A stretch of DNA of 64,000 nt from Candidatus Rifleibacterium amylolyticum (lineage in GTDB: Bacteria; Muiribacteriota; Ozemobacteria; Ozemobacterales; Ozemobacteraceae), in the NCBI GenBank assembly GCA_009917695.1, contig JAACJG010000001.1:517219-581218 (forward strand). Reading direction: 5' to 3'. The number at the start of each line of letters is the position of its first letter. Position 1 is the stretch's first letter. Positions 1 through 64,000 of this stretch are shown piece after piece. The position numbers and the translations under genes were made by a program. The notes under the pieces were generated by a model that was not told the DNA's origin, made no database searches, and worked only from the letters and a program-made list of their open reading frames with translations.

Positions 1-358
1 ACGTCTGAAGCAGGAAACAATTCTCGCTCTGTCGGGAAAACATAAATACGAGCTGCGGCAAGGTCTGGCAGGCTTTAAAACTGGCTCTGATACAATAATG
101 CTGACGACCGCGCATCTCGCTGCCGAGTTTGCAGACGCTGTCGTAGTGGTCAAGGCCAACCCGGTAATGACCAGATTATGTGTGGTCAAGGGCGTGGTGA
201 CGGTCATACAGGGACGGCAGTCGGCAACCGTGCCGGCCGGACAGGAAATCGCCGCGGCTCCGCAAAGATTGTCGAAATTATACCGACATTCCGATGAGCT
301 GCGCTTCACCTGGTACTGGGTAGACCCATCCAAAGAGCCCGCACTGCAAAAAGACTGA
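1..358 (+). CDS. FecR-like domain protein, C-terminal part (5' end outside window)
   Basis: The reading frame is open from base 2 to the TGA at 356-358, so the gene starts upstream of the window; an ATG at 98 is only an internal methionine. The visible 118 residues show the alternating hydrophobic strands and glycine spacing of a FecR-type beta domain: a threonine-rich strand, then a 'VVKGVVTV' strand, then 'VPAGQEIAA'. In this family such a domain lies in the periplasm or envelope and often senses signals or binds glycans. The very C-terminus (WYWVDPSKEP) is short, with no membrane segment. Assignment rests on pattern only, because most of the protein is missing. The next gene is convergent, 6 bp away. 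Confidence 0.5.
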   Translation, partial: RLKQETILALSGKHKYELRQGLAGFKTGSDTIMLTTAHLAAEFADAVVVVKANPVMTRLCVVKGVVTVIQGRQSATVPAGQEIAAAPQRLSKLYRHSDELRFTWYWVDPSKEPALQKD

Positions 359-364
359 ACAGTT

Positions 365-1045
365 CTAATTATAGCTGTCTGCGTTGAAGAGATAGCGGGC
401 AGTAGCAACTACCAGCCCATTTTCGATTACATCTGCGACCACCATTATACGATATTGGTCGCCACCCGCTGGCAGATATTCTGTTAACACTCCACCGGGC
501 ACAGCTGATGACTCGCTGTATAGAAAATCTGATATGCCCGAATAGACGCGCAGATAATAGGAAGCTGTGCCAGAATTAACCGAAACCGGGCCGACAGATA
601 TAATTCTATTGCTGCTGGTCGGAGCAGACGGAGCTGTCTGAAAACGTGGGAGGGCAGCACCCCAGCTGAGGTCTTTGGTTACTGAAAATGTTTCGGTGTT
701 AACGGTGTAGTGTAGTGTGTATCTGCCGGGTGCGAGCGGGTAATCCGCGCTTGTCAAAGTAGCTTCCTGTGCGTTTGCCGCCGAAACGTATGAGAGATTG
801 GCGATTTTTTTGCCATTCTGGTCTTCTACCCAGCCGGAAACTCCGCTGCCGGCACCTTTGACCGCAGCAAAAAGAATGTTTTGTTCACCCGAGCCTTCTT
901 TGGTGATGGTGCCGGCGCACAGGGCCGGCACCATGCTTGCCGGATCGGTGTTGTTGCCACCGCCACCTCCACCACAGCCAACAAGCAGTGGCAAGAAAAC
1001 TATCGCTACAATCAGCAGCATGCACGCGCGTGAGAGATGATTCAT
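365..1045 (-). CDS. Predicted secreted lipoprotein, function unknown
   Basis: 226-residue protein starting MNHLSRACMLL. The start at 1045 is chosen because GGAGA (1051-1055) sits 5 nt upstream; a TTG at 1060 would extend the frame but lies upstream of this ribosome site. A hydrophobic stretch ends in a lipobox (LLVGC) followed by a run of seven glycines, so the protein is expected to be lipid-anchored after signal peptidase II cleavage. The rest is rich in Ser, Thr, Gly and Val with a beta-strand pattern, and looks like an all-beta exported domain. I recognise no catalytic motif. It is divergent from the M14 peptidase gene with its own promoter. Confidence 0.7.
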   Translation of the reverse strand: MNHLSRACMLLIVAIVFLPLLVGCGGGGGGNNTDPASMVPALCAGTITKEGSGEQNILFAAVKGAGSGVSGWVEDQNGKKIANLSYVSAANAQEATLTSADYPLAPGRYTLHYTVNTETFSVTKDLSWGAALPRFQTAPSAPTSSNRIISVGPVSVNSGTASYYLRVYSGISDFLYSESSAVPGGVLTEYLPAGGDQYRIMVVADVIENGLVVATARYLFNADSYN

Positions 1046-1103
1046 TTTATTCTCCATCAACAGGCGATTTGCCCGACAAAATATTCAGTGTAGTGTGCAC
1101 AAA

Positions 1104-1132
1104 ATACTACCATTCTGCCACCACCAGGTCAA
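1104..1132 (-). promoter_or_regulatory. Sigma70-type promoter for the lipoprotein gene
   Basis: On the minus strand, TTGACC (1132-1127) and TAGTAT (1109-1104) are separated by exactly 17 nt, about 60 nt upstream of the lipoprotein start. It lies back to back with the promoter of the M14 peptidase gene. Confidence 0.5.
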
Positions 1133-1176
1133 ATTTTGGTAAGGCACTTTTCGTTCAGACTAATTTTTTATTGCTG

Positions 1177-1205
1177 TTGACACTTGTGGTGTACGGGCGT
1201 AGAAT
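1177..1205 (+). promoter_or_regulatory. Sigma70-type promoter for the M14 peptidase gene
   Basis: TTGACA (1177-1182), 17 nt spacer, TAGAAT (1200-1205). The expected transcript start near 1212 leaves a leader of about 65 nt before the ATG at 1279. The same hexamer pair and spacing recur at 20698-20726. Confidence 0.7.
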
Positions 1206-1278
1206 TTATTTATCTCAAGCGAGTATTTTGAGTAGATAAGTTGTTATATGTCTGGTTGCCTTACAAGGAGATAAGAGT

Positions 1279-2784
1279 ATGAGGCGGTTTCTCACCACCA
1301 TTTTTTGTTGTATGTCGCTGCTTTCTGCTGCCCCGGCCTTTGCCGAACCGGCTAAATGCCTGGCCAAAGTATCGAAGCTGACTAATAAGCAGATTTTTTC
1401 GCTCGCCTCACAGGGTTATGATATCGCCCGCCGTGGTGTTGATTTCGTCGAAGTTGTAATTGAAAAGGACGAGATCAACTCATTCGTTTCGAAGGGACAT
1501 CCGGTCAAAGTCATTATTGAAGATCTTGACCAGTATGTTAAAAAGGTTAAGGCCGCCCAGAACAAGATTGACGCTTATTTTACCTATGCGACCATGGAAA
1601 AGCAGCTCAAGGCCTGGGCTGATCAGTATCCTGAAATCTGCATGCTCGAGTCGATTGGCAAAAGCCACGAAGATCGTGACATCTGGGCCCTTAAAATCAG
1701 TGATAACCCGAATAAGAACGAAGCAGAACCGGCCGCACTCATAATGGGCGCACATCATGCCCGCGAATGGCCTTCGATCGAAGTGCCGATGGCAGCTGCC
1801 AAGCTCCTTCTAACCGAATATGCCAGCAACGAAGAAATCAAAAAGCTGGTAGATAACCGTGAAGTCTGGATCGTTCCGATGGTTAATCCCGACGGCGTCG
1901 TGTATTCAATGGAAAAGAGCAGATACTGGCGCAAGAATCGCCGCAACAACGGTGGCTCATATGGCGTCGATCCCAACCGCAACTATGGCTACCAGTGGGG
2001 CGTGTCAGGTTCGAGCAGTTCGCCAAGTTCTGATACCTACAAGGGCCCGGCACCGTTCAGCGAACCAGAAACCCAGACGATGAAAAGGCTGGTTGAACGC
2101 GAGAAATTTCAGGGCAGTATCTCTTTCCACACCTATTCAGAGCTTATCCTCTATCCGTTCAGTTATGCTTACAATGTTGACAACCCGGACCGCAAAGTAT
2201 TTGTCCAGATGGCCAACGACATGGCCCGTTTCAACAAATACGCGGTCAAGAACAGTGCTGATCTCTATCCGGCCGCCGGCGAGTGTGACGACTTCATGTA
2301 TGGCGAAAACAAAATGCTGTCGTTTACTTTCGAACTTTGCTCGACTTTTATTCCGGCAGCCAATCAGATTCCGGTTTTCAACGAACTCAATGTGCCAGCC
2401 GTTATTTATCTGATCGACAAAGTAGGAACCTATGGTCTGGTTACGCCAGCCGGTCGTGATGAACTTATCGAGGCCCTCAATCTCGAATCTGCCCGCCGAG
2501 CTATCGTTGACAACGTCGATCTTTTTGCCGGCGAAGGTAACGTGGCCATGCGCAACGAAGTCCTCAAGCAGCTTGAAAAAATCAGTCAGCGTGCTGCTGA
2601 ACTGGTTTGCAAAGATCTGCGCCAGGGCGACAGCAGCAGCTGGCAGACAATCAAAAACACTCCACAGGCTCGTCTCGCTGTTTCCTTCATTCGCAACCGC
2701 GTATTATTCGAAAATGCCCACGAAAAGGGCTTGTATCGCGAAGATCTCATCGAGGAAATAAAAAACAGCAGCAATTCTCGGTGA
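1279..2784 (+). CDS. Secreted M14-family zinc carboxypeptidase
   Basis: 501-residue exported metallocarboxypeptidase that should remove C-terminal residues from peptides outside the cytoplasm. A signal peptide (residues 1-22, ending AFA) is followed by a propeptide-like stretch (about 30-95) and the catalytic domain. The zinc ligands are readable: H160 and E163 (HAREW) and H284 (SFHTYS). D231-P232-N233-R234 matches the substrate-carboxylate NR motif, and E352 in 'TFEL' is the catalytic glutamate. The start follows AAGGAG at 1264-1269. All key residues are present, so it should be active. About 100 residues follow the catalytic domain (after about 385), helical in character, of unknown role. 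It is monocistronic, with a clear promoter upstream. Confidence 0.92.
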   Translation: MRRFLTTIFCCMSLLSAAPAFAEPAKCLAKVSKLTNKQIFSLASQGYDIARRGVDFVEVVIEKDEINSFVSKGHPVKVIIEDLDQYVKKVKAAQNKIDAYFTYATMEKQLKAWADQYPEICMLESIGKSHEDRDIWALKISDNPNKNEAEPAALIMGAHHAREWPSIEVPMAAAKLLLTEYASNEEIKKLVDNREVWIVPMVNPDGVVYSMEKSRYWRKNRRNNGGSYGVDPNRNYGYQWGVSGSSSSPSSDTYKGPAPFSEPETQTMKRLVEREKFQGSISFHTYSELILYPFSYAYNVDNPDRKVFVQMANDMARFNKYAVKNSADLYPAAGECDDFMYGENKMLSFTFELCSTFIPAANQIPVFNELNVPAVIYLIDKVGTYGLVTPAGRDELIEALNLESARRAIVDNVDLFAGEGNVAMRNEVLKQLEKISQRAAELVCKDLRQGDSSSWQTIKNTPQARLAVSFIRNRVLFENAHEKGLYREDLIEEIKNSSNSR

Positions 2785-2930
2785 ATTGTATTTTTTGTTT
2801 ATTGATCAAGGTTTTAATGATCTTGAGAGATTAGCGTTGTTTTTTACTTGCCCTTTGTAAGCAACGAAGAAAGATTAAACGAGAATGTCTTATGATGTTC
2901 AGGTAATATATTATAATAGAGGATAAGAGA

Positions 2931-5900
2931 ATGGAGTCGTCAAACTTGAGAGTCCATGCTGCTTTTCTGACTATTCTGCTGGTGTTTTGCTATTTTGTCG
3001 GACTATCCGCAACAGCCGACACGCACAGCCTCCCTGAATCCGTTGTTGAGCTGCTATCCGGCAAAACCACCGATTTTACCGGCGTTGCAAATCAGATTCC
3101 AGAACATCAGCTCCCAACCGCTCTTGCCGCCGCTAAGCTACTCAAATTCCACGCCCTGCACGGTGAAACCAGCCTCAGCAGCAACGAAGCCGAGGCTTTT
3201 GAAACGATTCTTCTTGATCGAATGTCGGCAGCCCGGCAGGTTGCTTTTTCCCAAAACGAGACCTGTCGCAAAAAAATCGAACAGCACGAAATCATGTTCG
3301 ATGGCCAAAAGCTGCTTGTGCCCACGCATTTCGTTGCAAACACTGATCTTGCAATTATCGACTGTCGCCCGAAAGGCGAAGCTGGCAGCCTGTTTCCAGA
3401 TTTCAACATTGAGGTTTTTTCACAAAGTCCGCTGACTGAAATCGCCCTTGCCGTAGACGGCAATGCGATTAATGCCAGAAACATTCTGGTAAAGCAGAGT
3501 GAAAATGCTTTCGAACTTTCTTATCGAATACCCACCACGTCTGACAGTCTCCTGCCGATCGGCACCCACACTGCAGAAATCAGCATTATCAACAAAGATG
3601 GTGAAAAGACAAAAAAAGAATGGTTTTTCACTGTCGGCATTGAGTCTTTCAACCCCGCCACGATTCCAGAAGACGCGCAACTGATCAGCGAACTTGTGGT
3701 GTCTGTTTCCAGGCTTGTCAACGGTGAAGGGCTGTATCAAAATGTCAGGGTAATCGTTTATGAAGACGGCAATGGCAACAGGCATGAAAAATATGTAATT
3801 GATACTGCCAACGGCAGCATTGAGGTAAGAAACTTAAAACATCTCAGAAACCTTCTTACAATCAGAAGAGATGATGCTGAATTACAGGTGTTTCCCAGAT
3901 CCGGCTATGCATTCCCCGGCAATCCGCTGCATTTTTCCTATACATATTCCGGCGAAGGCAGCGTGGTTGAATCAAAGTATTCGTTGAATGGCCAGTTTGA
4001 CTCGTGGTTGCCTGGCGCAACCTATGACGTAATTCTTGCAACAAACCCCATAACGGTATATTTTAAGGCAAAAGTCTCAAAGCCAGACCCGAACCATGAA
4101 AACGAAACTATTTCTGTTTCCTATACAGTAGGTCATAGAATCACGCCGATTATTCCAGCGTTTTCTTTTGAGAAGCCGCACAACTACATTTTTACAAGAG
4201 AAAATAAAGCATCACTGCCGCTCAAGCGTTTTCTTGGCGCTGTCGGCTTTTCAGGCAAATTTGAAGATGGCAATGAAATTGAGATTACAGAAGCAGGCGG
4301 AACCGGCGTTTTTAAGATTGTAGAATTTCGCGCCGAAATAGTTGTGTCCAGCGGCTCGGTAGAATTAAAAGACAAAGCCGCATCTCAGACCGAAATTCTG
4401 TTTTCAACCCCCGGTTACATTGAGATAACACAGCATGCTAAACTTACCTACTCGTATGGTGATGAATTATATTCTCAGAGCTTTAAAGATGAAAAATCAT
4501 CTTTAAATGCCCTGTTCAATGTTCAAGCTTCCGCCGAATTCTTAAAATACCCGCAGAAAGGCTTGATCTCGGCAACCGATATTCTGATGCCACTCAAGCT
4601 TTTTAGCCTGCAAATCAACGATGAAAAACGAGTCTTTAAAAACATCGAAGATATCGGGCAGCCATGGGTTTTGCTCAAATCAGAACATGACCCGAAAATG
4701 GAACCCATTATCCTGAAGCACCTTAGTTTCGACATTAAAGACCCGGCAAACAAGACCCATTTCGGCTTCGTTGATTTTGGCTATCGCGTATATGTTGCCA
4801 CTACAGATGAAATTCAAGCATTAAAACCTGAATTCGTGCCGAGTCTCAACTATACCGAACTGAAGTTTGATTCTCTTCCTGAATTTTCAATTTTCCCCAG
4901 AGAATCAAAATTGATCGAGGTCTCAGTTGACCCGTCTGGCCCACAAAAGCTGTATGAAGGTGATACCAGACCCTTTAAGGCTGCGATAATTCCGGTTGAG
5001 GGTATGGGCTCCGGCGTTTTCGACGAAAAAGGCAACAGTCTTGAGATACTCGATTTCTATAAACCCGTAGAGATTGATTATTTTCAATGGCTTGAACTCC
5101 CGCTCATGGATGAAAAAGCTAAAAGATCCTTCAAAGAGACGGAGTTTGAGCATATCTTCGATCCCTGGTGGGGTCTTGGCGAATATGAGCTGACTGTTGA
5201 TGCCTTGGTTGATTTTGAAACGGAGTATGGTTCAACATTCTATCTGCAGGGCTCAAACAAGGTAGACGTGGAAGTCTTACCGGGTCTGGTAATACTTTCT
5301 CCCATCAGCGATGTTGCTTATCCAATGGGAGCCGCATTAAAGGTTACAACCAGTGTTGATGACGATCCCGAAAAATGGAAAAACATCAGCTGGTCGCTGA
5401 ACGGCAAGCACTTTAAACCAGACACGCAAGAAGCGCCATTTTACATAACCCCGTATCATGCCGGAAAGTGGTCTCTGGTAGCCAGTCTGACAATTGAAGC
5501 GAATGATCGTCGAAAACCGGTCGATCTGGCAAGTGAAGTGAATTTTTTTGTCCAGCCGATAAATTATGAGTTATCGCCTGCAAAGCAGGTCTATCCGCTG
5601 GCCGATGCTTCCGATATTGCGCTGGATCTCATAGTTAAGATTAATGGCAATCAGATCGAAAAGCCTGGTCAGCAGGTGCCATGGCAGGAAGACTTCCTGC
5701 TTGCTACTGTCGATAAAGTCGATTGGGAGCTGGTTCAGAAAGAACAGGGCTGTGCTTCTTTTAATGCAGAAAGCGACAAGTTCAAAACTCAGGTCGATTT
5801 CAACAGACGTGGTGCAGCAACTGCCCTGGCAACTATCACGGTAAGACTAATCGGTGCCGAAAAAGCATTCTATCGCCATAACCCGCAATTTAAAAACAGA

Positions 5901-7703
5901 TACGAAGAGCCTGTATTCGAGTTGCCGGCAACCAGAGCCGATCTGTGGGCAATTACAGCTGGTCCGATAAAGAACGTAACTGGCAGATTTCCTCAAAACG
6001 CCATAGCAGAGGCTTATCGCACCTATGAGCTGGCGTCTTTTACCTTCGAACTGGCTTGCATAGATAAAAAAGAGTATGCATTTAACAAAGATACTGGTTT
6101 GCAGACTGTTTCTCTCGAAACAGCTTTAGGTGTTGATGCTATTGAAACTTCAAACGTAAGCTTTCAATGGAAAGCTGAGCCTGCCTCTTCGTTTATTCAT
6201 CAGGCGCAGGAACTGCCCACAAGGTTTGTAATTAAACCGGCGGAGCCTTGCACATACACTGTGAATCTCGAAGCTTTTCTGCACTTTGCCGGCAGCGGCC
6301 AGATAAATATTGGTGAAACAAAAACCTCCGCCGAAGCGGTTTCGCTGTTTTCGTTGATTGAAACCAGTGTAGAGCCATCCAGCTTCACTATAACCCTCGG
6401 CGAAACCAGAGCGTTGAGATATCTGGTCAGAAGTCTGGAATCGCCCCCGCCACCTCCGCCCGCAATAACAACTTCTCAAGCCGGTTCTGCAGATAAATCG
6501 TTTCTTTACCTGATGAACGAAAATTTTATCCTATTTATTGATAAAGTGGAATGGTCTGACAGCCAAAATCCGGCAAAAACAACAATTGAAGGGGATTCGT
6601 TATTGTTTAAACCAAGTATTATCGGGGTGATTCAAGGCAACGCTAAGGGTTATTTGAGCTTAAGAGAAGTAGAGCCTGGTAGCAAAATGTCTGAATTTTC
6701 TGTAAATGTCGATTGGGCTTGTCAGGTGGCAGAGATTATTCTTAGAATTTTGGTTAATGATAAACCTTTTGAGCCTTCGGAAATTTTTCGTTTAGGCGAG
6801 TATATTTCTTGTTCTTACGAGGCATTTAAGCCTGATGGAAGCTTAATAGATATCCAACAGGCAAAATGGTCTGTAGAAGAACCAGCTCTTGTGTTGTTCA
6901 GCGAAGACACCTGGAAGCCCGACTATCTGGATGATGAGAGTCTACAAGAACCAAGCGTTGAATTTACATTGTTCACTTTTGACCAAGAAAAAAACTCACA
7001 AAAAGTATCTTTGGCAATAACTTATCTTGGGATTGAAAAAAAAGAAACAATTTATATTCCTTTTCTACGGCCTAAATACATTCGCTGTGATCCCATAACG
7101 CATGATCCTGATCTTTCTATATCTAGTGGTAGTAACTGGCTTGGCTTGAGCCCAACCAGCAATGGCCCAGGTTTCGAATTGCGACCAATTATAAGTAATA
7201 CGACAGGTATTAATTATGATTTCATGGTAATTCAAACTTTACAAAATTATCACACAAGATTCAGTGTTGAGGAAGGTCACGAGGAAGCAAAAACATATCC
7301 TATTGGTGCTTGGTGGGGTGATTTAGAAACTCCGTATAATATCATTTATGATGTCCCATCAGAAGATGACTTTTCTTTGGAAAATTTATTTGAAGATTCT
7401 CCAGGTGTTGAGTTAGATGGCCCTGGCATAAATCTGGATGTGAGACAATGCTCTGCTAATGCTACATATTCACTGTATTTATTTGCAAAGCCAAGCAAGG
7501 ACTCTACTGAGACTTTACGATATTGGTGTCCAATTGCCCATTTTTACTGGGGTTATAGTGCCAGTGCCGAAAAGAAAGATTCCAAGTGGACTAAGACGTC
7601 TGGCAAGTTTTATGGTCCAGAATACTCATTGCCAAAAGATTTTCCAACTTGGATTAAAACAACAGCTGAGGAGAATATTGAATGGAAACCTATAAATCCA
7701 TGA
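2931..7703 (+). CDS. Very large secreted protein, probably Ig-like/beta-domain repeats, function unknown
   Basis: 1590-residue protein with an N-terminal hydrophobic export signal (about residues 10-30) and otherwise no membrane segment. AGAGGA at 2917-2922 precedes the ATG. The sequence is dominated by short beta-strand patterns with aromatic, Gly and Pro turns (for example ISWSLNGKHF, WSLVASLTIE), consistent with a string of Ig-like or similar beta-sandwich domains. A run of six prolines lies near residue 1173 (about 6449) and resembles a linker. No enzyme motif is seen. The last third (after about 6480) is clearly richer in A/T than the first, which suggests a younger or exchanged segment. 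It overlaps the next gene by 22 nt, so the two are probably co-translated. Confidence 0.75.
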   Translation: MESSNLRVHAAFLTILLVFCYFVGLSATADTHSLPESVVELLSGKTTDFTGVANQIPEHQLPTALAAAKLLKFHALHGETSLSSNEAEAFETILLDRMSAARQVAFSQNETCRKKIEQHEIMFDGQKLLVPTHFVANTDLAIIDCRPKGEAGSLFPDFNIEVFSQSPLTEIALAVDGNAINARNILVKQSENAFELSYRIPTTSDSLLPIGTHTAEISIINKDGEKTKKEWFFTVGIESFNPATIPEDAQLISELVVSVSRLVNGEGLYQNVRVIVYEDGNGNRHEKYVIDTANGSIEVRNLKHLRNLLTIRRDDAELQVFPRSGYAFPGNPLHFSYTYSGEGSVVESKYSLNGQFDSWLPGATYDVILATNPITVYFKAKVSKPDPNHENETISVSYTVGHRITPIIPAFSFEKPHNYIFTRENKASLPLKRFLGAVGFSGKFEDGNEIEITEAGGTGVFKIVEFRAEIVVSSGSVELKDKAASQTEILFSTPGYIEITQHAKLTYSYGDELYSQSFKDEKSSLNALFNVQASAEFLKYPQKGLISATDILMPLKLFSLQINDEKRVFKNIEDIGQPWVLLKSEHDPKMEPIILKHLSFDIKDPANKTHFGFVDFGYRVYVATTDEIQALKPEFVPSLNYTELKFDSLPEFSIFPRESKLIEVSVDPSGPQKLYEGDTRPFKAAIIPVEGMGSGVFDEKGNSLEILDFYKPVEIDYFQWLELPLMDEKAKRSFKETEFEHIFDPWWGLGEYELTVDALVDFETEYGSTFYLQGSNKVDVEVLPGLVILSPISDVAYPMGAALKVTTSVDDDPEKWKNISWSLNGKHFKPDTQEAPFYITPYHAGKWSLVASLTIEANDRRKPVDLASEVNFFVQPINYELSPAKQVYPLADASDIALDLIVKINGNQIEKPGQQVPWQEDFLLATVDKVDWELVQKEQGCASFNAESDKFKTQVDFNRRGAATALATITVRLIGAEKAFYRHNPQFKNRYEEPVFELPATRADLWAITAGPIKNVTGRFPQNAIAEAYRTYELASFTFELACIDKKEYAFNKDTGLQTVSLETALGVDAIETSNVSFQWKAEPASSFIHQAQELPTRFVIKPAEPCTYTVNLEAFLHFAGSGQINIGETKTSAEAVSLFSLIETSVEPSSFTITLGETRALRYLVRSLESPPPPPPAITTSQAGSADKSFLYLMNENFILFIDKVEWSDSQNPAKTTIEGDSLLFKPSIIGVIQGNAKGYLSLREVEPGSKMSEFSVNVDWACQVAEIILRILVNDKPFEPSEIFRLGEYISCSYEAFKPDGSLIDIQQAKWSVEEPALVLFSEDTWKPDYLDDESLQEPSVEFTLFTFDQEKNSQKVSLAITYLGIEKKETIYIPFLRPKYIRCDPITHDPDLSISSGSNWLGLSPTSNGPGFELRPIISNTTGINYDFMVIQTLQNYHTRFSVEEGHEEAKTYPIGAWWGDLETPYNIIYDVPSEDDFSLENLFEDSPGVELDGPGINLDVRQCSANATYSLYLFAKPSKDSTETLRYWCPIAHFYWGYSASAEKKDSKWTKTSGKFYGPEYSLPKDFPTWIKTTAEENIEWKPINP

Positions 7704-8263
7704 AAAAAATAGTTTCATTATTAATATTATGCCTTGTTCTGCTTTTGAGTCATGTATCGCATGCAATAGGGCATAATGGTGTTTCATTCGAGATTGAATA
7801 TCGTAACGGTTATCTTTTAAACAAGCTTTTTAATGATACTCCTGCAAATATTTCGGCAAGATTTTTTGACGTTTCGGTCTATCCTTTAGTTGTCTTAGTT
7901 CATGAGAAAAATGGATTGATAACAGATAGAAATTGGACTAAACCAAAACCAGCGAATCCCAAGCGGTTTTACCGTAAAGAAAGATATGTTTACGTAAAAA
8001 GTCATTCAGTTAGAGAAATACATACCGCTATGGATGAAGGGAAAAGATTTTGTTTCGAGGCTGACGGGTATTATTACTTAGTCTCTATTGCAAAAGTAGG
8101 CAAGAAAATAAATGAAGGTGTTCTCAGGTCTAATTTTTTGAAGCTATTAGTAAAAAATGGCAATGTTACATTCTCGGAAAGTATCACCAGGGAAAATATC
8201 CCTGTGATGCAGCGAGATCTAATCGAAGGCATCATCGAAAAAATGCTGATTCAAGAATCTTAA
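7682..8263 (+). CDS. Small secreted protein coupled to the 1590-residue protein, function unknown
   Basis: 193 residues with a classical signal peptide (KK, then a leucine-rich core, ending near SHA at about residue 28). The ATG at 7682 lies inside the end of the preceding gene, and GAGGAG about 9 nt upstream is a good ribosome site; an ATG at 7700 is a weaker alternative. The mature part is basic and aromatic (RFYRKERYVYV). I recognise no family. Overlap, shared low GC and shared export suggest it works with the large upstream protein, perhaps as a subunit or chaperone. That is inference from context only. Confidence 0.65.
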   Translation: METYKSMKKIVSLLILCLVLLLSHVSHAIGHNGVSFEIEYRNGYLLNKLFNDTPANISARFFDVSVYPLVVLVHEKNGLITDRNWTKPKPANPKRFYRKERYVYVKSHSVREIHTAMDEGKRFCFEADGYYYLVSIAKVGKKINEGVLRSNFLKLLVKNGNVTFSESITRENIPVMQRDLIEGIIEKMLIQES

Positions 8264-8352
8264 ATTGCCATAATAACGGCCTTTTTTTTGGGGGGTACCG
8301 CACCAAAGGTGATTTACGTACGCGCAGGAATTCTCAGTGATCGAAATGTGCC

Positions 8353-8760
8353 GTGAATAAAGTACCTGTTTTCTTCTACTCCTGGAGCTGGAAAATTAAG
8401 GGAGTCCAAGGAACAGATGGAAACTGGGAGCCTGAACTAGGCTCAAAGGTTCCGCCAGCGCCAATCCTTGAGATGTTAGAGGTTTCTGGAACCCCGCTAC
8501 AAGATGTCTCAAAATCGTATCCCCAGTTTCAATTTGGTTTTCCTGCCTCCTGTTTTAAACAGCATTATGTCATGTTTGTTTTGCGCGATGAAAAGCGTTT
8601 TTATACAACAAATGTTCTTTGCTTTGAAAGAACCGGCGAATGTCATATGAGACAAATAGACATTACTAAATCAGGAGTTCCAGAAGCGGTACTAAAAACT
8701 TTTTCTGACGAAATTGCGCTGTTATATCAGGAAGAAGGGCTCAAGCTTGCCGCAGATTAA
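8353..8760 (+). CDS. Hypothetical protein, 135 residues
   Basis: Frame open from just after a TGA at 8338-8340 to 8760. The only useful start is GTG at 8353, and it has no strong ribosome site. The sequence looks like a real globular protein (several Trp, Phe and Tyr; strands such as HYVMFVLRDE) without signal peptide or membrane helix. I do not recognise a family. Absence of a convincing start leaves open that this is the 3' remnant of a longer gene. A weak GCC/GGC stem followed by eight T residues (about 8266-8289) separates it from the gene before. Confidence 0.45.
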   Translation: MNKVPVFFYSWSWKIKGVQGTDGNWEPELGSKVPPAPILEMLEVSGTPLQDVSKSYPQFQFGFPASCFKQHYVMFVLRDEKRFYTTNVLCFERTGECHMRQIDITKSGVPEAVLKTFSDEIALLYQEEGLKLAAD

Positions 8761-8959
8761 CGTAAGCGCTCAATTAACTGCTTTTTACAATCCTGCATAC
8801 CGGATCTTATAACAAATTTTGTAAGTGTTCACGTTTTAGTGCTCCCACATGATCCTATTTTTGCACAAGCATTTGACTGTTCGAGAATTTTTCAATTTTC
8901 AAGAGCTGAATGTGCGAAGTGAATCATGCTTTGTCGGAAATAAAAAACAGCTGATTTCT

Positions 8960-8987
8960 TTTACTAATCTCCAAGGCATGATATAAT
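8960..8987 (+). promoter_or_regulatory. Possible promoter upstream of the HD-GYP gene
   Basis: TTTACT (8960-8965), 16 nt, TATAAT (8982-8987). If used, transcription would begin near 8994, inside the 5' arm of the hairpin at 8988-9009, and give a leader of only about 22 nt. The perfect -10 supports it; the -35 matches 4 of 6. Confidence 0.45.
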
Positions 8988-9016
8988 GGGTTACCCTTCG
9001 GGGTAACTCATTTTTT
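8988..9016 (+). terminator. UUCG-capped hairpin with U tract directly before a start codon
   Basis: Nine-base-pair stem (8988-8996 with 9001-9009, one G-U pair) closed by a TTCG tetraloop and followed by A and six T residues (9011-9016). This is a textbook intrinsic terminator shape, yet the T run ends exactly at the ATG of the HD-GYP gene at 9017. It could end transcripts coming from upstream, act as an attenuator, or be an mRNA 5' structure. Confidence 0.6.
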
Positions 9017-10261
9017 ATGGCACAAACTACCAAATTAAGCGATGTAACCATCTTCACCGGATACAGCTATATCGGCTCCTGCAAGGAGTTCGTCTGGATT
9101 CAGGGTGACCGTATCGGCAGCAAACAGATGCCGTCGCGTTTCATTTTCCGCGGGCTCGTTTGCGAATACGATGTCGAGGCGCTGATGATTCGCAAAGACC
9201 TGTATCTGCGCACCAAAGATGGTAAAGAATATATTGTCAGCGATTTTCAGATCACCGACATCAGCGACGCCGAAAATGTTGGCGGTGTTGCCCGCAACTT
9301 CGATCTTCTTTTCGAGAAGTTTCCTGAGCTCAAGTCGATTACGACCGGCGAGAAGGTCATAATTACCAAAAAGACTCAGGTTCAGGCTTTCAAATCTGTC
9401 AGCGATGTTATTCATCAGGTTAAGGCTGGTCACGGCATCGATGTCAAGCAGACTGACGAGGTCTCGAAAAAACTGGTCGATGAAGTACTGCAGCAGCCAG
9501 ATGCGATCATGAATCTCATGGATATCAAGTCGTTCGACGACTACACTTTTACTCATAATATCAATGTCGCGACGATCTCCCTGCTGATCGGGCTGGCGCT
9601 CAATCTTTCGCGCGAAGAAATGAACGATCTCGGTATCGGCGCTCTGCTGCACGATGTCGGCAAGCTCAAAATACCGCTCAGCATACTTAACAAAGACGGC
9701 AAGCTCACCGACCAGGAATTCATGGAAATGAAGTCGCACCCGACTTATGGCTACGAAATTCTGTCAAAGTCAAAGGGTATCTCGGAAAGAGCGCGCATGG
9801 TAGCTTTGCAGCACCACGAAAAATTTCAGGGCGGCGGTTATCCGCGTCGTCTCAAAGGCATTGAAATCAGCCTTTTCGGACGTATCTGTGCGGTTGCTGA
9901 TGTGTATGATGCTTTGACCACTGACCGACCATATCGTGTCGCCATGACGCCTTACGAAGCCATGAAGATTCTTACTTCCGGTATGGATAACCACTTCGAC
10001 CCGAAAGTATTAGGCGCCTTCATTCGTAAGTTTTCGCTTTATCCTGCCGGCAGCCTGGTTGCATTGAACGATGGCTCGGTTGCGCTCGTGCTTAAGAACA
10101 ACCCGTCTTCGGTAATTCGACCAGTTATCAAAATCGTTGCTGATTCTGCTGGCCGCCGCATGAAAGAAAGAGTCGAAGTCAACCTGCTTGAATACAAGGA
10201 TCTTTTCATAACCGGGCCGGCTGATCCAAGCAAGATGAACATCACGGCCTCAGATAAATAG
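9017..10261 (+). CDS. HD-GYP domain protein, probable c-di-GMP phosphodiesterase
   Basis: 414 residues, cytoplasmic. The N-terminal 165 residues form an unrecognised mixed alpha/beta sensory region; the HD-GYP domain follows. Visible metal-site residues are H180, the HD pair H212-D213 in 'LLHDVGK', H241, and H266-H267-E268, followed by G274-Y275-P276. The sequence HHEKFQGGGYP differs from the common HHERxDGxGYP but keeps the GYP signature. In this family the domain hydrolyses c-di-GMP to GMP or pGpG. The ATG has no clear Shine-Dalgarno and directly follows a hairpin with a T run. A secreted protein gene follows after 14 nt, so it heads a short operon leading towards the sigma factor. Confidence 0.88.
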   Translation: MAQTTKLSDVTIFTGYSYIGSCKEFVWIQGDRIGSKQMPSRFIFRGLVCEYDVEALMIRKDLYLRTKDGKEYIVSDFQITDISDAENVGGVARNFDLLFEKFPELKSITTGEKVIITKKTQVQAFKSVSDVIHQVKAGHGIDVKQTDEVSKKLVDEVLQQPDAIMNLMDIKSFDDYTFTHNINVATISLLIGLALNLSREEMNDLGIGALLHDVGKLKIPLSILNKDGKLTDQEFMEMKSHPTYGYEILSKSKGISERARMVALQHHEKFQGGGYPRRLKGIEISLFGRICAVADVYDALTTDRPYRVAMTPYEAMKILTSGMDNHFDPKVLGAFIRKFSLYPAGSLVALNDGSVALVLKNNPSSVIRPVIKIVADSAGRRMKERVEVNLLEYKDLFITGPADPSKMNITASDK

Positions 10262-10275
10262 CCGGGGGGTGTGCA

Positions 10276-10812
10276 GTGACCCGCCCAGAAGCAGCCACAC
10301 GAATTTTAAAGAGTTTCCAGTTGCTGTTGTTGCTGACTTTTATTGCATTGTCGGCAAAGATCAGCGCCCAGAATTTCGGCAATCTCGATCTGAGTGAACC
10401 TGAAATGCCGGTCATCGAGACGGCTGTTCCGGCTACGGCAAGCCAGGCGGTCGAAGGTCTGCCGGAACCCCGGCATGGCGAAGGCAAGCTGTCGATTTCG
10501 ATCGAGAGCTTTAAGGGAGCCAATCCCAAACGTATTTCACGCCTTGCCGAGCGTGTCGAAATATGGCTGGGAGATAAGCGTCTCGCTTCACTGAATTCAA
10601 GCGATCCTGAAGTTGTAAGAGAGAAAAATCGCCGGATTTTTCGGTTTCCTGAGCTTGAATTCGCCAGCGGCTATTATTTTATTACTGTTCGTCTCTATAG
10701 CAGTGCTGTTTTGTATGGGCGCGACAAATGGCATGGCGAGACTTTTCAGGTCGGCATTCATCCGGGTCGCACTTCCCGGGTGTACAGAAAAGTGGCTTTT
10801 TTTCATTTTTGA
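10276..10812 (+). CDS. Secreted or membrane-anchored hypothetical protein
   Basis: 178 residues from a GTG start with a G-rich stretch just upstream (10264-10269). The N-terminus carries a leucine-rich export signal (about residues 15-32). The mature part is beta-rich (KLSISIESFKG, YYFITVRLYS) and ends in a basic, aromatic tail. No recognised family. It lies 14 nt behind the HD-GYP gene and 23 nt before the ECF sigma factor start, so it is likely part of the same transcript and might deliver an envelope-related output or input. Confidence 0.55.
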   Translation: MTRPEAATRILKSFQLLLLLTFIALSAKISAQNFGNLDLSEPEMPVIETAVPATASQAVEGLPEPRHGEGKLSISIESFKGANPKRISRLAERVEIWLGDKRLASLNSSDPEVVREKNRRIFRFPELEFASGYYFITVRLYSSAVLYGRDKWHGETFQVGIHPGRTSRVYRKVAFFHF

Positions 10813-10835
10813 CTTCAAAAAATGGAACCTCGAAC

Positions 10836-11435
10836 ATGACACCGGAGTCTAAACAGATTGAACAGCAGAACGATCTCGAACTGATCGAGCGTCTCAGGCG
10901 TGGAGACCAGAAGGCTTTTGCCAGGCTGGTGACACTTTATGAGAAGAGCGTATATCGTATCTGCTGGCGCTTCTTCATGAATGAAGAAGATGCTCTCGAT
11001 GCCGTGCAGGAGGTGTTTATCAAGGTTTATCGGGCAATTGCCAGGTTTGAGGGGCGATCTTCACTGAAAACCTGGATATACAGGATTGCCTCGAATACCT
11101 GTATCAGTATTGCCGACAGAAAGAAACGCGAAAAAGAAGGTCTTCTCAAGACTTTCATGACATGGTGGGCAGGTGAGTCGCAGGAGACCCCGGAAGAAGA
11201 AGTTCTCGACCGTGAGATTCGAGATCTCAACCAGAAGATGGTAGCCGAGAAAGTGGCGGCCCTGCCTGAAGTTTACCGCATGCCTGTTATTCTCAAGGAT
11301 ATGGAAGGAATGCCACTCGAAAAAATCGCCGAAATTCTCGATGTACCACTCGGAACGGTAAAGTCCCGAATCAATCGTGGACGCAGGATTCTACAGGAAT
11401 CATTGCAGGCCTGTGTGCAGGGGAGACTTGAATGA
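10836..11435 (+). CDS. ECF-type RNA polymerase sigma factor
   Basis: 199 residues. The start MTPESKQIEQ at 10836 is preferred over in-frame codons further upstream, which would overlap the preceding gene. Region 2 is clear: 'DQKAFARLVTLYEKSVYRIC', then 'EEDALDAVQEVFIKVYRAI' and 'LKTWIYRIASNTCI'. Region 4 has the helix-turn-helix 'MPLEKIAEILDVPLGTVKSR'. Regions 1.1 and 3 are absent, as expected for an ECF (RpoE-like) factor. It is followed by an anti-sigma gene that starts in its stop codon (ATGA) and then by htrA, the same order as sigma-E type envelope-stress loci. Confidence 0.93.
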   Translation: MTPESKQIEQQNDLELIERLRRGDQKAFARLVTLYEKSVYRICWRFFMNEEDALDAVQEVFIKVYRAIARFEGRSSLKTWIYRIASNTCISIADRKKREKEGLLKTFMTWWAGESQETPEEEVLDREIRDLNQKMVAEKVAALPEVYRMPVILKDMEGMPLEKIAEILDVPLGTVKSRINRGRRILQESLQACVQGRLE

Positions 11436-12022
11436 AAAAATGCTGCATATATCTTGATGCTCTCGAAAAGGGAACCACAGAAGACGCAGCTGCCTGGCAG
11501 GACGTATTGATGCATGCCAGCAGATGTCCTGACTGTGCTACAGACATGAAGCGTCGCGGCGAGATTCTTGAGCTGATGGCTGGAATGCCTGAGCCCGAAT
11601 ACCCTTCGGTTCTGCACTCTGTCATCATGTCAGGCATCTCTGACGCTGATGCGAGAACAGAACAGGAAGACGAACCAGGTCGGTTTGCCGGCATTTTTGA
11701 GCGTCTTCTGCAACCTGTAGAACTTGCCGTTTCACTGGCCTGTCTTGTCATGTTCGCTTTTTTGATGCAGGTAGACCATTCTTCTCCTATTGCCAGCCGA
11801 TCGACGCGTGCTCCTGCCATCAGCAGCAGACAGCTTGCTGCGCGTGGCGAAACACGGCAGGCAATATCAAGTCAGACGCTTGAAGCCGTTTCCAATGCAG
11901 AAGTCAATCAGTTCCTGCGTCAGCTCGAAGAATTCAACCGCTCGCATCGTGAGCAGCGTCAGCCGCAGATCGATTACACACCAGAACTGCGGCTGGTTAA
12001 CGATCTTTCGAACCGGAGATAG
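11432..12022 (+). CDS. Anti-sigma factor with zinc-binding HxxxCxxC motif, membrane-anchored
   Basis: 196 residues. The start codon overlaps the sigma-factor stop by 4 nt (ATGA), so the two are translationally coupled. The N-terminal part contains 'HASRCPDC' (HxxxCxxC), the core of ZAS-type anti-sigma domains, which in this family bind and hold the ECF sigma factor. A single membrane helix follows at about residues 94-108 (LAVSLACLVMFAFLM), leaving a periplasmic tail of roughly 85 residues. Release probably requires proteolysis or conformational change in the envelope, and the htrA gene 2 nt downstream suggests the pathway. Confidence 0.82.
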   Translation: MKKCCIYLDALEKGTTEDAAAWQDVLMHASRCPDCATDMKRRGEILELMAGMPEPEYPSVLHSVIMSGISDADARTEQEDEPGRFAGIFERLLQPVELAVSLACLVMFAFLMQVDHSSPIASRSTRAPAISSRQLAARGETRQAISSQTLEAVSNAEVNQFLRQLEEFNRSHREQRQPQIDYTPELRLVNDLSNRR

Positions 12023-12024
12023 AA

Positions 12025-13392
12025 ATGAATATCATCAAGACGGCTTGTTTGTCGCTGCTGTTGTTAATTGTTATGATTACATCGGCTCAGGCCGCACCTC
12101 CTGAGCTTTTTGGTACATCGCTCATCGCTGATATCGCTGAAAGGGTCAGTCCTGCTGTGGTCGCCATCGAATCGGTTCATTATGTACGGGCGCGGCGGCG
12201 CAGCGGTTTTGGCGACCCTTTTCTCGACCGGTTTTTCGGACATCTGTTCGAAGATGACTTTATGGGCTTCAACAATGTCATTCCGAGGCGTGGCAATGGT
12301 TCTGGAGTGCTCATCAGCCCCGAAGGGCATCTGCTCACCAACGAACATGTCATCGCCGGCGCCGACGAAATACTGGTCAAGCTGACTTCAGGTAAGGAAT
12401 ATAAGGCACGGGTAATCGGTAAAGATATGCGCACCGACCTTGCTGTGCTCAAAATCGATGCCGAAGAGGTGCTGCCGCATGTTCCAATTGGTGATTCGTC
12501 AGCATTGCGTGTGGGCGAATGGGTCGTGGCCATCGGCAATCCTTTCGGCCTTGGAATGACAGTAACTACTGGTGTCGTATCGGCTGTGAACCGCGATCTC
12601 TCGGTTGATCGCGAGCGCAGTTACAAAGATCTCATTCAGACTGACGCCTCGATCAATCCAGGCAACTCAGGCGGCGCTCTGCTCAATACCAGCGGCGAAC
12701 TGATCGGAATCAATACCGCGATAATTCCTTACGGGCAGGGAATCGGCTTCGCTATTCCAGTCAATCTCGCCAAGCGCATTGTCGGAGATCTGCTGGCTTA
12801 CGGTCGTGTTAAAAAGGCATTTCTCGGGGTAACAGTGCAGACCATTACTCCCGAACTGGCTAAATACTTTGAAATACCACTTGAAGGCGTTCTGGTGACA
12901 GATGTCGTCAAAGATTCTACTGCTTATCGCGCCGGTGTCGTGCCTGGCGACGTTATCGTTGCCATTCATGGTCAGCAGGTCAAGAATATCGATGATTTTC
13001 ATTCAGTTCTCGACGAGCAGAGGGTGGGTGAGAAGGCTCAGATCAAGATTTATCGCAAGGGCAAGACAGGAGTATTCGACGTCGAATTCTGGGAAAATCC
13101 GGCCAGTAAGAGCCCATTGGGGGTAACTGTCAAAAAAATCGATGCTTCGCTGGCACAACGTTACTCGCTGTATGTCGATCAGGGATGTGTCATCACTATG
13201 GTATTGCCTGATTCACCGGCAGGAAAGGCCGGTCTCAGAGCCGGCGACGTCATTCAGCAGATAAATCGCACCCCCGTGCTCAATGAACAGGATTTCGATC
13301 AGGTTGTGGCGCGACTTAAGTCGTCATCGCAAGCGGTTCTGCGTGTCGTTCGCGGGCAGACCGTCAACCTTTTGCTGGTTAACATCGAATGA
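12025..13392 (+). CDS. HtrA/DegP-family periplasmic serine protease with two PDZ domains
   Basis: 455 residues with a signal peptide (1-23, ending AQA). The trypsin-like catalytic triad is intact: H108 (TNEHVI), D138 (RTDLAVL) and S215 (NPGNSGGA). Two PDZ domains follow at about 265-355 and 365-455. HtrA proteases degrade or refold damaged envelope proteins and can cut anti-sigma factors. The gene begins 2 nt after the anti-sigma stop, so sigma, anti-sigma and protease form one unit. A likely regulatory loop is inferred: stress frees the sigma factor, which raises htrA. The following gene has its own promoter. Confidence 0.94.
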   Translation: MNIIKTACLSLLLLIVMITSAQAAPPELFGTSLIADIAERVSPAVVAIESVHYVRARRRSGFGDPFLDRFFGHLFEDDFMGFNNVIPRRGNGSGVLISPEGHLLTNEHVIAGADEILVKLTSGKEYKARVIGKDMRTDLAVLKIDAEEVLPHVPIGDSSALRVGEWVVAIGNPFGLGMTVTTGVVSAVNRDLSVDRERSYKDLIQTDASINPGNSGGALLNTSGELIGINTAIIPYGQGIGFAIPVNLAKRIVGDLLAYGRVKKAFLGVTVQTITPELAKYFEIPLEGVLVTDVVKDSTAYRAGVVPGDVIVAIHGQQVKNIDDFHSVLDEQRVGEKAQIKIYRKGKTGVFDVEFWENPASKSPLGVTVKKIDASLAQRYSLYVDQGCVITMVLPDSPAGKAGLRAGDVIQQINRTPVLNEQDFDQVVARLKSSSQAVLRVVRGQTVNLLLVNIE

Positions 13393-13409
13393 TGACTGTC
13401 CAAAACATT

Positions 13410-13431
13410 TTTTGCATTTGCTGCAAAAATT
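13410..13431. promoter_or_regulatory. Inverted repeat upstream of the EIIA promoter (candidate operator)
   Basis: TTTTGCA and TGCAAAA arms around a 5-nt centre. The 22-bp sequence recurs with one mismatch at 33830-33851 upstream of the kinase-like gene, on the same strand of the window. Here it ends 1 nt before the -35 hexamer at 13433. Sharing of an exact palindrome next to two promoters points to a common regulator or UP-like element. Confidence 0.45.
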
Positions 13432-13432
13432 A

Positions 13433-13461
13433 TTGCATTCCTGAATTCCTGTTCGTATAAT
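13433..13461 (+). promoter_or_regulatory. Promoter of the PTS EIIA gene
   Basis: TTGCAT (13433-13438), 17 nt, TATAAT (13456-13461). The expected start lies near 13468, about 30 nt before the ATG with its GGAGGG ribosome site. Confidence 0.65.
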
Positions 13462-13497
13462 CACATCATAAACCTCATCTACCCGGAGGGTAAAATA

Positions 13498-13950
13498 ATG
13501 CAATTGGTTGACGTACTGAAGGAAAACCTGGTTTTCCTCAATTTCGAAGCAGAAAATAAAGATCAGGCGATAGAAAAGTTCATTGCCTCTCTCGAAAAGA
13601 CGGGAGCAATCAAAGAACCAGCCGCTCTCAAAGACGCCCTTTTTGAAAGAGAAAAGTTGGGAACTACCGGCGTAGGTGGTGGTATTGCAATGCCGCACGC
13701 CCGTTCCAGCGCGATCAAAGACTTGACAGTGGCTTTTTTCAGATCGGAAGAAGGAATCGATTTTAAAGCTATCGATAATGCGCCGGTCAACATCATTTTC
13801 ATGTTGCTTGCTCCGGTTTCTTCAGGTGGGCCTTATCTGAAGCTGCTTGCCAAGATATCGCGCCTGTTGCGCAGCGATGATTTCAAGAATTCTCTGTTAG
13901 AAGCCAAAGATGCGGCTGCAGTCATGCAGATTATTCAGGAAAATGACTGA
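13498..13950 (+). CDS. PTS EIIA component, fructose/PtsN type
   Basis: 150 residues matching the EIIA-Fru/Mtl/Ntr fold in length. The phosphorylation site is visible as 'GGGIAMPHARS' (His about residue 65), preceded by 'FEREKLGTTGVG', both typical of this family. No EIIB, EIIC or sugar genes are near, so a regulatory PtsN-like role is more likely than sugar uptake. GGAGGG at 13483-13488 is the ribosome site. It is co-transcribed with the next gene, whose ATG overlaps its 3' end by 8 nt. Confidence 0.85.
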   Translation: MQLVDVLKENLVFLNFEAENKDQAIEKFIASLEKTGAIKEPAALKDALFEREKLGTTGVGGGIAMPHARSSAIKDLTVAFFRSEEGIDFKAIDNAPVNIIFMLLAPVSSGGPYLKLLAKISRLLRSDDFKNSLLEAKDAAAVMQIIQEND

Positions 13951-14416
13951 CCGCAAACGTTATTTTGTGATAGCCCTGTTTGCCGTTGCCGGCGCAGGGT
14001 TTTCTGGTTTAGACCTGATTTCACTCGAACCGGCGTGTCGCGTGTTTGCTCAGGAAAGTAAGAATAAGGCTGCATCGCGAGATAAGGCTAAGACGCGCGC
14101 CAAAAAGAGCGGCAAAGATCAGGCGGTCGAAGTTAAGCTGGTCGAACCGATGTTTCTCCAGGAAGCCGACCAGTCGGCTACTTTCATGCCCGATATTTAT
14201 CGTTGCCCCGAGTGTGGCTACGAACAGGACGAAGAAGGCACCTGCCCGGATCACACGACCATAGCTCTGGTCAAGATTCTTTCGGCCGGCAGAGACCCGC
14301 TTGCGCCCGCAGAACTTGATGGCAATGAAGACATCATCGTCGATGTTCCGCTCAAGAATATTGAATTCAGGAAAGAGGCCGAGACCACCCCGGCGACTGA
14401 CAGCGAGCAGTTGTGA
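13943..14416 (+). CDS. Secreted small protein with a Cys/His metal-binding motif
   Basis: 157 residues. The ATG at 13943 overlaps the end of the EIIA gene and has AGGA 2-3 nt upstream, so translation is probably coupled. The N-terminus has an export signal (FVIALFAVAGAGF). A Lys/Arg-rich linker leads to 'YRCPECGYEQ' and 'GTCPDHTTIAL', a CxxC plus CxxH arrangement like the heavy-metal-binding 'YxCPMHP' domains or a rubredoxin-like knuckle. It may bind Zn or another metal outside the cytoplasm. The C-terminus is acidic. No precise family is assigned. Confidence 0.6.
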   Translation: MTDRKRYFVIALFAVAGAGFSGLDLISLEPACRVFAQESKNKAASRDKAKTRAKKSGKDQAVEVKLVEPMFLQEADQSATFMPDIYRCPECGYEQDEEGTCPDHTTIALVKILSAGRDPLAPAELDGNEDIIVDVPLKNIEFRKEAETTPATDSEQL

Positions 14417-14471
14417 CGAGGCAGCCCGACCCCATGTTTATATTTAACTGCTGAAATTCGTGAATCCGACC

Positions 14472-14504
14472 CCCTTTTCTGCGAGCAGAAAAGGGAGTTG
14501 TTTT
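14472..14504 (+). terminator. Intrinsic terminator after the EIIA operon
   Basis: Perfect inverted repeat CCCTTTTCTGC / GCAGAAAAGGG (14472-14482, 14485-14495), about 10 bp with a small loop, followed by a T-rich tail (TTGTTTT, 14498-14504). It lies 55 nt after the stop of the metal-binding protein gene and before aconitase. Confidence 0.6.
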
Positions 14505-14542
14505 AGAAGCTAATAATAATGATTGAAGCCAAGGAGATGGAA

Positions 14543-16459
14543 ATGTCGTTAAACCTGACGAGAAAGATCATCAAAGCCCACCTGACCAGCGGTGAAATGA
14601 CCGCCAAGAGCCCGATCAGCATCAAGATGGATCAGACGCTGACCCAGGATGCTACCGGCACCATGGCCTATCTTCAGTTTGAAGCTCTCGGCGTGCCGCG
14701 CGTGCGCACCGAGTTGTCGGTGAGTTATGTCGATCATAACACCGTGCAGATGGATTTTAAAAACCCCGATGACCATATTTTTCTACAGACCATTGCCGAT
14801 AAATTTGGCATCGTTTTTTCGCGCCCTGGCAACGGCATTTGTCATCAACTGCATCTCGAGCGTTTTGCCAAACCCGGTAAGACTCTGATCGGTTCTGACA
14901 GCCACACGCCGACCGCCGGTGGAATTGGCTCCATGGCAATTGGTGCCGGTGGTCTTGACGTCGCCATGTCGATGGCCGGCCATTCTTTCAATCTCAAGAT
15001 GCCGATGGTGGTTAAGGTTAATCTGACCGGTAAGCTGCAGCCCTGGGTCGCCGCCAAAGACGTTATTCTTGAAATCCTGCGCCGCGAAACGGTAAAGGGT
15101 GGGGTGGGCTACGTTTATGAATACGCCGGCCCCGGCGTTGCCACGTTGTCTGTACCAGAGCGCGCAACCATAACCAATATGGGTGCCGAGCTGGGCGCTA
15201 CTACCTCAATTTTCCCGAGTGACGACGAAACCCGGCGTTTCTTGAAGGCTCAGGGTCGCGAAGCTGACTGGGTTGAGCTCAAGGCTGATCCTGATGCGAC
15301 CTACGATCGCGTTATCGATATCGATCTGGCTCAGGTCGTGCCTCTGGCCGCCTGCCCGCACATGCCCGACGTGGTCAAGCCGATCAGCGAACTCGAACAT
15401 CTCAATGTAGATCAGGTAATGATCGGCAGTTGCACGAATTCGAGCTATACCGACCTGACCCGCGCGGCTCAGATAATCAAGGGCAAGACGGTTCATTCGC
15501 GTCTTTCGCTCGGTATTGCACCGGGCTCACGTCAGGTACTGCGCATGCTGGCTGACGAAGGCTCTTTGTCGGCTCTTATCGGCGCCGGCGCCCGTCTGCT
15601 TGAAAGCGCCTGCGGGCCCTGTATCGGCATGGGCTTCGCACCCAAGTCGGATGCTGTCGCTCTGCGCACTTCCAACCGCAACTTCGAAAAGCGTTCAGGT
15701 ACCGATTCGGCTCAGGTTTATCTGGTGAGCCCCGAAGTGGCGGCCGTCGCTGCTGTCGAAGGCAAGTTCACCGACCCGCGCAAGTGGGGCAGTTGCCCTG
15801 AAGTTAAAATGCCCGAAACCTTTACCATCGATGATTCGATGTTCATTTTCCCGCGGGCCGATGGCTCGAAGGTCGAAATCGTCAGAGGTCCCAATATCGC
15901 CGCCCTGCCGGTCAAGGAAGAAATGTCGGCAGAACTCAAGGGCAAAGCCCTGATCAAGGTTGGCGACAATATCACTACCGACCACATCATGCCGGCCGGG
16001 CAGTATCTGCCGCTGCGCTCGAATGTGCCGGAATATGCCAAACACGTGTTTGAAGGGGTTGACCGCGAATTCTACAAACGCGCAGTCGAAATGAAAAAAG
16101 GCATGATCATCGGTGGCGACAACTATGGTCAGGGAAGTTCGCGCGAACATGCCGCCCTTTGCCCAATGTATCTCGGCGTTGAAGCAGTAGTCTGCAAGAG
16201 CTTTGCCCGCATTCATCTCGCTAATCTGGTGAATTTCGGCATTTTGCCGGCGACTTTCAAGAATCCGGCTGACTACGACAAAATCGACGTTGGCGATGAA
16301 CTCAGAATCGACGTGGGTAATCTCGATGGCGAACTGGTAATCGAAAACCTTAGCAAAGGCGTCAAGCTGCCGATTACTCACACTCTCAGTGACGAAGACA
16401 AGGTCATACTCAAGGCTGGCGGGCGCCTGTCGTTTGCCAAGAAACAGTCCGCAGTCTGA
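14543..16459 (+). CDS. Aconitate hydratase, short (Aquifex-type) form
   Basis: 638 residues. It converts citrate to isocitrate through cis-aconitate with a [4Fe-4S] cluster. The three cluster ligands are C297 (GSCTNS), C357 and C360 (CGPC). The substrate-loop motif 'QGSSREHAA' lies in the C-terminal swivel domain. Start 14543 (MSLNLTRKI) is chosen because AAGGAG (14531-14536) is 6 nt upstream; the in-frame ATG codons at 14519 and 14537 are, respectively, upstream of and against this site. The length is well below the 750-900 residues of AcnA/AcnB. It supports a TCA-type or glutamate-linked pathway. It is not obviously in an operon with other TCA genes. Confidence 0.93.
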   Translation: MSLNLTRKIIKAHLTSGEMTAKSPISIKMDQTLTQDATGTMAYLQFEALGVPRVRTELSVSYVDHNTVQMDFKNPDDHIFLQTIADKFGIVFSRPGNGICHQLHLERFAKPGKTLIGSDSHTPTAGGIGSMAIGAGGLDVAMSMAGHSFNLKMPMVVKVNLTGKLQPWVAAKDVILEILRRETVKGGVGYVYEYAGPGVATLSVPERATITNMGAELGATTSIFPSDDETRRFLKAQGREADWVELKADPDATYDRVIDIDLAQVVPLAACPHMPDVVKPISELEHLNVDQVMIGSCTNSSYTDLTRAAQIIKGKTVHSRLSLGIAPGSRQVLRMLADEGSLSALIGAGARLLESACGPCIGMGFAPKSDAVALRTSNRNFEKRSGTDSAQVYLVSPEVAAVAAVEGKFTDPRKWGSCPEVKMPETFTIDDSMFIFPRADGSKVEIVRGPNIAALPVKEEMSAELKGKALIKVGDNITTDHIMPAGQYLPLRSNVPEYAKHVFEGVDREFYKRAVEMKKGMIIGGDNYGQGSSREHAALCPMYLGVEAVVCKSFARIHLANLVNFGILPATFKNPADYDKIDVGDELRIDVGNLDGELVIENLSKGVKLPITHTLSDEDKVILKAGGRLSFAKKQSAV

Positions 16460-16479
16460 TTTCGTGTTGCTAAAATCTG

Positions 16480-16504
16480 CAGCCGCTGCAAGATGCAGCG
16501 GCTG
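16480..16504. promoter_or_regulatory. Perfect 11-bp hairpin between aconitase and the FAH-family gene
   Basis: CAGCCGCTGCA (16480-16490), AGA loop, TGCAGCGGCTG (16494-16504). No T run follows, so it is a poor terminator; it may stabilise the upstream message or serve as a protein site. It is 22 nt before the next start codon. Confidence 0.45.
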
Positions 16505-16526
16505 TCTGCATATATTGGAGTAAAAC

Positions 16527-17291
16527 ATGTATTATCTCAGCCAGGCCGGCTGGCGTTACTTTGCCGCTGATACCAGAGATTGGTGCGACACCGGCTCAAC
16601 CAGATTCGATGAGAGGGTGACCTGCCACTTCAGTCAATGCACACTTACCGAGCAATGCCCGGAAGATGCTCTGCCGGCATTTTCCGGCAGCAAGATTATC
16701 TGTGTCGGGCGAAACTATCGCAAACACGCTGGAGAACTGGGTAACGATGTACCATCGCGGCCACTCTGGTTCAGCAAACCGCCGAGTGCGATAGTTCACG
16801 GTGGGCAGCAGGTGATTCTGCCGCAGGGGCATGGACGTATCGATTACGAAGGAGAACTGGCGCTGGTTATCGGGCGTCGGGCAAAAAATGTTACAGTTGA
16901 CAATGCCTGTGATTACATTGGCGGCGTGACTGCCTGTTTCGACATGACCGCGCGTGATCTGCAGAAAAGCGATGGACAATGGACCAGAGCCAAAGGCTTC
17001 GATACATTTCTGCCGTTGGCATGTCTGGTTTCGCCATTTTCGCCAGAATGGAGCCGCGGCATGCTCGAAGTCTGGAAAAACAACGAACTCGTGCAAAAAG
17101 ACCGCTTTTCTTCGATGGTATTTGGCTTTGCCGAACTGGTTGCCGATCTTTCGGCCTGCATGACACTTGAGCCGGGTGACCTGGTTCTGACCGGCACTCC
17201 CGAGGGTGTCGGTCCGGTTGCAGCTGGTGATCTTCTCAAGATAACGATCAGTGGGCCTGCAATAATCAGCCTGGCAGTAACCTGCGCTTAA
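16527..17291 (+). CDS. Fumarylacetoacetate hydrolase (FAH) family protein
   Basis: 254 residues. After about 55 unusual N-terminal residues comes the FAH core: 'KIICVGRNYRKHAGE', 'YEGELALVIGR' (metal-binding Glu pair), 'FDMTARDLQ', 'KGFDTFLPL' and 'LTGTPEGVGP'. The family includes acylpyruvate hydrolases, oxaloacetate decarboxylases/tautomerases and catechol meta-cleavage isomerases; all bind Mg or Mn near these residues. Its place just after aconitase makes an oxaloacetate or acylpyruvate role plausible, but the substrate cannot be read from the sequence. GGAG (16517-16520) is the ribosome site. Confidence 0.85.
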   Translation: MYYLSQAGWRYFAADTRDWCDTGSTRFDERVTCHFSQCTLTEQCPEDALPAFSGSKIICVGRNYRKHAGELGNDVPSRPLWFSKPPSAIVHGGQQVILPQGHGRIDYEGELALVIGRRAKNVTVDNACDYIGGVTACFDMTARDLQKSDGQWTRAKGFDTFLPLACLVSPFSPEWSRGMLEVWKNNELVQKDRFSSMVFGFAELVADLSACMTLEPGDLVLTGTPEGVGPVAAGDLLKITISGPAIISLAVTCA

Positions 17292-17360
17292 CAAGTCGGT
17301 AGGAGATGTGATTCTGCCGGGAGCCTGAATTTAGCAGTTAAAGCCGGTCAGAACAGGGCA

Positions 17361-17389
17361 TTGACAGCCTGAAGCGGGCAGGATATAGT
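17361..17389 (+). promoter_or_regulatory. Promoter of the SH3b/TPR protein gene
   Basis: TTGACA (17361-17366), 17 nt, TATAGT (17384-17389). The start near 17396 leaves a 20-nt leader containing GGAGG (17407-17411), which places translation at the ATG 17417. Confidence 0.7.
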
Positions 17390-17416
17390 ATAGGCCTATA
17401 AATGATGGAGGCACAA

Positions 17417-18574
17417 ATGCTCAAAAAAACAGCCGGAGCACTTATATTGGCTGCGTTGGTAACTTTTGCTGCTCCGACCTATGCCCGGGACGGCGTGGTC
17501 AGAGGCAGTTACGTGAATCTGCGCAGCGAAGGTCGTTTTAACTCACCCATTGTTGGCCGGAAAATGCGTGGCGATAAATATCGCATACTTTTCGAAGATA
17601 GAAAATGGATCAAAGTGGAATTTGAAGACGGCGTCACCGGCTGGCTTTATCAGACCAGCACCGAGTTGAGTGGAGATCTGCCGCAGGAGTCGGCTGATGC
17701 AACTGCCAGCGCCCCGGCTGAACCAGCCAAAGAACCGGCGGATCAGGCGAAGGCCCCGGATAAGGATGACAAAAAAGCGGCCGATAAAGCTGCTGATAAA
17801 GCGGCGAAGCCGGCTGCCGGAAACGACAAAAAGACAGAAGACAAGGCTGTTGTCAAGAAGGCCGAACCGACCAAAGACAGCAAACAGGCAGACAGCAAGG
17901 CCGCTGACAACAAGACGGCTGACAAAAAGGCCGAACCGGCAAAAGGTGCAGAAGTTGCCGGTAAGTCCGACAAGCAGAATAAGGCTGATAAACCAGAAGA
18001 TAAGAAGCAGGCAGAGCCTGCCGAAAGAATGGCAAAGCCGATTCCGGCAAGTGTCGTCGAAGTTTCAGGCAGCGCCGAAGAGCTCTATAACGAAGCAATA
18101 AGGCTTTATGAAAAAAAGCAGTATGTTCAGGCTCTTGACAAGAACATGCAGGCGATCAAAAAAGCGCCGCAGAACGCTGAAATTCTCAATAACATCGGTA
18201 ACTGTCAGTTCAAGCTCGGCAGAATCGATGAAGCCCTCAAATCTTGGAAAGAAGCACTCAAGATCTCGCCGCGTTCCGGTAAAATCAGCAATAACCTTGG
18301 TATAGCCTTTTACCAGCTTGATAAAAACAAGGATGCCATCGAATATTACAAAAAGGCCATTCTGTTCGAACCAGATTTTCCGGATCCCTATTACAACCTT
18401 GCCTCAGTTTATGGCTTTACCGGCAAGTTCGAGGATGCGATAGTTAACTATAAAAAATTTCTCGAATTTTCGCCGGATGCAACCATGAAAAAACTCGCAG
18501 ATGAGCGTATAGCCTACTGCGAGCGGCAAATCGCCAAAACCGGTAAAACCGATAAAGCCGATAAGAAGAACTAG
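17417..18574 (+). CDS. Exported SH3b-domain and TPR protein with a Lys/Ala-rich linker
   Basis: 385 residues. Start 17417 (MLKKTAGAL) follows GGAGG by 5 nt; ATGs at 17402 and 17405 lie before the ribosome site. A signal peptide (1-23, ending TYA) is followed by a bacterial SH3 domain (about 26-84: YVNLRSEGRFNSPIVG, GWLYQTS), a low-complexity linker of about 130 residues made of Lys, Ala, Asp and Pro, and three to four TPR units (about 215-370; for example 'AEILNNIGNCQFKLGRIDEA'). SH3b domains often bind peptidoglycan, so this is a plausible cell-wall-linked scaffold. The linker is repetitive at DNA level and may vary in length between strains. Confidence 0.8.
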   Translation: MLKKTAGALILAALVTFAAPTYARDGVVRGSYVNLRSEGRFNSPIVGRKMRGDKYRILFEDRKWIKVEFEDGVTGWLYQTSTELSGDLPQESADATASAPAEPAKEPADQAKAPDKDDKKAADKAADKAAKPAAGNDKKTEDKAVVKKAEPTKDSKQADSKAADNKTADKKAEPAKGAEVAGKSDKQNKADKPEDKKQAEPAERMAKPIPASVVEVSGSAEELYNEAIRLYEKKQYVQALDKNMQAIKKAPQNAEILNNIGNCQFKLGRIDEALKSWKEALKISPRSGKISNNLGIAFYQLDKNKDAIEYYKKAILFEPDFPDPYYNLASVYGFTGKFEDAIVNYKKFLEFSPDATMKKLADERIAYCERQIAKTGKTDKADKKN

Positions 18575-18606
18575 TTTTTTGCCAACATTTCGCGTGTCGT
18601 TTCGCT

Positions 18607-18692
18607 GTCATTGCGAGGAGCGTAGCGACGAAGCAATCCCATGGACAAAGAGATTGCTTCCTGCTTCGGCTTCGCCTCGCAGTCGCAATGAC
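18607..18692. repeat. Dispersed two-hairpin repeat, full copy (86 bp)
   Basis: Outer inverted repeats GTCATTGCGA (18607-18616) and TCGCAATGAC (18683-18692); inner inverted repeats GAAGCAATC (18630-18638) and GATTGCTTC (18652-18660). It lies between two convergent genes. A half copy is at 43827-43858 and a diverged one at 41153-41204. The layout matches the element at 55157-55247 although the sequence differs. Confidence 0.7.
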
Positions 18693-18728
18693 GTTAAAAT
18701 TTTGAACTCTTAAATGACAAAGAGATAG

Positions 18729-20585
18729 TTAGAAGTCTCTTTTGAATCTGAATATCGAGCCGGAACGGGTGGTTACCAGCAAGCCTTCGTCGAGCAGAGT
18801 CAGCGAGTCTTCCTGTAACTCTCCGTTGACATGCAGGCGCCACTTCTCGTGCTTGCTGCCGTAGTGAATGCAGTATATCCAGCCGTCCTGTGTGCCGATA
18901 TACATGATTTTATCTTCAAACAGCGGGCGGGTAACGAAAATTTTGTTTTCTGCCTTGAAAATGACGATAGCATCGCGCATTTCGTCATCAATTTTGATGA
19001 TTTCGTCGCGATGGGCGACAATACCGTGACTGAGATCCTGAACTACCGGCACAAGATCGAGGCGACGCGGCAGCACGTTAGCCATATAGATATTCTTGCC
19101 GCCGTCAATTTCGACTTTGTGGAAAATGCCTTCATCAGTCAGCAGGCTGGCCTGCAAACCCCGGCAATACACCGGGCCGTTGCTGCCCAGAGCCGGGTTG
19201 CTGGCCTGGTAAATTTTTCTGCCGTCTGCAAGCGCAATGGTGACGACTTCGCCTGATTTGAAGCCTGCAATCAGCCTGTCTTCATCACGAGACAAAAAGC
19301 CTTTCTGGCTGCGCCCACTGACTTTTGGAGTGCCATGCTGGTATTGCCAGAGCTGCTCGCCGGTATCGCGGTTAATGCAGCGAATAAGCCCGTTATGGCA
19401 GCTTATTACCAGCATATCGCCAGCTTCGAGAAAATAGCCGTCTTCAAGGTATGTGTCGGGAAAGGCCCTATTAGCGCGAACCTGCAGGTCCATCTGTTTG
19501 AACCAGAGCTGCGTGCCGTCGTCGACTTTGTAAACGCCGGCAAAGCCATAATCATACTGGACGAAAACCTTGTTTCCGCCATCAACTATTCTGGTGGTCA
19601 GCGGCACATTATTGAACAGTTCTTTTTTGTCTTCGCTGATTTCAAGGTTCGGAAAACTTGCAGGATATGGTGTCTTCCAGGTGTTCATGCTCATGTCGCG
19701 GTTAAAGCCATAAAGGGCTTCGCTGTCGCAGAAAACCGGGGTCATGCTTCGTTGAACACCTTTGTGAACTACGGCGGGTTTGAATTTCTGGCTGTTGACA
19801 ATGTTTCCGGTTTTGAGGTCGAGTGCGGCTATCTTATTTTCGCGTTCAATCCACAGGTGATCGGCGCCAAGAATGTAATTGCCGGGAGTTCGCGTAACGA
19901 ATCTTTCGACCGGTTCGTAAACAGCCGGGCGCTGCCAGACCAGCTTGTCGGTTGTGTCTGAAGACATCGATGCGTAGGAATAGAAGCCGAACTGAATGCC
20001 GATAAGAAGGGCAATTGCGCCACCAAAACCCGCTACTCTGCCATCACCCCATTCTTTGCCAAAAAGGATTTCGAAAAATGATTTGACGACCAGCGACACA
20101 AAAAACTGCGCAAAAGTTATACCTGCGATAATCGCGGTCATGCTTCCCGTTACCAGAAGGTTATAGGGAATATCCTTGCGTGTCCAGGCCGATTTGATAA
20201 TGAGTCCGATGCTGCGGAAATTCTCGGACATCGGCGTATAGAAGTCGCCGAACCACGCCGTGAAGATGCCCATTACCAGGGCTGCTCCAGCAATGGTCGA
20301 ATAAATCATCGAGCGCATGAGCATTTGCGAAAACATCAGTACGAGCAGAATCGAACCGAGCATCACATAGGTCGAGTAAGTGGTAAGCGGAAAAGTCGAG
20401 AAACTCCCGAAACTTTTGCCAAGAAAAAAGAACTGCAACGTCACTACCAGGGCAAGCGGCAGCATCATGAAGAAATTTTTGAGGCTTTCTTTAATGCGGT
20501 CTTTTCTTGTCGGCTTGGGTGCTTCTTCCTGTTTCTTGATGATTAAGTTTACAGGGTTTGCTGTTACAATCGGCACGTCATCCAT
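18729..20585 (-). CDS. Membrane protein with C-terminal PQQ-like beta-propeller
   Basis: 618 residues. AGGAGGGG (20590-20597) is an excellent ribosome site for the ATG at 20585. After a basic cytoplasmic N-terminus (1-36) there are about five or six membrane helices up to residue about 205. The remaining 400 residues carry repeated strands of the PQQ/quinoprotein propeller kind: 'GADHLWIERENKIAALDLKT', 'INRDTGEQLWQYQ', 'IGTQDGWIYCIHY'. Cofactor-type Trp docking motifs are partial, so a binding or scaffold role is likelier than dehydrogenase activity. It is divergent from the sensor gene at 20782. Confidence 0.75.
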   Translation of the reverse strand: MDDVPIVTANPVNLIIKKQEEAPKPTRKDRIKESLKNFFMMLPLALVVTLQFFFLGKSFGSFSTFPLTTYSTYVMLGSILLVLMFSQMLMRSMIYSTIAGAALVMGIFTAWFGDFYTPMSENFRSIGLIIKSAWTRKDIPYNLLVTGSMTAIIAGITFAQFFVSLVVKSFFEILFGKEWGDGRVAGFGGAIALLIGIQFGFYSYASMSSDTTDKLVWQRPAVYEPVERFVTRTPGNYILGADHLWIERENKIAALDLKTGNIVNSQKFKPAVVHKGVQRSMTPVFCDSEALYGFNRDMSMNTWKTPYPASFPNLEISEDKKELFNNVPLTTRIVDGGNKVFVQYDYGFAGVYKVDDGTQLWFKQMDLQVRANRAFPDTYLEDGYFLEAGDMLVISCHNGLIRCINRDTGEQLWQYQHGTPKVSGRSQKGFLSRDEDRLIAGFKSGEVVTIALADGRKIYQASNPALGSNGPVYCRGLQASLLTDEGIFHKVEIDGGKNIYMANVLPRRLDLVPVVQDLSHGIVAHRDEIIKIDDEMRDAIVIFKAENKIFVTRPLFEDKIMYIGTQDGWIYCIHYGSKHEKWRLHVNGELQEDSLTLLDEGLLVTTRSGSIFRFKRDF

Positions 20586-20697
20586 GTTTCCCCTCCTGTA
20601 AAACTGGTCTGCACACAGCCCCTATCGGCGCATTTGCCAAAATCATTAATCGAAGAAGAAAAAAGGTCGATCATTCGATTGTAAAAGTAAAACATTC

Positions 20698-20726
20698 TTG
20701 ACACTGGTCTGAGTAGTGAATAGAAT
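20698..20726 (+). promoter_or_regulatory. Promoter of the HATPase-GAF-GGDEF gene
   Basis: TTGACA (20698-20703), 17 nt, TAGAAT (20721-20726), identical in hexamers and spacing to 1177-1205. The expected transcript start near 20733 excludes the in-frame GTG 20716 and ATG 20725 as start codons. Confidence 0.7.
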
Positions 20727-20781
20727 GTCTGTATCGTGTGAATTCCTCTTGCCGTCTAGAGGTAGTTTAAGGAGGCTCTCT

Positions 20782-22767
20782 TTGCCGTCGATGGTATCCC
20801 ACCTGTTTTTTAAATTGGCTAACGAAAAGGATTCCGAGCTCGAAGCCTGTGAATACCTCGATACTTTTGCAAAAAAGTGCGGGTTTGCTTCAGAGACCAT
20901 TGATGAAATGAGGCTTGCCTTCATAGAAGGGCTCATTAACGCAAAAGAACACGCTCCCAAAGATATTCCTGACGGCAGTAAAAGAGATATCCATGTAGCG
21001 CTTTCTTACGCAGACGACATGATCCAGATTCAGATCCGTGATTTTGGCAAGGGCTTTGACCCTACAGTCGTTGAAAAGCCAGATATCCGCAAGAAGCTCA
21101 AGTCCTCGCATAAACGCGGCTGGGGCCTGATGCTCATGGAAAAACTCATGGACGGCGCCGAGATTACATCTTTTCCGCCGTCTGGCACTCTCATTCAGCT
21201 GGTTAAAAAGAGAGTTTCGGCCGAAACCGCCGCAGAAGTCGATACTCTGCGCGAACATAAGCGTGTCGAACGCCTCAAATACATTCTTGGCAGTTTCATC
21301 GACCTGAGCTCATTCCTCTGTCAGAGCAAGAATCTGCAGGCTGGTCTGCGCTCGATGCTGCGTATTCTGCTCGGCACCATGGGCGTCTCGCGCGGCGCCA
21401 TCTATACTTTTGAGAATGACAACGAAAGTCTGGAATGTTTCGTTGATATCAAACTTCGCGCCAATGCCCGCCTGCCACAGGTGAAAATCAGCAGCAAAAC
21501 TTTTGAAAAGTTTGCGCTCAAAGATGACGGTGAAGTGACAGAACTGGTTCAGAGCGAAATCAGCGCCTTCAAAGAAAATTTCAAAGATGGCGAGATCGAG
21601 CATATCTACGTTCTGCGCACCGATAACCAGTATCAGGGGCTGCTTGTGCTCGGCGCCCGCTTCCGCAAGGAAGAAGAAGAAACTCTTGATAAAGAGCTCC
21701 TCACCACGATTTCGCGCAATATCTCGTCGGCAATCAATACATATCGTCTGATGCAGAACCTTCGCGATGCCAATGAGAGCCTCGACCGCAGAATCAACGA
21801 ACTCGATGCCGTGCGTGAAGCCAGTCAGACCATCTCTTCTGAGCTGGAAATTGAGAACCTGCCGTTTACTGTCGAGGGTATTTTCCGTAGCATCATGGGA
21901 ATTCAGAAGTTCTCGATGTGCATTTTCGATCCTACCGAAAATCGCTTCAACATCTGCCCCAACAGCCGTGGACTGCCTTCGACTCTTGATCTCTGGTCAT
22001 CACCGGTCTCGCAGTATGTCATCGAAAAGATGGCCCCGGTTTATGTCGCCGATACCAAATGTGAAGAGCGCTTCAACTTTATGCGCTCGAAAAGCTACGC
22101 AACCAGTTCCTTTATCGTAATCCCGATTATTGTTCAGGATGAGGTTCTTGGTCTGGTCAACCTGACCGATAAAGAAGGTGACAAGCTTAACGATCGCGAC
22201 TTTGAACTGGCTCAGCTGTTGTGCAGCCAGCTCGGTATCGCTATCAAGAATGCCAACCTTTACAAGCGCGGTATTACTGATGGTATGACCCGTCTTTATA
22301 CGAACCATTACTTCAAAGTTCGCCTGTCTCAGGAAATCTCACGCCTGCGCCGTGTCAAATCGCCTCTGTCGGTAATCATGGCCAGTGTCGATAACCTTGA
22401 GAGCCTGCTGCATAAGCACGGCGCGGCCTTTAAAGATGCCGTTCTGGTAAAAGTCGGTTCGGCGGTCAAGCGGGTGATTCGCTTTAATGACCTGCCCTGC
22501 CGCTACGAAGGCGACAAGTTTGCCATAATTCTGCCTGACACAGCCAACGAAGGCAGTCACACCGCTGCCAACAAAATTGTCGATACCATTCGCACTCTTT
22601 CGGTAAGGCATCTCGACAAAGAAGAGAAGGTGACAGTCAGCCTCGCAATCGTCGAATTCAAAGTAACGATGAATATCGGCCAGTTTATCGAAACCGCCGA
22701 ACGTTTGCTCTCTCTCGCTCAAAAGCAGGGCGGCAATCGCATCATCGACGACTCTTCCGCCTCATAA
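20782..22767 (+). CDS. Signalling protein: RsbW-like HATPase, GAF domains and degenerate GGDEF domain
   Basis: 661 residues from a TTG start at 20782, chosen because AAGGAGG (20769-20775) is 6 nt upstream and upstream starts precede the promoter's start site. Domains: RsbW/anti-sigma-kinase-like ATPase (about 1-145; N box 'EGLINAKEHA', G boxes 'DFGKGFDP' and 'RGWGLMLMEK'); a first GAF-like region (about 175-320); a short coiled coil; a GAF domain (about 345-490); a C-terminal GGDEF-fold domain (about 500-655). The signature at 576-580 reads EGDKF instead of GGDEF, so cyclase activity is doubtful. A histidine phosphoacceptor is not apparent. It probably integrates ligand sensing with protein phosphorylation or c-di-GMP binding. 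Confidence 0.82.
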   Translation: MPSMVSHLFFKLANEKDSELEACEYLDTFAKKCGFASETIDEMRLAFIEGLINAKEHAPKDIPDGSKRDIHVALSYADDMIQIQIRDFGKGFDPTVVEKPDIRKKLKSSHKRGWGLMLMEKLMDGAEITSFPPSGTLIQLVKKRVSAETAAEVDTLREHKRVERLKYILGSFIDLSSFLCQSKNLQAGLRSMLRILLGTMGVSRGAIYTFENDNESLECFVDIKLRANARLPQVKISSKTFEKFALKDDGEVTELVQSEISAFKENFKDGEIEHIYVLRTDNQYQGLLVLGARFRKEEEETLDKELLTTISRNISSAINTYRLMQNLRDANESLDRRINELDAVREASQTISSELEIENLPFTVEGIFRSIMGIQKFSMCIFDPTENRFNICPNSRGLPSTLDLWSSPVSQYVIEKMAPVYVADTKCEERFNFMRSKSYATSSFIVIPIIVQDEVLGLVNLTDKEGDKLNDRDFELAQLLCSQLGIAIKNANLYKRGITDGMTRLYTNHYFKVRLSQEISRLRRVKSPLSVIMASVDNLESLLHKHGAAFKDAVLVKVGSAVKRVIRFNDLPCRYEGDKFAIILPDTANEGSHTAANKIVDTIRTLSVRHLDKEEKVTVSLAIVEFKVTMNIGQFIETAERLLSLAQKQGGNRIIDDSSAS

Positions 22768-22801
22768 ATCCTTGTTAAAATACTGAATTTGTTCTACAGC
22801 T

Positions 22802-22837
22802 CAGGGGTTCAACACATGTTGAACCCCTGCATCTTTT
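22802..22837 (+). terminator. Intrinsic terminator after the sensor gene
   Basis: Thirteen-base inverted repeat CAGGGGTTCAACA / TGTTGAACCCCTG (22802-22814, 22817-22829) followed by CATCTTTT ending at 22837. Confidence 0.75.
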
Positions 22838-23046
22838 CCCGTGTTTTCGTAATCGTGCTCGTAATCGTAATCGTGCTCGCTATCGCTCATTGTCATTCTG
22901 CCCCGCACGCCGCTATTCGTCATCCTGCGCGTAGTCGCAGGATACAGAACCCCGGTAAAAGCATGGATTCTGCGACTTCGCTTCGCTCCGCGCAGAATGA
23001 CAATGTTATGCGCTCTTCGTGCTCGTGCTCGTGCTCGCTATCGTAA
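22838..23046. repeat. Composite repeat region with hexamer-like arrays flanking a 38-bp dispersed repeat
   Basis: Both edges consist of short TCGTGC/TCGTAA-type units (22847-22885 and 23014-23045). Between them lie CATTCTGC...GCAGAATG inverted repeats and a 38-bp sequence (22962-22999) that is identical to 34016-34053. The region codes for nothing recognisable; an 85-codon frame across it is an artefact of the repeats. Similar TCGTAA units recur near 43740. Confidence 0.65.
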
Positions 23047-23060
23047 TTAAATCTGCACAT

Positions 23061-23094
23061 AAAAAAACAGCCTCGTAAACACGAGGCTGTTTTT
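23061..23094 (-). terminator. Bidirectional intrinsic terminator
   Basis: Fourteen-base-pair stem centred on an AAAC loop (ACAGCCTCGT / ACGAGGCTGT with A/T flanks). On the minus strand it ends in seven T residues, terminating the secreted-protein gene that stops at 23111. Confidence 0.8.
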
Positions 23095-23110
23095 GCTTGA
23101 TCAGATTCGC

Positions 23111-24001
23111 TTAGTTTTCGGCTCCGATTGAGGTTACTACGTCTTCGCCGGTTGGTTCCTGCAGGATTTCATAGGTCTTGCCGCAGAGTTCCCAGGTGGG
23201 TTCTGACCAGCCACCTGATTTGGCGCGCAGAAGTTCGAACCAGACCTTGTTGATTTCGAACTTGCGGTTGATCTTGGTGGTGATGGCCTTGATGCGCTGG
23301 AACGAAACGTTGCAGACGATCATTGGCTGGCCGCCGACGTTCATGTTGAATGGTTCGGAAACTTTCAGATTCTTGATGGCTCCGCCAGTTACCAGACCCT
23401 GAAGGATGCTGAGCAGGTCGATGTTGATCGTCAGGCTTACGTTCCAGGTGGTTGATATGGTCTGTTCTTCATACTGCCAGGTAACGCCTTTGAATTCGCG
23501 ATCGAGTTCGCGGCCCTTGCGGTATTTGAAGCCAGGTTCAGAATAACCGTAGCCCGGGAAATATTCGCGGAACTGCTCTTCAGTCATGAAGCTGTTGCTG
23601 CCGCCATGAACTATTTCAAATTTCAAGGTTCCGAGTGTTGGGAAAAGAGCATCCCGGGCTCCAACTGGCAGCGAGCGATAAATGTCGCTGATCAGTTCTA
23701 TCTGCTGATAGCTTGGGCTTGCGCTTTTGATCGACTCGGCCAGAGCTTTACCTATGGCAACAGAAGTATCTGTGTGGTGTTTGATTGCTTTAGTCCAGTT
23801 AGCCTGGTTTTCTTCGCTCTGATCCTGGACGTATTTGTCATACAATTCCTGAATCTGCCAGTATTCGCTGATAGCTGCAAAAATACGCTGCTGGGTTGCA
23901 AAAAGAGGGTGATCGGCCGCTACTCCATCAAATGCTCCGGCCTGACAGGTAAAAAACGCGGCAAATACCGCCAGAACCAACATAAGTCTGTGTAATCGCA
24001 T
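23111..24001 (-). CDS. Secreted hypothetical protein
   Basis: 296 residues. The ATG at 24001 (MRLHRLMLVL) is preferred to 24007 because the AGGAG site is 8 nt from it but only 2 nt from the other. A signal peptide (about 1-23, ending AGA) is followed by a helical segment (about 25-110) and a beta-rich C-terminal half ('TTWNVSLTINIDLLSIL', 'MIVCNVSFQRIKAIT'). Two Cys in the mature part could form a disulphide. No family recognised. It is monocistronic, between its own promoter and a strong terminator. Confidence 0.65.
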   Translation of the reverse strand: MRLHRLMLVLAVFAAFFTCQAGAFDGVAADHPLFATQQRIFAAISEYWQIQELYDKYVQDQSEENQANWTKAIKHHTDTSVAIGKALAESIKSASPSYQQIELISDIYRSLPVGARDALFPTLGTLKFEIVHGGSNSFMTEEQFREYFPGYGYSEPGFKYRKGRELDREFKGVTWQYEEQTISTTWNVSLTINIDLLSILQGLVTGGAIKNLKVSEPFNMNVGGQPMIVCNVSFQRIKAITTKINRKFEINKVWFELLRAKSGGWSEPTWELCGKTYEILQEPTGEDVVTSIGAEN

Positions 24002-24051
24002 ACTCATTTCTCCTCATATACTTATTGGCATAGCCACAGGCTTTCGAATAT

Positions 24052-24081
24052 AGTATAACCATAGCTATCGACAAGCTGCAA
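24052..24081 (-). promoter_or_regulatory. Possible promoter of the secreted-protein gene
   Basis: On the minus strand TTGCAG (24081-24076), 18 nt, TATACT (24057-24052), about 50 nt upstream of the start at 24001. Confidence 0.4.
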
Positions 24082-24177
24082 TGGTGAAAAAGGGTACAAA
24101 AGCGCTGGTAAATAAGTCTCTCGTATTCAGGGTTCGCGGGGTGTTTTGCTGATTGCGCAACATAAAATATGCAGGGG

Positions 24178-26931
24178 TCACTTGAATATCAGAATCCAGG
24201 GTACCGCTATCGATAATTTTACCGCTCTGATACTCTGTCTGCTTTTGCGTCTGACAATGCGTACAGATGGGCAGATGCTTTTGAGCAACTGTTTTAAGCG
24301 TTGCACTGTCGTTTTGAATGCTCCCTGATCGTATTCAGGGTCGAAAATCGAACCCCAGGCCGACCGGTAAAGCGCCTCAACCTCTACAGAATGTGGCTGG
24401 GCGATAAAAAGTTGCAGCAGCAGATTGTGTGGTATCGATCCGACCTTGATGCGCAATCGACTTCCGCCATAGATCAGAAGACCGGCCGGCGCGTCGAAAA
24501 TCAGATGATCAGACGGGTAGTTTTTTTGCCAGTTAATGTATTCATCATAGTGCAGAGTTGCAGTTTCGTCGCTGGCCATGAGCGTGAAGAATTCGCCGGC
24601 GCGACTGTTTTCGGTCTGCTGCTGTTCGATTATATCCTTGAGCCCTGGAATACGCGTCATCAGGTGTTTAAGCATTGAGGGCGGCGTCTTGCCGATGTGA
24701 TACCCGATGTAATCGAGTCCCGATGCTTTGCCGCAACTCTGCAGCTTTGCCGCAATGTGCCCCCAGAAAGGGTCAAAGCTGCCCGAAACAATGTACTGCT
24801 GAATGAGCTCTTCAAGTTTCAGCTCTCGAAACTGGTTTGGGAAGTAGAGTGCCGCGAGCAGGTCGATCTGCAGACGCTGTGCCCGAGAGTGACCGCTTCC
24901 GAGGTAATGCTGCGATGTTCTTAAAGATTCGAGACCTTCACTGCTGTGATCCTGAAAAATCTGAGAGGCTGCCAGGCCAAAATGGAGATCGCCAATCTGC
25001 ACTGGTGAAGCGTTTTTGCTGACCGCGCGGCAGATCATCTGCTGGTAATGTTTTTCTGCCTCTGACAGGCGCATGTTGAAAACATGGCTCATTGCTTTCA
25101 GTGACTCTCCGACATAACAGGCGCGAGCTTCAAGACTGGCTGACGACATCAGTGCCGAGGCCTGGTGCCAGTAGGTTTCTGCGGCAGCCTGCTTGCCAAG
25201 CATTTCGCAGATCCATGCCAGCAGCGAAAATATTTCGTACATACCGCTGAGATTCTGTTTCTTCTCGCGGATCGTCAGAACTTCGCGAAAAATTTTGATG
25301 GCTTTGAAAAACTGCCCGAGTTTCATGAAAATCTTGCCGAGACCCATCCCGGTAACAGATGCGTTCCACAGGTTGTCCTGCTGCCGGTTCAGATTGTAGG
25401 CGCGGCTCAGCTGGGCGCGAGCCTTGTTGAAATTGCCAAGGTCATACTCTACCAGCCCGATGTTTGCCAGGAATGAAGCGAGAAGCTGTTCGTTGCCACT
25501 CTGTCTGGCCCGGTGCAGACCGGCAAGATAATGAGCTCGCGCCGATTGTGGTTTGCCACGAGAAAAATAGATATTGCCGAGAGCGTTTTCGGCTCTGGCC
25601 AGAGATTCATTATCGTTATCGATGACAAAGCTTTCGCGGGCGAGAAAAAGTTCAGACATTGCTTCATCGACGCGTCCAAGCCTTTTGAGAACCAGGGCGG
25701 ATGCGTAGAAAAGGTGCCCAAGCTGACTGCCGGGCTGATCTTCATATTTCGTCTTGGCTTCCTCGAGCAGCTGCAGGGCGTCATCGTAACGTTCCTGCGC
25801 TGAAAAGGTCTTCGAAATATCAAGGTAGACATTGTGTGCAAAAGTCAGATTACGGTTGAGAAAATTCTCTGCGAAAAAGGTGATCAGGCTGAATTTTCCG
25901 GCATAGAAAAAGCGCGAGCTGAGGCAGGTAAAACGCTCGACAATCTCTTCTTCGAGCCCGATCAGAGTGCCGAAATAAATGGCGGCTGCGGCCAGTTCGA
26001 GGTCTGAAGAGGTGAGATTGCGGCTTACCCAGTCAGAAATTTCGTCGGCGCGCAGATTCAGGACATCGGTGCGGTTGGCGATAAACCCAAGCAGCAGTCT
26101 CGGCACCAGCGGCGGAACTTCGAGATCTTCGCGGGCGTTAAGGGTGTTGGCAAGCAGCCAGTTAAGCTTGTCGCCGTCGAGATTTCTGAAAATTTCGATG
26201 AAGTAGTTTTCGATGATTGCGTTAATTCTTGGCTCAGGCGTTTCTCTGATGAAAACCATGTTTGCCTGCAGCTGCTTTTCGCAGAGCTCTGGCAGGCTGC
26301 GCAATTCCATCCACAGGCGGGTGCTGTTTTCGACGTCGTTAGGTGGTGCGGCAGGTGGTTGCTGAAGCAGTGCCAGCGGAAATCTGGTAAAGAAAAGCCC
26401 GTTCCAGGTAAGCCTTTCGGTTTCGCGCGGGTCGAGCTTGATCGGGGTGCGTTTGAAGACTTTGAATGGCAACTCATGATAAGCAGCCCTGCCGCTCCAG
26501 GCAAGATAGAGCGATACTCTTTTGATTACGCTGTCTGAGGTCTGGCGGGCAATGCTGAGAAGAAGCCGGTTGCTGTAAGATACTCTGCAGAACAGCGATG
26601 CCATTTCGCCGGTTGGCGGCGCATAGACCGTATCTTTGGTCAGATCGATAAGCGTTTTCTCGATAGTCGAGACCTGCAGGCGATATCCCCTGAACAATAT
26701 TGTCTGTATATATGAAGCAGTCGTTTTGCCGTGATAGACAAATACCAGCTCAAATCCGTTGATCGTGCGGTTTCTTCGCCGGTGATCAGACACTATAGTC
26801 AGCGTCTTCGGCGGTTCTGGCGCCAGACCGAGCAGAAACAACGCAGTCTGATGCGAAAAATATTCGCCCTCGTTGCTGATCAGCGAGCCAAGCTGCTCGA
26901 GTATTACCGCAAAACTGTCAGGTTCCGGCAA
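24178..26931 (-). CDS. Multidomain protein: AbiEi-like N-terminus, TPR repeats, winged-helix C-terminus
   Basis: 917 residues from a TTG start, supported by GAGGG 7 nt upstream. Residues about 15-110 resemble the AbiEi antitoxin family: 'YFSHQTALFLLGLAPEPP', then a strand-rich part, 'LQVSTIEKTLIDLTKD'. The centre (about 360-640) is a series of TPR units ('HLFYASALVLKRLGRVDEAM', 'ARAENALGNIYFSRGKPQSA'). The C-terminal 120 residues look like an OmpR/BTAD-type winged helix ('VEVEALYRSAWGSIFDPEYD', 'FKTTVQRLKQLLKSI'). No AbiEii nucleotidyltransferase toxin is next to it. A likely reading is a large transcription regulator with a protein-binding middle; what it senses is unknown. Confidence 0.65.
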   Translation of the reverse strand: MPEPDSFAVILEQLGSLISNEGEYFSHQTALFLLGLAPEPPKTLTIVSDHRRRNRTINGFELVFVYHGKTTASYIQTILFRGYRLQVSTIEKTLIDLTKDTVYAPPTGEMASLFCRVSYSNRLLLSIARQTSDSVIKRVSLYLAWSGRAAYHELPFKVFKRTPIKLDPRETERLTWNGLFFTRFPLALLQQPPAAPPNDVENSTRLWMELRSLPELCEKQLQANMVFIRETPEPRINAIIENYFIEIFRNLDGDKLNWLLANTLNAREDLEVPPLVPRLLLGFIANRTDVLNLRADEISDWVSRNLTSSDLELAAAAIYFGTLIGLEEEIVERFTCLSSRFFYAGKFSLITFFAENFLNRNLTFAHNVYLDISKTFSAQERYDDALQLLEEAKTKYEDQPGSQLGHLFYASALVLKRLGRVDEAMSELFLARESFVIDNDNESLARAENALGNIYFSRGKPQSARAHYLAGLHRARQSGNEQLLASFLANIGLVEYDLGNFNKARAQLSRAYNLNRQQDNLWNASVTGMGLGKIFMKLGQFFKAIKIFREVLTIREKKQNLSGMYEIFSLLAWICEMLGKQAAAETYWHQASALMSSASLEARACYVGESLKAMSHVFNMRLSEAEKHYQQMICRAVSKNASPVQIGDLHFGLAASQIFQDHSSEGLESLRTSQHYLGSGHSRAQRLQIDLLAALYFPNQFRELKLEELIQQYIVSGSFDPFWGHIAAKLQSCGKASGLDYIGYHIGKTPPSMLKHLMTRIPGLKDIIEQQQTENSRAGEFFTLMASDETATLHYDEYINWQKNYPSDHLIFDAPAGLLIYGGSRLRIKVGSIPHNLLLQLFIAQPHSVEVEALYRSAWGSIFDPEYDQGAFKTTVQRLKQLLKSICPSVRIVRRKSRQSIRAVKLSIAVPWILIFK

Positions 26932-27087
26932 GACTTTTCCCTCATCTGTTTGATCTTACTGACTCCAATTATAATACATGATCCCTTTTTTCGCCGCGAA
27001 AAATATTAGCCATCGCCAAAAGGCTATTTCTGGAAATGGTCGAAGAAGTGCGGTAAAATTTAGTTATTCTGGGATCTGGAGATTTTT

Positions 27088-28980
27088 ATGAAAAGTTTTG
27101 CCGATATGCTGCTGAGCCGCTCTGCGTTCAGCGAGATAGTGATGGGGAACACTGCCGTAGTCAGAGCGATGATCGAGGCCGGCACCAGGGTCGTGACTTC
27201 TTACCCGGGTTCGCCGACGCCTGAAATCGCCGGCGCGATTGCCGGCATTAAGCTCGAGGACCGGCCGTTCTATTTTGAATTTTCGACCAACGAAAAGGTC
27301 GCCACCGAAGTCGCTTATGGTGCGGCAGTTAACGGGCATCTGGCAACCGTCTTTTTTAAGAGCGTCGGGCTCAACGTCGCGGCCGATACCTTTGTGCAGC
27401 TGAGTCTGATGAATCTGACCGGCGGCATGGTCGTTATTCTCGGCGATGACCCGGGCGCTAATTCTTCGCAGAACGAACAGGACAATCGCCACCTCGCGCG
27501 TCTCAGCTATACTCCGGTTTTTGAGCCCGCCAACCCGCAGGAAGTTTATGAATTCTACAAGGCAGCGGCAAAGCTTTCGCAGCAGCTGCACATGCCGGTT
27601 ATTCTCAGACTGACTACGCATGTCTGCCACGCCAAACAGAAAGTGGCGTTCGCCGCCTGGAATCCCTCAGAATTCGACAAGACGCCACGTTTCGACAGCA
27701 AAAATGGCCCTTATATGCCATTGACCAGCCTGGTGTTTCCGATGAAACGCCGCGCTCTCGCCAATCTGCGCGAGGTTGCCGAATTCAGCGAAAAACAGGG
27801 GTGTCATCAGCAGGCTTCCAACGGCAGCCGCCGTGGCATCATTACCTTCGGCCTGCCTTATCTCTCACTGCTCGATGCGCTGGCTGAGACCGACAAAAAG
27901 CCTGACATCCTGAAGCTCGGCCTCGTTTATCCGCTGCCGGCAGGGCTGGTCGCCGAATTTTTGCGCAGTCACGACGAAGTCTTCATTCTTGAAGAGCTCG
28001 ACGACATTATCGAAGGCGATATCAAGCGCCTCGCGTTTGAGCAGCAGATCAAGGTCAAAATTCACGGCAAAGCCAATGCCGAAGCCTGGATTGGCGAATA
28101 TACCGCCGACAAGGTTGCCGGTCTGCTGAGCGCAGTCTGGCCGAAACTGTTGGCGCCACCTGCTGCCGCGCCAGAAGTCAGCGCCGCGGTGCCGCCGCGT
28201 CCAGCCCAGATGTGCCCGGGTTGTGGTCATCGCAGTGCTTTTCACGCAATAAAACAGGCGCTAAAGCCTGAGGATATAAAAGTTGCCGATATCGGCTGCC
28301 ATACTCTCGGCTTCATGCCGCCTTATGAAATGGGCCAGCTGCTGATGTGCATGGGCGCCTCGACCGGCATTGCTGCCGGAATGTCGTTGTTTAACGATTC
28401 GCGGCGCGTCGTCTGCTTTCTTGGCGATTCTACCTTTTTTCATGCTGGCCTGCCAGGGATAATCAATGCCCTGTTCAATCGGCATAACATCACGCTGATT
28501 GTTATGGAAAACGGCACCACAGCAATGACCGGCCACCAGGATCACGCCGCCAGCGGCCGCAACTTCAATCAGGTTACCGAGAGTATTCCGGTGCGCAAGG
28601 TGCTTGAAGGGTTTGGAATTAAACATATCTTTGAGGTCGATACCTACCAGCAGCAGAAGCTCACCGATATGGTGCGTGAGGCCGTCGCCGTTGAAGGCTT
28701 TTCCGTCGTTATCGCCCGTCACCCCTGCATGCTCAAGCTGATGCGCGAACAGCGCCGCAAGGAAAACTTTCAGGCAAAAATGGTGAGCATAAACCAGCAG
28801 ACCTGTAACCAGACACACGCCTGTGTAAGTGATTTTGCCTGTCCGACATTCGTCATGCACGATGACGGCACGATCGATGTTAACCCGGATCTTTGCATCG
28901 GTGATGGCTCATGTCTGCAGACCTGTCCGGCCAAAGCCATCAATCGCCCGGAAGCCCGCCAGAAGGAGGCAAAATCATGA
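27088..28980 (+). CDS. iorA: Indolepyruvate:ferredoxin oxidoreductase, alpha subunit
   Basis: 630 residues. With IorB it oxidatively decarboxylates aryl pyruvates (from Trp, Phe, Tyr) to aryl-acetyl-CoA, passing electrons to ferredoxin. Domains: 2-oxoacid oxidoreductase pyrimidine-binding domain (about 10-180; 'TSYPGSPTPEIAGAI', 'GDDPGANSSQNEQDNR'), a swivel domain, the TPP-binding domain beginning 'MCPGCGHRSAFHAI' (C376, C379) with 'GDSTFFHAGLPGIINAL', and a C-terminal ferredoxin domain. The ferredoxin part is odd: the first motif is C573-x5-C579-x5-C585-P and the second is C603-x2-D606-x2-C609-x3-C613-P, so each lacks the usual second Cys. Ribosome site GGAG about 7 nt upstream. Confidence 0.92.
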   Translation: MKSFADMLLSRSAFSEIVMGNTAVVRAMIEAGTRVVTSYPGSPTPEIAGAIAGIKLEDRPFYFEFSTNEKVATEVAYGAAVNGHLATVFFKSVGLNVAADTFVQLSLMNLTGGMVVILGDDPGANSSQNEQDNRHLARLSYTPVFEPANPQEVYEFYKAAAKLSQQLHMPVILRLTTHVCHAKQKVAFAAWNPSEFDKTPRFDSKNGPYMPLTSLVFPMKRRALANLREVAEFSEKQGCHQQASNGSRRGIITFGLPYLSLLDALAETDKKPDILKLGLVYPLPAGLVAEFLRSHDEVFILEELDDIIEGDIKRLAFEQQIKVKIHGKANAEAWIGEYTADKVAGLLSAVWPKLLAPPAAAPEVSAAVPPRPAQMCPGCGHRSAFHAIKQALKPEDIKVADIGCHTLGFMPPYEMGQLLMCMGASTGIAAGMSLFNDSRRVVCFLGDSTFFHAGLPGIINALFNRHNITLIVMENGTTAMTGHQDHAASGRNFNQVTESIPVRKVLEGFGIKHIFEVDTYQQQKLTDMVREAVAVEGFSVVIARHPCMLKLMREQRRKENFQAKMVSINQQTCNQTHACVSDFACPTFVMHDDGTIDVNPDLCIGDGSCLQTCPAKAINRPEARQKEAKS

Positions 28981-29552
28981 AAGCATTCAACATTTACCTC
29001 AGTGGTGTCGGTGGACAGGGCATCGGCCTGATCAGTGAAATTATTCTTCGTGCTGCCGACCATGCCGGTTTGAACGCTCTCGGTGTCGATACGCACGGTC
29101 TCGCTCAGCGCGGCGGCATCGTCTCATCACATATCAGAATCGGTGATAACATTCATTCACCGCTCGTTTCCAGGCATTCTGCCAATCTGGTTATCTCGCT
29201 CGAACGACACGAGGCGTTGCGTGCCGCCGCTGATTACCTGGCCGCCGCCGGCACGCTTGTCTACTATGATACCTCCTGGCAGCCGCTGCCGGTGCGTCTC
29301 AAGAAAGCTGCCGAAATCAAGGTCGAACAGGTCGAAGAGTTTTGTCGCAAGGGTTCGTTTAAGCTGTATGCCGTGCATCATACCGATCTGCCCGACCCGC
29401 GCATGCAGAACATCGCCCTTCTGGCCGGAATCTGCAAAAACGGTCTTGTCAGCGGTTTAAATGCTGACAATTACCGCGCCGCCATGCACGATCTGATGGC
29501 CGGTCGCATGCTGCAGGGCAATCTCGATCTTTTCGACCGCCTGCTGGCGTAA
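28977..29552 (+). CDS. iorB: Indolepyruvate:ferredoxin oxidoreductase, beta subunit
   Basis: 191 residues. The ATG at 28977 overlaps the iorA stop (ATGA) and follows AAGGAGG (28963-28969), so iorA and iorB are translationally coupled. The sequence is a 2-oxoacid oxidoreductase gamma-type domain: 'LSGVGGQGIGLISEI', then 'GVDTHGLAQRGGIVSSHIRI' and 'YDTSWQPLPVRLKK'. It is the expected partner and order for two-subunit IOR. Together they indicate growth on, or redox disposal from, aromatic amino acids. Confidence 0.92.
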   Translation: MKAFNIYLSGVGGQGIGLISEIILRAADHAGLNALGVDTHGLAQRGGIVSSHIRIGDNIHSPLVSRHSANLVISLERHEALRAAADYLAAAGTLVYYDTSWQPLPVRLKKAAEIKVEQVEEFCRKGSFKLYAVHHTDLPDPRMQNIALLAGICKNGLVSGLNADNYRAAMHDLMAGRMLQGNLDLFDRLLA

Positions 29553-29574
29553 GAATAAAAATTGGAGTGATTCG

Positions 29575-30225
29575 ATGAAAAAATTCAAATGTATGTTTGT
29601 GTGCTTTTTGGTTGCTCTTGCCGTTTTTGTTGCGGCGCCTTCAGCATTCGCTGTCGATGAAAGCGTCGAACCAGCCGATACCTATCGGCTTTCTCTCAAT
29701 GACGTAGAGATAGATCTTTTTCCCGATCGCGATATCGAACTGCCCGAAAACGCGGGCAAAGCGAAGGCGCGTCTGATCGTCAACCCCGAAAAGCGCTTCA
29801 CTTATGGTGATGTTGACTTTCAATATCCTCGCTACTTTACCTTCGAAGCTGATCTCAATGAAGCCGAAGTAAGACTCTGGAGCCTCTCTGGCAATAAAGC
29901 TGTGCTCATGGTTCAGCGCTATCCGGTCGAAATGGATCACAAGATTATGGCAGAACAGCTTCTGCCAAGCTTCGGCGAAGGCAACTCAACCCTTGGCACC
30001 TGCGAGATGATGTTCAATGGCGTAAAAACTACCGGTTCCCGCGTCATTACGACTATCGGTCAGGGCACCATCGCTCAGGACATCTATTCCTTCGACATGG
30101 CGAACGGCTCTCTGCTGCTGATTCTTCAGGATACTCTCGAAGACGACAGGAACTCAGATGAATTCAAAGCCTTCTGCGCTCAGCTCAGTCGCACCTTCAA
30201 GATCACCGAAGCCGAAAAAAAATAA
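29575..30225 (+). CDS. Secreted hypothetical protein downstream of iorB
   Basis: 216 residues with a signal peptide (KKFKCMF, then a hydrophobic core, ending AFA at about 26). GGAG is about 10 nt upstream of the ATG. The mature protein is acidic and beta-rich ('RYFTFEADLNEAEVRLWSL', 'SYDFDMANGSLLLIL'-like strands), 190 residues, similar in style to periplasmic PsbP-like domains, but I do not assign a family. It lies 22 nt after iorB, so it may be co-transcribed, though a functional link is not obvious. Confidence 0.6.
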   Translation: MKKFKCMFVCFLVALAVFVAAPSAFAVDESVEPADTYRLSLNDVEIDLFPDRDIELPENAGKAKARLIVNPEKRFTYGDVDFQYPRYFTFEADLNEAEVRLWSLSGNKAVLMVQRYPVEMDHKIMAEQLLPSFGEGNSTLGTCEMMFNGVKTTGSRVITTIGQGTIAQDIYSFDMANGSLLLILQDTLEDDRNSDEFKAFCAQLSRTFKITEAEKK

Positions 30226-30233
30226 ACGCCGAA

Positions 30234-30265
30234 AGCCAGCTTATAGAAACTGGCTCACTGTTTTT
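30234..30265 (+). terminator. Probable intrinsic terminator
   Basis: AGCCAG / CTGGCT stem (30234-30239, 30250-30255) with a 10-nt loop, followed by CACTG and TTTTT (30261-30265), just after the stop at 30225. Confidence 0.5.
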
Positions 30266-30276
30266 GCCTGAATAAA

Positions 30277-30499
30277 GGGCGCAGGCGGGTTTCTCATGAG
30301 CGAAAACTTTTTGCACAGGGAGGTGCTTATGCTGAGCTGCGCAGGATAGAGCAGCTCAGCCGAGTCAGGCAGTTTTGACGCAAAGCTATAGCTTTTCACA
30401 ATATTCTTTCGTCTGGCGAGAGTTGCAGCGAATGAGGGCAAGCCATCCGCATCTCTAACGGCTGAAGCCGTAAGAGCTGCCTAATTCCGCCGAAAGCCC
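30277..30499 (+). ncRNA. Candidate structured RNA element, copy 1 (upstream of the 5'-nucleotidase)
   Basis: Predicted fold: closing stem GGGC/GCCC (30277-30280, 30496-30499), an internal loop GCA/GAAA, then GGCGG/CCGCC (30284-30288, 30487-30491). Inside is a branch GCG-AAAAC pairing with GTTTT-GA-CGC (30300-30307, 30372-30381), extended by a perfect 10-bp hairpin (30331-30340 with 30351-30360). A second arm near 30410-30432 and a further hairpin (30443-30466) follow. The element at 37844-37966 shares the framework, with a compensatory G-C to A-T change in the closing stem. The GACGCAAAGC segment resembles a piece of the c-di-GMP-I (GEMM) riboswitch, but other parts do not fit. It ends 165 nt before the next start codon. 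Confidence 0.55.
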
Positions 30500-30664
30500 G
30501 AATATGGAAACGATACAAAGTTTCAGCAGGAACATAGACAAAAAATTGAACATCTGAAAACTTTTCTGGTGGGGCAGCGTATTATTTTGCTCGAAGGCAT
30601 TGCGGGGTGGGGGATTGGTAAGTAGAATCTCTCTATACACTCTTAAAGAAAGCGCGTGCATTGA

Positions 30665-32269
30665 ATGAATAAAATATTGCGGCTTGTGTTTCTGCTTTTA
30701 GTCATTCCTTACAGCCTGCTGGCCTTTTCACCGGAACCTTTCGAGGTTGTCGAATTCAGCATTCTCCACACCTCTGATGTTCATGCGCACCTGATGGCGT
30801 TCGATGGCCCGACCGGCAACGGCGTTGGCGGCTATGCCCGCATCAAGGCCTACAGAGATTCTCTCGAAGCTCAAGGCCGCGAAGTGATCATGCTTTCTTC
30901 CGGCGATATTTTTCAGGGCACTTTCTTTTACCGCTTTTTTCAGGGCATTCCTGATATCGAATTCATGAACGATACCGGCTATGCCGCAATGACGCTCGGC
31001 AACCACGAATTCGACAATGGCCAGGCCGCCCTTGCCGAAGCTGTTTCTTACGCAAAATTTCCGATTCTGGCTGCCAATATCGTTTTCAAGAAGATTCCGC
31101 AGCTGCAGGCGCGTATCAAGCCTTACACCATAGTAAATGCCGGCCCGGCCGACAACCCGGTCAAGATCGCCATCATCGGCTTCACCCCCGAAAATCTTGC
31201 CGAAATCGTGCAGCCGCTTTTTGTAAATGATTTTGATGTGCGCAACGCCGCCGACTCATTGCGCCAGTATCTGCCCGAAATCAAAGCGCAACAACCCGAT
31301 ATGATTCTCGTTCTTTCACACCTCGGCTGGGAACGCGAACTTGAACTTTTTGACGAGTTTCCCGAAATCGATGGCATTCTCGGTGGTCATACCCATCTCG
31401 TTATCGATCCGCCGGCTGTTGTCAACGGCGAGAATGGCCATCGCTTCATGTCGCAGCCAGGAGAATGGGGCCAGTATATAACCCGCTACGATATCGCTCT
31501 TTATCGCAACTCTGCCCGCAAGGTCGAAGTGCTCGCCGCCGGTCTGGTTGCCATGAGCAACGAAAAGCCCGAAGATGCTGTCATGGCTCAGTCCGTGCTC
31601 AAACTCTGGCAGCAGGTCGAAGACAAGGTCAGCACCGTGCTCGGTACCGCCCGCGTATTCCTCAATGGTGAGCGCGATTACATCAGAAAAATGGAAACCA
31701 ATCTTGGCAACCTGGTTACCGACTGTTTTGCCGATTTCGCCGGAGCCGATCTGGCCCTGGTTAACGGTGGTGGCATTCGCAGTTCGATTGCAACCGGCTC
31801 GATTACCGTTGGTGACTGCCTCAACGTATTACCTTTCGATAATTATCTGGTCAAAATAAAACTCACCGGTGCCTCTTTAAAGAAAATCTTTGCACGCATC
31901 GCTGCAGGCATCTCGCAGTCAGGCGGCTTTGGCGGCTTTTTGCAGGTTTCCCGCGGCATGCTCGTCGATTACTCGCAGGGCGAAGTTTCTGTCAGCCTCA
32001 ACGGCAAAGAGCTCATCGATGACGAGCTTTATACTGTATGCACCACCGATTTTCTCGCTGCCGGCGGCGACGGCCTGACCGGATTTACCGAAGCGGTTGA
32101 CTCTGAATCGACCGGCAAACTGATCGGTGATGTTTTTATGAAATTTATAAAAGCTCAGAGCAGTGTTTCGCCGGCAACTGAAGGCCGAATCAAGCTTATG
32201 CAGACTGTCAACAAGATCAAGATGCCAAAAGGCATTATCAAGAACATCCCGACTCCGCCGCGCGACTAG
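30665..32269 (+). CDS. Secreted 5'-nucleotidase / 2',3'-cyclic phosphodiesterase family protein
   Basis: 534 residues with a signal peptide (1-20, LLVIPYSLLA). The N-terminal metallophosphatase domain shows its two-metal motifs: 'HTSDVHAH' (DxH), 'SSGDIFQG' (GD), 'LGNHEFDNG' (GNHE), 'VLSHLGWERE' and 'GGHTHL' (GHTH). The C-terminal 5_nucleotid_C domain has 'VNGGGIRSSIATG' and 'LPFDNYLVKIKLTG'. The family dephosphorylates nucleotides or UDP-sugars outside the cytoplasm. There is no clear ribosome site. The long leader contains the structured element at 30277-30499, which may regulate it. Its 3' end overlaps the convergent kinase-like gene by 32 bp. Confidence 0.9.
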   Translation: MNKILRLVFLLLVIPYSLLAFSPEPFEVVEFSILHTSDVHAHLMAFDGPTGNGVGGYARIKAYRDSLEAQGREVIMLSSGDIFQGTFFYRFFQGIPDIEFMNDTGYAAMTLGNHEFDNGQAALAEAVSYAKFPILAANIVFKKIPQLQARIKPYTIVNAGPADNPVKIAIIGFTPENLAEIVQPLFVNDFDVRNAADSLRQYLPEIKAQQPDMILVLSHLGWERELELFDEFPEIDGILGGHTHLVIDPPAVVNGENGHRFMSQPGEWGQYITRYDIALYRNSARKVEVLAAGLVAMSNEKPEDAVMAQSVLKLWQQVEDKVSTVLGTARVFLNGERDYIRKMETNLGNLVTDCFADFAGADLALVNGGGIRSSIATGSITVGDCLNVLPFDNYLVKIKLTGASLKKIFARIAAGISQSGGFGGFLQVSRGMLVDYSQGEVSVSLNGKELIDDELYTVCTTDFLAAGGDGLTGFTEAVDSESTGKLIGDVFMKFIKAQSSVSPATEGRIKLMQTVNKIKMPKGIIKNIPTPPRD

Positions 32270-33752
32270 TTTTTTCGCGATTATCCGAGCGGTCGAGCAC
32301 ATCTGACCAGCAGCCAAACCAGAAACGGCTGGCTGACAGCGGCATGTCAGTGCACAGCTTCATCAGCTCTGCCGTCGAAACATGCGTGCTCCAGTTGCGG
32401 GTAAAAGGGTTGGCAAAGGCGCGTGACGGCCACTCACTGGCCAGCCTCGCCAGACCTGAACCAACAACGACTGAGTCGGTACTGGCTTTTGGGGCAATGT
32501 CTTCGACAAGTGCCAGCAGTGCAAACAGGGCTTTACGGAACAGCGCAAATTCAGCACGCAGCCGCAGGCCGCCGAACTCTACAGCATGATCGAATACCGA
32601 CAGGCACCAGTCGAAACCCGGGAAATTGCCTTTTCTTATCGAAGCGACGGCCCATTGAGCGCTGTCTTTGAGTTTTGCATCGTCAGACGAAATGCCGAGT
32701 TCAGAAAGCGCTCTGAATATGGCAGTCTCATCCATGCGCAGCCCGCCCATCAACAGCTGAATAATCGCAACCCGGTCATTTTTTGGCAGCTCAACCGCCA
32801 GACTCCAGTCAAGTGGCACGATTTTGCCGTTTTCATCATAAAAAATATTGCCACCGTGCGGGTCGCCATGAAATATTGCCCAGGTTTCCGACATCCAGAA
32901 TGGGCGCGCAATCAGCCCGTCGACGAGCTTTTCGGCGATTCTGATGCGTTGCATTTTATCTGAACCGGCTTCGTTCAAAGCTTCTGCCAGCGGCTTGCCT
33001 TTTACCAGGGTCATCGCCGTTACCCGTGACGTGCACCATGGCAGCAGCTCCGGAATGGCTACTTCCGGCACATCACGATAAAGTTCGGTTGCGCGGCGCA
33101 TATGTATCTGTTCACGATCGAGCCTTATCTCATCAGCTACCAGCAGCGCTGCCTCTGACAAAGGCCCGGCAAATTCGAGTTTTGGCAGGTTCAGCTCGGT
33201 GCAGATCCTTTCAAGCTCCTGTCCCAGATCGGGCCAGAGTTCGAGTTCCTTTTCAAGGGCTTTTTCCGCTTCGGGTCTTACTATTTTGAAAACGCAATCA
33301 ATTTGCCGCCCTGCAGCATCGTTGAAAGTGAATGGCATGATAACCGCCACGCTGGCTTCTGCAATAGGTTTATCGCCTAACGTAATGCCGTTGAGATCAA
33401 TTTTTTCGCGGCGCAGAACGGCTTTGATCTGCTCGATACTCATGCGCGGTGGCAGAGATTCGAGTCTTTGCAGGCTTTGCCTGAGTTCTGGCGACAGCCT
33501 CTTATCACGAGCCAGAATCTGGCCAAGTTTGTGCAGGGTGGGGCACCGTCTTAAAACCGATTCAAGCCGCTGCGAAGCGTTGGCAAAAGGGCCAAGCGCC
33601 AGCTGGTCAGATAGAATTTCCTGTTGCCGGGTTTCGCTGAGTTGCCCTAGAAACCATGCCAGGCCGCCTTTAACGAAGGGTCGCCACTTCTCATAGCACT
33701 CAGGTACAAGGCTGTTGATATCCATGTTCGAAAAAAGCGCGGTCCAATCCAT
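32238..33752 (-). CDS. UbiB/ABC1 (AarF)-like atypical kinase
   Basis: 504 residues. Start 33752 (MDWTALFSNM) has GGAG 8 nt upstream; the frame continues 17 codons further without a ribosome site. The kinase-like core shows 'VFKIVRPEAEKALEKEL' (ABC1-type Lys and KxGQ-like region), 'VTAMTLVKGKPLAEAL', the catalytic 'IFHGDPHGGNIFYDENG' and 'IVPLDWSLAVEL', where D replaces the DFG aspartate position. UbiB-family proteins support quinone and lipid metabolism as ATPases. It ends inside the end of the nucleotidase gene on the other strand. Its promoter region carries two copies of a palindrome shared with the EIIA gene. Confidence 0.8.
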   Translation of the reverse strand: MDWTALFSNMDINSLVPECYEKWRPFVKGGLAWFLGQLSETRQQEILSDQLALGPFANASQRLESVLRRCPTLHKLGQILARDKRLSPELRQSLQRLESLPPRMSIEQIKAVLRREKIDLNGITLGDKPIAEASVAVIMPFTFNDAAGRQIDCVFKIVRPEAEKALEKELELWPDLGQELERICTELNLPKLEFAGPLSEAALLVADEIRLDREQIHMRRATELYRDVPEVAIPELLPWCTSRVTAMTLVKGKPLAEALNEAGSDKMQRIRIAEKLVDGLIARPFWMSETWAIFHGDPHGGNIFYDENGKIVPLDWSLAVELPKNDRVAIIQLLMGGLRMDETAIFRALSELGISSDDAKLKDSAQWAVASIRKGNFPGFDWCLSVFDHAVEFGGLRLRAEFALFRKALFALLALVEDIAPKASTDSVVVGSGLARLASEWPSRAFANPFTRNWSTHVSTAELMKLCTDMPLSASRFWFGCWSDVLDRSDNREKTSRAAESGCS

Positions 33753-33784
33753 GATCTTTACTCCTGCACAAAATACATCAAATC

Positions 33785-33851
33785 TTTTGCTGCATTGTAG
33801 CAAAAATCTCAGCAGAATTGCAATAATTATTTTGCATTTGCAGCAAAAATT
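33785..33851 (-). promoter_or_regulatory. Promoter with two TTTTGC-N-GCAAAA palindromes upstream of the kinase-like gene
   Basis: On the minus strand TTGCAA (33823-33818), 18 nt, TACAAT (33799-33794). One palindrome (33785-33806, TTTTGC...GCAAAA) covers the -10; a second (33830-33851) lies 6 nt upstream of the -35 and matches 13410-13431 in 21 of 22 bases. Binding at the first would block polymerase. Confidence 0.45.
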
Positions 33852-33877
33852 CAGCAGCTCTTTTGCAGGCCGAAGGC

Positions 33878-34060
33878 AATCCGCAGATTACGCCGATAAC
33901 GCCGATTTTTTTAGGGGACAGCTATGCGATACTCTCAGCGAAAAGCGGTTTTCTGCTGCGCCATGCCACCAGACCGTGCCCGCGCGAGAAGTCAGGATCC
34001 AGAGAATCACTAGGACATGGATTCTGCGACTTCGCTTCGCTCCGCGCAGAATGCCGAGAG
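33878..34060. repeat. Dispersed repeats in the 510-bp gap before the HExxH protein gene
   Basis: Contains an AATCCGCAGATTACGCCGAT unit with partial tandem copy (33878-33908), related to sequences at 40968 and 45038, and the 38-bp repeat 34016-34053, identical to 22962-22999. No coding frame in the gap looks real. Confidence 0.6.
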
Positions 34061-34113
34061 AATGCAGCAGATGGAATGACTTTCAGGGTGGTCAACAATA
34101 ATTGATAACAGGA

Positions 34114-34142
34114 TTGACGGTTATACTGGCAAATTGTATTGT
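34114..34142 (+). promoter_or_regulatory. Possible promoter of the HExxH protein gene
   Basis: TTGACG (34114-34119), 17 nt, TATTGT (34137-34142), 115 nt before the ATG at 34263. Confidence 0.4.
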
Positions 34143-34262
34143 GAATCTGTATGTTCCAGGCACATTCGACAGCTGCCTGGCCTTCTGATAAAGAGGCTTA
34201 TGGCTGCGATAAAAACAATGTGCATCAGCATTGAACTATGAGAAGTCTTCTCTGGAGGCAGA

Positions 34263-37238
34263 ATGCCAGACATTGATTTGTCGCCGGGGTCAAGTTTTGA
34301 GGTTCGCAATGATGCTGCCAGCGCAAAGAAAAAATCATGTTTGCGTGGTTGTGGCTGTTCATGTCTTCTTTATATCATTGGTTTTATCCTCTTCATATCA
34401 CTCGTTTTATGGTCAGTATGGAAACTCCTGCCCGATGAAAGCCGGGACAAGCTGGAGAGACGTATCGAAAGCGAAAGCACCCGGCTTGAATCTTCTGCCC
34501 GCAGTTATTTCCGCGAGTTAACCGGCAAAGATCTGGATCTCGATTCTCTCAAAAACAAGGGCCGCAGATTCATCGATGAAGCTGCTCAAACTGTTCGTGG
34601 CGATCCGCCGCCGCAACCTCCGCGCAGCAAAGTTCCGGCACTGGATGTAACTCCGCTTGCCGGAGTGCGAATCATCGCGCCGGCCGGTTCGCTCGACCGG
34701 CCAAGGTCTTTTACTGTGAATGAGCTGTCAGAAGCAGATCAGGAAAAACTGTTTCAGAAAGAGCAGAAGAAAAATGTCTTTCCGCTCAAGGCTTTCCAGG
34801 TAGATTGCGGGATGTCTGCTGCTGACCGCTTCGCCGGCTCCGTTAAAATCTCTTTCGATCTGGCAAAGCATGGCTTTCCGGCAGAAAGCTGGGAAGACCT
34901 CAGGCTCGGTGCCGTGCTTCCGGATGGCAGCCTCGGCATGCTCAACTCGAAGCTCGACAACGGCATTTTATACACCAGAACACGTCACAACAGCGTAATC
35001 GTCATTCTGGGGGCCGTGATCATACCGGCCGGAACTGCGTATCTCGCATCACAGGAACTGGAGTCGCTTCCGGATGGCACCTTCAGCGGCAAGTATTCGC
35101 GTATCGAGTGGAATCCCGCCCGTGGCAGGATAATTCTGCGCTATCCTTCATCCTGGCCGGCAGCCGACCCTGAAGAAATGAAGTCCTGGCTTGACCAGAT
35201 GTCTGGCGTTCTGCGCCGACACTGTGGCACTAGAACTAAGAATGGCTGGGAAGTATCACGGGTAAGATTTCTTACCAGCTTTCTTGCCATCACTCGTGAT
35301 CCTGAATACCGTGCACTGAAGAAGCAGTTCATCTCGCCGGGCTGGATGCTGAAAAACTTCCTGCCGAAGAAGGCAGGTCTAGTCGCAAAGGCTATGGATC
35401 GCTCAATCGACTATCTCGAAGGGCGCAACTTCAGAATGCCGGGATATGGCGGCATGGAGTGGGTCACCGAGGTTTACATAACTGAGAAGTCGATGGGCGG
35501 CAGCGTTTTTGGCGAGGCGCGCAATCCCAGATCCATGCGCAGCTTTCTCGTCATGGATGGAACGAAAATCCCTGATTCTAGTGAAGAAGACCTCTCGGGT
35601 TCTCAGAAAACGCAGTTCGACACCATGCAGACAACGGCTGTGCATGAGTTTTTTCACGCCTGCCAGGTTGCCTATGTCGCAGTGGAATGGAAATCATATC
35701 TCTGGTTTTTTGAAGCGACGGCTGTAATGCTAGAATCGGAAGCCTTCAAATATTTTCAGCAGCAGGGGTGGGCTTCGACCTGGGATCACACGCCCCGCCA
35801 GAATTCAATATATTACCAGACCTATCACAGAAACCCCGATGCCAGCGATGCCGAAATCAGGCAACATGGCTACGGCGGCGCAACCTTTCTCGAGTTCCTG
35901 CGCGACCGCTGTTGCGCTGGCGATCCTGACAGCTTTCTCAAACTTCTGCTCGATGATTTTTCCGCCTGGAACTCGGATCCGCTCAAGGCTATTCTGAGCT
36001 CTTCCGGTTTGAATGAAGATAAGCTGGGCGCAGCGTTTGGCGACTTCGCTGCGACGCTTTACCCGGAAATCATCTTCACCGGTAAACATCACGAGGGTAG
36101 CATACCTGGCGGCATCGACCTGACTCCGGGCCAGAAGCGCGTGGTTTACCCGCGCCGTCAGAATCACATTCTGTCGGCAAGAGGCATCCAGATTCAGCTT
36201 AAAATAAAGGATTTCAAGCCCGAAGAACTGCAAGGAGCGCTGATCGTGGCCAGAGATTCGGTTGGTCAGCAAAATCCAGAGGTGCAGACGGCCCTCTCCG
36301 CTTTCGGTTCGTCATGGCAGAAAATTACGCCAGGCGCAGCAGTTTCTCTTCCAGTGGCGGATGTCAGCGGTAAAAACATCGTGCCAGTCCTTGTCAGAAG
36401 AGTTTGCGCTACATTAAAAGATCTTAAGGGAAATGGCGGCACAGATGTCTTTCTTTTGACGAAGCCTGCTGCGCCCAAGCTGGCGATGAGCGCAGACAAT
36501 CTCGTCATTCATCTTCCCCGCCCGAAATTCGCCGGTTCATTTGCCGAGGTAGACGGATTGGGGCCTTGTCTCGAGAAATATGAGCTCTACATCAGTGCCG
36601 GGAAGCGGCTGCTGACCTACAAATTGCCAGCGGTCTACGAGCCCGAAGGCTGGAAGCAGAAGTTGCCGGAACTGAAAAAGGAATTGAAGGTCGATCCGGC
36701 TGCTGCGGTAAATGTCAGCGTCTGGTATCGGGAGGTCGCCAGTTCCAGAGATAAAATCTTCGGTCCGGAAAGCGCGAAGGCCAGCATAAACCTTGTTTCG
36801 GCTCCGGTTGAGGAGAAGCGCTACATAAGCCTGTCTTTTAAAAATCAGATGCTGGGGCTTGTTTGCTTCTGGATCGACGGAACCCGTATCGGAGGCCGTC
36901 TGCACTGGTATACGCTGACTGCGAAAACCCGCTCTAACCCTCAGATCACCCGTGGTGAAAACGTTACCGGCTCGTATGACCCTAAGACCAGAACGGTGAA
37001 TGGCAAAGCGATTGTAAATCTTCTGGGAAGTTCTCAGTCACCGCCTATGACTTTTGAGTTCACCCTGAAGCTTGACCCAAAACCCGCTGGCAGCGGTAAG
37101 GTTCTTCACGCAGGAAAAGCTACAGCGCGCGAGCTTGATATCAAAGTGTTCAATCGTGATGGATTCTACAAATGGGCTGCATCTGAGAATCCAATGAAGG
37201 GCAAGATGCGTGGCCAGTGGTGGCAGTTCGAAGAATGA
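34263..37238 (+). CDS. Membrane-anchored protein with HExxH metallopeptidase motif
   Basis: 991 residues; GGAGG about 6 nt before the ATG. A short Cys/Gly-rich cytoplasmic start (CLRGCGCSC) leads into one membrane helix (about 37-57), so most of the protein lies outside. A charged, partly coiled region (60-115) and beta-rich parts surround a zinc-peptidase-like core: 'VHEFFHACQVAYV' (HExxH, about residues 461-465) followed about 20 residues later by 'WFFEATAVMLESEAF', where the Glu is a candidate third ligand (gluzincin layout). The C-terminal 350 residues contain fibronectin/Ig-like strands. It may be an exported protease; the family is not recognised beyond the motif. Confidence 0.7.
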   Translation: MPDIDLSPGSSFEVRNDAASAKKKSCLRGCGCSCLLYIIGFILFISLVLWSVWKLLPDESRDKLERRIESESTRLESSARSYFRELTGKDLDLDSLKNKGRRFIDEAAQTVRGDPPPQPPRSKVPALDVTPLAGVRIIAPAGSLDRPRSFTVNELSEADQEKLFQKEQKKNVFPLKAFQVDCGMSAADRFAGSVKISFDLAKHGFPAESWEDLRLGAVLPDGSLGMLNSKLDNGILYTRTRHNSVIVILGAVIIPAGTAYLASQELESLPDGTFSGKYSRIEWNPARGRIILRYPSSWPAADPEEMKSWLDQMSGVLRRHCGTRTKNGWEVSRVRFLTSFLAITRDPEYRALKKQFISPGWMLKNFLPKKAGLVAKAMDRSIDYLEGRNFRMPGYGGMEWVTEVYITEKSMGGSVFGEARNPRSMRSFLVMDGTKIPDSSEEDLSGSQKTQFDTMQTTAVHEFFHACQVAYVAVEWKSYLWFFEATAVMLESEAFKYFQQQGWASTWDHTPRQNSIYYQTYHRNPDASDAEIRQHGYGGATFLEFLRDRCCAGDPDSFLKLLLDDFSAWNSDPLKAILSSSGLNEDKLGAAFGDFAATLYPEIIFTGKHHEGSIPGGIDLTPGQKRVVYPRRQNHILSARGIQIQLKIKDFKPEELQGALIVARDSVGQQNPEVQTALSAFGSSWQKITPGAAVSLPVADVSGKNIVPVLVRRVCATLKDLKGNGGTDVFLLTKPAAPKLAMSADNLVIHLPRPKFAGSFAEVDGLGPCLEKYELYISAGKRLLTYKLPAVYEPEGWKQKLPELKKELKVDPAAAVNVSVWYREVASSRDKIFGPESAKASINLVSAPVEEKRYISLSFKNQMLGLVCFWIDGTRIGGRLHWYTLTAKTRSNPQITRGENVTGSYDPKTRTVNGKAIVNLLGSSQSPPMTFEFTLKLDPKPAGSGKVLHAGKATARELDIKVFNRDGFYKWAASENPMKGKMRGQWWQFEE

Positions 37239-37328
37239 CGCCTCTTATTTCTTCACTTTCACATGTTTTATGTATCAGTCGCAGTGTACTGTGGTAGTAT
37301 TTTTCAGAATTCTTCAGGAGACGTCTTA

Positions 37329-37784
37329 ATGGAAATTCTCAATCTGGCTGATGTACCACATTGTCTCGAACTGATCAGCGGCTGGCACCATAACGAGTGG
37401 AGCTATCTCAATCCTGGCCGCACATTTGAAATGCGCCTTGCTGACATGCAGAAACACCTGCTCGGTAACGATATTCCAACAACATTCGTTGCCATCAGCG
37501 ACCAGGTGCTCGGTTCAGCCGCACTTATCGAAAGCGACATGCCCGAACGCCCGGAACTCACACCCTGGCTCGCCAGCGTCTTTGTCGCCCAGGAAGCCCG
37601 CAAAAACGGCGTTGGCCGTGCCCTGGTGCAGCGAGTCATGCAACACGCCAAAGCCAGCGGCGTAAAGACGATGTACCTCTACACTCCCGATCGCGCGCAT
37701 TTCTACAAACACATGGGCTGGCAGACAATGGAAGAAATGGTCTACCACGGCGCCAACGTCACCCTCATGAAAATAGATCTATGA
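37329..37784 (+). CDS. GNAT-family N-acetyltransferase
   Basis: 151 residues. Start 37329 (MEILNLADV) is chosen because AGGAG (37315-37319) is 9 nt upstream; the frame is open 22 codons further. The acetyl-CoA-binding motif A is 'ASVFVAQEARKNGVGRALVQ' (Q/RxxGxG/A), followed by 'GVKTMYLYTPDRAHFYKHMG', the usual C-terminal strand-helix. The substrate cannot be told. The gene is single, followed by a 305-nt gap that holds the second copy of the structured element. Confidence 0.87.
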   Translation: MEILNLADVPHCLELISGWHHNEWSYLNPGRTFEMRLADMQKHLLGNDIPTTFVAISDQVLGSAALIESDMPERPELTPWLASVFVAQEARKNGVGRALVQRVMQHAKASGVKTMYLYTPDRAHFYKHMGWQTMEEMVYHGANVTLMKIDL

Positions 37785-37843
37785 TTACTGTCTCGAACAT
37801 AGTTATCAGTAGCTATAAGCCTTTGAGGTCGAAATAATACTCA

Positions 37844-37966
37844 GGGCGCAGGCAGGCATTCCAAAAGCGTAAACTTCGAATCAGTCTCATTTGACGCAAG
37901 GCCATAGCAATACACCTTATATTTCGCCTGATGAGAGTTGAAGCGTTGGAAGCCTGCCGAGAGCCC
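37844..37966 (+). ncRNA. Candidate structured RNA element, copy 2 (upstream of tldD)
   Basis: Compact version of the element at 30277-30499. GGGC (37844-37847) pairs with GCCC (37963-37966); internal loop GCA/GAGA; GGCAGGC (37851-37857) pairs with GCCTGCC (37952-37958); TTCC (37859-37862) with GGAA (37948-37951). The branch GCG-T-AAA (37867-37873) pairs with TTT-GA-CGC (37890-37897). A CGC/GCG hairpin (37925-37944) forms the third arm. Shared single-stranded segments with copy 1 include GACGCAA and GAGAGTTG. It ends 124 nt before tldD. Confidence 0.55.
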
Positions 37967-38089
37967 GGGTACAAAACTTAAGACTTTGCATGTGTATCTG
38001 ATAAGCTGTTTACAACACTCAACTAAATGCTTTTTTTATGGTGGCATTTGCGGTAAAATATCTGGCAAATCAAGGAAAGGTGGCAAATA

Positions 38090-39574
38090 ATGAGTCTTTC
38101 TGCCGAAATCAAACAGCAGATTCTGCAAAACATCGAAAAGGTGACAGGGCAGGGCGCCGAATACGTCGATGCCCGCTACTACACCAACGATGATTCCGAA
38201 ACCCTGTTCCTCTACGATGGCAATCTCGAAGCCAACGATACCAACTTCGAAAGCGGCCTCGGGGTACGCGTTCTTTTTGGCGGCGCCTGGGGCTTTGCCG
38301 CTACCAGCGACGCGGCCGCCATCGCGACCTGCTTCGATCTGGCGCTGCAAAACGCCAGAACCGCCGCAAAGCTTGTGCGCGTTCCGCTGCATATGGGCAA
38401 AAAGCCGGCGCATAAAGGGCACTTCGCGTCTCCGCTCAAACAGGATCCTTTCAGCATTCCTCTCAAGGATAAGCTCGACTTCCTCAACGGCATCGATGCC
38501 CAGCTCAAAGAAGAATGGATCGCCAAACGCTATGTCTACGCCGAATTCCAGAAGAAGAACATCTACTTCTTCAACAGCGAAGGCACCGAAGTCGAACGCA
38601 ATCTCGCCAACGTCTTCGCCAAAATGATGGTGATGGCGCTCGACAGCGATGGCCAGATGCAGCGTCGCAGTCAGGAACTCTTTACTACTGGAAAAGGCAC
38701 GCGCGGCTACGAGATGCTGACCAGCCCCGAGCTGTTTTCGGCACATGCCGGCCGCATCAAAGAAGAACTCGCGCAGCTGATAAAGGCTGATGCCCTCGAA
38801 TATGGCCGTCGCTCAGTCATTCTGCTTCCCGGCCAGGGCTTTCTGCAGGTGCATGAAACTATCGGTCATCCACTCGAACTCGATCGTATTCTCGGCTATG
38901 AACTTTCTTACGCCGGCGGTTCGTTCGTCGATCTCGACGCCTTCGGAAAACTGCAATACGGCAGCGAAAAGCTTACAGTCAGCGCTTTTGGCGGCATCGA
39001 AAATTCGCCGGGTTCCTACGGTTTCGATGACGAAGGTTCGCCTGAACGCGATTACCTGCTGATCGACCGCGGTCTGCTGGTCAACGCCCTCAGCTCACGC
39101 GCCATGATCGACGAGGCCAACCAGAAGGCCGGTCGCACCGTATTCACCGAGAGTGGTGGCGCCGCCCGTGCAACCGCTTTCTATCGCGCGCCGATTGACC
39201 GCATGACCAACGTTAACATCCTTCCCGGCAATGACGGCACTCTCGACGATATCATCGCCGGCACCGAGGACGGTATTGTGCTCGATAACCCGGTTTCGTG
39301 GTCGATCGGTTCGAACCGCGAGCACTTCCATTTTGGCTGCGAAATCGCCTGGGAAGTGAAGAACGGCAAAAAGACCCGCATTCTGCGCAATCCCACTTAT
39401 CAGGGGCATACCGTCGAGTTCTACAACTCGCTGTCGGCGGTCGGCGACGCGTCGACCTGGCGCGTCTGGCAGGTTGATAACTGCGGCAAGGGCGAGCCAA
39501 ACCAGATCATGCAGCTCGGCCACGGCATTCCGGTCGTGCGCTTCGATAACGTAATCACCGGCGAAAGGAAGTAA
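38090..39574 (+). CDS. tldD: TldD-type metalloprotease subunit
   Basis: 494 residues. The active-site motif 'VHETIGHPLELD' gives HExxxH, the zinc-binding signature of TldD (about residue 259), with a downstream glycine-rich TldD/PmbA C-terminal domain. With TldE it forms a ring-like protease that degrades unfolded peptides and matures ribosomally made peptides in other bacteria. GGAAAGG upstream of the ATG is the ribosome site. The partner gene follows 3 nt later. The structured element at 37844-37966 lies in the leader. Confidence 0.9.
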   Translation: MSLSAEIKQQILQNIEKVTGQGAEYVDARYYTNDDSETLFLYDGNLEANDTNFESGLGVRVLFGGAWGFAATSDAAAIATCFDLALQNARTAAKLVRVPLHMGKKPAHKGHFASPLKQDPFSIPLKDKLDFLNGIDAQLKEEWIAKRYVYAEFQKKNIYFFNSEGTEVERNLANVFAKMMVMALDSDGQMQRRSQELFTTGKGTRGYEMLTSPELFSAHAGRIKEELAQLIKADALEYGRRSVILLPGQGFLQVHETIGHPLELDRILGYELSYAGGSFVDLDAFGKLQYGSEKLTVSAFGGIENSPGSYGFDDEGSPERDYLLIDRGLLVNALSSRAMIDEANQKAGRTVFTESGGAARATAFYRAPIDRMTNVNILPGNDGTLDDIIAGTEDGIVLDNPVSWSIGSNREHFHFGCEIAWEVKNGKKTRILRNPTYQGHTVEFYNSLSAVGDASTWRVWQVDNCGKGEPNQIMQLGHGIPVVRFDNVITGERK

Positions 39575-39577
39575 GTC

Positions 39578-40951
39578 ATGCAGAAAAACAAAGCACAGGA
39601 AATCATCTGCGCCGTGCGCGCTCGCGCTGCTGGCCGCGGCATCAACGCTTCTTTCTCGCTGCACTGCGAAAAAAGCCATCTGATGCGCATTGGCAATAAT
39701 TCAGTTTCACTCAATACTTCTGAGCACCTGACCCGCCTCGATATCGAAGTCATCAACGGGCGCCGCACCGGTTCGCATACCCAGATGGGCGATGTGACCT
39801 CGGAAGAATACGTCGAAAAGGCCCTGCAGGTCGCGGTTGATAAAGCCGCAGTTGCCAGCGAAAAAGATTATCAGCCGCTTTCTGTGGTTCTCGATGCGAC
39901 GGTTTCTGAGAACAATCAGTATGACCACGCTCTCGAGCACCTCGACCCGGCTTTCAAGGCCGATGCCTACCAGCAGATAATCGACAACGTCGGTGAAGAG
40001 TATAACTTCAGCGGCTCCTGGTCGAGCGGTTCGATGGAGCTCTTTCTGACGTCTACGGCAAACGAGCATACCATGCACCATTACGCCACCGACCAGGATT
40101 TCAACGTCGTGCTCAAGCACCCGCAGAAAAAATGGGAACTGCGCCAATGGAAAAGTGGCTGGCGTCTCGATCACTTCGATGTAGAAGATGTCATCAACGG
40201 CTTTCGCGGTCTGTTGCCGACCTATGAAAATCATGGCGGCTTCAAGCTCGAACCGGGCGAATACCGGGTAGCACTGGGTTCGGCGGCGATTGCCGAAGTT
40301 ATCCTGATGGCCTGCTATACCGGCTTCTATGGCCGATCTTACGAAGAAAAGCAGGGCTGGACTTCGAAATACAAGAAGGGCGACAAGGTCCTCGGCGACA
40401 ACATCACGATCGTTGACGAACCGGCTGATGACAAGACTTTCCGTTTTGGTTTCGACATGATGGGCAAGGTGCGCCGTCATTTCCCGCTGGTAAAAGATGG
40501 CATTCTGCGCGATCTGATGTATGACAGCATGACCGCCGCCAAATACGGACGCGAGCTTACCCCGCATACAGGCGGATCAGCCAGCATAGTCATGCAGCCG
40601 GGCAGTGCCGACCCCGATCTGCTCGCCGCAGTTAAAGACATGGGTCGCGTGATTTATATTCCGGCTTTGCATTATCTCAATATGCCGAACGCGAGCCAGG
40701 GAATCTTCACCGGCAGTTCGCGCTTCAATGCCGTGCTGATCGAGAATGGCAAGGTCGTCAGCCCGATTTTCTCGTCGCGCATTACCGATTCGTTCCAGAA
40801 CGTTTTCGGCAATGTCAGCCTGATTTCGAGCGAAGCCGAGCCGGTCAATCTTTCGAATACCTATGGCCGGCGCATGCCCGAAGCCGCTTCGATGCCGTCC
40901 TATATCGTTGCCGAAAAGGTCAAGATCACCGACAGCGCCGACTCGTTCTAG
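39578..40951 (+). CDS. TldE/PmbA-like subunit
   Basis: 457 residues, same fold as the preceding gene but without the HExxxH motif, as expected for the non-catalytic TldE/PmbA partner. Typical segments include 'HLTRLDIEVINGRRTGSHT' near the N-terminus and 'SRFNAVLIENGKVVSPIFSS' near the C-terminus. AAAGGAAG sits 6-7 nt before the ATG, and only 3 nt separate it from tldD, so the two are made together. No precursor-peptide gene is visible nearby, so general proteolysis is the safer role. Confidence 0.87.
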   Translation: MQKNKAQEIICAVRARAAGRGINASFSLHCEKSHLMRIGNNSVSLNTSEHLTRLDIEVINGRRTGSHTQMGDVTSEEYVEKALQVAVDKAAVASEKDYQPLSVVLDATVSENNQYDHALEHLDPAFKADAYQQIIDNVGEEYNFSGSWSSGSMELFLTSTANEHTMHHYATDQDFNVVLKHPQKKWELRQWKSGWRLDHFDVEDVINGFRGLLPTYENHGGFKLEPGEYRVALGSAAIAEVILMACYTGFYGRSYEEKQGWTSKYKKGDKVLGDNITIVDEPADDKTFRFGFDMMGKVRRHFPLVKDGILRDLMYDSMTAAKYGRELTPHTGGSASIVMQPGSADPDLLAAVKDMGRVIYIPALHYLNMPNASQGIFTGSSRFNAVLIENGKVVSPIFSSRITDSFQNVFGNVSLISSEAEPVNLSNTYGRRMPEAASMPSYIVAEKVKITDSADSF

Positions 40952-40967
40952 AAAGCCTGAAGAATTT

Positions 40968-41136
40968 ATCCGCAGATTGCGCAGATTACACTGATTGCTT
41001 GTTGCCGCGCTAACAGCGCGGCAATAAGCAGGCCTTGAGCTTCAGGTGCCAGAGCCCCGCCCGGCAGCCAGCCTGCTTGATGGCTCCAGGCCGGCAGGGC
41101 AGGGCATAATCTGAGAAATCGGTGTAATCTGTGGAT
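40968..41136. repeat. MITE-like element with 20-bp inverted ends
   Basis: Left end ATCCGCAGATT(GCGCAGATT)ACACTGATT (40968-40996); right end AATCGGTGTAATCTGTGGAT (41117-41136), its inverted match with two mismatches, apart from a 9-nt tandem unit in the left arm. Inside is a perfect 10-bp hairpin (41002-41011 with 41015-41024). No open frame. Related unit at 33878 and 45038. Confidence 0.6.
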
Positions 41137-41152
41137 TCTCTCAAAGGACTTA

Positions 41153-41204
41153 ATCCCATCGTCAAAGGGATCGCTTCGTCGGGCTGGAGCCCTTCTCGCG
41201 ATGA
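41153..41204. repeat. Diverged copy of the two-hairpin repeat family
   Basis: ATCCC...GGGAT stem (41153-41171), then GATCGCTTC (41169-41177), GGGCT/AGCCC and CGCGATGAC (41196-41204). The layout is that of 18607-18692 in reverse, with base changes. Confidence 0.45.
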
Positions 41205-41313
41205 CAAAAGATGCGATTACGACGCAGGCCACGGATGGCCAAGTGTCGAGGCGCCGCCGGATGGCAAGCGCATCGACTCACGAGCACGACAATAGTCGAA
41301 GTTACATAACCAG

Positions 41314-42690
41314 ATGCAGCAGATAGATAACGCAATATACCGGCGGGTTTTTGGCATTTCGTTGCCGGCGGTAGCTGGCTTTCTTGGCCTGATGCTTTTC
41401 GATGTCATCGATATATACTGGATCGAAAAGCTGGGCACGCGCGCTGTTGCCGGCGTCGCTTCGGCCGGTTTTATCGTCTGGGCACTTTATTCGTTCATGG
41501 CGATTACCGGGTCGGGCTGCGCGGCGCTGGTTTCGCAGTTTCATGGGGCAAAGCGCCGCCGTCGCGCCTGGGAAGCCATCAGTCAGTCGACCTGGTTGAG
41601 CATGATTTTGTCGGTAGTGATTGCCTTTCTGTTTCTGCCATTTATTGACAGACCCTTCGCCTGGATGGGCCTCGATCCTGACACGGCGCGCATGGCGACC
41701 GATTATTTTCTCATCATTCTTTACGGGTTTCCGTTGATCTTTCTCGACATGCTCGCCGGCAACATATTCAACGCTTACGGTGATAACAAAATCAGTAACG
41801 GCATCATGGTCTTTTGTCTCGTGGTCAACATGGTGCTCGACCCGGTCATGATGTTTGGCTGGTGGGGTTTTCCGGCGCTGGGAACTTCAGGCGCCGCCTG
41901 GGCGACCATCATCAGTCATGTGCTTTCGCTGGTCATGCGTGCATACGTGTTGCGCCGCCGCAACTATATGCCCGGTCTGGCCGGTTTCATGCGAATTCGC
42001 ACTTTCTATTACAAAAGCATCGTCAAAATTGGCCTGCCCAATGCGGCTACCGGCTGCATCTGGTCGATCGTCTACCCATTTCTCACCCGCCTGATCACTC
42101 CGTTTGGCATGACCCCTCTTTCGGCAGTTGGCATCTGTCGCCGGCTTGAAAGTTTTCCTTATTTTACCTCGATTGCGCTTGGTATTGCGATGACCTCGCT
42201 GGCCGGCTATTCACTTGGCAGTCGCGAAAATGAGAAAATCGACAATATTCTGACCGCCGGTCTGCGGGTCTCGACGCTGGTCATTCTGCCGTTTCTCATA
42301 CTATTTCTGGTGTTTCCCGACTGGTTGATGAGTTTTATGACCGATGACCCGATGCTGATCGGGTATGGCGCCGAGTATCTTTTCATCATCGGCGTTTTCG
42401 AAATCTTCATGGCCTGGGAAATGGTCATCAGCGGCATCTTCACCGGGCTGGGCATAACTTATCCATCGCTTTTCATAACCGTGCCCCCAACGGTCGGCAG
42501 GGTTCCGCTCGCCTGGTTCCTTGCCTACTATCTCGAAATGGGCGTGACCGGCATCTGGTGGGCAATCAGTCTGTCGACGCTCGGCAAGGGTATCGGCCTT
42601 TTCCTGCTCTACCACTACATGAAGCGCCAGACCGCCAACTTCTCCGACCTTCGCCGCTGGCAGAAGGATGCGAAAGTTAAAGTCAACTAA
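41314..42690 (+). CDS. MATE-family multidrug/metabolite efflux transporter
   Basis: 458 residues with 12 hydrophobic segments in two six-helix bundles. The first helix 'FGISLPAVAGFLGLMLFDVI' and the repeated pattern around residue 250 ('IVKIGLPNAATGCIWSIVYP') are typical MATE halves. The family exports organic cations or metabolites using a Na+ or H+ gradient. The ATG lacks a clear ribosome site, so a start a few codons inside is possible. It is single, between two repeat-rich gaps. Confidence 0.88.
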   Translation: MQQIDNAIYRRVFGISLPAVAGFLGLMLFDVIDIYWIEKLGTRAVAGVASAGFIVWALYSFMAITGSGCAALVSQFHGAKRRRRAWEAISQSTWLSMILSVVIAFLFLPFIDRPFAWMGLDPDTARMATDYFLIILYGFPLIFLDMLAGNIFNAYGDNKISNGIMVFCLVVNMVLDPVMMFGWWGFPALGTSGAAWATIISHVLSLVMRAYVLRRRNYMPGLAGFMRIRTFYYKSIVKIGLPNAATGCIWSIVYPFLTRLITPFGMTPLSAVGICRRLESFPYFTSIALGIAMTSLAGYSLGSRENEKIDNILTAGLRVSTLVILPFLILFLVFPDWLMSFMTDDPMLIGYGAEYLFIIGVFEIFMAWEMVISGIFTGLGITYPSLFITVPPTVGRVPLAWFLAYYLEMGVTGIWWAISLSTLGKGIGLFLLYHYMKRQTANFSDLRRWQKDAKVKVN

Positions 42691-42803
42691 GTTTTGTCGC
42701 TTGTATCGCATCAGGTTTTGCTGTTATTATTCGGTATTGGTATGAGGCAGCTGGCATGATAGATGCTATTTTGGCTTCAGCCTGTCGTAAGAGGTAAAAA
42801 GAG

Positions 42804-43709
42804 ATGGAAGTGAAGTGTCGGTCTTGTGCGAACCACTGGGAAGCGACCAGGCTCGATTCTTATATTCTCAGGTGCGGCTTTTGCGGAAACCTGACCTGCG
42901 AGCGTTGCGGGCGCCATGAGCATGCGCGCATGCATGTCTGTCCATCGTGTTATGAGCGCAAAGGCCAGGATCTTGAGGATATTTTCGTCAGTGCCTGCTC
43001 TGCCTGCGGCTGGGTCTGGCCGAGTGGTGCGGTTGGCTACGGCCTCTATGACAAGCGCAATGTCTGCCGGTATTGTGTTGAACATGGTACAGAAGATAAG
43101 AAGCCGGAAAACGAAGAAGCCTACACCCGCGAAAGCTTTCAGCGCCGCGTCAGGAACTATTTTCCGGCTGTCGATAATACTGATCCGGGCAGCGACCTTC
43201 TGCCTTTTACCATGGAAAAGTATCTGGAGTGGGATCGTGCGATCGAATTTGATACAAGAGACCGCTGCCTGGCGCAGGCGGCATTTCATCGCGATGCCGC
43301 CAGTGCTGCTGATTTGATAAGGTTATATGAGCATGACGAATACAAGTTCAACGAAGTCGCGCATGCTCTTGGTCGCATTAACCAGCCTGAGGGCAATGCC
43401 TTTCTGCTCAAACACGTTGACAATCTCAGCGAGAATCCTTATTACACACAGCTGGCACTCGAAGGCCTCAGCGAAAGCCCGGGCCAGACAGCTTTCGAAG
43501 CGATCATCTGGCTGATCACTCAGAATCATTTTTCGATAACCCCGGCGGTGGGGCTGGAGCTTCTGCTCAAGCTCGAGTTTCTGGCGCCGGGCTACCTGTT
43601 GCAGCCGGGCCTCGATTACGACATCATGGACGCCTTCGAATACATCGACCCGCGCTCGCTCCCGCAGCACCTGGTCTATTTCCACGCCGCCCTCCCAAAA
43701 ATTCTCTGA
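42804..43709 (+). CDS. Multi-zinc-ribbon protein with a helical C-terminal domain
   Basis: 301 residues, cytoplasmic. The first 95 residues hold several CxxC knuckles: 'KCRSCANHW', 'LRCGFCGNLTCERCG', 'HVCPSCYERK', 'SACSACGWVW' and 'VCRYCVEHG', enough for three or four zinc sites. The rest is helical; the part after about 160 has HEAT-like repeats ('DEYKFNEVAHALGRINQP', 'YTQLALEGLSESPGQ'). It resembles adaptor proteins rather than enzymes. Ribosome site AGAGG about 8 nt upstream. No neighbour suggests a pathway. Confidence 0.65.
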   Translation: MEVKCRSCANHWEATRLDSYILRCGFCGNLTCERCGRHEHARMHVCPSCYERKGQDLEDIFVSACSACGWVWPSGAVGYGLYDKRNVCRYCVEHGTEDKKPENEEAYTRESFQRRVRNYFPAVDNTDPGSDLLPFTMEKYLEWDRAIEFDTRDRCLAQAAFHRDAASAADLIRLYEHDEYKFNEVAHALGRINQPEGNAFLLKHVDNLSENPYYTQLALEGLSESPGQTAFEAIIWLITQNHFSITPAVGLELLLKLEFLAPGYLLQPGLDYDIMDAFEYIDPRSLPQHLVYFHAALPKIL

Positions 43710-43979
43710 AAAGCCATCAATCCGTGCTCAGCGAAGCGGTACTCGTAATCGTAATCGAAAAACAAAAGTCATTTCGTCATCACGAGGGTAGAAAGTCGTC
43801 ATCCTGCGCGCAGTCGCAACTTCAGCGTCATTGCGAAGGGCGCAGCCCTGAAGCAATCCTTTGGAAAGGACTGTAGATTCTGTGCATTTTTTTTGTAACT
43901 CACAAAAGGGTCGGCGCTTGCCGATGCTTGTCAGCAGCAGACTGTGTCCGCATTTTTCCCTTCAGTCAACTGTACCTTG
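43710..43979. repeat. Repeat-rich gap of about 300 bp without a gene
   Basis: Holds TCGTAATCG units (43743-43760, as at 22847), a CATCCTGCGCGCAGTCGCA unit (43800-43820, as near 22921) and a half copy of the GTCATTGCGA repeat (43827-43858). The remaining 100 bases (43880-43980) show nothing I recognise. Confidence 0.55.
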
Positions 43980-44008
43980 TTGTCCCGTAAGAATATATGC
44001 ATTATATT
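43980..44008 (+). promoter_or_regulatory. Possible promoter of the secreted-protein gene
   Basis: TTGTCC (43980-43985), 17 nt, TATATT (44003-44008). If used, the transcript would start at about 44015, exactly at an ATG, giving a leaderless message. Confidence 0.3.
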
Positions 44009-44014
44009 AGTTAT

Positions 44015-44806
44015 ATGATTAGCATTAAGTATAGAGTATTGATTATTGCTTTGATGACGTTTGTTGCTTCGAGTGTTTACGCGATACCTTACCAGGTGGG
44101 CGATTACAAGCTCGATGTGACAGTGCGCAATTCTGCCATGAACCTGATACCTGACAGCAAGGTGAGTTTTTACCGGTATGATCAGAGTTCGTTCATTGCC
44201 GAGGCGCGCGCGACCGGCTATAAATCAGTAACCAAGCGCATCGAAATCAAGCCGAACCAGTTCATTTACAAGACCGAGGTTGTGCTGCCCGATCTTGAGC
44301 GCAAACTTTATATTATCGATCACAATCACAAGATTCTGGCGGCGGCCTATCTGCGGACCGAACAGTTCGGTTTCCCCGGCAATGAATACGGGCTTACTGC
44401 CTATATTCCGGTGGAAATGTGGGATGCCGCACCTGAGCGTGTCGAGGTTTTCGATTCGTTCTGGGGAGCGCCGCTCAAGAAGACCTGCCTGTTTGAGCAG
44501 ATCGAGGGCTTTCACAAGGTTTCGTTGAGCATCACGCGCAAGGCGCTTAAATGGAGTGGTTCTAAGATTTATGTGATCTTCCGAACGAAAGATCTGCCGG
44601 CTCCGAGGGCCGTCGCCCGCTATCTGCGTCAGCTCGATCGTCTCTCAACCAATCCTGATTGCCCGCCCGGCAGCGAAGAAGCGCTGACCGCTTACATTTA
44701 CGAAAATTTCGCCGCCGATGCCGCCGCGCTCGAAGAACCGCTGCCGGCCGTCTACGAACGCTATCATTCGGCGCGCGCCCGCTTTTCCGAGCTGCACCGC
44801 GAATAA
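44015..44806 (+). CDS. Secreted hypothetical protein
   Basis: 263 residues from the ATG at 44015 (MISIKYRVLI); an in-frame ATG at 43997 would add six residues but lies within the likely promoter. No ribosome site is visible for either. A signal peptide (about 1-23, ending VYA) precedes a beta-rich domain with a carboxypeptidase-regulatory-like or Ig-like feel ('DYKLDVTVRNSAM', 'ARATGYKSVTKRIEIKP'), then a helical C-terminus. No family assigned. Confidence 0.6.
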   Translation: MISIKYRVLIIALMTFVASSVYAIPYQVGDYKLDVTVRNSAMNLIPDSKVSFYRYDQSSFIAEARATGYKSVTKRIEIKPNQFIYKTEVVLPDLERKLYIIDHNHKILAAAYLRTEQFGFPGNEYGLTAYIPVEMWDAAPERVEVFDSFWGAPLKKTCLFEQIEGFHKVSLSITRKALKWSGSKIYVIFRTKDLPAPRAVARYLRQLDRLSTNPDCPPGSEEALTAYIYENFAADAAALEEPLPAVYERYHSARARFSELHRE

Positions 44807-44821
44807 TTTTTCAAAAACCTG

Positions 44822-44850
44822 TTGCACGCCAAAACGGTTTGTAGTATAAT
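44822..44850 (+). promoter_or_regulatory. Promoter of the tRNA-Asn gene
   Basis: TTGCAC (44822-44827), 17 nt, TATAAT (44845-44850); start expected near 44857, about 22 nt before the tRNA. Confidence 0.7.
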
Positions 44851-44878
44851 CACTTTCACGTTCGAACAGCGAACGCGA

Positions 44879-44951
44879 TCCTGGATAGCTCAGTCGGTAG
44901 AGCAGATGGCTGTTAACCATCGGGCCGGGGGTTCAAATCCCTCTCCAGGAG
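44879..44951 (+). tRNA. tRNA-Asn (GTT)
   Basis: 73-nt cloverleaf: acceptor TCCTGGA / TCCAGGA (44879-44885, 44944-44950), D arm with AGCTCAGTCGGTAGAGC, anticodon loop CTGTTAA with anticodon GTT, and T arm GGGGGTTCAAATCCCTC. The discriminator base is G and CCA is not encoded. It marks the border between conserved genes and the accessory island. No downstream copy of its 3' end was seen. Confidence 0.96.
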
Positions 44952-44953
44952 CT

Positions 44954-44983
44954 CAAAACACCCGCAGCAATGCGGGTGTTTTG
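44954..44983 (+). terminator. Intrinsic terminator after tRNA-Asn
   Basis: Twelve-base inverted repeat CAAAACACCCGC / GCGGGTGTTTTG around AGCAAT (44954-44965, 44972-44983); the 3' arm itself supplies the T run. Confidence 0.8.
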
Positions 44984-45169
44984 CTTTCCGGGCACCTTTC
45001 GCCCGAGCAACCCTGAACATCACGGAAGCAGCAACCGCAGAATCCGCAGATTGCCGCTGATTATCAAAGGTTGAATGTCGTTTTGAGGTGTTGTTTGATT
45101 TTGTCGAACAGCTGGTATAATCGGGATGCGAAAAAGTGCAGCAGTTCCAGATCTGACTGTATGGGTCGT

Positions 45170-45807
45170 TCAGGGTTGCGTGAGTTTTTGCAGCTCTTCT
45201 TCGGTCAGTCCGGTGGCCTGTTTCACAAACTCGATGTCAGCTTTAAGCGCCAGCATTCTTTTGGCTATTTCGAGCTTCTCCAGAGTCCGACCTTCTTCTT
45301 TGCCGATTTCTTTACCTTTGTTGTAGACGGCGCCTTTGATGATGGCGAGGTCGAGAGCCTCTTTTTCGCGGTCGGCCATGCGCCGGCGCATTTTTTCGTC
45401 GGCGTTGATTTTCTGCAATTCTTTGATGGCCATGTTGATCGGCTCCTCTTCGCTGAGCGTTCCAGGAATCTCTACACCCAGTTTACCGTAAGTTTCCGAA
45501 AATTTCATCACATTTAGCCACTTTTCGAAGGTCGATTGCAGGCTTCTGGGTTTGCTGGCGTCGTATTTGGTCAGGTCGATGTAATGCAGTGCCATGGTAT
45601 CAGAGAGCGACAGGCTGCAGTCAGCATTGCGAAACTCAAAGGCCTCATGAACGCGTTGCGATTGTGTGAACAGATCAAAATCCAGAATGGCTATGCAGGT
45701 GGCCGGCATAAGACTCGCATAATGCGACCCGGCCGGTTAAACAACCACTGAAACGCGAAGTCGTTGAGCATCGAATATATCTTGCGCTCGCTTACGTCTT
45801 TTCCCAT
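45170..45807 (-). pseudogene. Rpn-family (PDDEXK_2 transposase-like) nuclease, internally deleted
   Basis: The true start is the ATG at 45807 with CAGGAG upstream; it encodes MGKDVSERKIYSMLNDFAFQ..., the normal N-terminus of Rpn/PDDEXK_2 proteins, but reads into a TAG about 33 codons later. The C-terminal part continues in a different frame from about 45709 to 45170 ('CIAILDFDLFTQSQRVHEAF', 'EKWLNVMKFSETYGKLG', 'EEGRTLEKLEIAKRMLAL'). The roughly 100 residues that hold the PD-(D/E)xK active site are missing between the two. So this is a deleted, frameshifted remnant of a recombination-promoting nuclease. Confidence 0.75.
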
Positions 45808-45946
45808 CGAGTTTCTCCTGTTAAAATTTCGACGGCAGTTTTTTTCTGTGTCACTAACAAGATCAAAACTAGAATGCTTTTGGGGAAAGTTTTATTAGGA
45901 GTTTTTCGACCAGCTATAAATTGTTTGATTATGAGCTGATGGCCAG

Positions 45947-47134
45947 TCAGGGCTTCGGGAAATTGGGCGTGCGGTAGATTTTAGCTGCCAGCCCGGTTAC
46001 CCGGTAGTTGTCTTCGAAAGATTTTTCGTTTTTAACCTGTTCCAGGCAATTGAACCAGCTCAGTGGTCGAAACAACCGAGATTCAGCAATACGCTCAGCC
46101 AGTGTGTATGGCGCGCCTTTAAAAGCCGGTTGCGTCCCTCTGCGAAGTGTTTCAGGGTGCACGACTATGCCTGCGAGTTCAGAGGCCGCATACTCTGCGC
46201 CTTCTGACAGATTGGCAATTCGCCAGAGAGAGTAAGGGATCGTATAGTGAAAACCGTCATCAGGCGGATAGCTGTCCATATTGTCGAGAGCGATGCTCTT
46301 AAATGTTGTGGCGAAGAGAGTGACGAGAAGTTCAGCCGCGGTTCCAGGTTGCAGAAAGTTCTGACCACGTGGTGTGACTTGCCAGTGATTATTGGTAAGC
46401 TTGACAAGATTGGCGACCAATGCGATGTTTCTTTGTATATACAGGCTATACAGGTCGATTTCGTTGAGCACCTTCTTGCCACTGTTGATTTCGCAAATGT
46501 CATAGCCCGCCGGATCCATTAATCCTGGCGCGATATCGCTGACGACAGAGCGGGGCAGATTGCCGGTTGGCGTCGCTTTCAGCCCCTTCGGGCCCGACCT
46601 TGCAAGAATTGACTTGAGAACAAGGCGCATGTTGTTAATGAATGGTGCTGCTTCCGCTTCAGCCTCACTGAAATCGCTTGACAACTTGACCGGCCCGCCG
46701 GTCTGCCACCAGCCTTGGGTAAACAGGCGCTGCAGCTGGCTCGCGCTTAGATTGCCGAGATCGGGCTGTGGTCGTTCGTTGATATCGGCATTGCGTGAGG
46801 CGATGAATTCCTGTAGTTCGGCATGCGAAGAAAAGTTTTTGCCCTGCAGTTCTTCTTCGAACGCTTTCATTGCCGGGTGCTTCTCGCCGACTGGCATTTC
46901 GGCCACAGCCTCTTCGAGTTCTTCAAGCAGAATAGCGAGACGTTTGTGCGCCTTGTTGCGGAGCCCGGACTGATCTACTTTTTTGAGATCTTCGAGGAAT
47001 TTGACCGCCATGTTTCTGCCCATATCTATACGCGAAATCTTGCTGGCCTTTGCCGCGCGGACAAAGTCTGGCAGTGATTCGTCTGGATTGAGTATTTCAA
47101 AGATGAAACACACATCATTGATACTGATAAGCAT
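45947..47134 (-). CDS. Hypothetical protein, possible pRiA4b ORF-3-like C-terminal domain
   Basis: 395 residues from the ATG at 47134 (MLISINDVCF), with AGGGC upstream; the frame is open 30 codons further. The first 150 residues are helical and charged. The segment 'GLKATPTGNLPRSVVSDIAP' followed by 'LTNNHWQVTPRGQNFL' resembles the C-terminal helix-turn-helix-like domain often seen with plasmid pRiA4b ORF-3 family proteins. I am not sure of this match. It lies alone on the minus strand at the start of the accessory island, next to a decayed nuclease. Confidence 0.5.
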   Translation of the reverse strand: MLISINDVCFIFEILNPDESLPDFVRAAKASKISRIDMGRNMAVKFLEDLKKVDQSGLRNKAHKRLAILLEELEEAVAEMPVGEKHPAMKAFEEELQGKNFSSHAELQEFIASRNADINERPQPDLGNLSASQLQRLFTQGWWQTGGPVKLSSDFSEAEAEAAPFINNMRLVLKSILARSGPKGLKATPTGNLPRSVVSDIAPGLMDPAGYDICEINSGKKVLNEIDLYSLYIQRNIALVANLVKLTNNHWQVTPRGQNFLQPGTAAELLVTLFATTFKSIALDNMDSYPPDDGFHYTIPYSLWRIANLSEGAEYAASELAGIVVHPETLRRGTQPAFKGAPYTLAERIAESRLFRPLSWFNCLEQVKNEKSFEDNYRVTGLAAKIYRTPNFPKP

Positions 47135-47511
47135 TTTGTTGCCCTGCCTTTTGCTAATTGACAGCAGCATTTTCCCGAAAAACCCAAAAAATTGCAAGTC
47201 CGACAGTTTTTTACGCACAAGCAAACAATGTGTTCATACTGCAAGAATTAATAATTTTCCATTTGTTGTAGACTGGTGGAATACCCAGAAACGATACAAT
47301 CACTTGGACTCTAAGCAATGTCTCCTCATGAATGCGGTACAGAAATTCAAGACCGAAATTCAACGGTTTCTGACGCAATCGAGAATTGAGGGTTATCAAT
47401 TTTATCATCTCACAGCTATACTAAAAGCCGGTGAAAATAGCTGTGACTTTGCAGCAACTTGCCGTGCCTAAAATTTTTACAAACAACGGGTTTAACAAGG
47501 AGATTTAAATC
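47135..47511 (+). promoter_or_regulatory. 377-bp divergent gap with one candidate promoter
   Basis: TTATCA (47393-47398), 18 nt, TATACT (47417-47422) points to the gene at 47512. The rest is A/T-rich; short frames in it lack ribosome sites and recognisable sequence. Confidence 0.35.
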
Positions 47512-48300
47512 GTGAAAGCGACAAAGTTCCGCATCGAAAGCCAGGATGAAGCTGCAGGCTTGGATAAACTCTTGGATCAGTATCGACTTAAGCATGATAT
47601 TTCCCAAGGCCCGCTTATGCAATTGGGCGACGCATACAAGGCTCTTAAAAGAAATGGGAAGGATCCGAGATGTTTTTCTGCGTATCTAGACTTATACCTG
47701 CAAGATATAGCACTACAAGAAGATGTCGCCAGCATTCGCAGAGAGATTAACCGTGAATATCAGTCTGGCAAGGTGGAGGGTTTCTTTGCGGAACGTATGG
47801 GCCGATATGTTGCTGCAAGCAATGTTGCCCACAGAGTTAGAGCAATGTGGGACAAGCTTATGGGGCTGACCGTGTTGCTCAATTGGCCTGATAAATACGA
47901 TAAATTCTGCAACAGCAAAAGTCGACTCAGCGCTTACAAAAAAATAGCCGAGTCTTGGCGTATCCCAGATAAAACACTTTTAAATGCAGCTTCCGAACAG
48001 TTAAAGGAATATGAACATTGGAACTCATATTGGGCAGAAGAAATTAGTAAGATCACCCGCTGTATTGAATTTATCAGCAATGAGTACAGAACTGCAGAAG
48101 CTCATTTTGTAGGCCGCATTTGGAAATGGGCATTTGAGATTCAAAGAGATGAAGAGGATCCTTTTGTAGAATTGTTAAATTCGACAAACGATCTTAGAGA
48201 CCGCTTTCTACAAATCGCAGCGCTTATCCAGCTATCACATGCACACAAACAAAATGTTGGAGAGCACTGCACAACTAATCTTTCACCCGGAGAGCCTTGA
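47512..48300 (+). CDS. Hypothetical helical protein, possibly HEPN-like
   Basis: 262 residues from a GTG start with AAGGAG (47497-47502) 9 nt upstream. Almost entirely helical, without membrane segment. A block around residues 95-180 ('RVRAMWDKLMGLTVLLNW', 'DKYDKFCNSKSRLSAYKKIA') resembles HEPN-type domains of the Cthe_2314 kind, but the RNase motif RxxxxH is not clearly present. Low GC and the position facing the SIR2 gene fit an accessory defence-region gene. Function is not assigned. Confidence 0.5.
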   Translation: MKATKFRIESQDEAAGLDKLLDQYRLKHDISQGPLMQLGDAYKALKRNGKDPRCFSAYLDLYLQDIALQEDVASIRREINREYQSGKVEGFFAERMGRYVAASNVAHRVRAMWDKLMGLTVLLNWPDKYDKFCNSKSRLSAYKKIAESWRIPDKTLLNAASEQLKEYEHWNSYWAEEISKITRCIEFISNEYRTAEAHFVGRIWKWAFEIQRDEEDPFVELLNSTNDLRDRFLQIAALIQLSHAHKQNVGEHCTTNLSPGEP

Positions 48301-48365
48301 CGGGTGGGTTCGAAACTTGCCTCTGCAGCAAGAAATGGTCAGTGCAGACTGTCTCTCTTGAAAAA

Positions 48366-51300
48366 TTATACGTTCTGTAGTCTGGAAAGTTCTTTCAGGC
48401 GCCGATAGCGTCGGTCGTTAAGTAGCGTTGGGGTCGCCTGGTAAATGTCGTCAAGGCATTGCTGCAATTCTGATGGCAAATAGGACTGATTATCGATAAT
48501 ATGACTTAGAAGGTGCAGAGATTCATTAGGAAACCGCTCAGACAAGCCATATTCGCGAAGTCTAATGATGGCATAGCCCGGATGCTGAATTGGGATCAGC
48601 CAGTCTTGAAGTGTTGTCAAAGCATCAGGAAACTCATTTCTAGCCACGATGATTAATTGAACAAGTGTTTCTGCAATTTCGTTTGTAATTAATTCACACG
48701 ATTTCGGCCAAATTCCTTGCCAGAAAGGCTTGATTCTATAGTTCCAGTAATTTTCTCGTTGTTCGCCTGCCCCTTCCAGCAATTGAACAAGGGTATCAGC
48801 AGCTTCAAGCAATCCTCCTGGCGGCAATACACTAAAGGCAGCTTGAAAGTCCTGCTGGGTATAACCCTCTATCGATTCCAGTGCAACGTATGTCAAAAAG
48901 GCTGAAAATTGATGTTCACTTCTGGATAGTTCTGCATAATGGTGAGCTGTATCAAGGAATTGCTCTTTTAAGGCCAGCAATAGAGGTTTAAAAATTCGTG
49001 GCGAACAAAGAAAACCATTCCAAACGGCGTTTGCTTCAACCGGGTTTGTGTTCCAGTCAAAAAGCGGTAGCAGGAATTTTTCTGTCCAAGCTGGATCGAC
49101 TCGATACAGTGTAATCAGTCTTGATGCTAATACAATCCGTCCGTTGCGGGATTGTTCTACTTGAGTATCACAAAGCTCATTGAAAATTGGCTCAAAATCT
49201 TTTGGCAAACCGGTATTGTCACTTGGCTCGCACTTAAGCCAGAGATTCAGCAACGCTTGAGTAACATGCCCGATCGGGTGATTTATGGCGTCCATTAATG
49301 GCTCGTCGTTGGTTACATTGTTTTGATTGGATAAGGCAAGCACGCGCTTGCATATTTCAATAAGGATGTTTTTATGTTTGTCTATCGACTTGGAAACAGC
49401 CTCCAGCCACCATGTAAGACTGTGTGTGATTTCCTTCAAGACAGCATTGGGCATAATTCGAACAATCGGCGCAACAAATCGCCATGAACGCTGTACCAGA
49501 TTTTCTTCACTCCAAGCTTGCAAGGCTTCGCTCCAACGCACATTTGGCCAAAATTTCTTTCGTGCAAGATCGCTTAGTGCATAGGCGCAATGAAAAAAAC
49601 GCGTGCGACAGGTCTCGCGCCAGGTGTCTTCGTAAAAGGCACGTTGAGGAGACGCTGGCTGCATTAACCAGTTTATGAGTTCATTTCTATTGCGCGGAGC
49701 CAGATTGATTTCGCAGTTATTCTCATAGTCCGGATCGCTGGAGCTGCTTAACCAATACGAAAACTCGTCGCGATCGTCTTTTGCCAGTTTCCATTTCGGG
49801 TAAGCTAATGCCAGGTCATTCAATTTTTTCAAGCTGGATTTACTGAGGGAACAACCGCTACTTTGAAGCTTTTCTAGATACAGCCAAACACGAGCATCGA
49901 CAAATAATTGCATTCGTTCCGGTTCAATGTTGACCCCAAAGATTTGTGGTGGTGGGCCTGCAAGAATTGCTTTTTCGATCTTTGATCTGGCAGCAGCGGT
50001 GAGGTTCGCCCCTTGTAATACCAGGAGGCGTAAAACTTCACGTTTGGTGTTAACTGACCACAGCCACCAGGAATCGTCTGAGACAAGCCAGTTAACCCAC
50101 AGTTTTTCTGCGATACAACCATCATGACTGGCAGCAAATAGCGCGAGTCGTTTAAAGCAAGGGTAAGGACATGAGAACCAATCTTTTGCTATCCTGCTTG
50201 CACGGGCAGGGTCATTTTCGCGCACAACCAGCCAGGAATCACGTAGCAACTCAATAAGAGCAACCCAGTTCCGGAAGCCACGATTCTGTCTGTGCGGGGT
50301 TATAGATGGTAAATCTCTATATGTACAGTCGTGTTTATCGTCTGCCTCATGCATTTCGCGAAGCAAATCCAGCGCATCTATCAGCGCCTGTTGAAAGTCA
50401 CCAAGTAGAAGTGGGATCGCGTCGCGCCAATGATGAACCTTAGCAAGATCCCTGATCGCTAAGTCGATGTCATCTGCTGTCAATACCAATTTCCAGCCAA
50501 TGAATTGGCTCAGACGTTCCGGTCTTCCTATATTTTTATCCTCGTCCCCCCACCGAAAAGGCTTCTTTATTTCTATTTTGGGGGCAAGCAATTCCCGTAA
50601 CTCCATGCGAAGTGTAGCAGTAAGACCTTCGCGTTTGATGCGACTTTTCCAGAAGTAGAAATCCAGGTCTCGCCATGGGGTTTTAACTCTGCCTGTTAGT
50701 AATAGACGCCATAATATACGCATCATCTGTTGCGGAATAGCATCTGGAGAATTGTTGCGAATATCAGCAATCTCAGACAAATGACCCTGTTGTTCAAGTT
50801 GCGCAAATCTATCAAGTTTATGTTCAACCAGCGGGATTAATCTGCTATGAAGCTGGCCACCACCCTGAGCGAGCCAAATAATTAATTCTGGATTGTTCAG
50901 GTGACGTATCAACCAGCGGGCAAGCTGAAAAGTTACTTTATCCCACTGTCCAAATGGCGCCCATTCAGTTCTCAACGACATCCATGCCGAATGAGTGTAT
51001 GGAGCAGGGCGACGTATGAGGCTGAAACAGAGTTTTTCGTCTATTTCAGCATTTGTAGAAATGCCGAAGCGTTTAAGATCGCAATGTCGAAATCTATTAT
51101 CGGAAAGGGGTTCCAACCAATCTAGCGATGGAGCTGGGTTAAACTCTGCAAAGCGCTTTGCGGGTAATCCTGATTCATCCGATAATGCCCAGAGCATGCG
51201 GCCAACAAAATCGTCTTGCTGAGTGCTTACTGATGGTCGTGTCAATGCATACTCTGACACGATTCTTTCTTTTCCAAGAATGCCGTCACGATAAGTTTCT

Positions 51301-52172
51301 GCCCATGCCTTTATGGTGCGGTGCAAGGCTGAATGACGATCGGCACTTGAAGAAACTTTGTAAAGAATGGGTATAACACCTTTTGCTTTCCAATTTATGA
51401 TTTCCTGATCTTCTTGTCCAGGCATAACTTTGCTCAATGCGTAGGCGAGATGTGTGGACTCACCAAGTCTGCGGTCTGCAGCCAAAGCGTCCATCATGTA
51501 TCGCAGGATTGGATCATCAATACTATACCCTACGAAGCAGACGACGAAGTTTTGGAAAAGGTCACTAACAAACCGCGCCGCCCAGCGTTCTGTCAGATAG
51601 GCCTGGCCAAAGTCGCCACTGCTAACCACCAGGCGATTTAAAGCATCCTCATTCACATGTTTCGGTAGTAGACCGTGTAAGTATACCAACCCGTTCCATC
51701 GGCTGTTTTTGGGAACAGGCAGCATTGGTGCTGCAAAAGTATTAATTTGCTGACTTATACGCTTTCCTGCTGATTCAAAAATGCGGTCAAAATTAGTTGT
51801 AACCAATCGAAACACACCTTCTCGGTTGCGCGCTAATTGCATAAGAGCAATATGCGTGTCGAGCGCTCCTTTTTTGCGCAGTTTCGGCTTTAGGGCCATC
51901 ATCAAGGCTTTTCTGACGGCTTGACGCTTTCCTGGATGTCTCTGCTCAAGCAAGTCTATAGTGGTATCAAATCGATTTTCTTCGTATGCGCTATCTTCAA
52001 TTTTGTTTCGCGTAGTTCCAATAATCCGATAAATTTCGTTTACCAGACCTTTAAACCCCGGCAAACCAGCAGGATAAGAGACTCCCGCTCCTACAAAAAA
52101 AATAACGCGGCCTTCTTCATGTGCTTGTAAAAGGGCTTCCGGGATATCTGGCCCATCAATTATGAATTGCAC
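48366..52172 (-). CDS. Large SIR2-domain protein, probable anti-phage NADase
   Basis: 1268 residues from a GTG start with GGAGAG 8 nt upstream. The N-terminal SIR2 domain (about 15-290) has all key motifs: 'FFVGAGVS' (G28-S32), 'TTNFD' (125-129; N127 catalytic), 'VYLHG' (H166 catalytic) and 'VGYSIDDP' (214-221). The remaining 950 residues are helical with many Trp and Leu, perhaps the DUF4020-type C-terminus found on some SIR2 proteins. Comparable large SIR2 proteins (DSR1/DSR2) deplete NAD+ when the C-terminal part recognises a phage protein, stopping infection. It is divergent from hsdM and shows lower GC than the core genes. Confidence 0.82.
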   Translation of the reverse strand: MQFIIDGPDIPEALLQAHEEGRVIFFVGAGVSYPAGLPGFKGLVNEIYRIIGTTRNKIEDSAYEENRFDTTIDLLEQRHPGKRQAVRKALMMALKPKLRKKGALDTHIALMQLARNREGVFRLVTTNFDRIFESAGKRISQQINTFAAPMLPVPKNSRWNGLVYLHGLLPKHVNEDALNRLVVSSGDFGQAYLTERWAARFVSDLFQNFVVCFVGYSIDDPILRYMMDALAADRRLGESTHLAYALSKVMPGQEDQEIINWKAKGVIPILYKVSSSADRHSALHRTIKAWAETYRDGILGKERIVSEYALTRPSVSTQQDDFVGRMLWALSDESGLPAKRFAEFNPAPSLDWLEPLSDNRFRHCDLKRFGISTNAEIDEKLCFSLIRRPAPYTHSAWMSLRTEWAPFGQWDKVTFQLARWLIRHLNNPELIIWLAQGGGQLHSRLIPLVEHKLDRFAQLEQQGHLSEIADIRNNSPDAIPQQMMRILWRLLLTGRVKTPWRDLDFYFWKSRIKREGLTATLRMELRELLAPKIEIKKPFRWGDEDKNIGRPERLSQFIGWKLVLTADDIDLAIRDLAKVHHWRDAIPLLLGDFQQALIDALDLLREMHEADDKHDCTYRDLPSITPHRQNRGFRNWVALIELLRDSWLVVRENDPARASRIAKDWFSCPYPCFKRLALFAASHDGCIAEKLWVNWLVSDDSWWLWSVNTKREVLRLLVLQGANLTAAARSKIEKAILAGPPPQIFGVNIEPERMQLFVDARVWLYLEKLQSSGCSLSKSSLKKLNDLALAYPKWKLAKDDRDEFSYWLSSSSDPDYENNCEINLAPRNRNELINWLMQPASPQRAFYEDTWRETCRTRFFHCAYALSDLARKKFWPNVRWSEALQAWSEENLVQRSWRFVAPIVRIMPNAVLKEITHSLTWWLEAVSKSIDKHKNILIEICKRVLALSNQNNVTNDEPLMDAINHPIGHVTQALLNLWLKCEPSDNTGLPKDFEPIFNELCDTQVEQSRNGRIVLASRLITLYRVDPAWTEKFLLPLFDWNTNPVEANAVWNGFLCSPRIFKPLLLALKEQFLDTAHHYAELSRSEHQFSAFLTYVALESIEGYTQQDFQAAFSVLPPGGLLEAADTLVQLLEGAGEQRENYWNYRIKPFWQGIWPKSCELITNEIAETLVQLIIVARNEFPDALTTLQDWLIPIQHPGYAIIRLREYGLSERFPNESLHLLSHIIDNQSYLPSELQQCLDDIYQATPTLLNDRRYRRLKELSRLQNV

Positions 52173-52689
52173 AAAACACTCTCCAGCGATTTTATAAAAA
52201 GATGTATGTTAACTACTGGCACTTTTCTTATTTCTCTCTCAATTTATTCTACGAGTAATCGTAAAGCTTCTGGGTATTCTATCAGCTTACGAGGAGAATG
52301 GAAAATTTTCAGTGGGATTTTTGCAGGTTTGTAATATCGAACTTGCTGTCATTTAAAATGCTGCGAGATCACTCTGTTTATGGCATGAAAGGCTTTATGA
52401 AGACATGATGCAATTTTTTGCCGGAGCTTGAAAGATGGGATGGCTGTTTCGTTCTCCGGGCGCAGCATCGGTTGGCCAGACAGGCTGAAGTTTGCCTTTC
52501 TGCTTGCAGATAAACTTTTGCTTCCTGAAGAATATGGTAGTAGAATAACCACGGCTTTTCTGAGCACTGTTGAGAAATACATGACAGGCCGGCGAAGTTG
52601 TATTAGATTCATTGAAAACAGCAATAGATGACGCTGCCGGGTTGCATCGCAGCAGGTTAAACCAAATCTGGCACGGGGAAGAAGCACAA
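52173..52689. other. 517-bp gap between SIR2 and hsdM genes, no confident gene
   Basis: A 67-codon frame at 52428-52631 (MKDGMAVSFSGRSIGW...) has coding-like composition but no ribosome site and no known family; it could be a remnant. The 26 codons upstream of the hsdM start (52612-52689) are open but look non-homologous. The half near the SIR2 gene is A/T-rich and should hold its promoter. Confidence 0.4.
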
Positions 52690-55083
52690 ATGTCACAAGC
52701 AAGCAATAATCTCGCATCCTACATCTGGTCGCTGGCCGATCTTTTGCGCGGCGATTTCAAGCAGAGCCAGTATGGCCGTATCATATTGCCTTTCACCCTG
52801 TTGCGCCGCCTCGAAGGCGTGCTCGAAGACACCAAAGAAGCAGTTCTGGCCGAATATGAGAAGGTTCAGAAGATGAAGCTGCCGGAAGAGGCCGCCGAAA
52901 AGCTTCTGCTGCGCGCTACTGGCGGCCTGGCGTTTTTTAATACTTCAAAAATGGATCTGTCGAAGCTCGGCGAAGCGAATATCAAAGAGAATCTTGAATC
53001 ATACGTGCAGAGTTTTTCCCGGCATGGCCGCGAGATTTTTGAATACTTCAACTTCAGCGAATTTGTCGGGCAGCTTAACGATGCCAATCTGCTCTATAAG
53101 TTCGTGCAGCGAGTCAGGCAGACTGATTTGAGCCCCAAGGCCATTTCCAATCATGAAATGGGGCTGGTTTTCGAAGAGCTGATCCGGCGCTTTGCTGAAA
53201 GCTCGAACGAGACCGCCGGCGAACACTTTACCCCGCGCGATATCGTGCGCCTGACCACGGCGCTGGTATTCATGGAAGACGACGAAGCGCTGACCAGAGA
53301 AGGCATCATCCGCACGGTTTATGACCCTACCGCCGGCACCGGTGGCTTTCTTTCGTCGGGTATGGAATACGTTTACGAGCTGAATCCGCGTGCTGTTATG
53401 CGCGCCTTCGGCCAGGAGCTCAACCCCGAGAGCTATGCGATCTGTAAGGCCGATATGCTGATCAAGGGTCAGGATGTCAGCAATATCAAGCTGGGCAACA
53501 CTCTTTCCAATGACCAGCTCTATACCTGGAAATTCGATTACATGCTTTCCAATCCGCCGTTCGGCGTTGACTGGAAAAAGAACGAACAGGAGATCAAAGA
53601 CGAACATACGCTCAAGGGCTTTTCAGGCCGCTTTGGCCCAGGTCTGCCGAGAGTTTCTGATGGCTCGCTGCTGTTTCTGCTGCATCTGATCAGCAAAATG
53701 CGTGACGCTTCAGAAGGTGGTGCCCGAATCGGTATCATTCTCAACGGTTCGCCGCTGTTCACCGGCGGCGCTGGTTCCGGGGAGTCTGAAATCAGGCGCT
53801 ATATTCTTGAGGCCGATCTGCTCGAAGCCATAGTGGCGCTGCCGACCGACATGTTCTACAACACCGGTATTTCGACTTATGTATGGGTGCTGTCGAACAA
53901 GAAGACGGCTGAACGCAAGGGCAAGGTTCAGCTGATCAATGCCGCCGATCTCTGCGGGAAAATGCGCAAGTCGCTGGGAGCCAAGCGCAATCTGATGGAA
54001 GAAGACGATATCGCGATTGTTACCCGCTGTTACGGAAACTTTGAGATAGTCGATGCCCGTCAGCTCGACAAGCCGGAAAAGCAGAAAAGCAATCGTGGCC
54101 GGCAGTCAGAAAATGGCAGAGTCGAGGCGCCAAAAACCTTTGCCAGCAAGATTTTCAACTATTACGAATTCGGCTATCGCCGGATTACGGTAGAACGGCC
54201 GCTGCGCCTGTCTTATCAGTTCAGCGATGAAAGAATCGAAGAACTGCGCTATGACTCTGGCGCTCTCAATGCTGCAATGAAATGGGTCTATGGTGAATAC
54301 GGCCAGAGCTGGTCTGATAAATCAGACTGCGATCTTTATGGCGCGCTGACTCTGCATGAAGAAGCTATTCGCAAACATGCTAAGAAGCACTTCGAAAACC
54401 TGAAGGAAAAACAGATCAAAGACCTGCTGAACCGGCAAACATGGCTCGATCAGAAAGCGGTCATGCTCAAGGCCCGGCAGCTGCAGAAAGCTCTTGGTAA
54501 GGAACAGTTCGACGACATGAACGGTTACGAAGATGCCTTAAAGGCGTCCGGTGTCAAGCTTGACGCCAAAGAAAAAAAGCAGATCACAGCAGCAGTCAGC
54601 TGGAAAAACCCCCAGGCCGAAAAAGTGATCAAAAAAATCCACTCAGCGAAGGCCAGCCATTCCCGCGAACCTTCTCGTCACTCCCACGATCTTCCTCGTC
54701 CTTCCTGCGAACCTTCTCGTCATTCCCGCGAAAGCGGGAATCCACTTTACGGTTTATTCCCGGTGAACGGCAAAATCGTTGAGTATGAAGCCGACAGCGA
54801 TCTGCGCGACTACGAGAACATCGCCCTCGACCCGACCCGGCCGGTCAACGAAGTAAACGAAGCCTATTTCACCAGAGAAGTGCTGCCGCATGTGCCCGAA
54901 GCCTGGATAGACGCCGACAAAAAAGACGCCAAAGACCAGGAAATTGGTATTGTCGGCTACGAAATCCCATTCAATCGCCACTTCTACGTTTACCAGCCGC
55001 CGCGTGACCTTGCCGAGATCGACGCCGACCTCGACAAAGTCAGCGCCGAAATCATGCAACTGCTCCACGAGGTCCACTCATGA
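52690..55083 (+). CDS. hsdM: Type I restriction-modification DNA methyltransferase subunit
   Basis: 797 residues from ATG 52690 ([10 protein letters not shown]), with GGGGAAG upstream. HsdM N-terminal helices (about 5-150) precede the N6-adenine methylase domain: motif I 'DPTAGTGGF' (about 213-221) and motif IV 'NPPF' (288-291), then '[20 protein letters not shown]' and '[14 protein letters not shown]'. It methylates adenine in the site chosen by HsdS using S-adenosylmethionine. An in-frame hairpin-repeat insertion at about residues 656-686 (signature RHSRESGNP) splits the C-terminal region, just before '[20 protein letters not shown]'. The C-terminus continues normally, so the protein may still work. 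Confidence 0.92.
54658..54743. repeat. ATTCCC-N8-GGGAAT repeat and decayed tandem units inside hsdM
   Basis: Four units of about 21 bp (CATTCCCGCGAACCTTCTCGT-like); the last is a complete inverted repeat ATTCCCGC-GAAA-GCGGGAAT (54722-54741). Because the unit is 21 bp the reading frame is kept, adding 7-residue units ([30 protein letters not shown]). Similar to the dRS3 repeat of Neisseria in its ATTCCC-N8-GGGAAT core. Confidence 0.75.
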
Positions 55084-55267
55084 AGCCTATTCAGTCACAC
55101 CCCGAACCTTTCACGTCAACTCCGAAACCCATCACGTCATTCCCGCCATCCTTCTCGTCATTCCCGCGAAAGCGGGAATCCACGCCCTTCCTCCCTCATC
55201 AACAGCAATATCATAAAACACTGGATTCCCGTTGCCACGGGAATGACAAGCCAGAGGTGCACTCATA
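55084..55267. repeat. Hairpin-repeat insertion between hsdM and hsdS with flanking duplication
   Basis: Contains ATTCCCGC-GAAA-GCGGGAAT (55160-55179) and ATTCCCGT-TGCC-ACGGGAAT (55225-55244), which together form a 91-bp two-hairpin element (GTCAT...ATGAC, 55157-55247). The stretch is bounded by GAGGTCCACTCAT (55069-55081, end of hsdM) and GAGGTGCACTCAT (55254-55266, before hsdS), a 13-bp duplication with one mismatch. The right copy supplies GAGG as ribosome site for hsdS. Confidence 0.7.
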
Positions 55268-56668
55268 ATGCCCGGCAGATACAAACCATACCAAGAATAC
55301 AAAGATTCAGGAGTTGATTGGTTGGGCAAGCTTCCAAAACATTGGGAAATCAAAAGGGTCGGTCAGTGTTTTAAAGAAAGAAGGCAAAAGGTAAGCGACA
55401 AAGACTATCCACCTCTTTCGGTAACGATGCAAGGTATCGTTACCCAGCTTGAAACGGCTGCCAAATCCGATGATGGCGATAACAGAAAACTTGTTTTAAA
55501 GAATGATTTTGTTATTAACAGCCGCTCAGACCGAAAAGGGTCTTCCGGAACTTCGCCACTTGATGGATCTGTGTCCCTCATAAGTATCGTATTAGAACCA
55601 AGAGAAATTTTGCCTGCCTTTGTTCATCATTTATTTAGAAGTTACCCTTTTCAGGAAGAATTTTATAGATACGGCAAGGGGATTGTTGCAGATCTGTGGA
55701 GCACGAATTTTTCTGAAATGAAAAATATTCTCATTCCTGGAATTCCAGCACAAGAGCAGATTCAAATAGCTAACTTCCTCGACCACGAGACCGGCAAGAT
55801 CGATGCCCTGATCGAAAAGCAGCAACAGCTTATCAAACTCCTGCAGGAAAAGCGCCAGGCCGTGATCAGTCACTCCGTCACCAAAGGATTGAACCCCGCC
55901 GCCCCAATGAAAGACTCCGGCATCGCATGGCTGGGCCAGGTGCCTGCACATTGGTTTGTAAGGCGTTTTAAATTTCTATGTGATGACATAATAGCCGGGC
56001 CCTTTGGTTCCAGTCTAACAAAAGATGTATACGTGGAGCAGGGTTATAAAGTTTATGGACAAGAGCATGTTATTCCAGGTGATTTTTCAATAGGTGATTA
56101 TTTCATTTCTGAAAAATACTTTAGAGAGTTATCCCGGTATGAAGTGCAACCGGGAGACATTCTGATAAGTTGTGTGGGAACTTTTGGAAAGATAGCTGTG
56201 TTTCCAATTGGAGCGAAAAAGGGGATTATAAATCCTCGTCTTATTAAAGCTACAATAAAAAAAGGCATAGAACCTTTTTATCTGAGGGAACTTCTCAAGA
56301 GCGAGCTGGTTTACAAACAATTTGAGTGGCTTAGTCGCGGTGGAACTATGGGCGTGATTAACATTGGGATACTCAATGAAATATTGTCAATTGTTCCACC
56401 CAAAGAAGAGCAAAATCAAATTGTGAGTTACGTAAATCAAATAAAAGCTAAGTTTAACACTTTGATAGATCTGGAAAATCAAGCTATTTCTTTATTAAAA
56501 GAACGTCGTACAGCTCTGATTTCAGCTGCGGTGACCGGTAAAATCGACGTTCGCGACTGGCGTGCCCCGGCGGGTTCAACTGTTTACTCTGCGCAGAGAG
56601 CTCAAAATACAGGTTGCGAGACTGAGATGGAGATGTTCGAAAATGGAGAAGAGGTGGCAGATGACTAA
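55268..56668 (+). CDS. hsdS: Type I restriction-modification specificity subunit
   Basis: 466 residues. Two target-recognition domains (about 10-155 and 215-380) alternate with two conserved helical spacers: 'IPAQEQIQIANFLDHETGKI...EKRQAVISHSVTKGL' (about 160-208) and 'PPKEEQNQIVSYVNQIKAKF...ERRTALISAAVTGKID' (about 383-433). Each half begins with the familiar 'KDSGVDWLGKLPKHWEI' / 'KDSGIAWLGQVPAHWFV' motif. The TRD segments are more A/T-rich than the spacers and hsdM, as expected if TRDs are exchanged by recombination. It sets the bipartite DNA site for HsdM. The next gene overlaps its end by 8 nt. Confidence 0.92.
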   Translation: MPGRYKPYQEYKDSGVDWLGKLPKHWEIKRVGQCFKERRQKVSDKDYPPLSVTMQGIVTQLETAAKSDDGDNRKLVLKNDFVINSRSDRKGSSGTSPLDGSVSLISIVLEPREILPAFVHHLFRSYPFQEEFYRYGKGIVADLWSTNFSEMKNILIPGIPAQEQIQIANFLDHETGKIDALIEKQQQLIKLLQEKRQAVISHSVTKGLNPAAPMKDSGIAWLGQVPAHWFVRRFKFLCDDIIAGPFGSSLTKDVYVEQGYKVYGQEHVIPGDFSIGDYFISEKYFRELSRYEVQPGDILISCVGTFGKIAVFPIGAKKGIINPRLIKATIKKGIEPFYLRELLKSELVYKQFEWLSRGGTMGVINIGILNEILSIVPPKEEQNQIVSYVNQIKAKFNTLIDLENQAISLLKERRTALISAAVTGKIDVRDWRAPAGSTVYSAQRAQNTGCETEMEMFENGEEVADD

Positions 56669-57716
56669 GTCTGAGACCAAGCCTTCCGCGCTCTTTTCTG
56701 AAGTAAAAGAACTTATTATATCGGCAAAGAATCGGGCGGTGGTAGCTGTTAATGCCGAATTGACCTTGCTTTACTGGCAGGTTGGTAAACGTATTGCAAC
56801 TGAAATTCTCGCCGGTGAGCGTGCCGAATACGGCAGGCAGATAATAGATAATCTGGCCGGGAAGCTCACCAACGACTTCGGGCAGGGCTGGGGTGCTAAG
56901 CAATTGCGCCATTGCGTGCGTTTTGCCGAGGTTTTCCCAGATGAAAAAATTGTCTACGCGGTGCGTAGACAATTGAGCTGGACACATCTGCGACTGATTA
57001 TTTATATGGATAATCAGCTTAAGCGTGATTTCTACCTGCAGATGGCAAGTCAGGAACACTGGTCAACCAGAGTGCTGGCTGAACGTATTGATTCGCAACT
57101 TTTCGAGCGCACTGCAATTTCCAGAAAGCCTGAAAAAACGATTCAACTGGAGCTGGCAAAGCTCGAGAAGGATGGCCATCTAAGCGAGAACATGGTTCTA
57201 AAAGACCCTTATCTGCTCAATTTTCTTGATTTGAACGACAGTTTCATGGAAAAAGATCTTGAAGACGCGATTATAAGGGACTTGCAAAACTTTTTGCTGG
57301 AGCTGGGATGTGGGTTCACCTTTATTGCCAGACAATTTCGCGTAACAGTGGATGATGATGACTACTATATCGATCTGCTTTTCTATAATCGCAAACTCAA
57401 ACGTTTAGTGGCTCTGGATTTGAAAATTGGCCGATTTAAAGCAGAATACAAGGGACAGATGGAACTCTATCTGCGCTGGTTGGCAAAACACGAACAGGAA
57501 GAGAACGAGCTGCCACCAATAGGAATTATTCTGTGCGCAGGCAGGAAGCAGGAGCAGGTAGAACTGCTTGAGATGGGAAAGAGCGGAATTCATGTGGCAG
57601 AATATCTTACAGTGTTGCCACCGAAAGAAGTTCTGGAGCGCCGTCTGCACCAGGCAATTGAAAATGCCCGAAAAAAACAGCTACCAGAACCATCGTCAGA
57701 GGAAGGGGACTCATGA
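56661..57716 (+). CDS. DUF1016/YhcG-type PD-(D/E)xK nuclease
   Basis: 351 residues. Start 56661 (MTKSETKPSA) overlaps the hsdS stop and has GAGG about 7 nt upstream. The N-terminal DUF1016_N helical domain is clear ('AELTLLYWQVGKRIATEI', 'GKLTNDFGQGWGAKQLRHCV', 'RRQLSWTHLRLIIYMDN'). The C-terminal domain has the nuclease signature 'DDYYIDLLFYNRKLKRLVAL' with 'DLKIGRF' (D...D-x-K). This family is often encoded inside type I R-M loci, but its role is poorly defined. Coupled translation with hsdS and the following stub/STAND gene indicates a single transcript. Confidence 0.87.
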   Translation: MTKSETKPSALFSEVKELIISAKNRAVVAVNAELTLLYWQVGKRIATEILAGERAEYGRQIIDNLAGKLTNDFGQGWGAKQLRHCVRFAEVFPDEKIVYAVRRQLSWTHLRLIIYMDNQLKRDFYLQMASQEHWSTRVLAERIDSQLFERTAISRKPEKTIQLELAKLEKDGHLSENMVLKDPYLLNFLDLNDSFMEKDLEDAIIRDLQNFLLELGCGFTFIARQFRVTVDDDDYYIDLLFYNRKLKRLVALDLKIGRFKAEYKGQMELYLRWLAKHEQEENELPPIGIILCAGRKQEQVELLEMGKSGIHVAEYLTVLPPKEVLERRLHQAIENARKKQLPEPSSEEGDS

Positions 57717-57772
57717 GCGCATTCAATGAGGATAAAGCCCAAAAAAATCTGTTTCCGGGGCATAGGAATTGA
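57713..57772 (+). pseudogene. Nineteen-codon stub resembling the start of hsdR
   Basis: ATG overlaps the stop of the preceding gene (ATGA) and GAGGAAGGGG lies just upstream. It encodes MSAFNEDKAQKN and stops at codon 20. The first seven residues match the common HsdR N-terminus (M-S-x-F-N-E-D). No other part of hsdR is present, so a type I restriction subunit gene appears to have been lost here, leaving its ribosome site and first codons in front of the STAND gene. Confidence 0.5.
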
Positions 57773-57775
57773 ACT

Positions 57776-60700
57776 ATGACGTCACACGAAGAGGTATCCG
57801 AACAACACGATCCGCTTCTTAAATTTCTTCGTTCGATGCCTGATGTTGGGCCGAATGGGTTTGAGGGCCTTGTTCGCGATTTACTTGAGCAGTGGACGGG
57901 TTTCACATTTCGCCTCGCAAGGTCAGGGAGTCAGTTTGGCAGGGATGGCTCGTCGGAGTCTCATGGTCTGTTCAGTGTTGCATTTGAAGCCAAAAGGTAT
58001 AATGAAAGTTTTAAACTTAAAGACAGAGAACTTGCGGGTGAACTGATTCAAGCTCATGGCTCTATACCTTGCCTTGACCTCTGGATATTGGCTGCAACAA
58101 TAGAAGTCGGGGATAGTGTCGAAAATTTAAGACGGCAGGCTGAAGACTTGGGAGTTGACCTTCTAATTCTTGATGCTAGAAGCAATGGATTTGGAGCGCT
58201 GCAGATTTTTTGTGCCGAATATCCTCCAGTTGTGGCAGCTTTTTGTCAGCGTAATAATGGGTCTGCAGCGACAAAGGAAATAGCTGAATACATTGAGCCT
58301 TTAAGGCAATCACCTCAATTTCATTCTGCTGTTGAACGTTTGCGGCAGAGTTTGTCTGATTCTATCTTATGCACAGCCTCTGCCAGAAAGCTTTCCTATA
58401 ATTGGTTGAAAAGTCGGGTCAAGAATGAAAAGGAATCGCGTGCGGCATTTTCTCAAGATATTGGTTTGCTTTCTATTGGCGACCGTCTGGTTACAAGAAA
58501 AACTATTATTGATCATTTCGATACATGGTGGGGCAAATACAAATCCGATGCAACCATTTGCGCTCTTTTAGGAGAGGAAGGTACCGGAAAAACCTGGGCA
58601 CTATTTTCCTGGCTGATGCATCGGTTTAATGATACAGCTGGCCCAATATTGTTGCCTGTAACAGCGTCACAACAGCAGAAAGGCAGTGATATACCTGAAA
58701 TACTCATTGCTGTTTTGCAGAGTCGTTGTGGTAAATCTAGTGAATATTGGAGAAAAAAAGTTGCTGCCTGGCTGAAACGGCCAAAAGGCGAAGAACCAAT
58801 GGTCTTACTTTGCTTTGACGGTCTCAATGAAAGTCCTGATTTTCCATGGCGGAAAATTTGTGATCAGTCTGCAACAGAAGAAGTGTTGGGTCGTATTGCC
58901 ATCATTGTTACAGCTAGACCGCAATTTTGGCGGTACAAAGTTTCCATTGGTATAAGTGAGACCGTTTTTAAAACTGATGGATACGATGATCAAGAACTAA
59001 CTAAGGCATTAGAAGCTTCAGGCATCAGTTTATCTGATATTCCGAGTTCCCTGCAATCCCTGATTCGTAAACCGCGTTATTTAGATCTGGTAGTGCGGCA
59101 TTTTGCAGCTCTGGTAAAAAGCGGCGACATGACCGTTGAGCTCTTACTTTATGTGGACTGTAAAGATAAAGTGCAGCGCAAATCAAATTATCCGGTTAGC
59201 GACGATGAGTTTCATGCCATATTGTGTGACCTGGCCAGACAATATCATGCTGGCCTGAAAACTGTCTCAAGAATATCATTGAACCAATTTTTGCCGAAGA
59301 CTGATACCACAGAAGCAGTTCTTCAGGAAATTATTGACGGTGGCTTACTGATTCCAGCTGGTAGCATTGAACCTGTTTACAAGGTCGAACCCAGACGTTT
59401 AGTACATGGTTTGGGCATGCTTCTGGCCGATCATGTACAGAATGAACCCAAAAGCACAATTCAAGAGATGGTTGATGCAATCAGAATGTGGCTGGAGCCG
59501 CAGCCTGTTATGGATGTTAAAGCCTCTATAGTCGGAGCAGCAGTCTTTTTCAGTATTGTTCATAAGAACTACAGCGCTGTTGCACGAAGAGCACTGCTTT
59601 ATTTCTGGGTAACCATCCGGAATATGCCTGCGCAGCAGGAAGATGACATCTGCGCTTATCTACCGGACTGTGCAGAAGATATGTTCTCAATTGCTGATGA
59701 TTGCTGGCGCAATGCATATGACAATGGAATGGCGCATACAAGATTGGCTGGAGCATTTTTATCGAGGCGTGATGACGAACGGATAAAGCCAATATTGATC
59801 GTTGCTGTTAGTCGATGGATGAGCTATGTGAATATCAACGGGCACCCTTTTACGCGAGGCCCGAATGATATAAATCTTTCAAAGCAGACCGAGGCAATTA
59901 AAGAAAGATTTGGATTTAATCTGATTCCCGACAGCAAAGCAAAATTCCAGGAATGGTTATTTCCAATTACTGACGATGACGGCATGTTGCGGCTGGCTCG
60001 TTTTGCATTACTGATCATATCTGGAGGTGATCGCCTTTCTTTTGTTCAAGCATTTGTTCGCTGGGCGATCTCGCGCCGTCTCATGGGTAATTATGCTGAG
60101 TCTGAAGAGGCTGCATGGGTTCTGCGACTTTCTGACGAAGAGCTATGGCCAAGTTTTGAACCTTGCCTAAGCAGTTTGGTTGAGTCTGGAAATGAAACAC
60201 TAAGAAAAGCTGCTCACCTTCTAGCTACATGTCTTGGCAGTAAAGAAGCTCTCTTACTGCTGTCATCTCGGCTTTCAGATCTATATCCGAAGAATGTGTG
60301 GCTAATTGAGTATGAACAAGATCCTTTTGCAAGTTTTTGGGGTTCAATTTCGCGCGAGCAATGTGTTCCATGTATGCAACGTGATGATTTGTCGCTTTTT
60401 CAGATCGAGCGAAAGATTGAACAGCATTTTATCGAACCGACGATTGTTGCTCCACAAAGCTATGTCGCGCGTCTTTGCCAGGCAGCTGTCAATCTTCCGG
60501 TCGAAGGTTACAATTCACGCATCAGTAGAACCATTGAAGACCATAATATCGAACAACTGGGTTCATTTCTTGCAAGATTTGCTCCAAATGACTATTGCGC
60601 TATGCTAAGGCGAGCAATACATACCCTGTCTTTTCGCGATGCTGAGGGAAAGCAGCAACTCTTGATACATTTACCAGGGATTGCTCTGACAATCCGAGAC

Positions 60701-62494
60701 GCAGAAAAAGAGATAATTGCTAAGGCTCTGAAAGAGTTATGGGAAAAATCAGCTGAATGGTCAGCATCTGAAGCTGGTAGTGGTGCCGAGCGAGTAGTGT
60801 TTGCCGAATCGTTAGGATTTCTTGCCTTGAGCTCGGTTATGACCTCTGAGGAACTTTTTGAAACGATTTTGCTGCGCCCAAAACATGCTCAGGATCTTAG
60901 GTCTCTCGAACTTTGGTTTGAGCCTTTGCCAGAAGAGACTGCCAGAAGTTATCTAGATCAACTCCTAACTGAAACCAGCAACACAACGCTTACACGATTA
61001 TTGTGGATGTTGGCCAGTTCTAAGCCTCCGCTGTTAGATCGTCACCGCGAGCAGCTGAGAACATTTCTTGACTGTGATGACGCTAATTTACGGGGTAGTG
61101 TGTATCGTTTTATTTATGCAACTCAGGATACGGAACTCATCGATTATGTTTTTCGTAAGGCAAATTCTGAATTGCCTGCAAAAAATAGCTGGGAGGGTAT
61201 CTGGCATTTTGAAATTATAGCCAGTATCAGCAAGAACAAGCGCTTTGACGAGCTTCTTCCAATGCTTCGTTGCTTGTCAAAATTTGCAACAATTATTGAT
61301 CGTCGTGGCTGTAATGATGAAGAGGTGGCCAAGTTTGTTGAGCTGTTTAACAATAAATGGCAAAACGTTGCTGAGCAACATGGTATTGCAACCACAGGCT
61401 TTCCGACCATCTGTATTGAGCCGTTTAGTGATTGTGGCAGGCAATTTAAGCAGAAATCTCTACAGGAGCATGATCGATCAATGGTCTTTTTATCGGCAGC
61501 TGCAAGTTGGGGAGACATTTCTCAATCAAATAATAACGACATAAAGAAGTTTTTGGATGGTACAACAGACAAACAATTTGCGGAAAGGCATAGGGCTGTA
61601 AGACACAGAGTTGAAGAACTGGAAGCAAATGAAGCAACAAGCTTGTGGAATTTCGAGATCCCGATAGGTCTAATGCGCAGTATTTGTAATAAATACGCGG
61701 ATTTAATCAACCTATGGATTGACGCTGCATTGCAATCCAAAAGCATGCTTATCTCATGCGAAGGGTTCTATCAATCTCTCTGTGGGGCAATTGTTGAGGC
61801 AAATCCAACGCAAGGATTCGAACTTTTGAAGCAGCTTGTTGCCAGCAACAACATTAGTTTCCTTGATGAGTATGGGTGCGATTATTTGAGCCGAATTCCG
61901 TTTTTGTGCGACTCAGACGAAGCCCTTGAATACCGAAACAGCTTGCTGAATAGTTGTAGAAGCGATGTTGACTTGATAAAAATTGCAAATGTTGCTGTAG
62001 TATGTAGCCGCCAGGAGTGGCTGATGAAGCAGGTTGATGCATGGATTCAGTCACCTCTGCTTTGGAAAAGGTCAATTGGCCTCAATCTGTCTTGTCTATC
62101 CGACCTGAGACTGGATATAGAAAAACTTATAATTAATGCTGATGTAAATGGCACATGGGTTGAGCCAACACTTGATCAAATCAGGAACTCGTATTCAAAA
62201 AACACTTGGGCGCGCCATTGGTATGAACAGTTTCTTAAGGTTCATGATGAAGACGAGGCCTATTCAGCGTATGTGCTATTTTTAAAATGCGTAGACCGAC
62301 GCTGCCGACTATGGATGCGCTCTTTCGAAGATTCACCTGACGTAATAGACAAAAGAGTGAGGTTCAGAAAAATGAATGACCAACAGGTGAAGAATGCCAT
62401 AAATAATAACGAAAAGATTCATAAAGATCGCTTTTTGAGTATAAAAATACCGAAAGGACAGGTTTTTCCTTTTGCGAATAGCAACAATCCTTAG
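57776..62494 (+). CDS. Mrr-like nuclease fused to a STAND/NACHT ATPase with long C-terminal sensor (Avs-like)
   Basis: 1572 residues; AGGA about 8 nt upstream of the ATG. Residues 20-150 form an Mrr-like PD-(D/E)xK domain: E30 (GFEGLV), D57 (GRDG), E71-A72-K73 (FEAKRYN). A linker leads to a STAND NTPase: Walker A 'GEEGTGKT' (266-273), Walker B 'VLLCFDGLNE' (343-352), and the 'TARPQFW' motif (R381). The last 1000 residues are helical, without a classical repeat, and probably sense a target. This order matches the AVAST group, in which recognition of a phage protein drives oligomerisation and DNA cutting. GC is lower than in hsdM. Replacing hsdR in the operon is unusual. Confidence 0.82.
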   Translation: MTSHEEVSEQHDPLLKFLRSMPDVGPNGFEGLVRDLLEQWTGFTFRLARSGSQFGRDGSSESHGLFSVAFEAKRYNESFKLKDRELAGELIQAHGSIPCLDLWILAATIEVGDSVENLRRQAEDLGVDLLILDARSNGFGALQIFCAEYPPVVAAFCQRNNGSAATKEIAEYIEPLRQSPQFHSAVERLRQSLSDSILCTASARKLSYNWLKSRVKNEKESRAAFSQDIGLLSIGDRLVTRKTIIDHFDTWWGKYKSDATICALLGEEGTGKTWALFSWLMHRFNDTAGPILLPVTASQQQKGSDIPEILIAVLQSRCGKSSEYWRKKVAAWLKRPKGEEPMVLLCFDGLNESPDFPWRKICDQSATEEVLGRIAIIVTARPQFWRYKVSIGISETVFKTDGYDDQELTKALEASGISLSDIPSSLQSLIRKPRYLDLVVRHFAALVKSGDMTVELLLYVDCKDKVQRKSNYPVSDDEFHAILCDLARQYHAGLKTVSRISLNQFLPKTDTTEAVLQEIIDGGLLIPAGSIEPVYKVEPRRLVHGLGMLLADHVQNEPKSTIQEMVDAIRMWLEPQPVMDVKASIVGAAVFFSIVHKNYSAVARRALLYFWVTIRNMPAQQEDDICAYLPDCAEDMFSIADDCWRNAYDNGMAHTRLAGAFLSRRDDERIKPILIVAVSRWMSYVNINGHPFTRGPNDINLSKQTEAIKERFGFNLIPDSKAKFQEWLFPITDDDGMLRLARFALLIISGGDRLSFVQAFVRWAISRRLMGNYAESEEAAWVLRLSDEELWPSFEPCLSSLVESGNETLRKAAHLLATCLGSKEALLLLSSRLSDLYPKNVWLIEYEQDPFASFWGSISREQCVPCMQRDDLSLFQIERKIEQHFIEPTIVAPQSYVARLCQAAVNLPVEGYNSRISRTIEDHNIEQLGSFLARFAPNDYCAMLRRAIHTLSFRDAEGKQQLLIHLPGIALTIRDAEKEIIAKALKELWEKSAEWSASEAGSGAERVVFAESLGFLALSSVMTSEELFETILLRPKHAQDLRSLELWFEPLPEETARSYLDQLLTETSNTTLTRLLWMLASSKPPLLDRHREQLRTFLDCDDANLRGSVYRFIYATQDTELIDYVFRKANSELPAKNSWEGIWHFEIIASISKNKRFDELLPMLRCLSKFATIIDRRGCNDEEVAKFVELFNNKWQNVAEQHGIATTGFPTICIEPFSDCGRQFKQKSLQEHDRSMVFLSAAASWGDISQSNNNDIKKFLDGTTDKQFAERHRAVRHRVEELEANEATSLWNFEIPIGLMRSICNKYADLINLWIDAALQSKSMLISCEGFYQSLCGAIVEANPTQGFELLKQLVASNNISFLDEYGCDYLSRIPFLCDSDEALEYRNSLLNSCRSDVDLIKIANVAVVCSRQEWLMKQVDAWIQSPLLWKRSIGLNLSCLSDLRLDIEKLIINADVNGTWVEPTLDQIRNSYSKNTWARHWYEQFLKVHDEDEAYSAYVLFLKCVDRRCRLWMRSFEDSPDVIDKRVRFRKMNDQQVKNAINNNEKIHKDRFLSIKIPKGQVFPFANSNNP

Positions 62495-62506
62495 AAATCA
62501 AAAGTT

Positions 62507-62537
62507 TGCCACTTTTTGTGAATAGTGGCATATTTTT
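62507..62537 (+). terminator. Intrinsic terminator after the STAND gene
   Basis: TGCCACT / AGTGGCA stem (62507-62513, 62524-62530), 10-nt loop, then TATTTTT (62531-62537), 13 nt after the stop codon. Confidence 0.65.
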
Positions 62538-62631
62538 GAAATCGAAAGTGCAGCATGTTGACCGCAAAAAGTCAGAACAGAGGCTGCTTTAGGCTAAGAC
62601 CTGGTGTGTGTTAAACATATTATGACAATCG

Positions 62632-62659
62632 TTGCTTGCAGATGAAAAAGTGATACAAT
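62632..62659 (+). promoter_or_regulatory. Possible promoter of the AAA ATPase gene
   Basis: TTGCTT (62632-62637), 16 nt, TACAAT (62654-62659), 53 nt before the ATG at 62713. Together with the upstream terminator it makes the AAA/TOPRIM pair a separate unit. Confidence 0.4.
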
Positions 62660-62712
62660 AGCCATGACCTGCTGATGCTGCCGTCGCGATAACTTGAACA
62701 AGGTAAAAGAGC

Positions 62713-63834
62713 ATGACTGCACTGAAAAAACTGACTGTTAAGGGCTTTAAATCAATCAGAGAACTGGTTGATTTTGAGCTGTCCAACCTGAACGTTTTTA
62801 TCGGCGCCAACGGCTCTGGCAAAAGTAATCTTATCAGCCTTTTTACATTTATTCAGAAGGCTGCTGAAAATGCTCTGGTTGAGCATGTGATGGTCAATGG
62901 CGGCATAAATGATTTTTTCTTTTATGGCCGAAAGACAACGGAAAAGATAGAGGTTGGCACCAGAATTGACAATATTGCTTATGGCTTTGATGTTGTAGAA
63001 ATGGGCAGCCCGGCGGGGTCCTGCTTTGTTCAACAGTCTATAATCAATTTTGACAAATCAGGTAATATGTCGAGAGCTAACAACATAGAGGTCCTTTCTA
63101 CAATAGTTGATATAGGCGGGAACGAGGGGGTTGACCCAAATCTTTTAGAATTGATAGACAACCACAAAATTTTGAAGGCCATGATCACATCATGGCAGAT
63201 ATACCACTTTGACGACACTACCAGAACTGCCGGAATGCGGCATGCTGAGATAATTCAGGATGACAAAAGATTGCGGGCTGATGCGGCTAATCTGGCGCCG
63301 TTTCTTTTGAAGCTGAAAAACCAGTGGCCGGAAGAATATCGGCAGATCGTCAGCGCGACCAGGCTGGTAATGCCATATTTTGCTGACTTCAATCTTGAAG
63401 TTCGAAAGTTCGGCGAAGCTGAGAAGATTAACCTGTCGTGGTTTCAGAAAGGCTCTGATTATCCGTTTCAGCCGTATCACCTTTCAGATGGTTCAATTCG
63501 CTTCATCGCGCTGGCAACCGCCCTGCTGCAACCGGAGCCGCCATCGCTTATTATCATCGACGAGCCAGAGCTCGGGCTGCATCCTGAGGCGATACATATT
63601 CTTGCTGAATTGATCAAAGATGCTGCGCGACGAACCCAGGTGATAGTTGCCACTCAGTCGCCGACCTTGCTTGATAACTTCGCTGTCGAAGACATTGTTG
63701 TGGTCAACAGAGAGAATGGCGCTTCGACCTTCATGCGCTTGAATGAGGAAGACTTTAAAGTCTGGCTCGAAGACTACTCGGTCGGTGAACTCTGGACCAA
63801 AAATGTTATCGCCGGAGGCCCGGTCGGTGAGTAA
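62713..63834 (+). CDS. AAA15/AAA_21-type ABC-like ATPase (OLD-like)
   Basis: 373 residues, ABC-type ATPase with the split nucleotide-binding fold: Walker A 'FIGANGSGKSNL' (about 32-43), signature 'HLSDGSIRFIALA', Walker B with catalytic Glu 'SLIIIDEPELGLHP', and 'VIVATQSPTLLDNF' (H-loop position holds Gln). The coiled-coil insert is short. It resembles the ATPase half of OLD/Gabija-type proteins. The next gene starts inside its last codons (GTGAGTAA) and encodes a TOPRIM-like protein, so the two probably form a split OLD-like pair. Ribosome site AAGG about 10 nt upstream is weak. Confidence 0.87.
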   Translation: MTALKKLTVKGFKSIRELVDFELSNLNVFIGANGSGKSNLISLFTFIQKAAENALVEHVMVNGGINDFFFYGRKTTEKIEVGTRIDNIAYGFDVVEMGSPAGSCFVQQSIINFDKSGNMSRANNIEVLSTIVDIGGNEGVDPNLLELIDNHKILKAMITSWQIYHFDDTTRTAGMRHAEIIQDDKRLRADAANLAPFLLKLKNQWPEEYRQIVSATRLVMPYFADFNLEVRKFGEAEKINLSWFQKGSDYPFQPYHLSDGSIRFIALATALLQPEPPSLIIIDEPELGLHPEAIHILAELIKDAARRTQVIVATQSPTLLDNFAVEDIVVVNRENGASTFMRLNEEDFKVWLEDYSVGELWTKNVIAGGPVGE

Positions 63835-64000
63835 GACTGTCAGACTGATGATCCTCACCGAAGGGCAGACAGAGTCAAAATTTGTAAAAGAAATACTGGT
63901 GCCATACCTGACCAATTGGCAAATTTTGCTGCTCCGACAGTACTTGCAAAGCCCGGGCAAAAAGGTGGCGATGTCAAATTTGCGCGTGCCGTTAAAGATA
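63827..64000 (+). pseudogene. DUF4276-family (TOPRIM-like) gene, frameshifted and cut by the window end
   Basis: GTG at 63827 with GGAGG (63814-63818) 8 nt upstream overlaps the ATPase stop. The first 29 codons read 'VRLMILTEGQTESKFVKEIL', where EGxxE is the TOPRIM-like glutamate motif of DUF4276. From about 63914 the family sequence continues in another frame: 'NFAAPTVLAKPGQKGGDVKF' (from 63922). One base seems to be missing between 63914 and 63927. The frame used at the start gives an unrelated sequence to the window end. Either the gene is broken or the sequence has an error here. The partner is the ATPase before it. Confidence 0.65.

What the first reader, a model, noticed from the sequence alone, without database searches (positions are those of the whole stretch)
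30277..30499. Conserved structured RNA candidate present twice with compensatory changes
Two gaps (here and 37844-37966) share a framework: GGGC/GCCC ends, GCA/GARA internal loop, GGCRG/CYGCC stem with a G-C to A-T covariation, a GCG-WAAA/TTT-GA-CGC branch, and GAGAGTTG. Copy 1 has longer arms including a perfect 10-bp hairpin, as expected of RNA with variable arms. Both lie 5' of plus-strand genes (5'-nucleotidase, tldD). The GACGCAAAGC segment recalls c-di-GMP-I riboswitches, and c-di-GMP-type proteins occur in this window, but the rest does not fit that class.
Basis: partly seen in the sequence, partly recalled or inferred. Interest (0 to 1): 0.8.

Follow-up and report, generated by a model that had tools for sequence, protein, structure and literature searches.

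The report
Mobile structured RNA repeat, Riflebacteria
The two look-alike gaps belong to a family of at least 55 scattered, roughly 125-base repeats in this Candidatus Riflebacteria genome that spread like miniature transposons and keep a precise hairpin shape, so they are probably RNA-forming mobile repeats rather than a riboswitch of the genes next to them.

Summary
Both gaps carry one structured element (37844-37966; 30277-30499 with extra arms). The covariance model built here finds 55 copies in the host genome, 33 in three other species of its genus, and none in the other 53 genomes searched. Across 41 arm-free copies, 97.3% of cells in a 28-pair structure are paired and 11 pairs change on both sides (0 of 500 shuffles). 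GU outnumbers AC cells 84 to 5, so the plus strand is the one that folds.

It is not a gene leader. Relatives lack the element at the orthologous sites, while sequence conserved just before both downstream genes lies downstream of it. Copies adjoin unrelated genes, and 30 of 49 are associated with two different miniature transposons with unrelated inverted repeats. No Rfam family matches, c-di-GMP-I included.

Best reading: a new ERIC/BOX-like small interspersed repeat acting mostly as an RNA segment co-transcribed downstream of genes (22 same-strand versus 6 opposite among co-directional gaps). Optional arms carry paired GGA-loop hairpins that match the CsrA-site consensus; csrA is present. 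CsrA binding and regulation are inferred, not shown.

The parts
30277..30499 (+). Copy 1 of the repeat: core with arms A and B, 223 nt
   Evidence: RNA fold -86.2 kcal/mol
30313..30326 (+). Arm A hairpin 1, GCAC-AGGGAG-GTGC: CsrA-type ANGGAN hexaloop
   Evidence: sequence; consensus from PMC7652899
30331..30360 (+). Arm A hairpin 2, 10-bp perfect stem with GCAGGATAGA loop (second GGA)
   Evidence: sequence
30377..30392 (+). Internal-loop segment GACGCAAAGCTATAGC, replaced after GACGCA in sister species
30393..30409 (+). Variable loop, the fastest-changing part of the core
30418..30425 (+). Conserved GAGAGTTG (GAGAGTTG or GATAGCTG in relatives, paired with AACT or AGCT)
30437..30483 (+). Arm B, inserted between the CTCAT/ATGAG helix and the GGCGGG helix; hairpin CTCTAACGGC-TGAA-GCCGTAAGAG at 30453-30476
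37844..37966 (+). Copy 2 of the repeat: arm-free core, 123 nt
   Evidence: RNA fold z-score -3.9
30596..30660 (+). Block conserved in relatives just before the 5'-nucleotidase gene, downstream of copy 1 and not part of the element; likely holds that gene's own promoter
   Evidence: shared with G001 and G002, which lack the element
38025..38089 (+). Block conserved in relatives just before tldD, downstream of copy 2 and not part of the element; likely holds that gene's own promoter
   Evidence: shared with relatives that lack the element

Best explanation
A genus-specific small interspersed repeat that works like ERIC or BOX elements. It spreads as, or inside, miniature inverted-repeat transposons. 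Once in a transcript, its plus strand folds into a long rod of five short helices separated by conserved internal loops, with optional side arms at helix junctions. Most copies lie downstream of a gene on the same strand, so the likely role is in cis, in the 3' or intercistronic part of mRNAs (stability, processing or read-through). Copies with arm A or C present paired GGA-loop hairpins that could recruit CsrA. Shown: repeat nature, structure, folded strand, absence at orthologous sites, association with two transposon types, strand bias. Inferred: transcription, effect on mRNA, CsrA binding.
For: 55 copies in the host genome and presence in only 4 of 57 genomes, all one genus. Orthologous sites lack the element: tldD gap in relatives, 5'-nucleotidase gap in G001 and G002, four other loci in G001 and/or G002. 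22 copies associated with a transposon having TCCTCTGTCACATTTGAATT ends and apparent CTAG duplications, 8 with one having GTAAAGATTCAGT ends, 19 without either. Structure: 97.3% paired, 11 of 28 pairs with double changes, slid controls at most 3. GU 84 versus AC 5. Conserved part differs about 5-10% between copies, variable loop about 30% in two of the three groups. Flanking genes ++ 22, -- 6 (P 0.004); sister genomes 10 and 1. Arm A hairpin 1 is ANGGAN in all 11 host places matching the strict motif, GGA kept while neighbours vary, second GGA about 22 nt away; csrA present.
Against: No transcript data. No autonomous element or transposase with matching ends was found, so mobility rests on distribution and missing sites. 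For copies without a recognisable transposon, sister genomes also lack or fail to align with tens of bases on each side, so their exact ends are unknown. Gene orientations rest on crude ORF picking. Arm-free copies have no GGA site, and some arm copies in sister genomes have lost it (ACGAG, AAGAAC), so CsrA cannot explain the core.
Confidence: 0.62

Rival explanations
1. A riboswitch or other cis-regulatory leader of the downstream genes, perhaps c-di-GMP-like.
For: Both window copies lie upstream of same-strand genes; GACGCAAAGC resembles part of c-di-GMP-I.
Against: No Rfam match. Neighbouring genes share no family. Relatives keep the gene starts but lack the element. Many copies lie in convergent gaps.
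Confidence: 0.03
2. Independent trans-acting small RNAs, for example a dispersed CsrA sponge of the CsrB or RsmZ type, made from many loci.
For: Dual GGA hairpins in arms A and C, about 22 nt apart; L012 has four GGA sites; csrA present.
Against: Most core copies lack any GGA arm; no significant promoter or terminator around the window copies; strand bias relative to upstream genes suggests co-transcription rather than independent units.
Confidence: 0.15
3. A DNA-only hairpin repeat: the fold matters as single-stranded DNA during transposition or replication, not as RNA.
For: Mobile distribution; compensatory changes can also arise in DNA hairpins; TA enriched at fixed offsets outside the core in copies without a recognisable transposon (9 of 19 on each side).
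Against: Same-strand bias toward upstream genes; conserved unpaired segments and arms at helix junctions; only one Y1 transposase match, with no copy near it.
Confidence: 0.15
4. A transposon-encoded guide RNA (omega RNA or bridge RNA type) with the variable loop as guide.
For: Internal variable loop of near-constant length flanked by constant sequence.
Against: No common nuclease or transposase next to copies; the loop drifts gradually between copies rather than being replaced; no HEARO match.
Confidence: 0.04

Closest known systems
ERIC elements of enterobacteria
   Same: About 127 bp (PMC2759123 abstract), intergenic, tens to hundreds of copies, structured if transcribed, orientation-dependent effect on upstream mRNA (PMC10969869, PMC3049150)
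   Different: Different host phylum and, by inspection only, different sequence; here optional arms at helix junctions and association with two unrelated transposon ends
BOX elements of Streptococcus pneumoniae
   Same: Modular small repeats whose extra modules fold separately from the rest; transcribed and thought to affect co-transcribed genes (PMC3049150)
   Different: BOX grows by tandem boxB units; here single arms sit at defined junctions
Correia elements (nemis) of Neisseria
   Same: Miniature transposon that becomes a folded, processed RNA segment in transcripts (PMC10969869)
   Different: Correia transcripts are cut at the terminal repeats; here the folded core is independent of the transposon ends
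CsrA/RsmE binding hairpins (hcnA site, RsmZ, CsrB)
   Same: Arm A hairpin 1 has the ANGGAN hexaloop closed by C-G and A-U, as in the hcnA site and the SELEX consensus RUACARGGAUGU (PMC4005645, PMC7652899)
   Different: The core has no GGA loops; binding untested

Membership tests
c-di-GMP-I riboswitch (RF01051) | Match to the covariance model | tested here: not met
   No match at gathering threshold in the window or 20 loci, none at E up to 10 on either window copy or on sister copy L138
c-di-GMP-I riboswitch (RF01051) | Conserved position in the leader of particular genes | tested here: not met
   Neighbours share no family; relatives lack the element
Miniature inverted-repeat transposable element | Many short non-coding copies with terminal inverted repeats and target duplication | tested here: met
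   For copies in CTAG-flanked and GTAAAGATTCAG-ended units; not seen for the 19 others
Miniature inverted-repeat transposable element | Absent from orthologous sites in close relatives | tested here: met
   exact junctions not resolved
Miniature inverted-repeat transposable element | A transposase with matching ends in the genome | tested here: inconclusive
   No intact element of transposase-coding size between matched ends within fetched loci; whole genome not checked
ERIC/BOX/RUP/Correia as named families | Shared sequence and host lineage | not tested
   No direct sequence comparison was run; the host is a different phylum and copies were found only in one genus
REP/BIME with RAYT transposase | 20-40 bp palindromes beside a Y1 transposase | tested here: not met
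   Unit about 125 bp; single Y1 match has no copy near it
CsrA-sequestering RNA | Several GGA hairpin loops and a CsrA protein in the same genome | tested here: met
   Arm-bearing copies only, two to four GGA loops; csrA at G000 C6:277616
CsrA-sequestering RNA | Expressed as a discrete RNA that binds CsrA | not testable with these tools
   Needs expression and binding data

The most novel reading that the evidence does not exclude
A mobile repeat family that distributes swappable dual CsrA-binding hairpins into the 3' and intercistronic regions of many mRNAs, wiring unrelated genes into a CsrA network by transposition.
Probability: 0.15. Interest if true: 0.75.

Novelty: new member of a known kind. 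Interest (0 to 1): 0.42.

Why it matters
It documents, apparently for the first time in Riflebacteria (a library search found no paper combining the three terms), a small interspersed repeat whose folded plus strand is clearly under constraint, with modular arms and a measurable strand preference. The 50-odd natural copies, with and without arms, make a ready comparison set for asking whether mobile repeats carry RNA-level regulation. It also removes a false riboswitch candidate.

Tried and rejected
Rfam at gathering and permissive thresholds: nothing. Pseudoknot of alignment columns 24-26/53-55: pairs in 95% of cells but no double changes, undecided. Mini-ORF ATG-CCG-AGC-TGC-GCA-GGA-TAG in arm A after an SD-like loop: rejected because the sister species has ATA in place of ATG and one host copy lost the stop. 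Hammerhead resemblance (CTGATGAGAG in copy 2): rejected, other copies have CTGGTGAGAG or CTGGGGAGAG. RAYT link: rejected. Exact empty-site junctions: alignments too loose in intergenic DNA. Viral contigs and plasmids: no match. Common gene neighbourhood: none, 163 Pfam families over 92 neighbours, none in more than 3. Searching solo flanks for decayed transposon ends: only L021 and L023 above z 3.

Full report
Observation. The two gaps carry the described framework at the stated coordinates. The genome is a Candidatus Riflebacteria: the best named tldD relatives are Riflebacteria bins at 88-89% identity. A pattern from the shared centre, GAYGCAARGCYATAG with one mismatch allowed, already matched 46 places in the host genome (reversed-pattern control 9). 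A covariance model from 15 copies finds 55 copies there, 27 in G002, 4 in G001, 2 in G005 and none in the other 53 genomes, including two of the same genus and 18 of the same family. No copies turned up in viral contigs (exact pattern) or plasmids.

Structure. Forty-one arm-free copies from four species align over 127 columns. The structure is a rod of short helices: GGGC/GCCC; GGCRGG/YCYGCC; TCTCA/TGAGA; GC/GC; AACTT/GAGTT; CCAGGC/GYCTGG. Of 28 pairs, 11 change on both sides and 97.3% of cells pair; no shuffle in 500 reaches this, and sliding the partner by one base drops pairing to about 45%. Clear cases: GGGC/GCCC to GTGC/GCAC, AACT/AGTT to AGCT/AGCT in the sister species, and C-G to A-U, G-C or U-A at the base of the last helix. 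GU cells outnumber AC cells 84 to 5, so the plus strand is the one that folds; this is a count of cells, not independent events. The conserved part differs by 5-10% between copies, while the internal loop differs by about 30% in the solo and first-transposon groups (8% in the small second-transposon group), which uniform decay would not give.

Arms. Extra hairpins sit at three helix junctions and not inside helices. Arm A is GCAC-ANGGAN-GTGC, TTAT, then a hairpin with a GGA loop. The strict arm A motif occurs at 11 places in the host genome, each inside a copy of the element found by the model or the centre pattern. A similar two-hairpin arm occupies the arm C position in L012, L151 and, in a sister species, L170 and L171. 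Arm B is a TGAA-loop hairpin with compensated stems, also found in truncated copies. Arm A hairpin 1 fits the ANGGAN hexaloop bound by RsmE and the SELEX consensus RUACARGGAUGU (PMC7652899; PMC4005645). The two GGA motifs are about 22 nt apart, compatible with the greater-than-18 nt preferred for dual-site binding (PMC7652899). The genome encodes a typical CsrA. Some sister arms have lost the GGA (ACGAG, AAGAAC), so the link is a hypothesis.

Mobility and placement. Of 49 well delimited host copies, 22 show features of an element with TCCTCTGTCACATTTGAATT ends and apparent CTAG duplications, 8 fall in one with GTAAAGATTCAGT ends, and 19 have neither; solo flanks show almost no trace of either end. 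The first transposon also carries an unrelated GTCATTGCGAGG interior. Solo copies are enriched for TA at fixed offsets outside the core, 9 of 19 on each side against 5% background. Relatives lack the element at the tldD gap, at the 5'-nucleotidase gap, where the intervals in G001 and G002 are longer and G002 encodes a PemK-like protein, and at four more sites. The junctions themselves are not resolved, because tens of flanking bases are missing or unalignable too.

Not a leader. In relatives without the element, the sequences just before the 5'-nucleotidase and tldD starts are conserved and lie downstream of the element in the window. Neighbouring proteins fall into 163 Pfam families, none in more than three of 92 proteins. 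Gap types, relative to the element's strand, are ++ 22, +- 11, -+ 8, -- 6. The excess of sense over antisense in co-directional gaps (22 to 6, P 0.004; 10 to 1 in sister genomes) argues that the RNA strand matters. The gene calls behind this are simple longest-ORF picks.

Conclusion. The element is best described as a new ERIC/BOX-like interspersed repeat whose function, if any, is at the RNA level in co-transcribed mRNAs. What is shown is the repeat family, the constrained fold, the folding strand, the arms, the missing orthologous sites and the strand bias. Transcription, mRNA effects and CsrA binding are inferred.

Noticed in passing
L186-L189, L193, L195, L196, L199, L204, L205: Transposon ends TCCTCTGTCACATTTGAATT also enclose a different interior, GTCATTGCGAGGAGCGTAGCGACGAAGCAATC..., so one set of ends carries at least two unrelated cargoes.
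   Followed up: partly
window 54654-54745 and 55092-55183: Two 74%-identical copies ending in CGTCATTCCCGCGAAAGCGGGAATCCAC, a palindromic repeat unrelated to this family.
   Followed up: no
L209 about 1045-1400 (G002); site in G001 (L208) of similar length: A PemK/MazF-like toxin gene occupies the site between the upstream gene and 5'-nucleotidase in G002; G001 has a gap of similar length there, not checked for the gene.
   Followed up: partly
L270 near its centre: A mosaic copy keeps the outer helices and arm B but has its inner helices replaced by an unrelated palindrome.
   Followed up: no
G000 C6:277616 (csrA) and C6:283599 (copy L112/L009): One repeat copy lies about 6 kb from csrA; possibly chance.
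   Followed up: no
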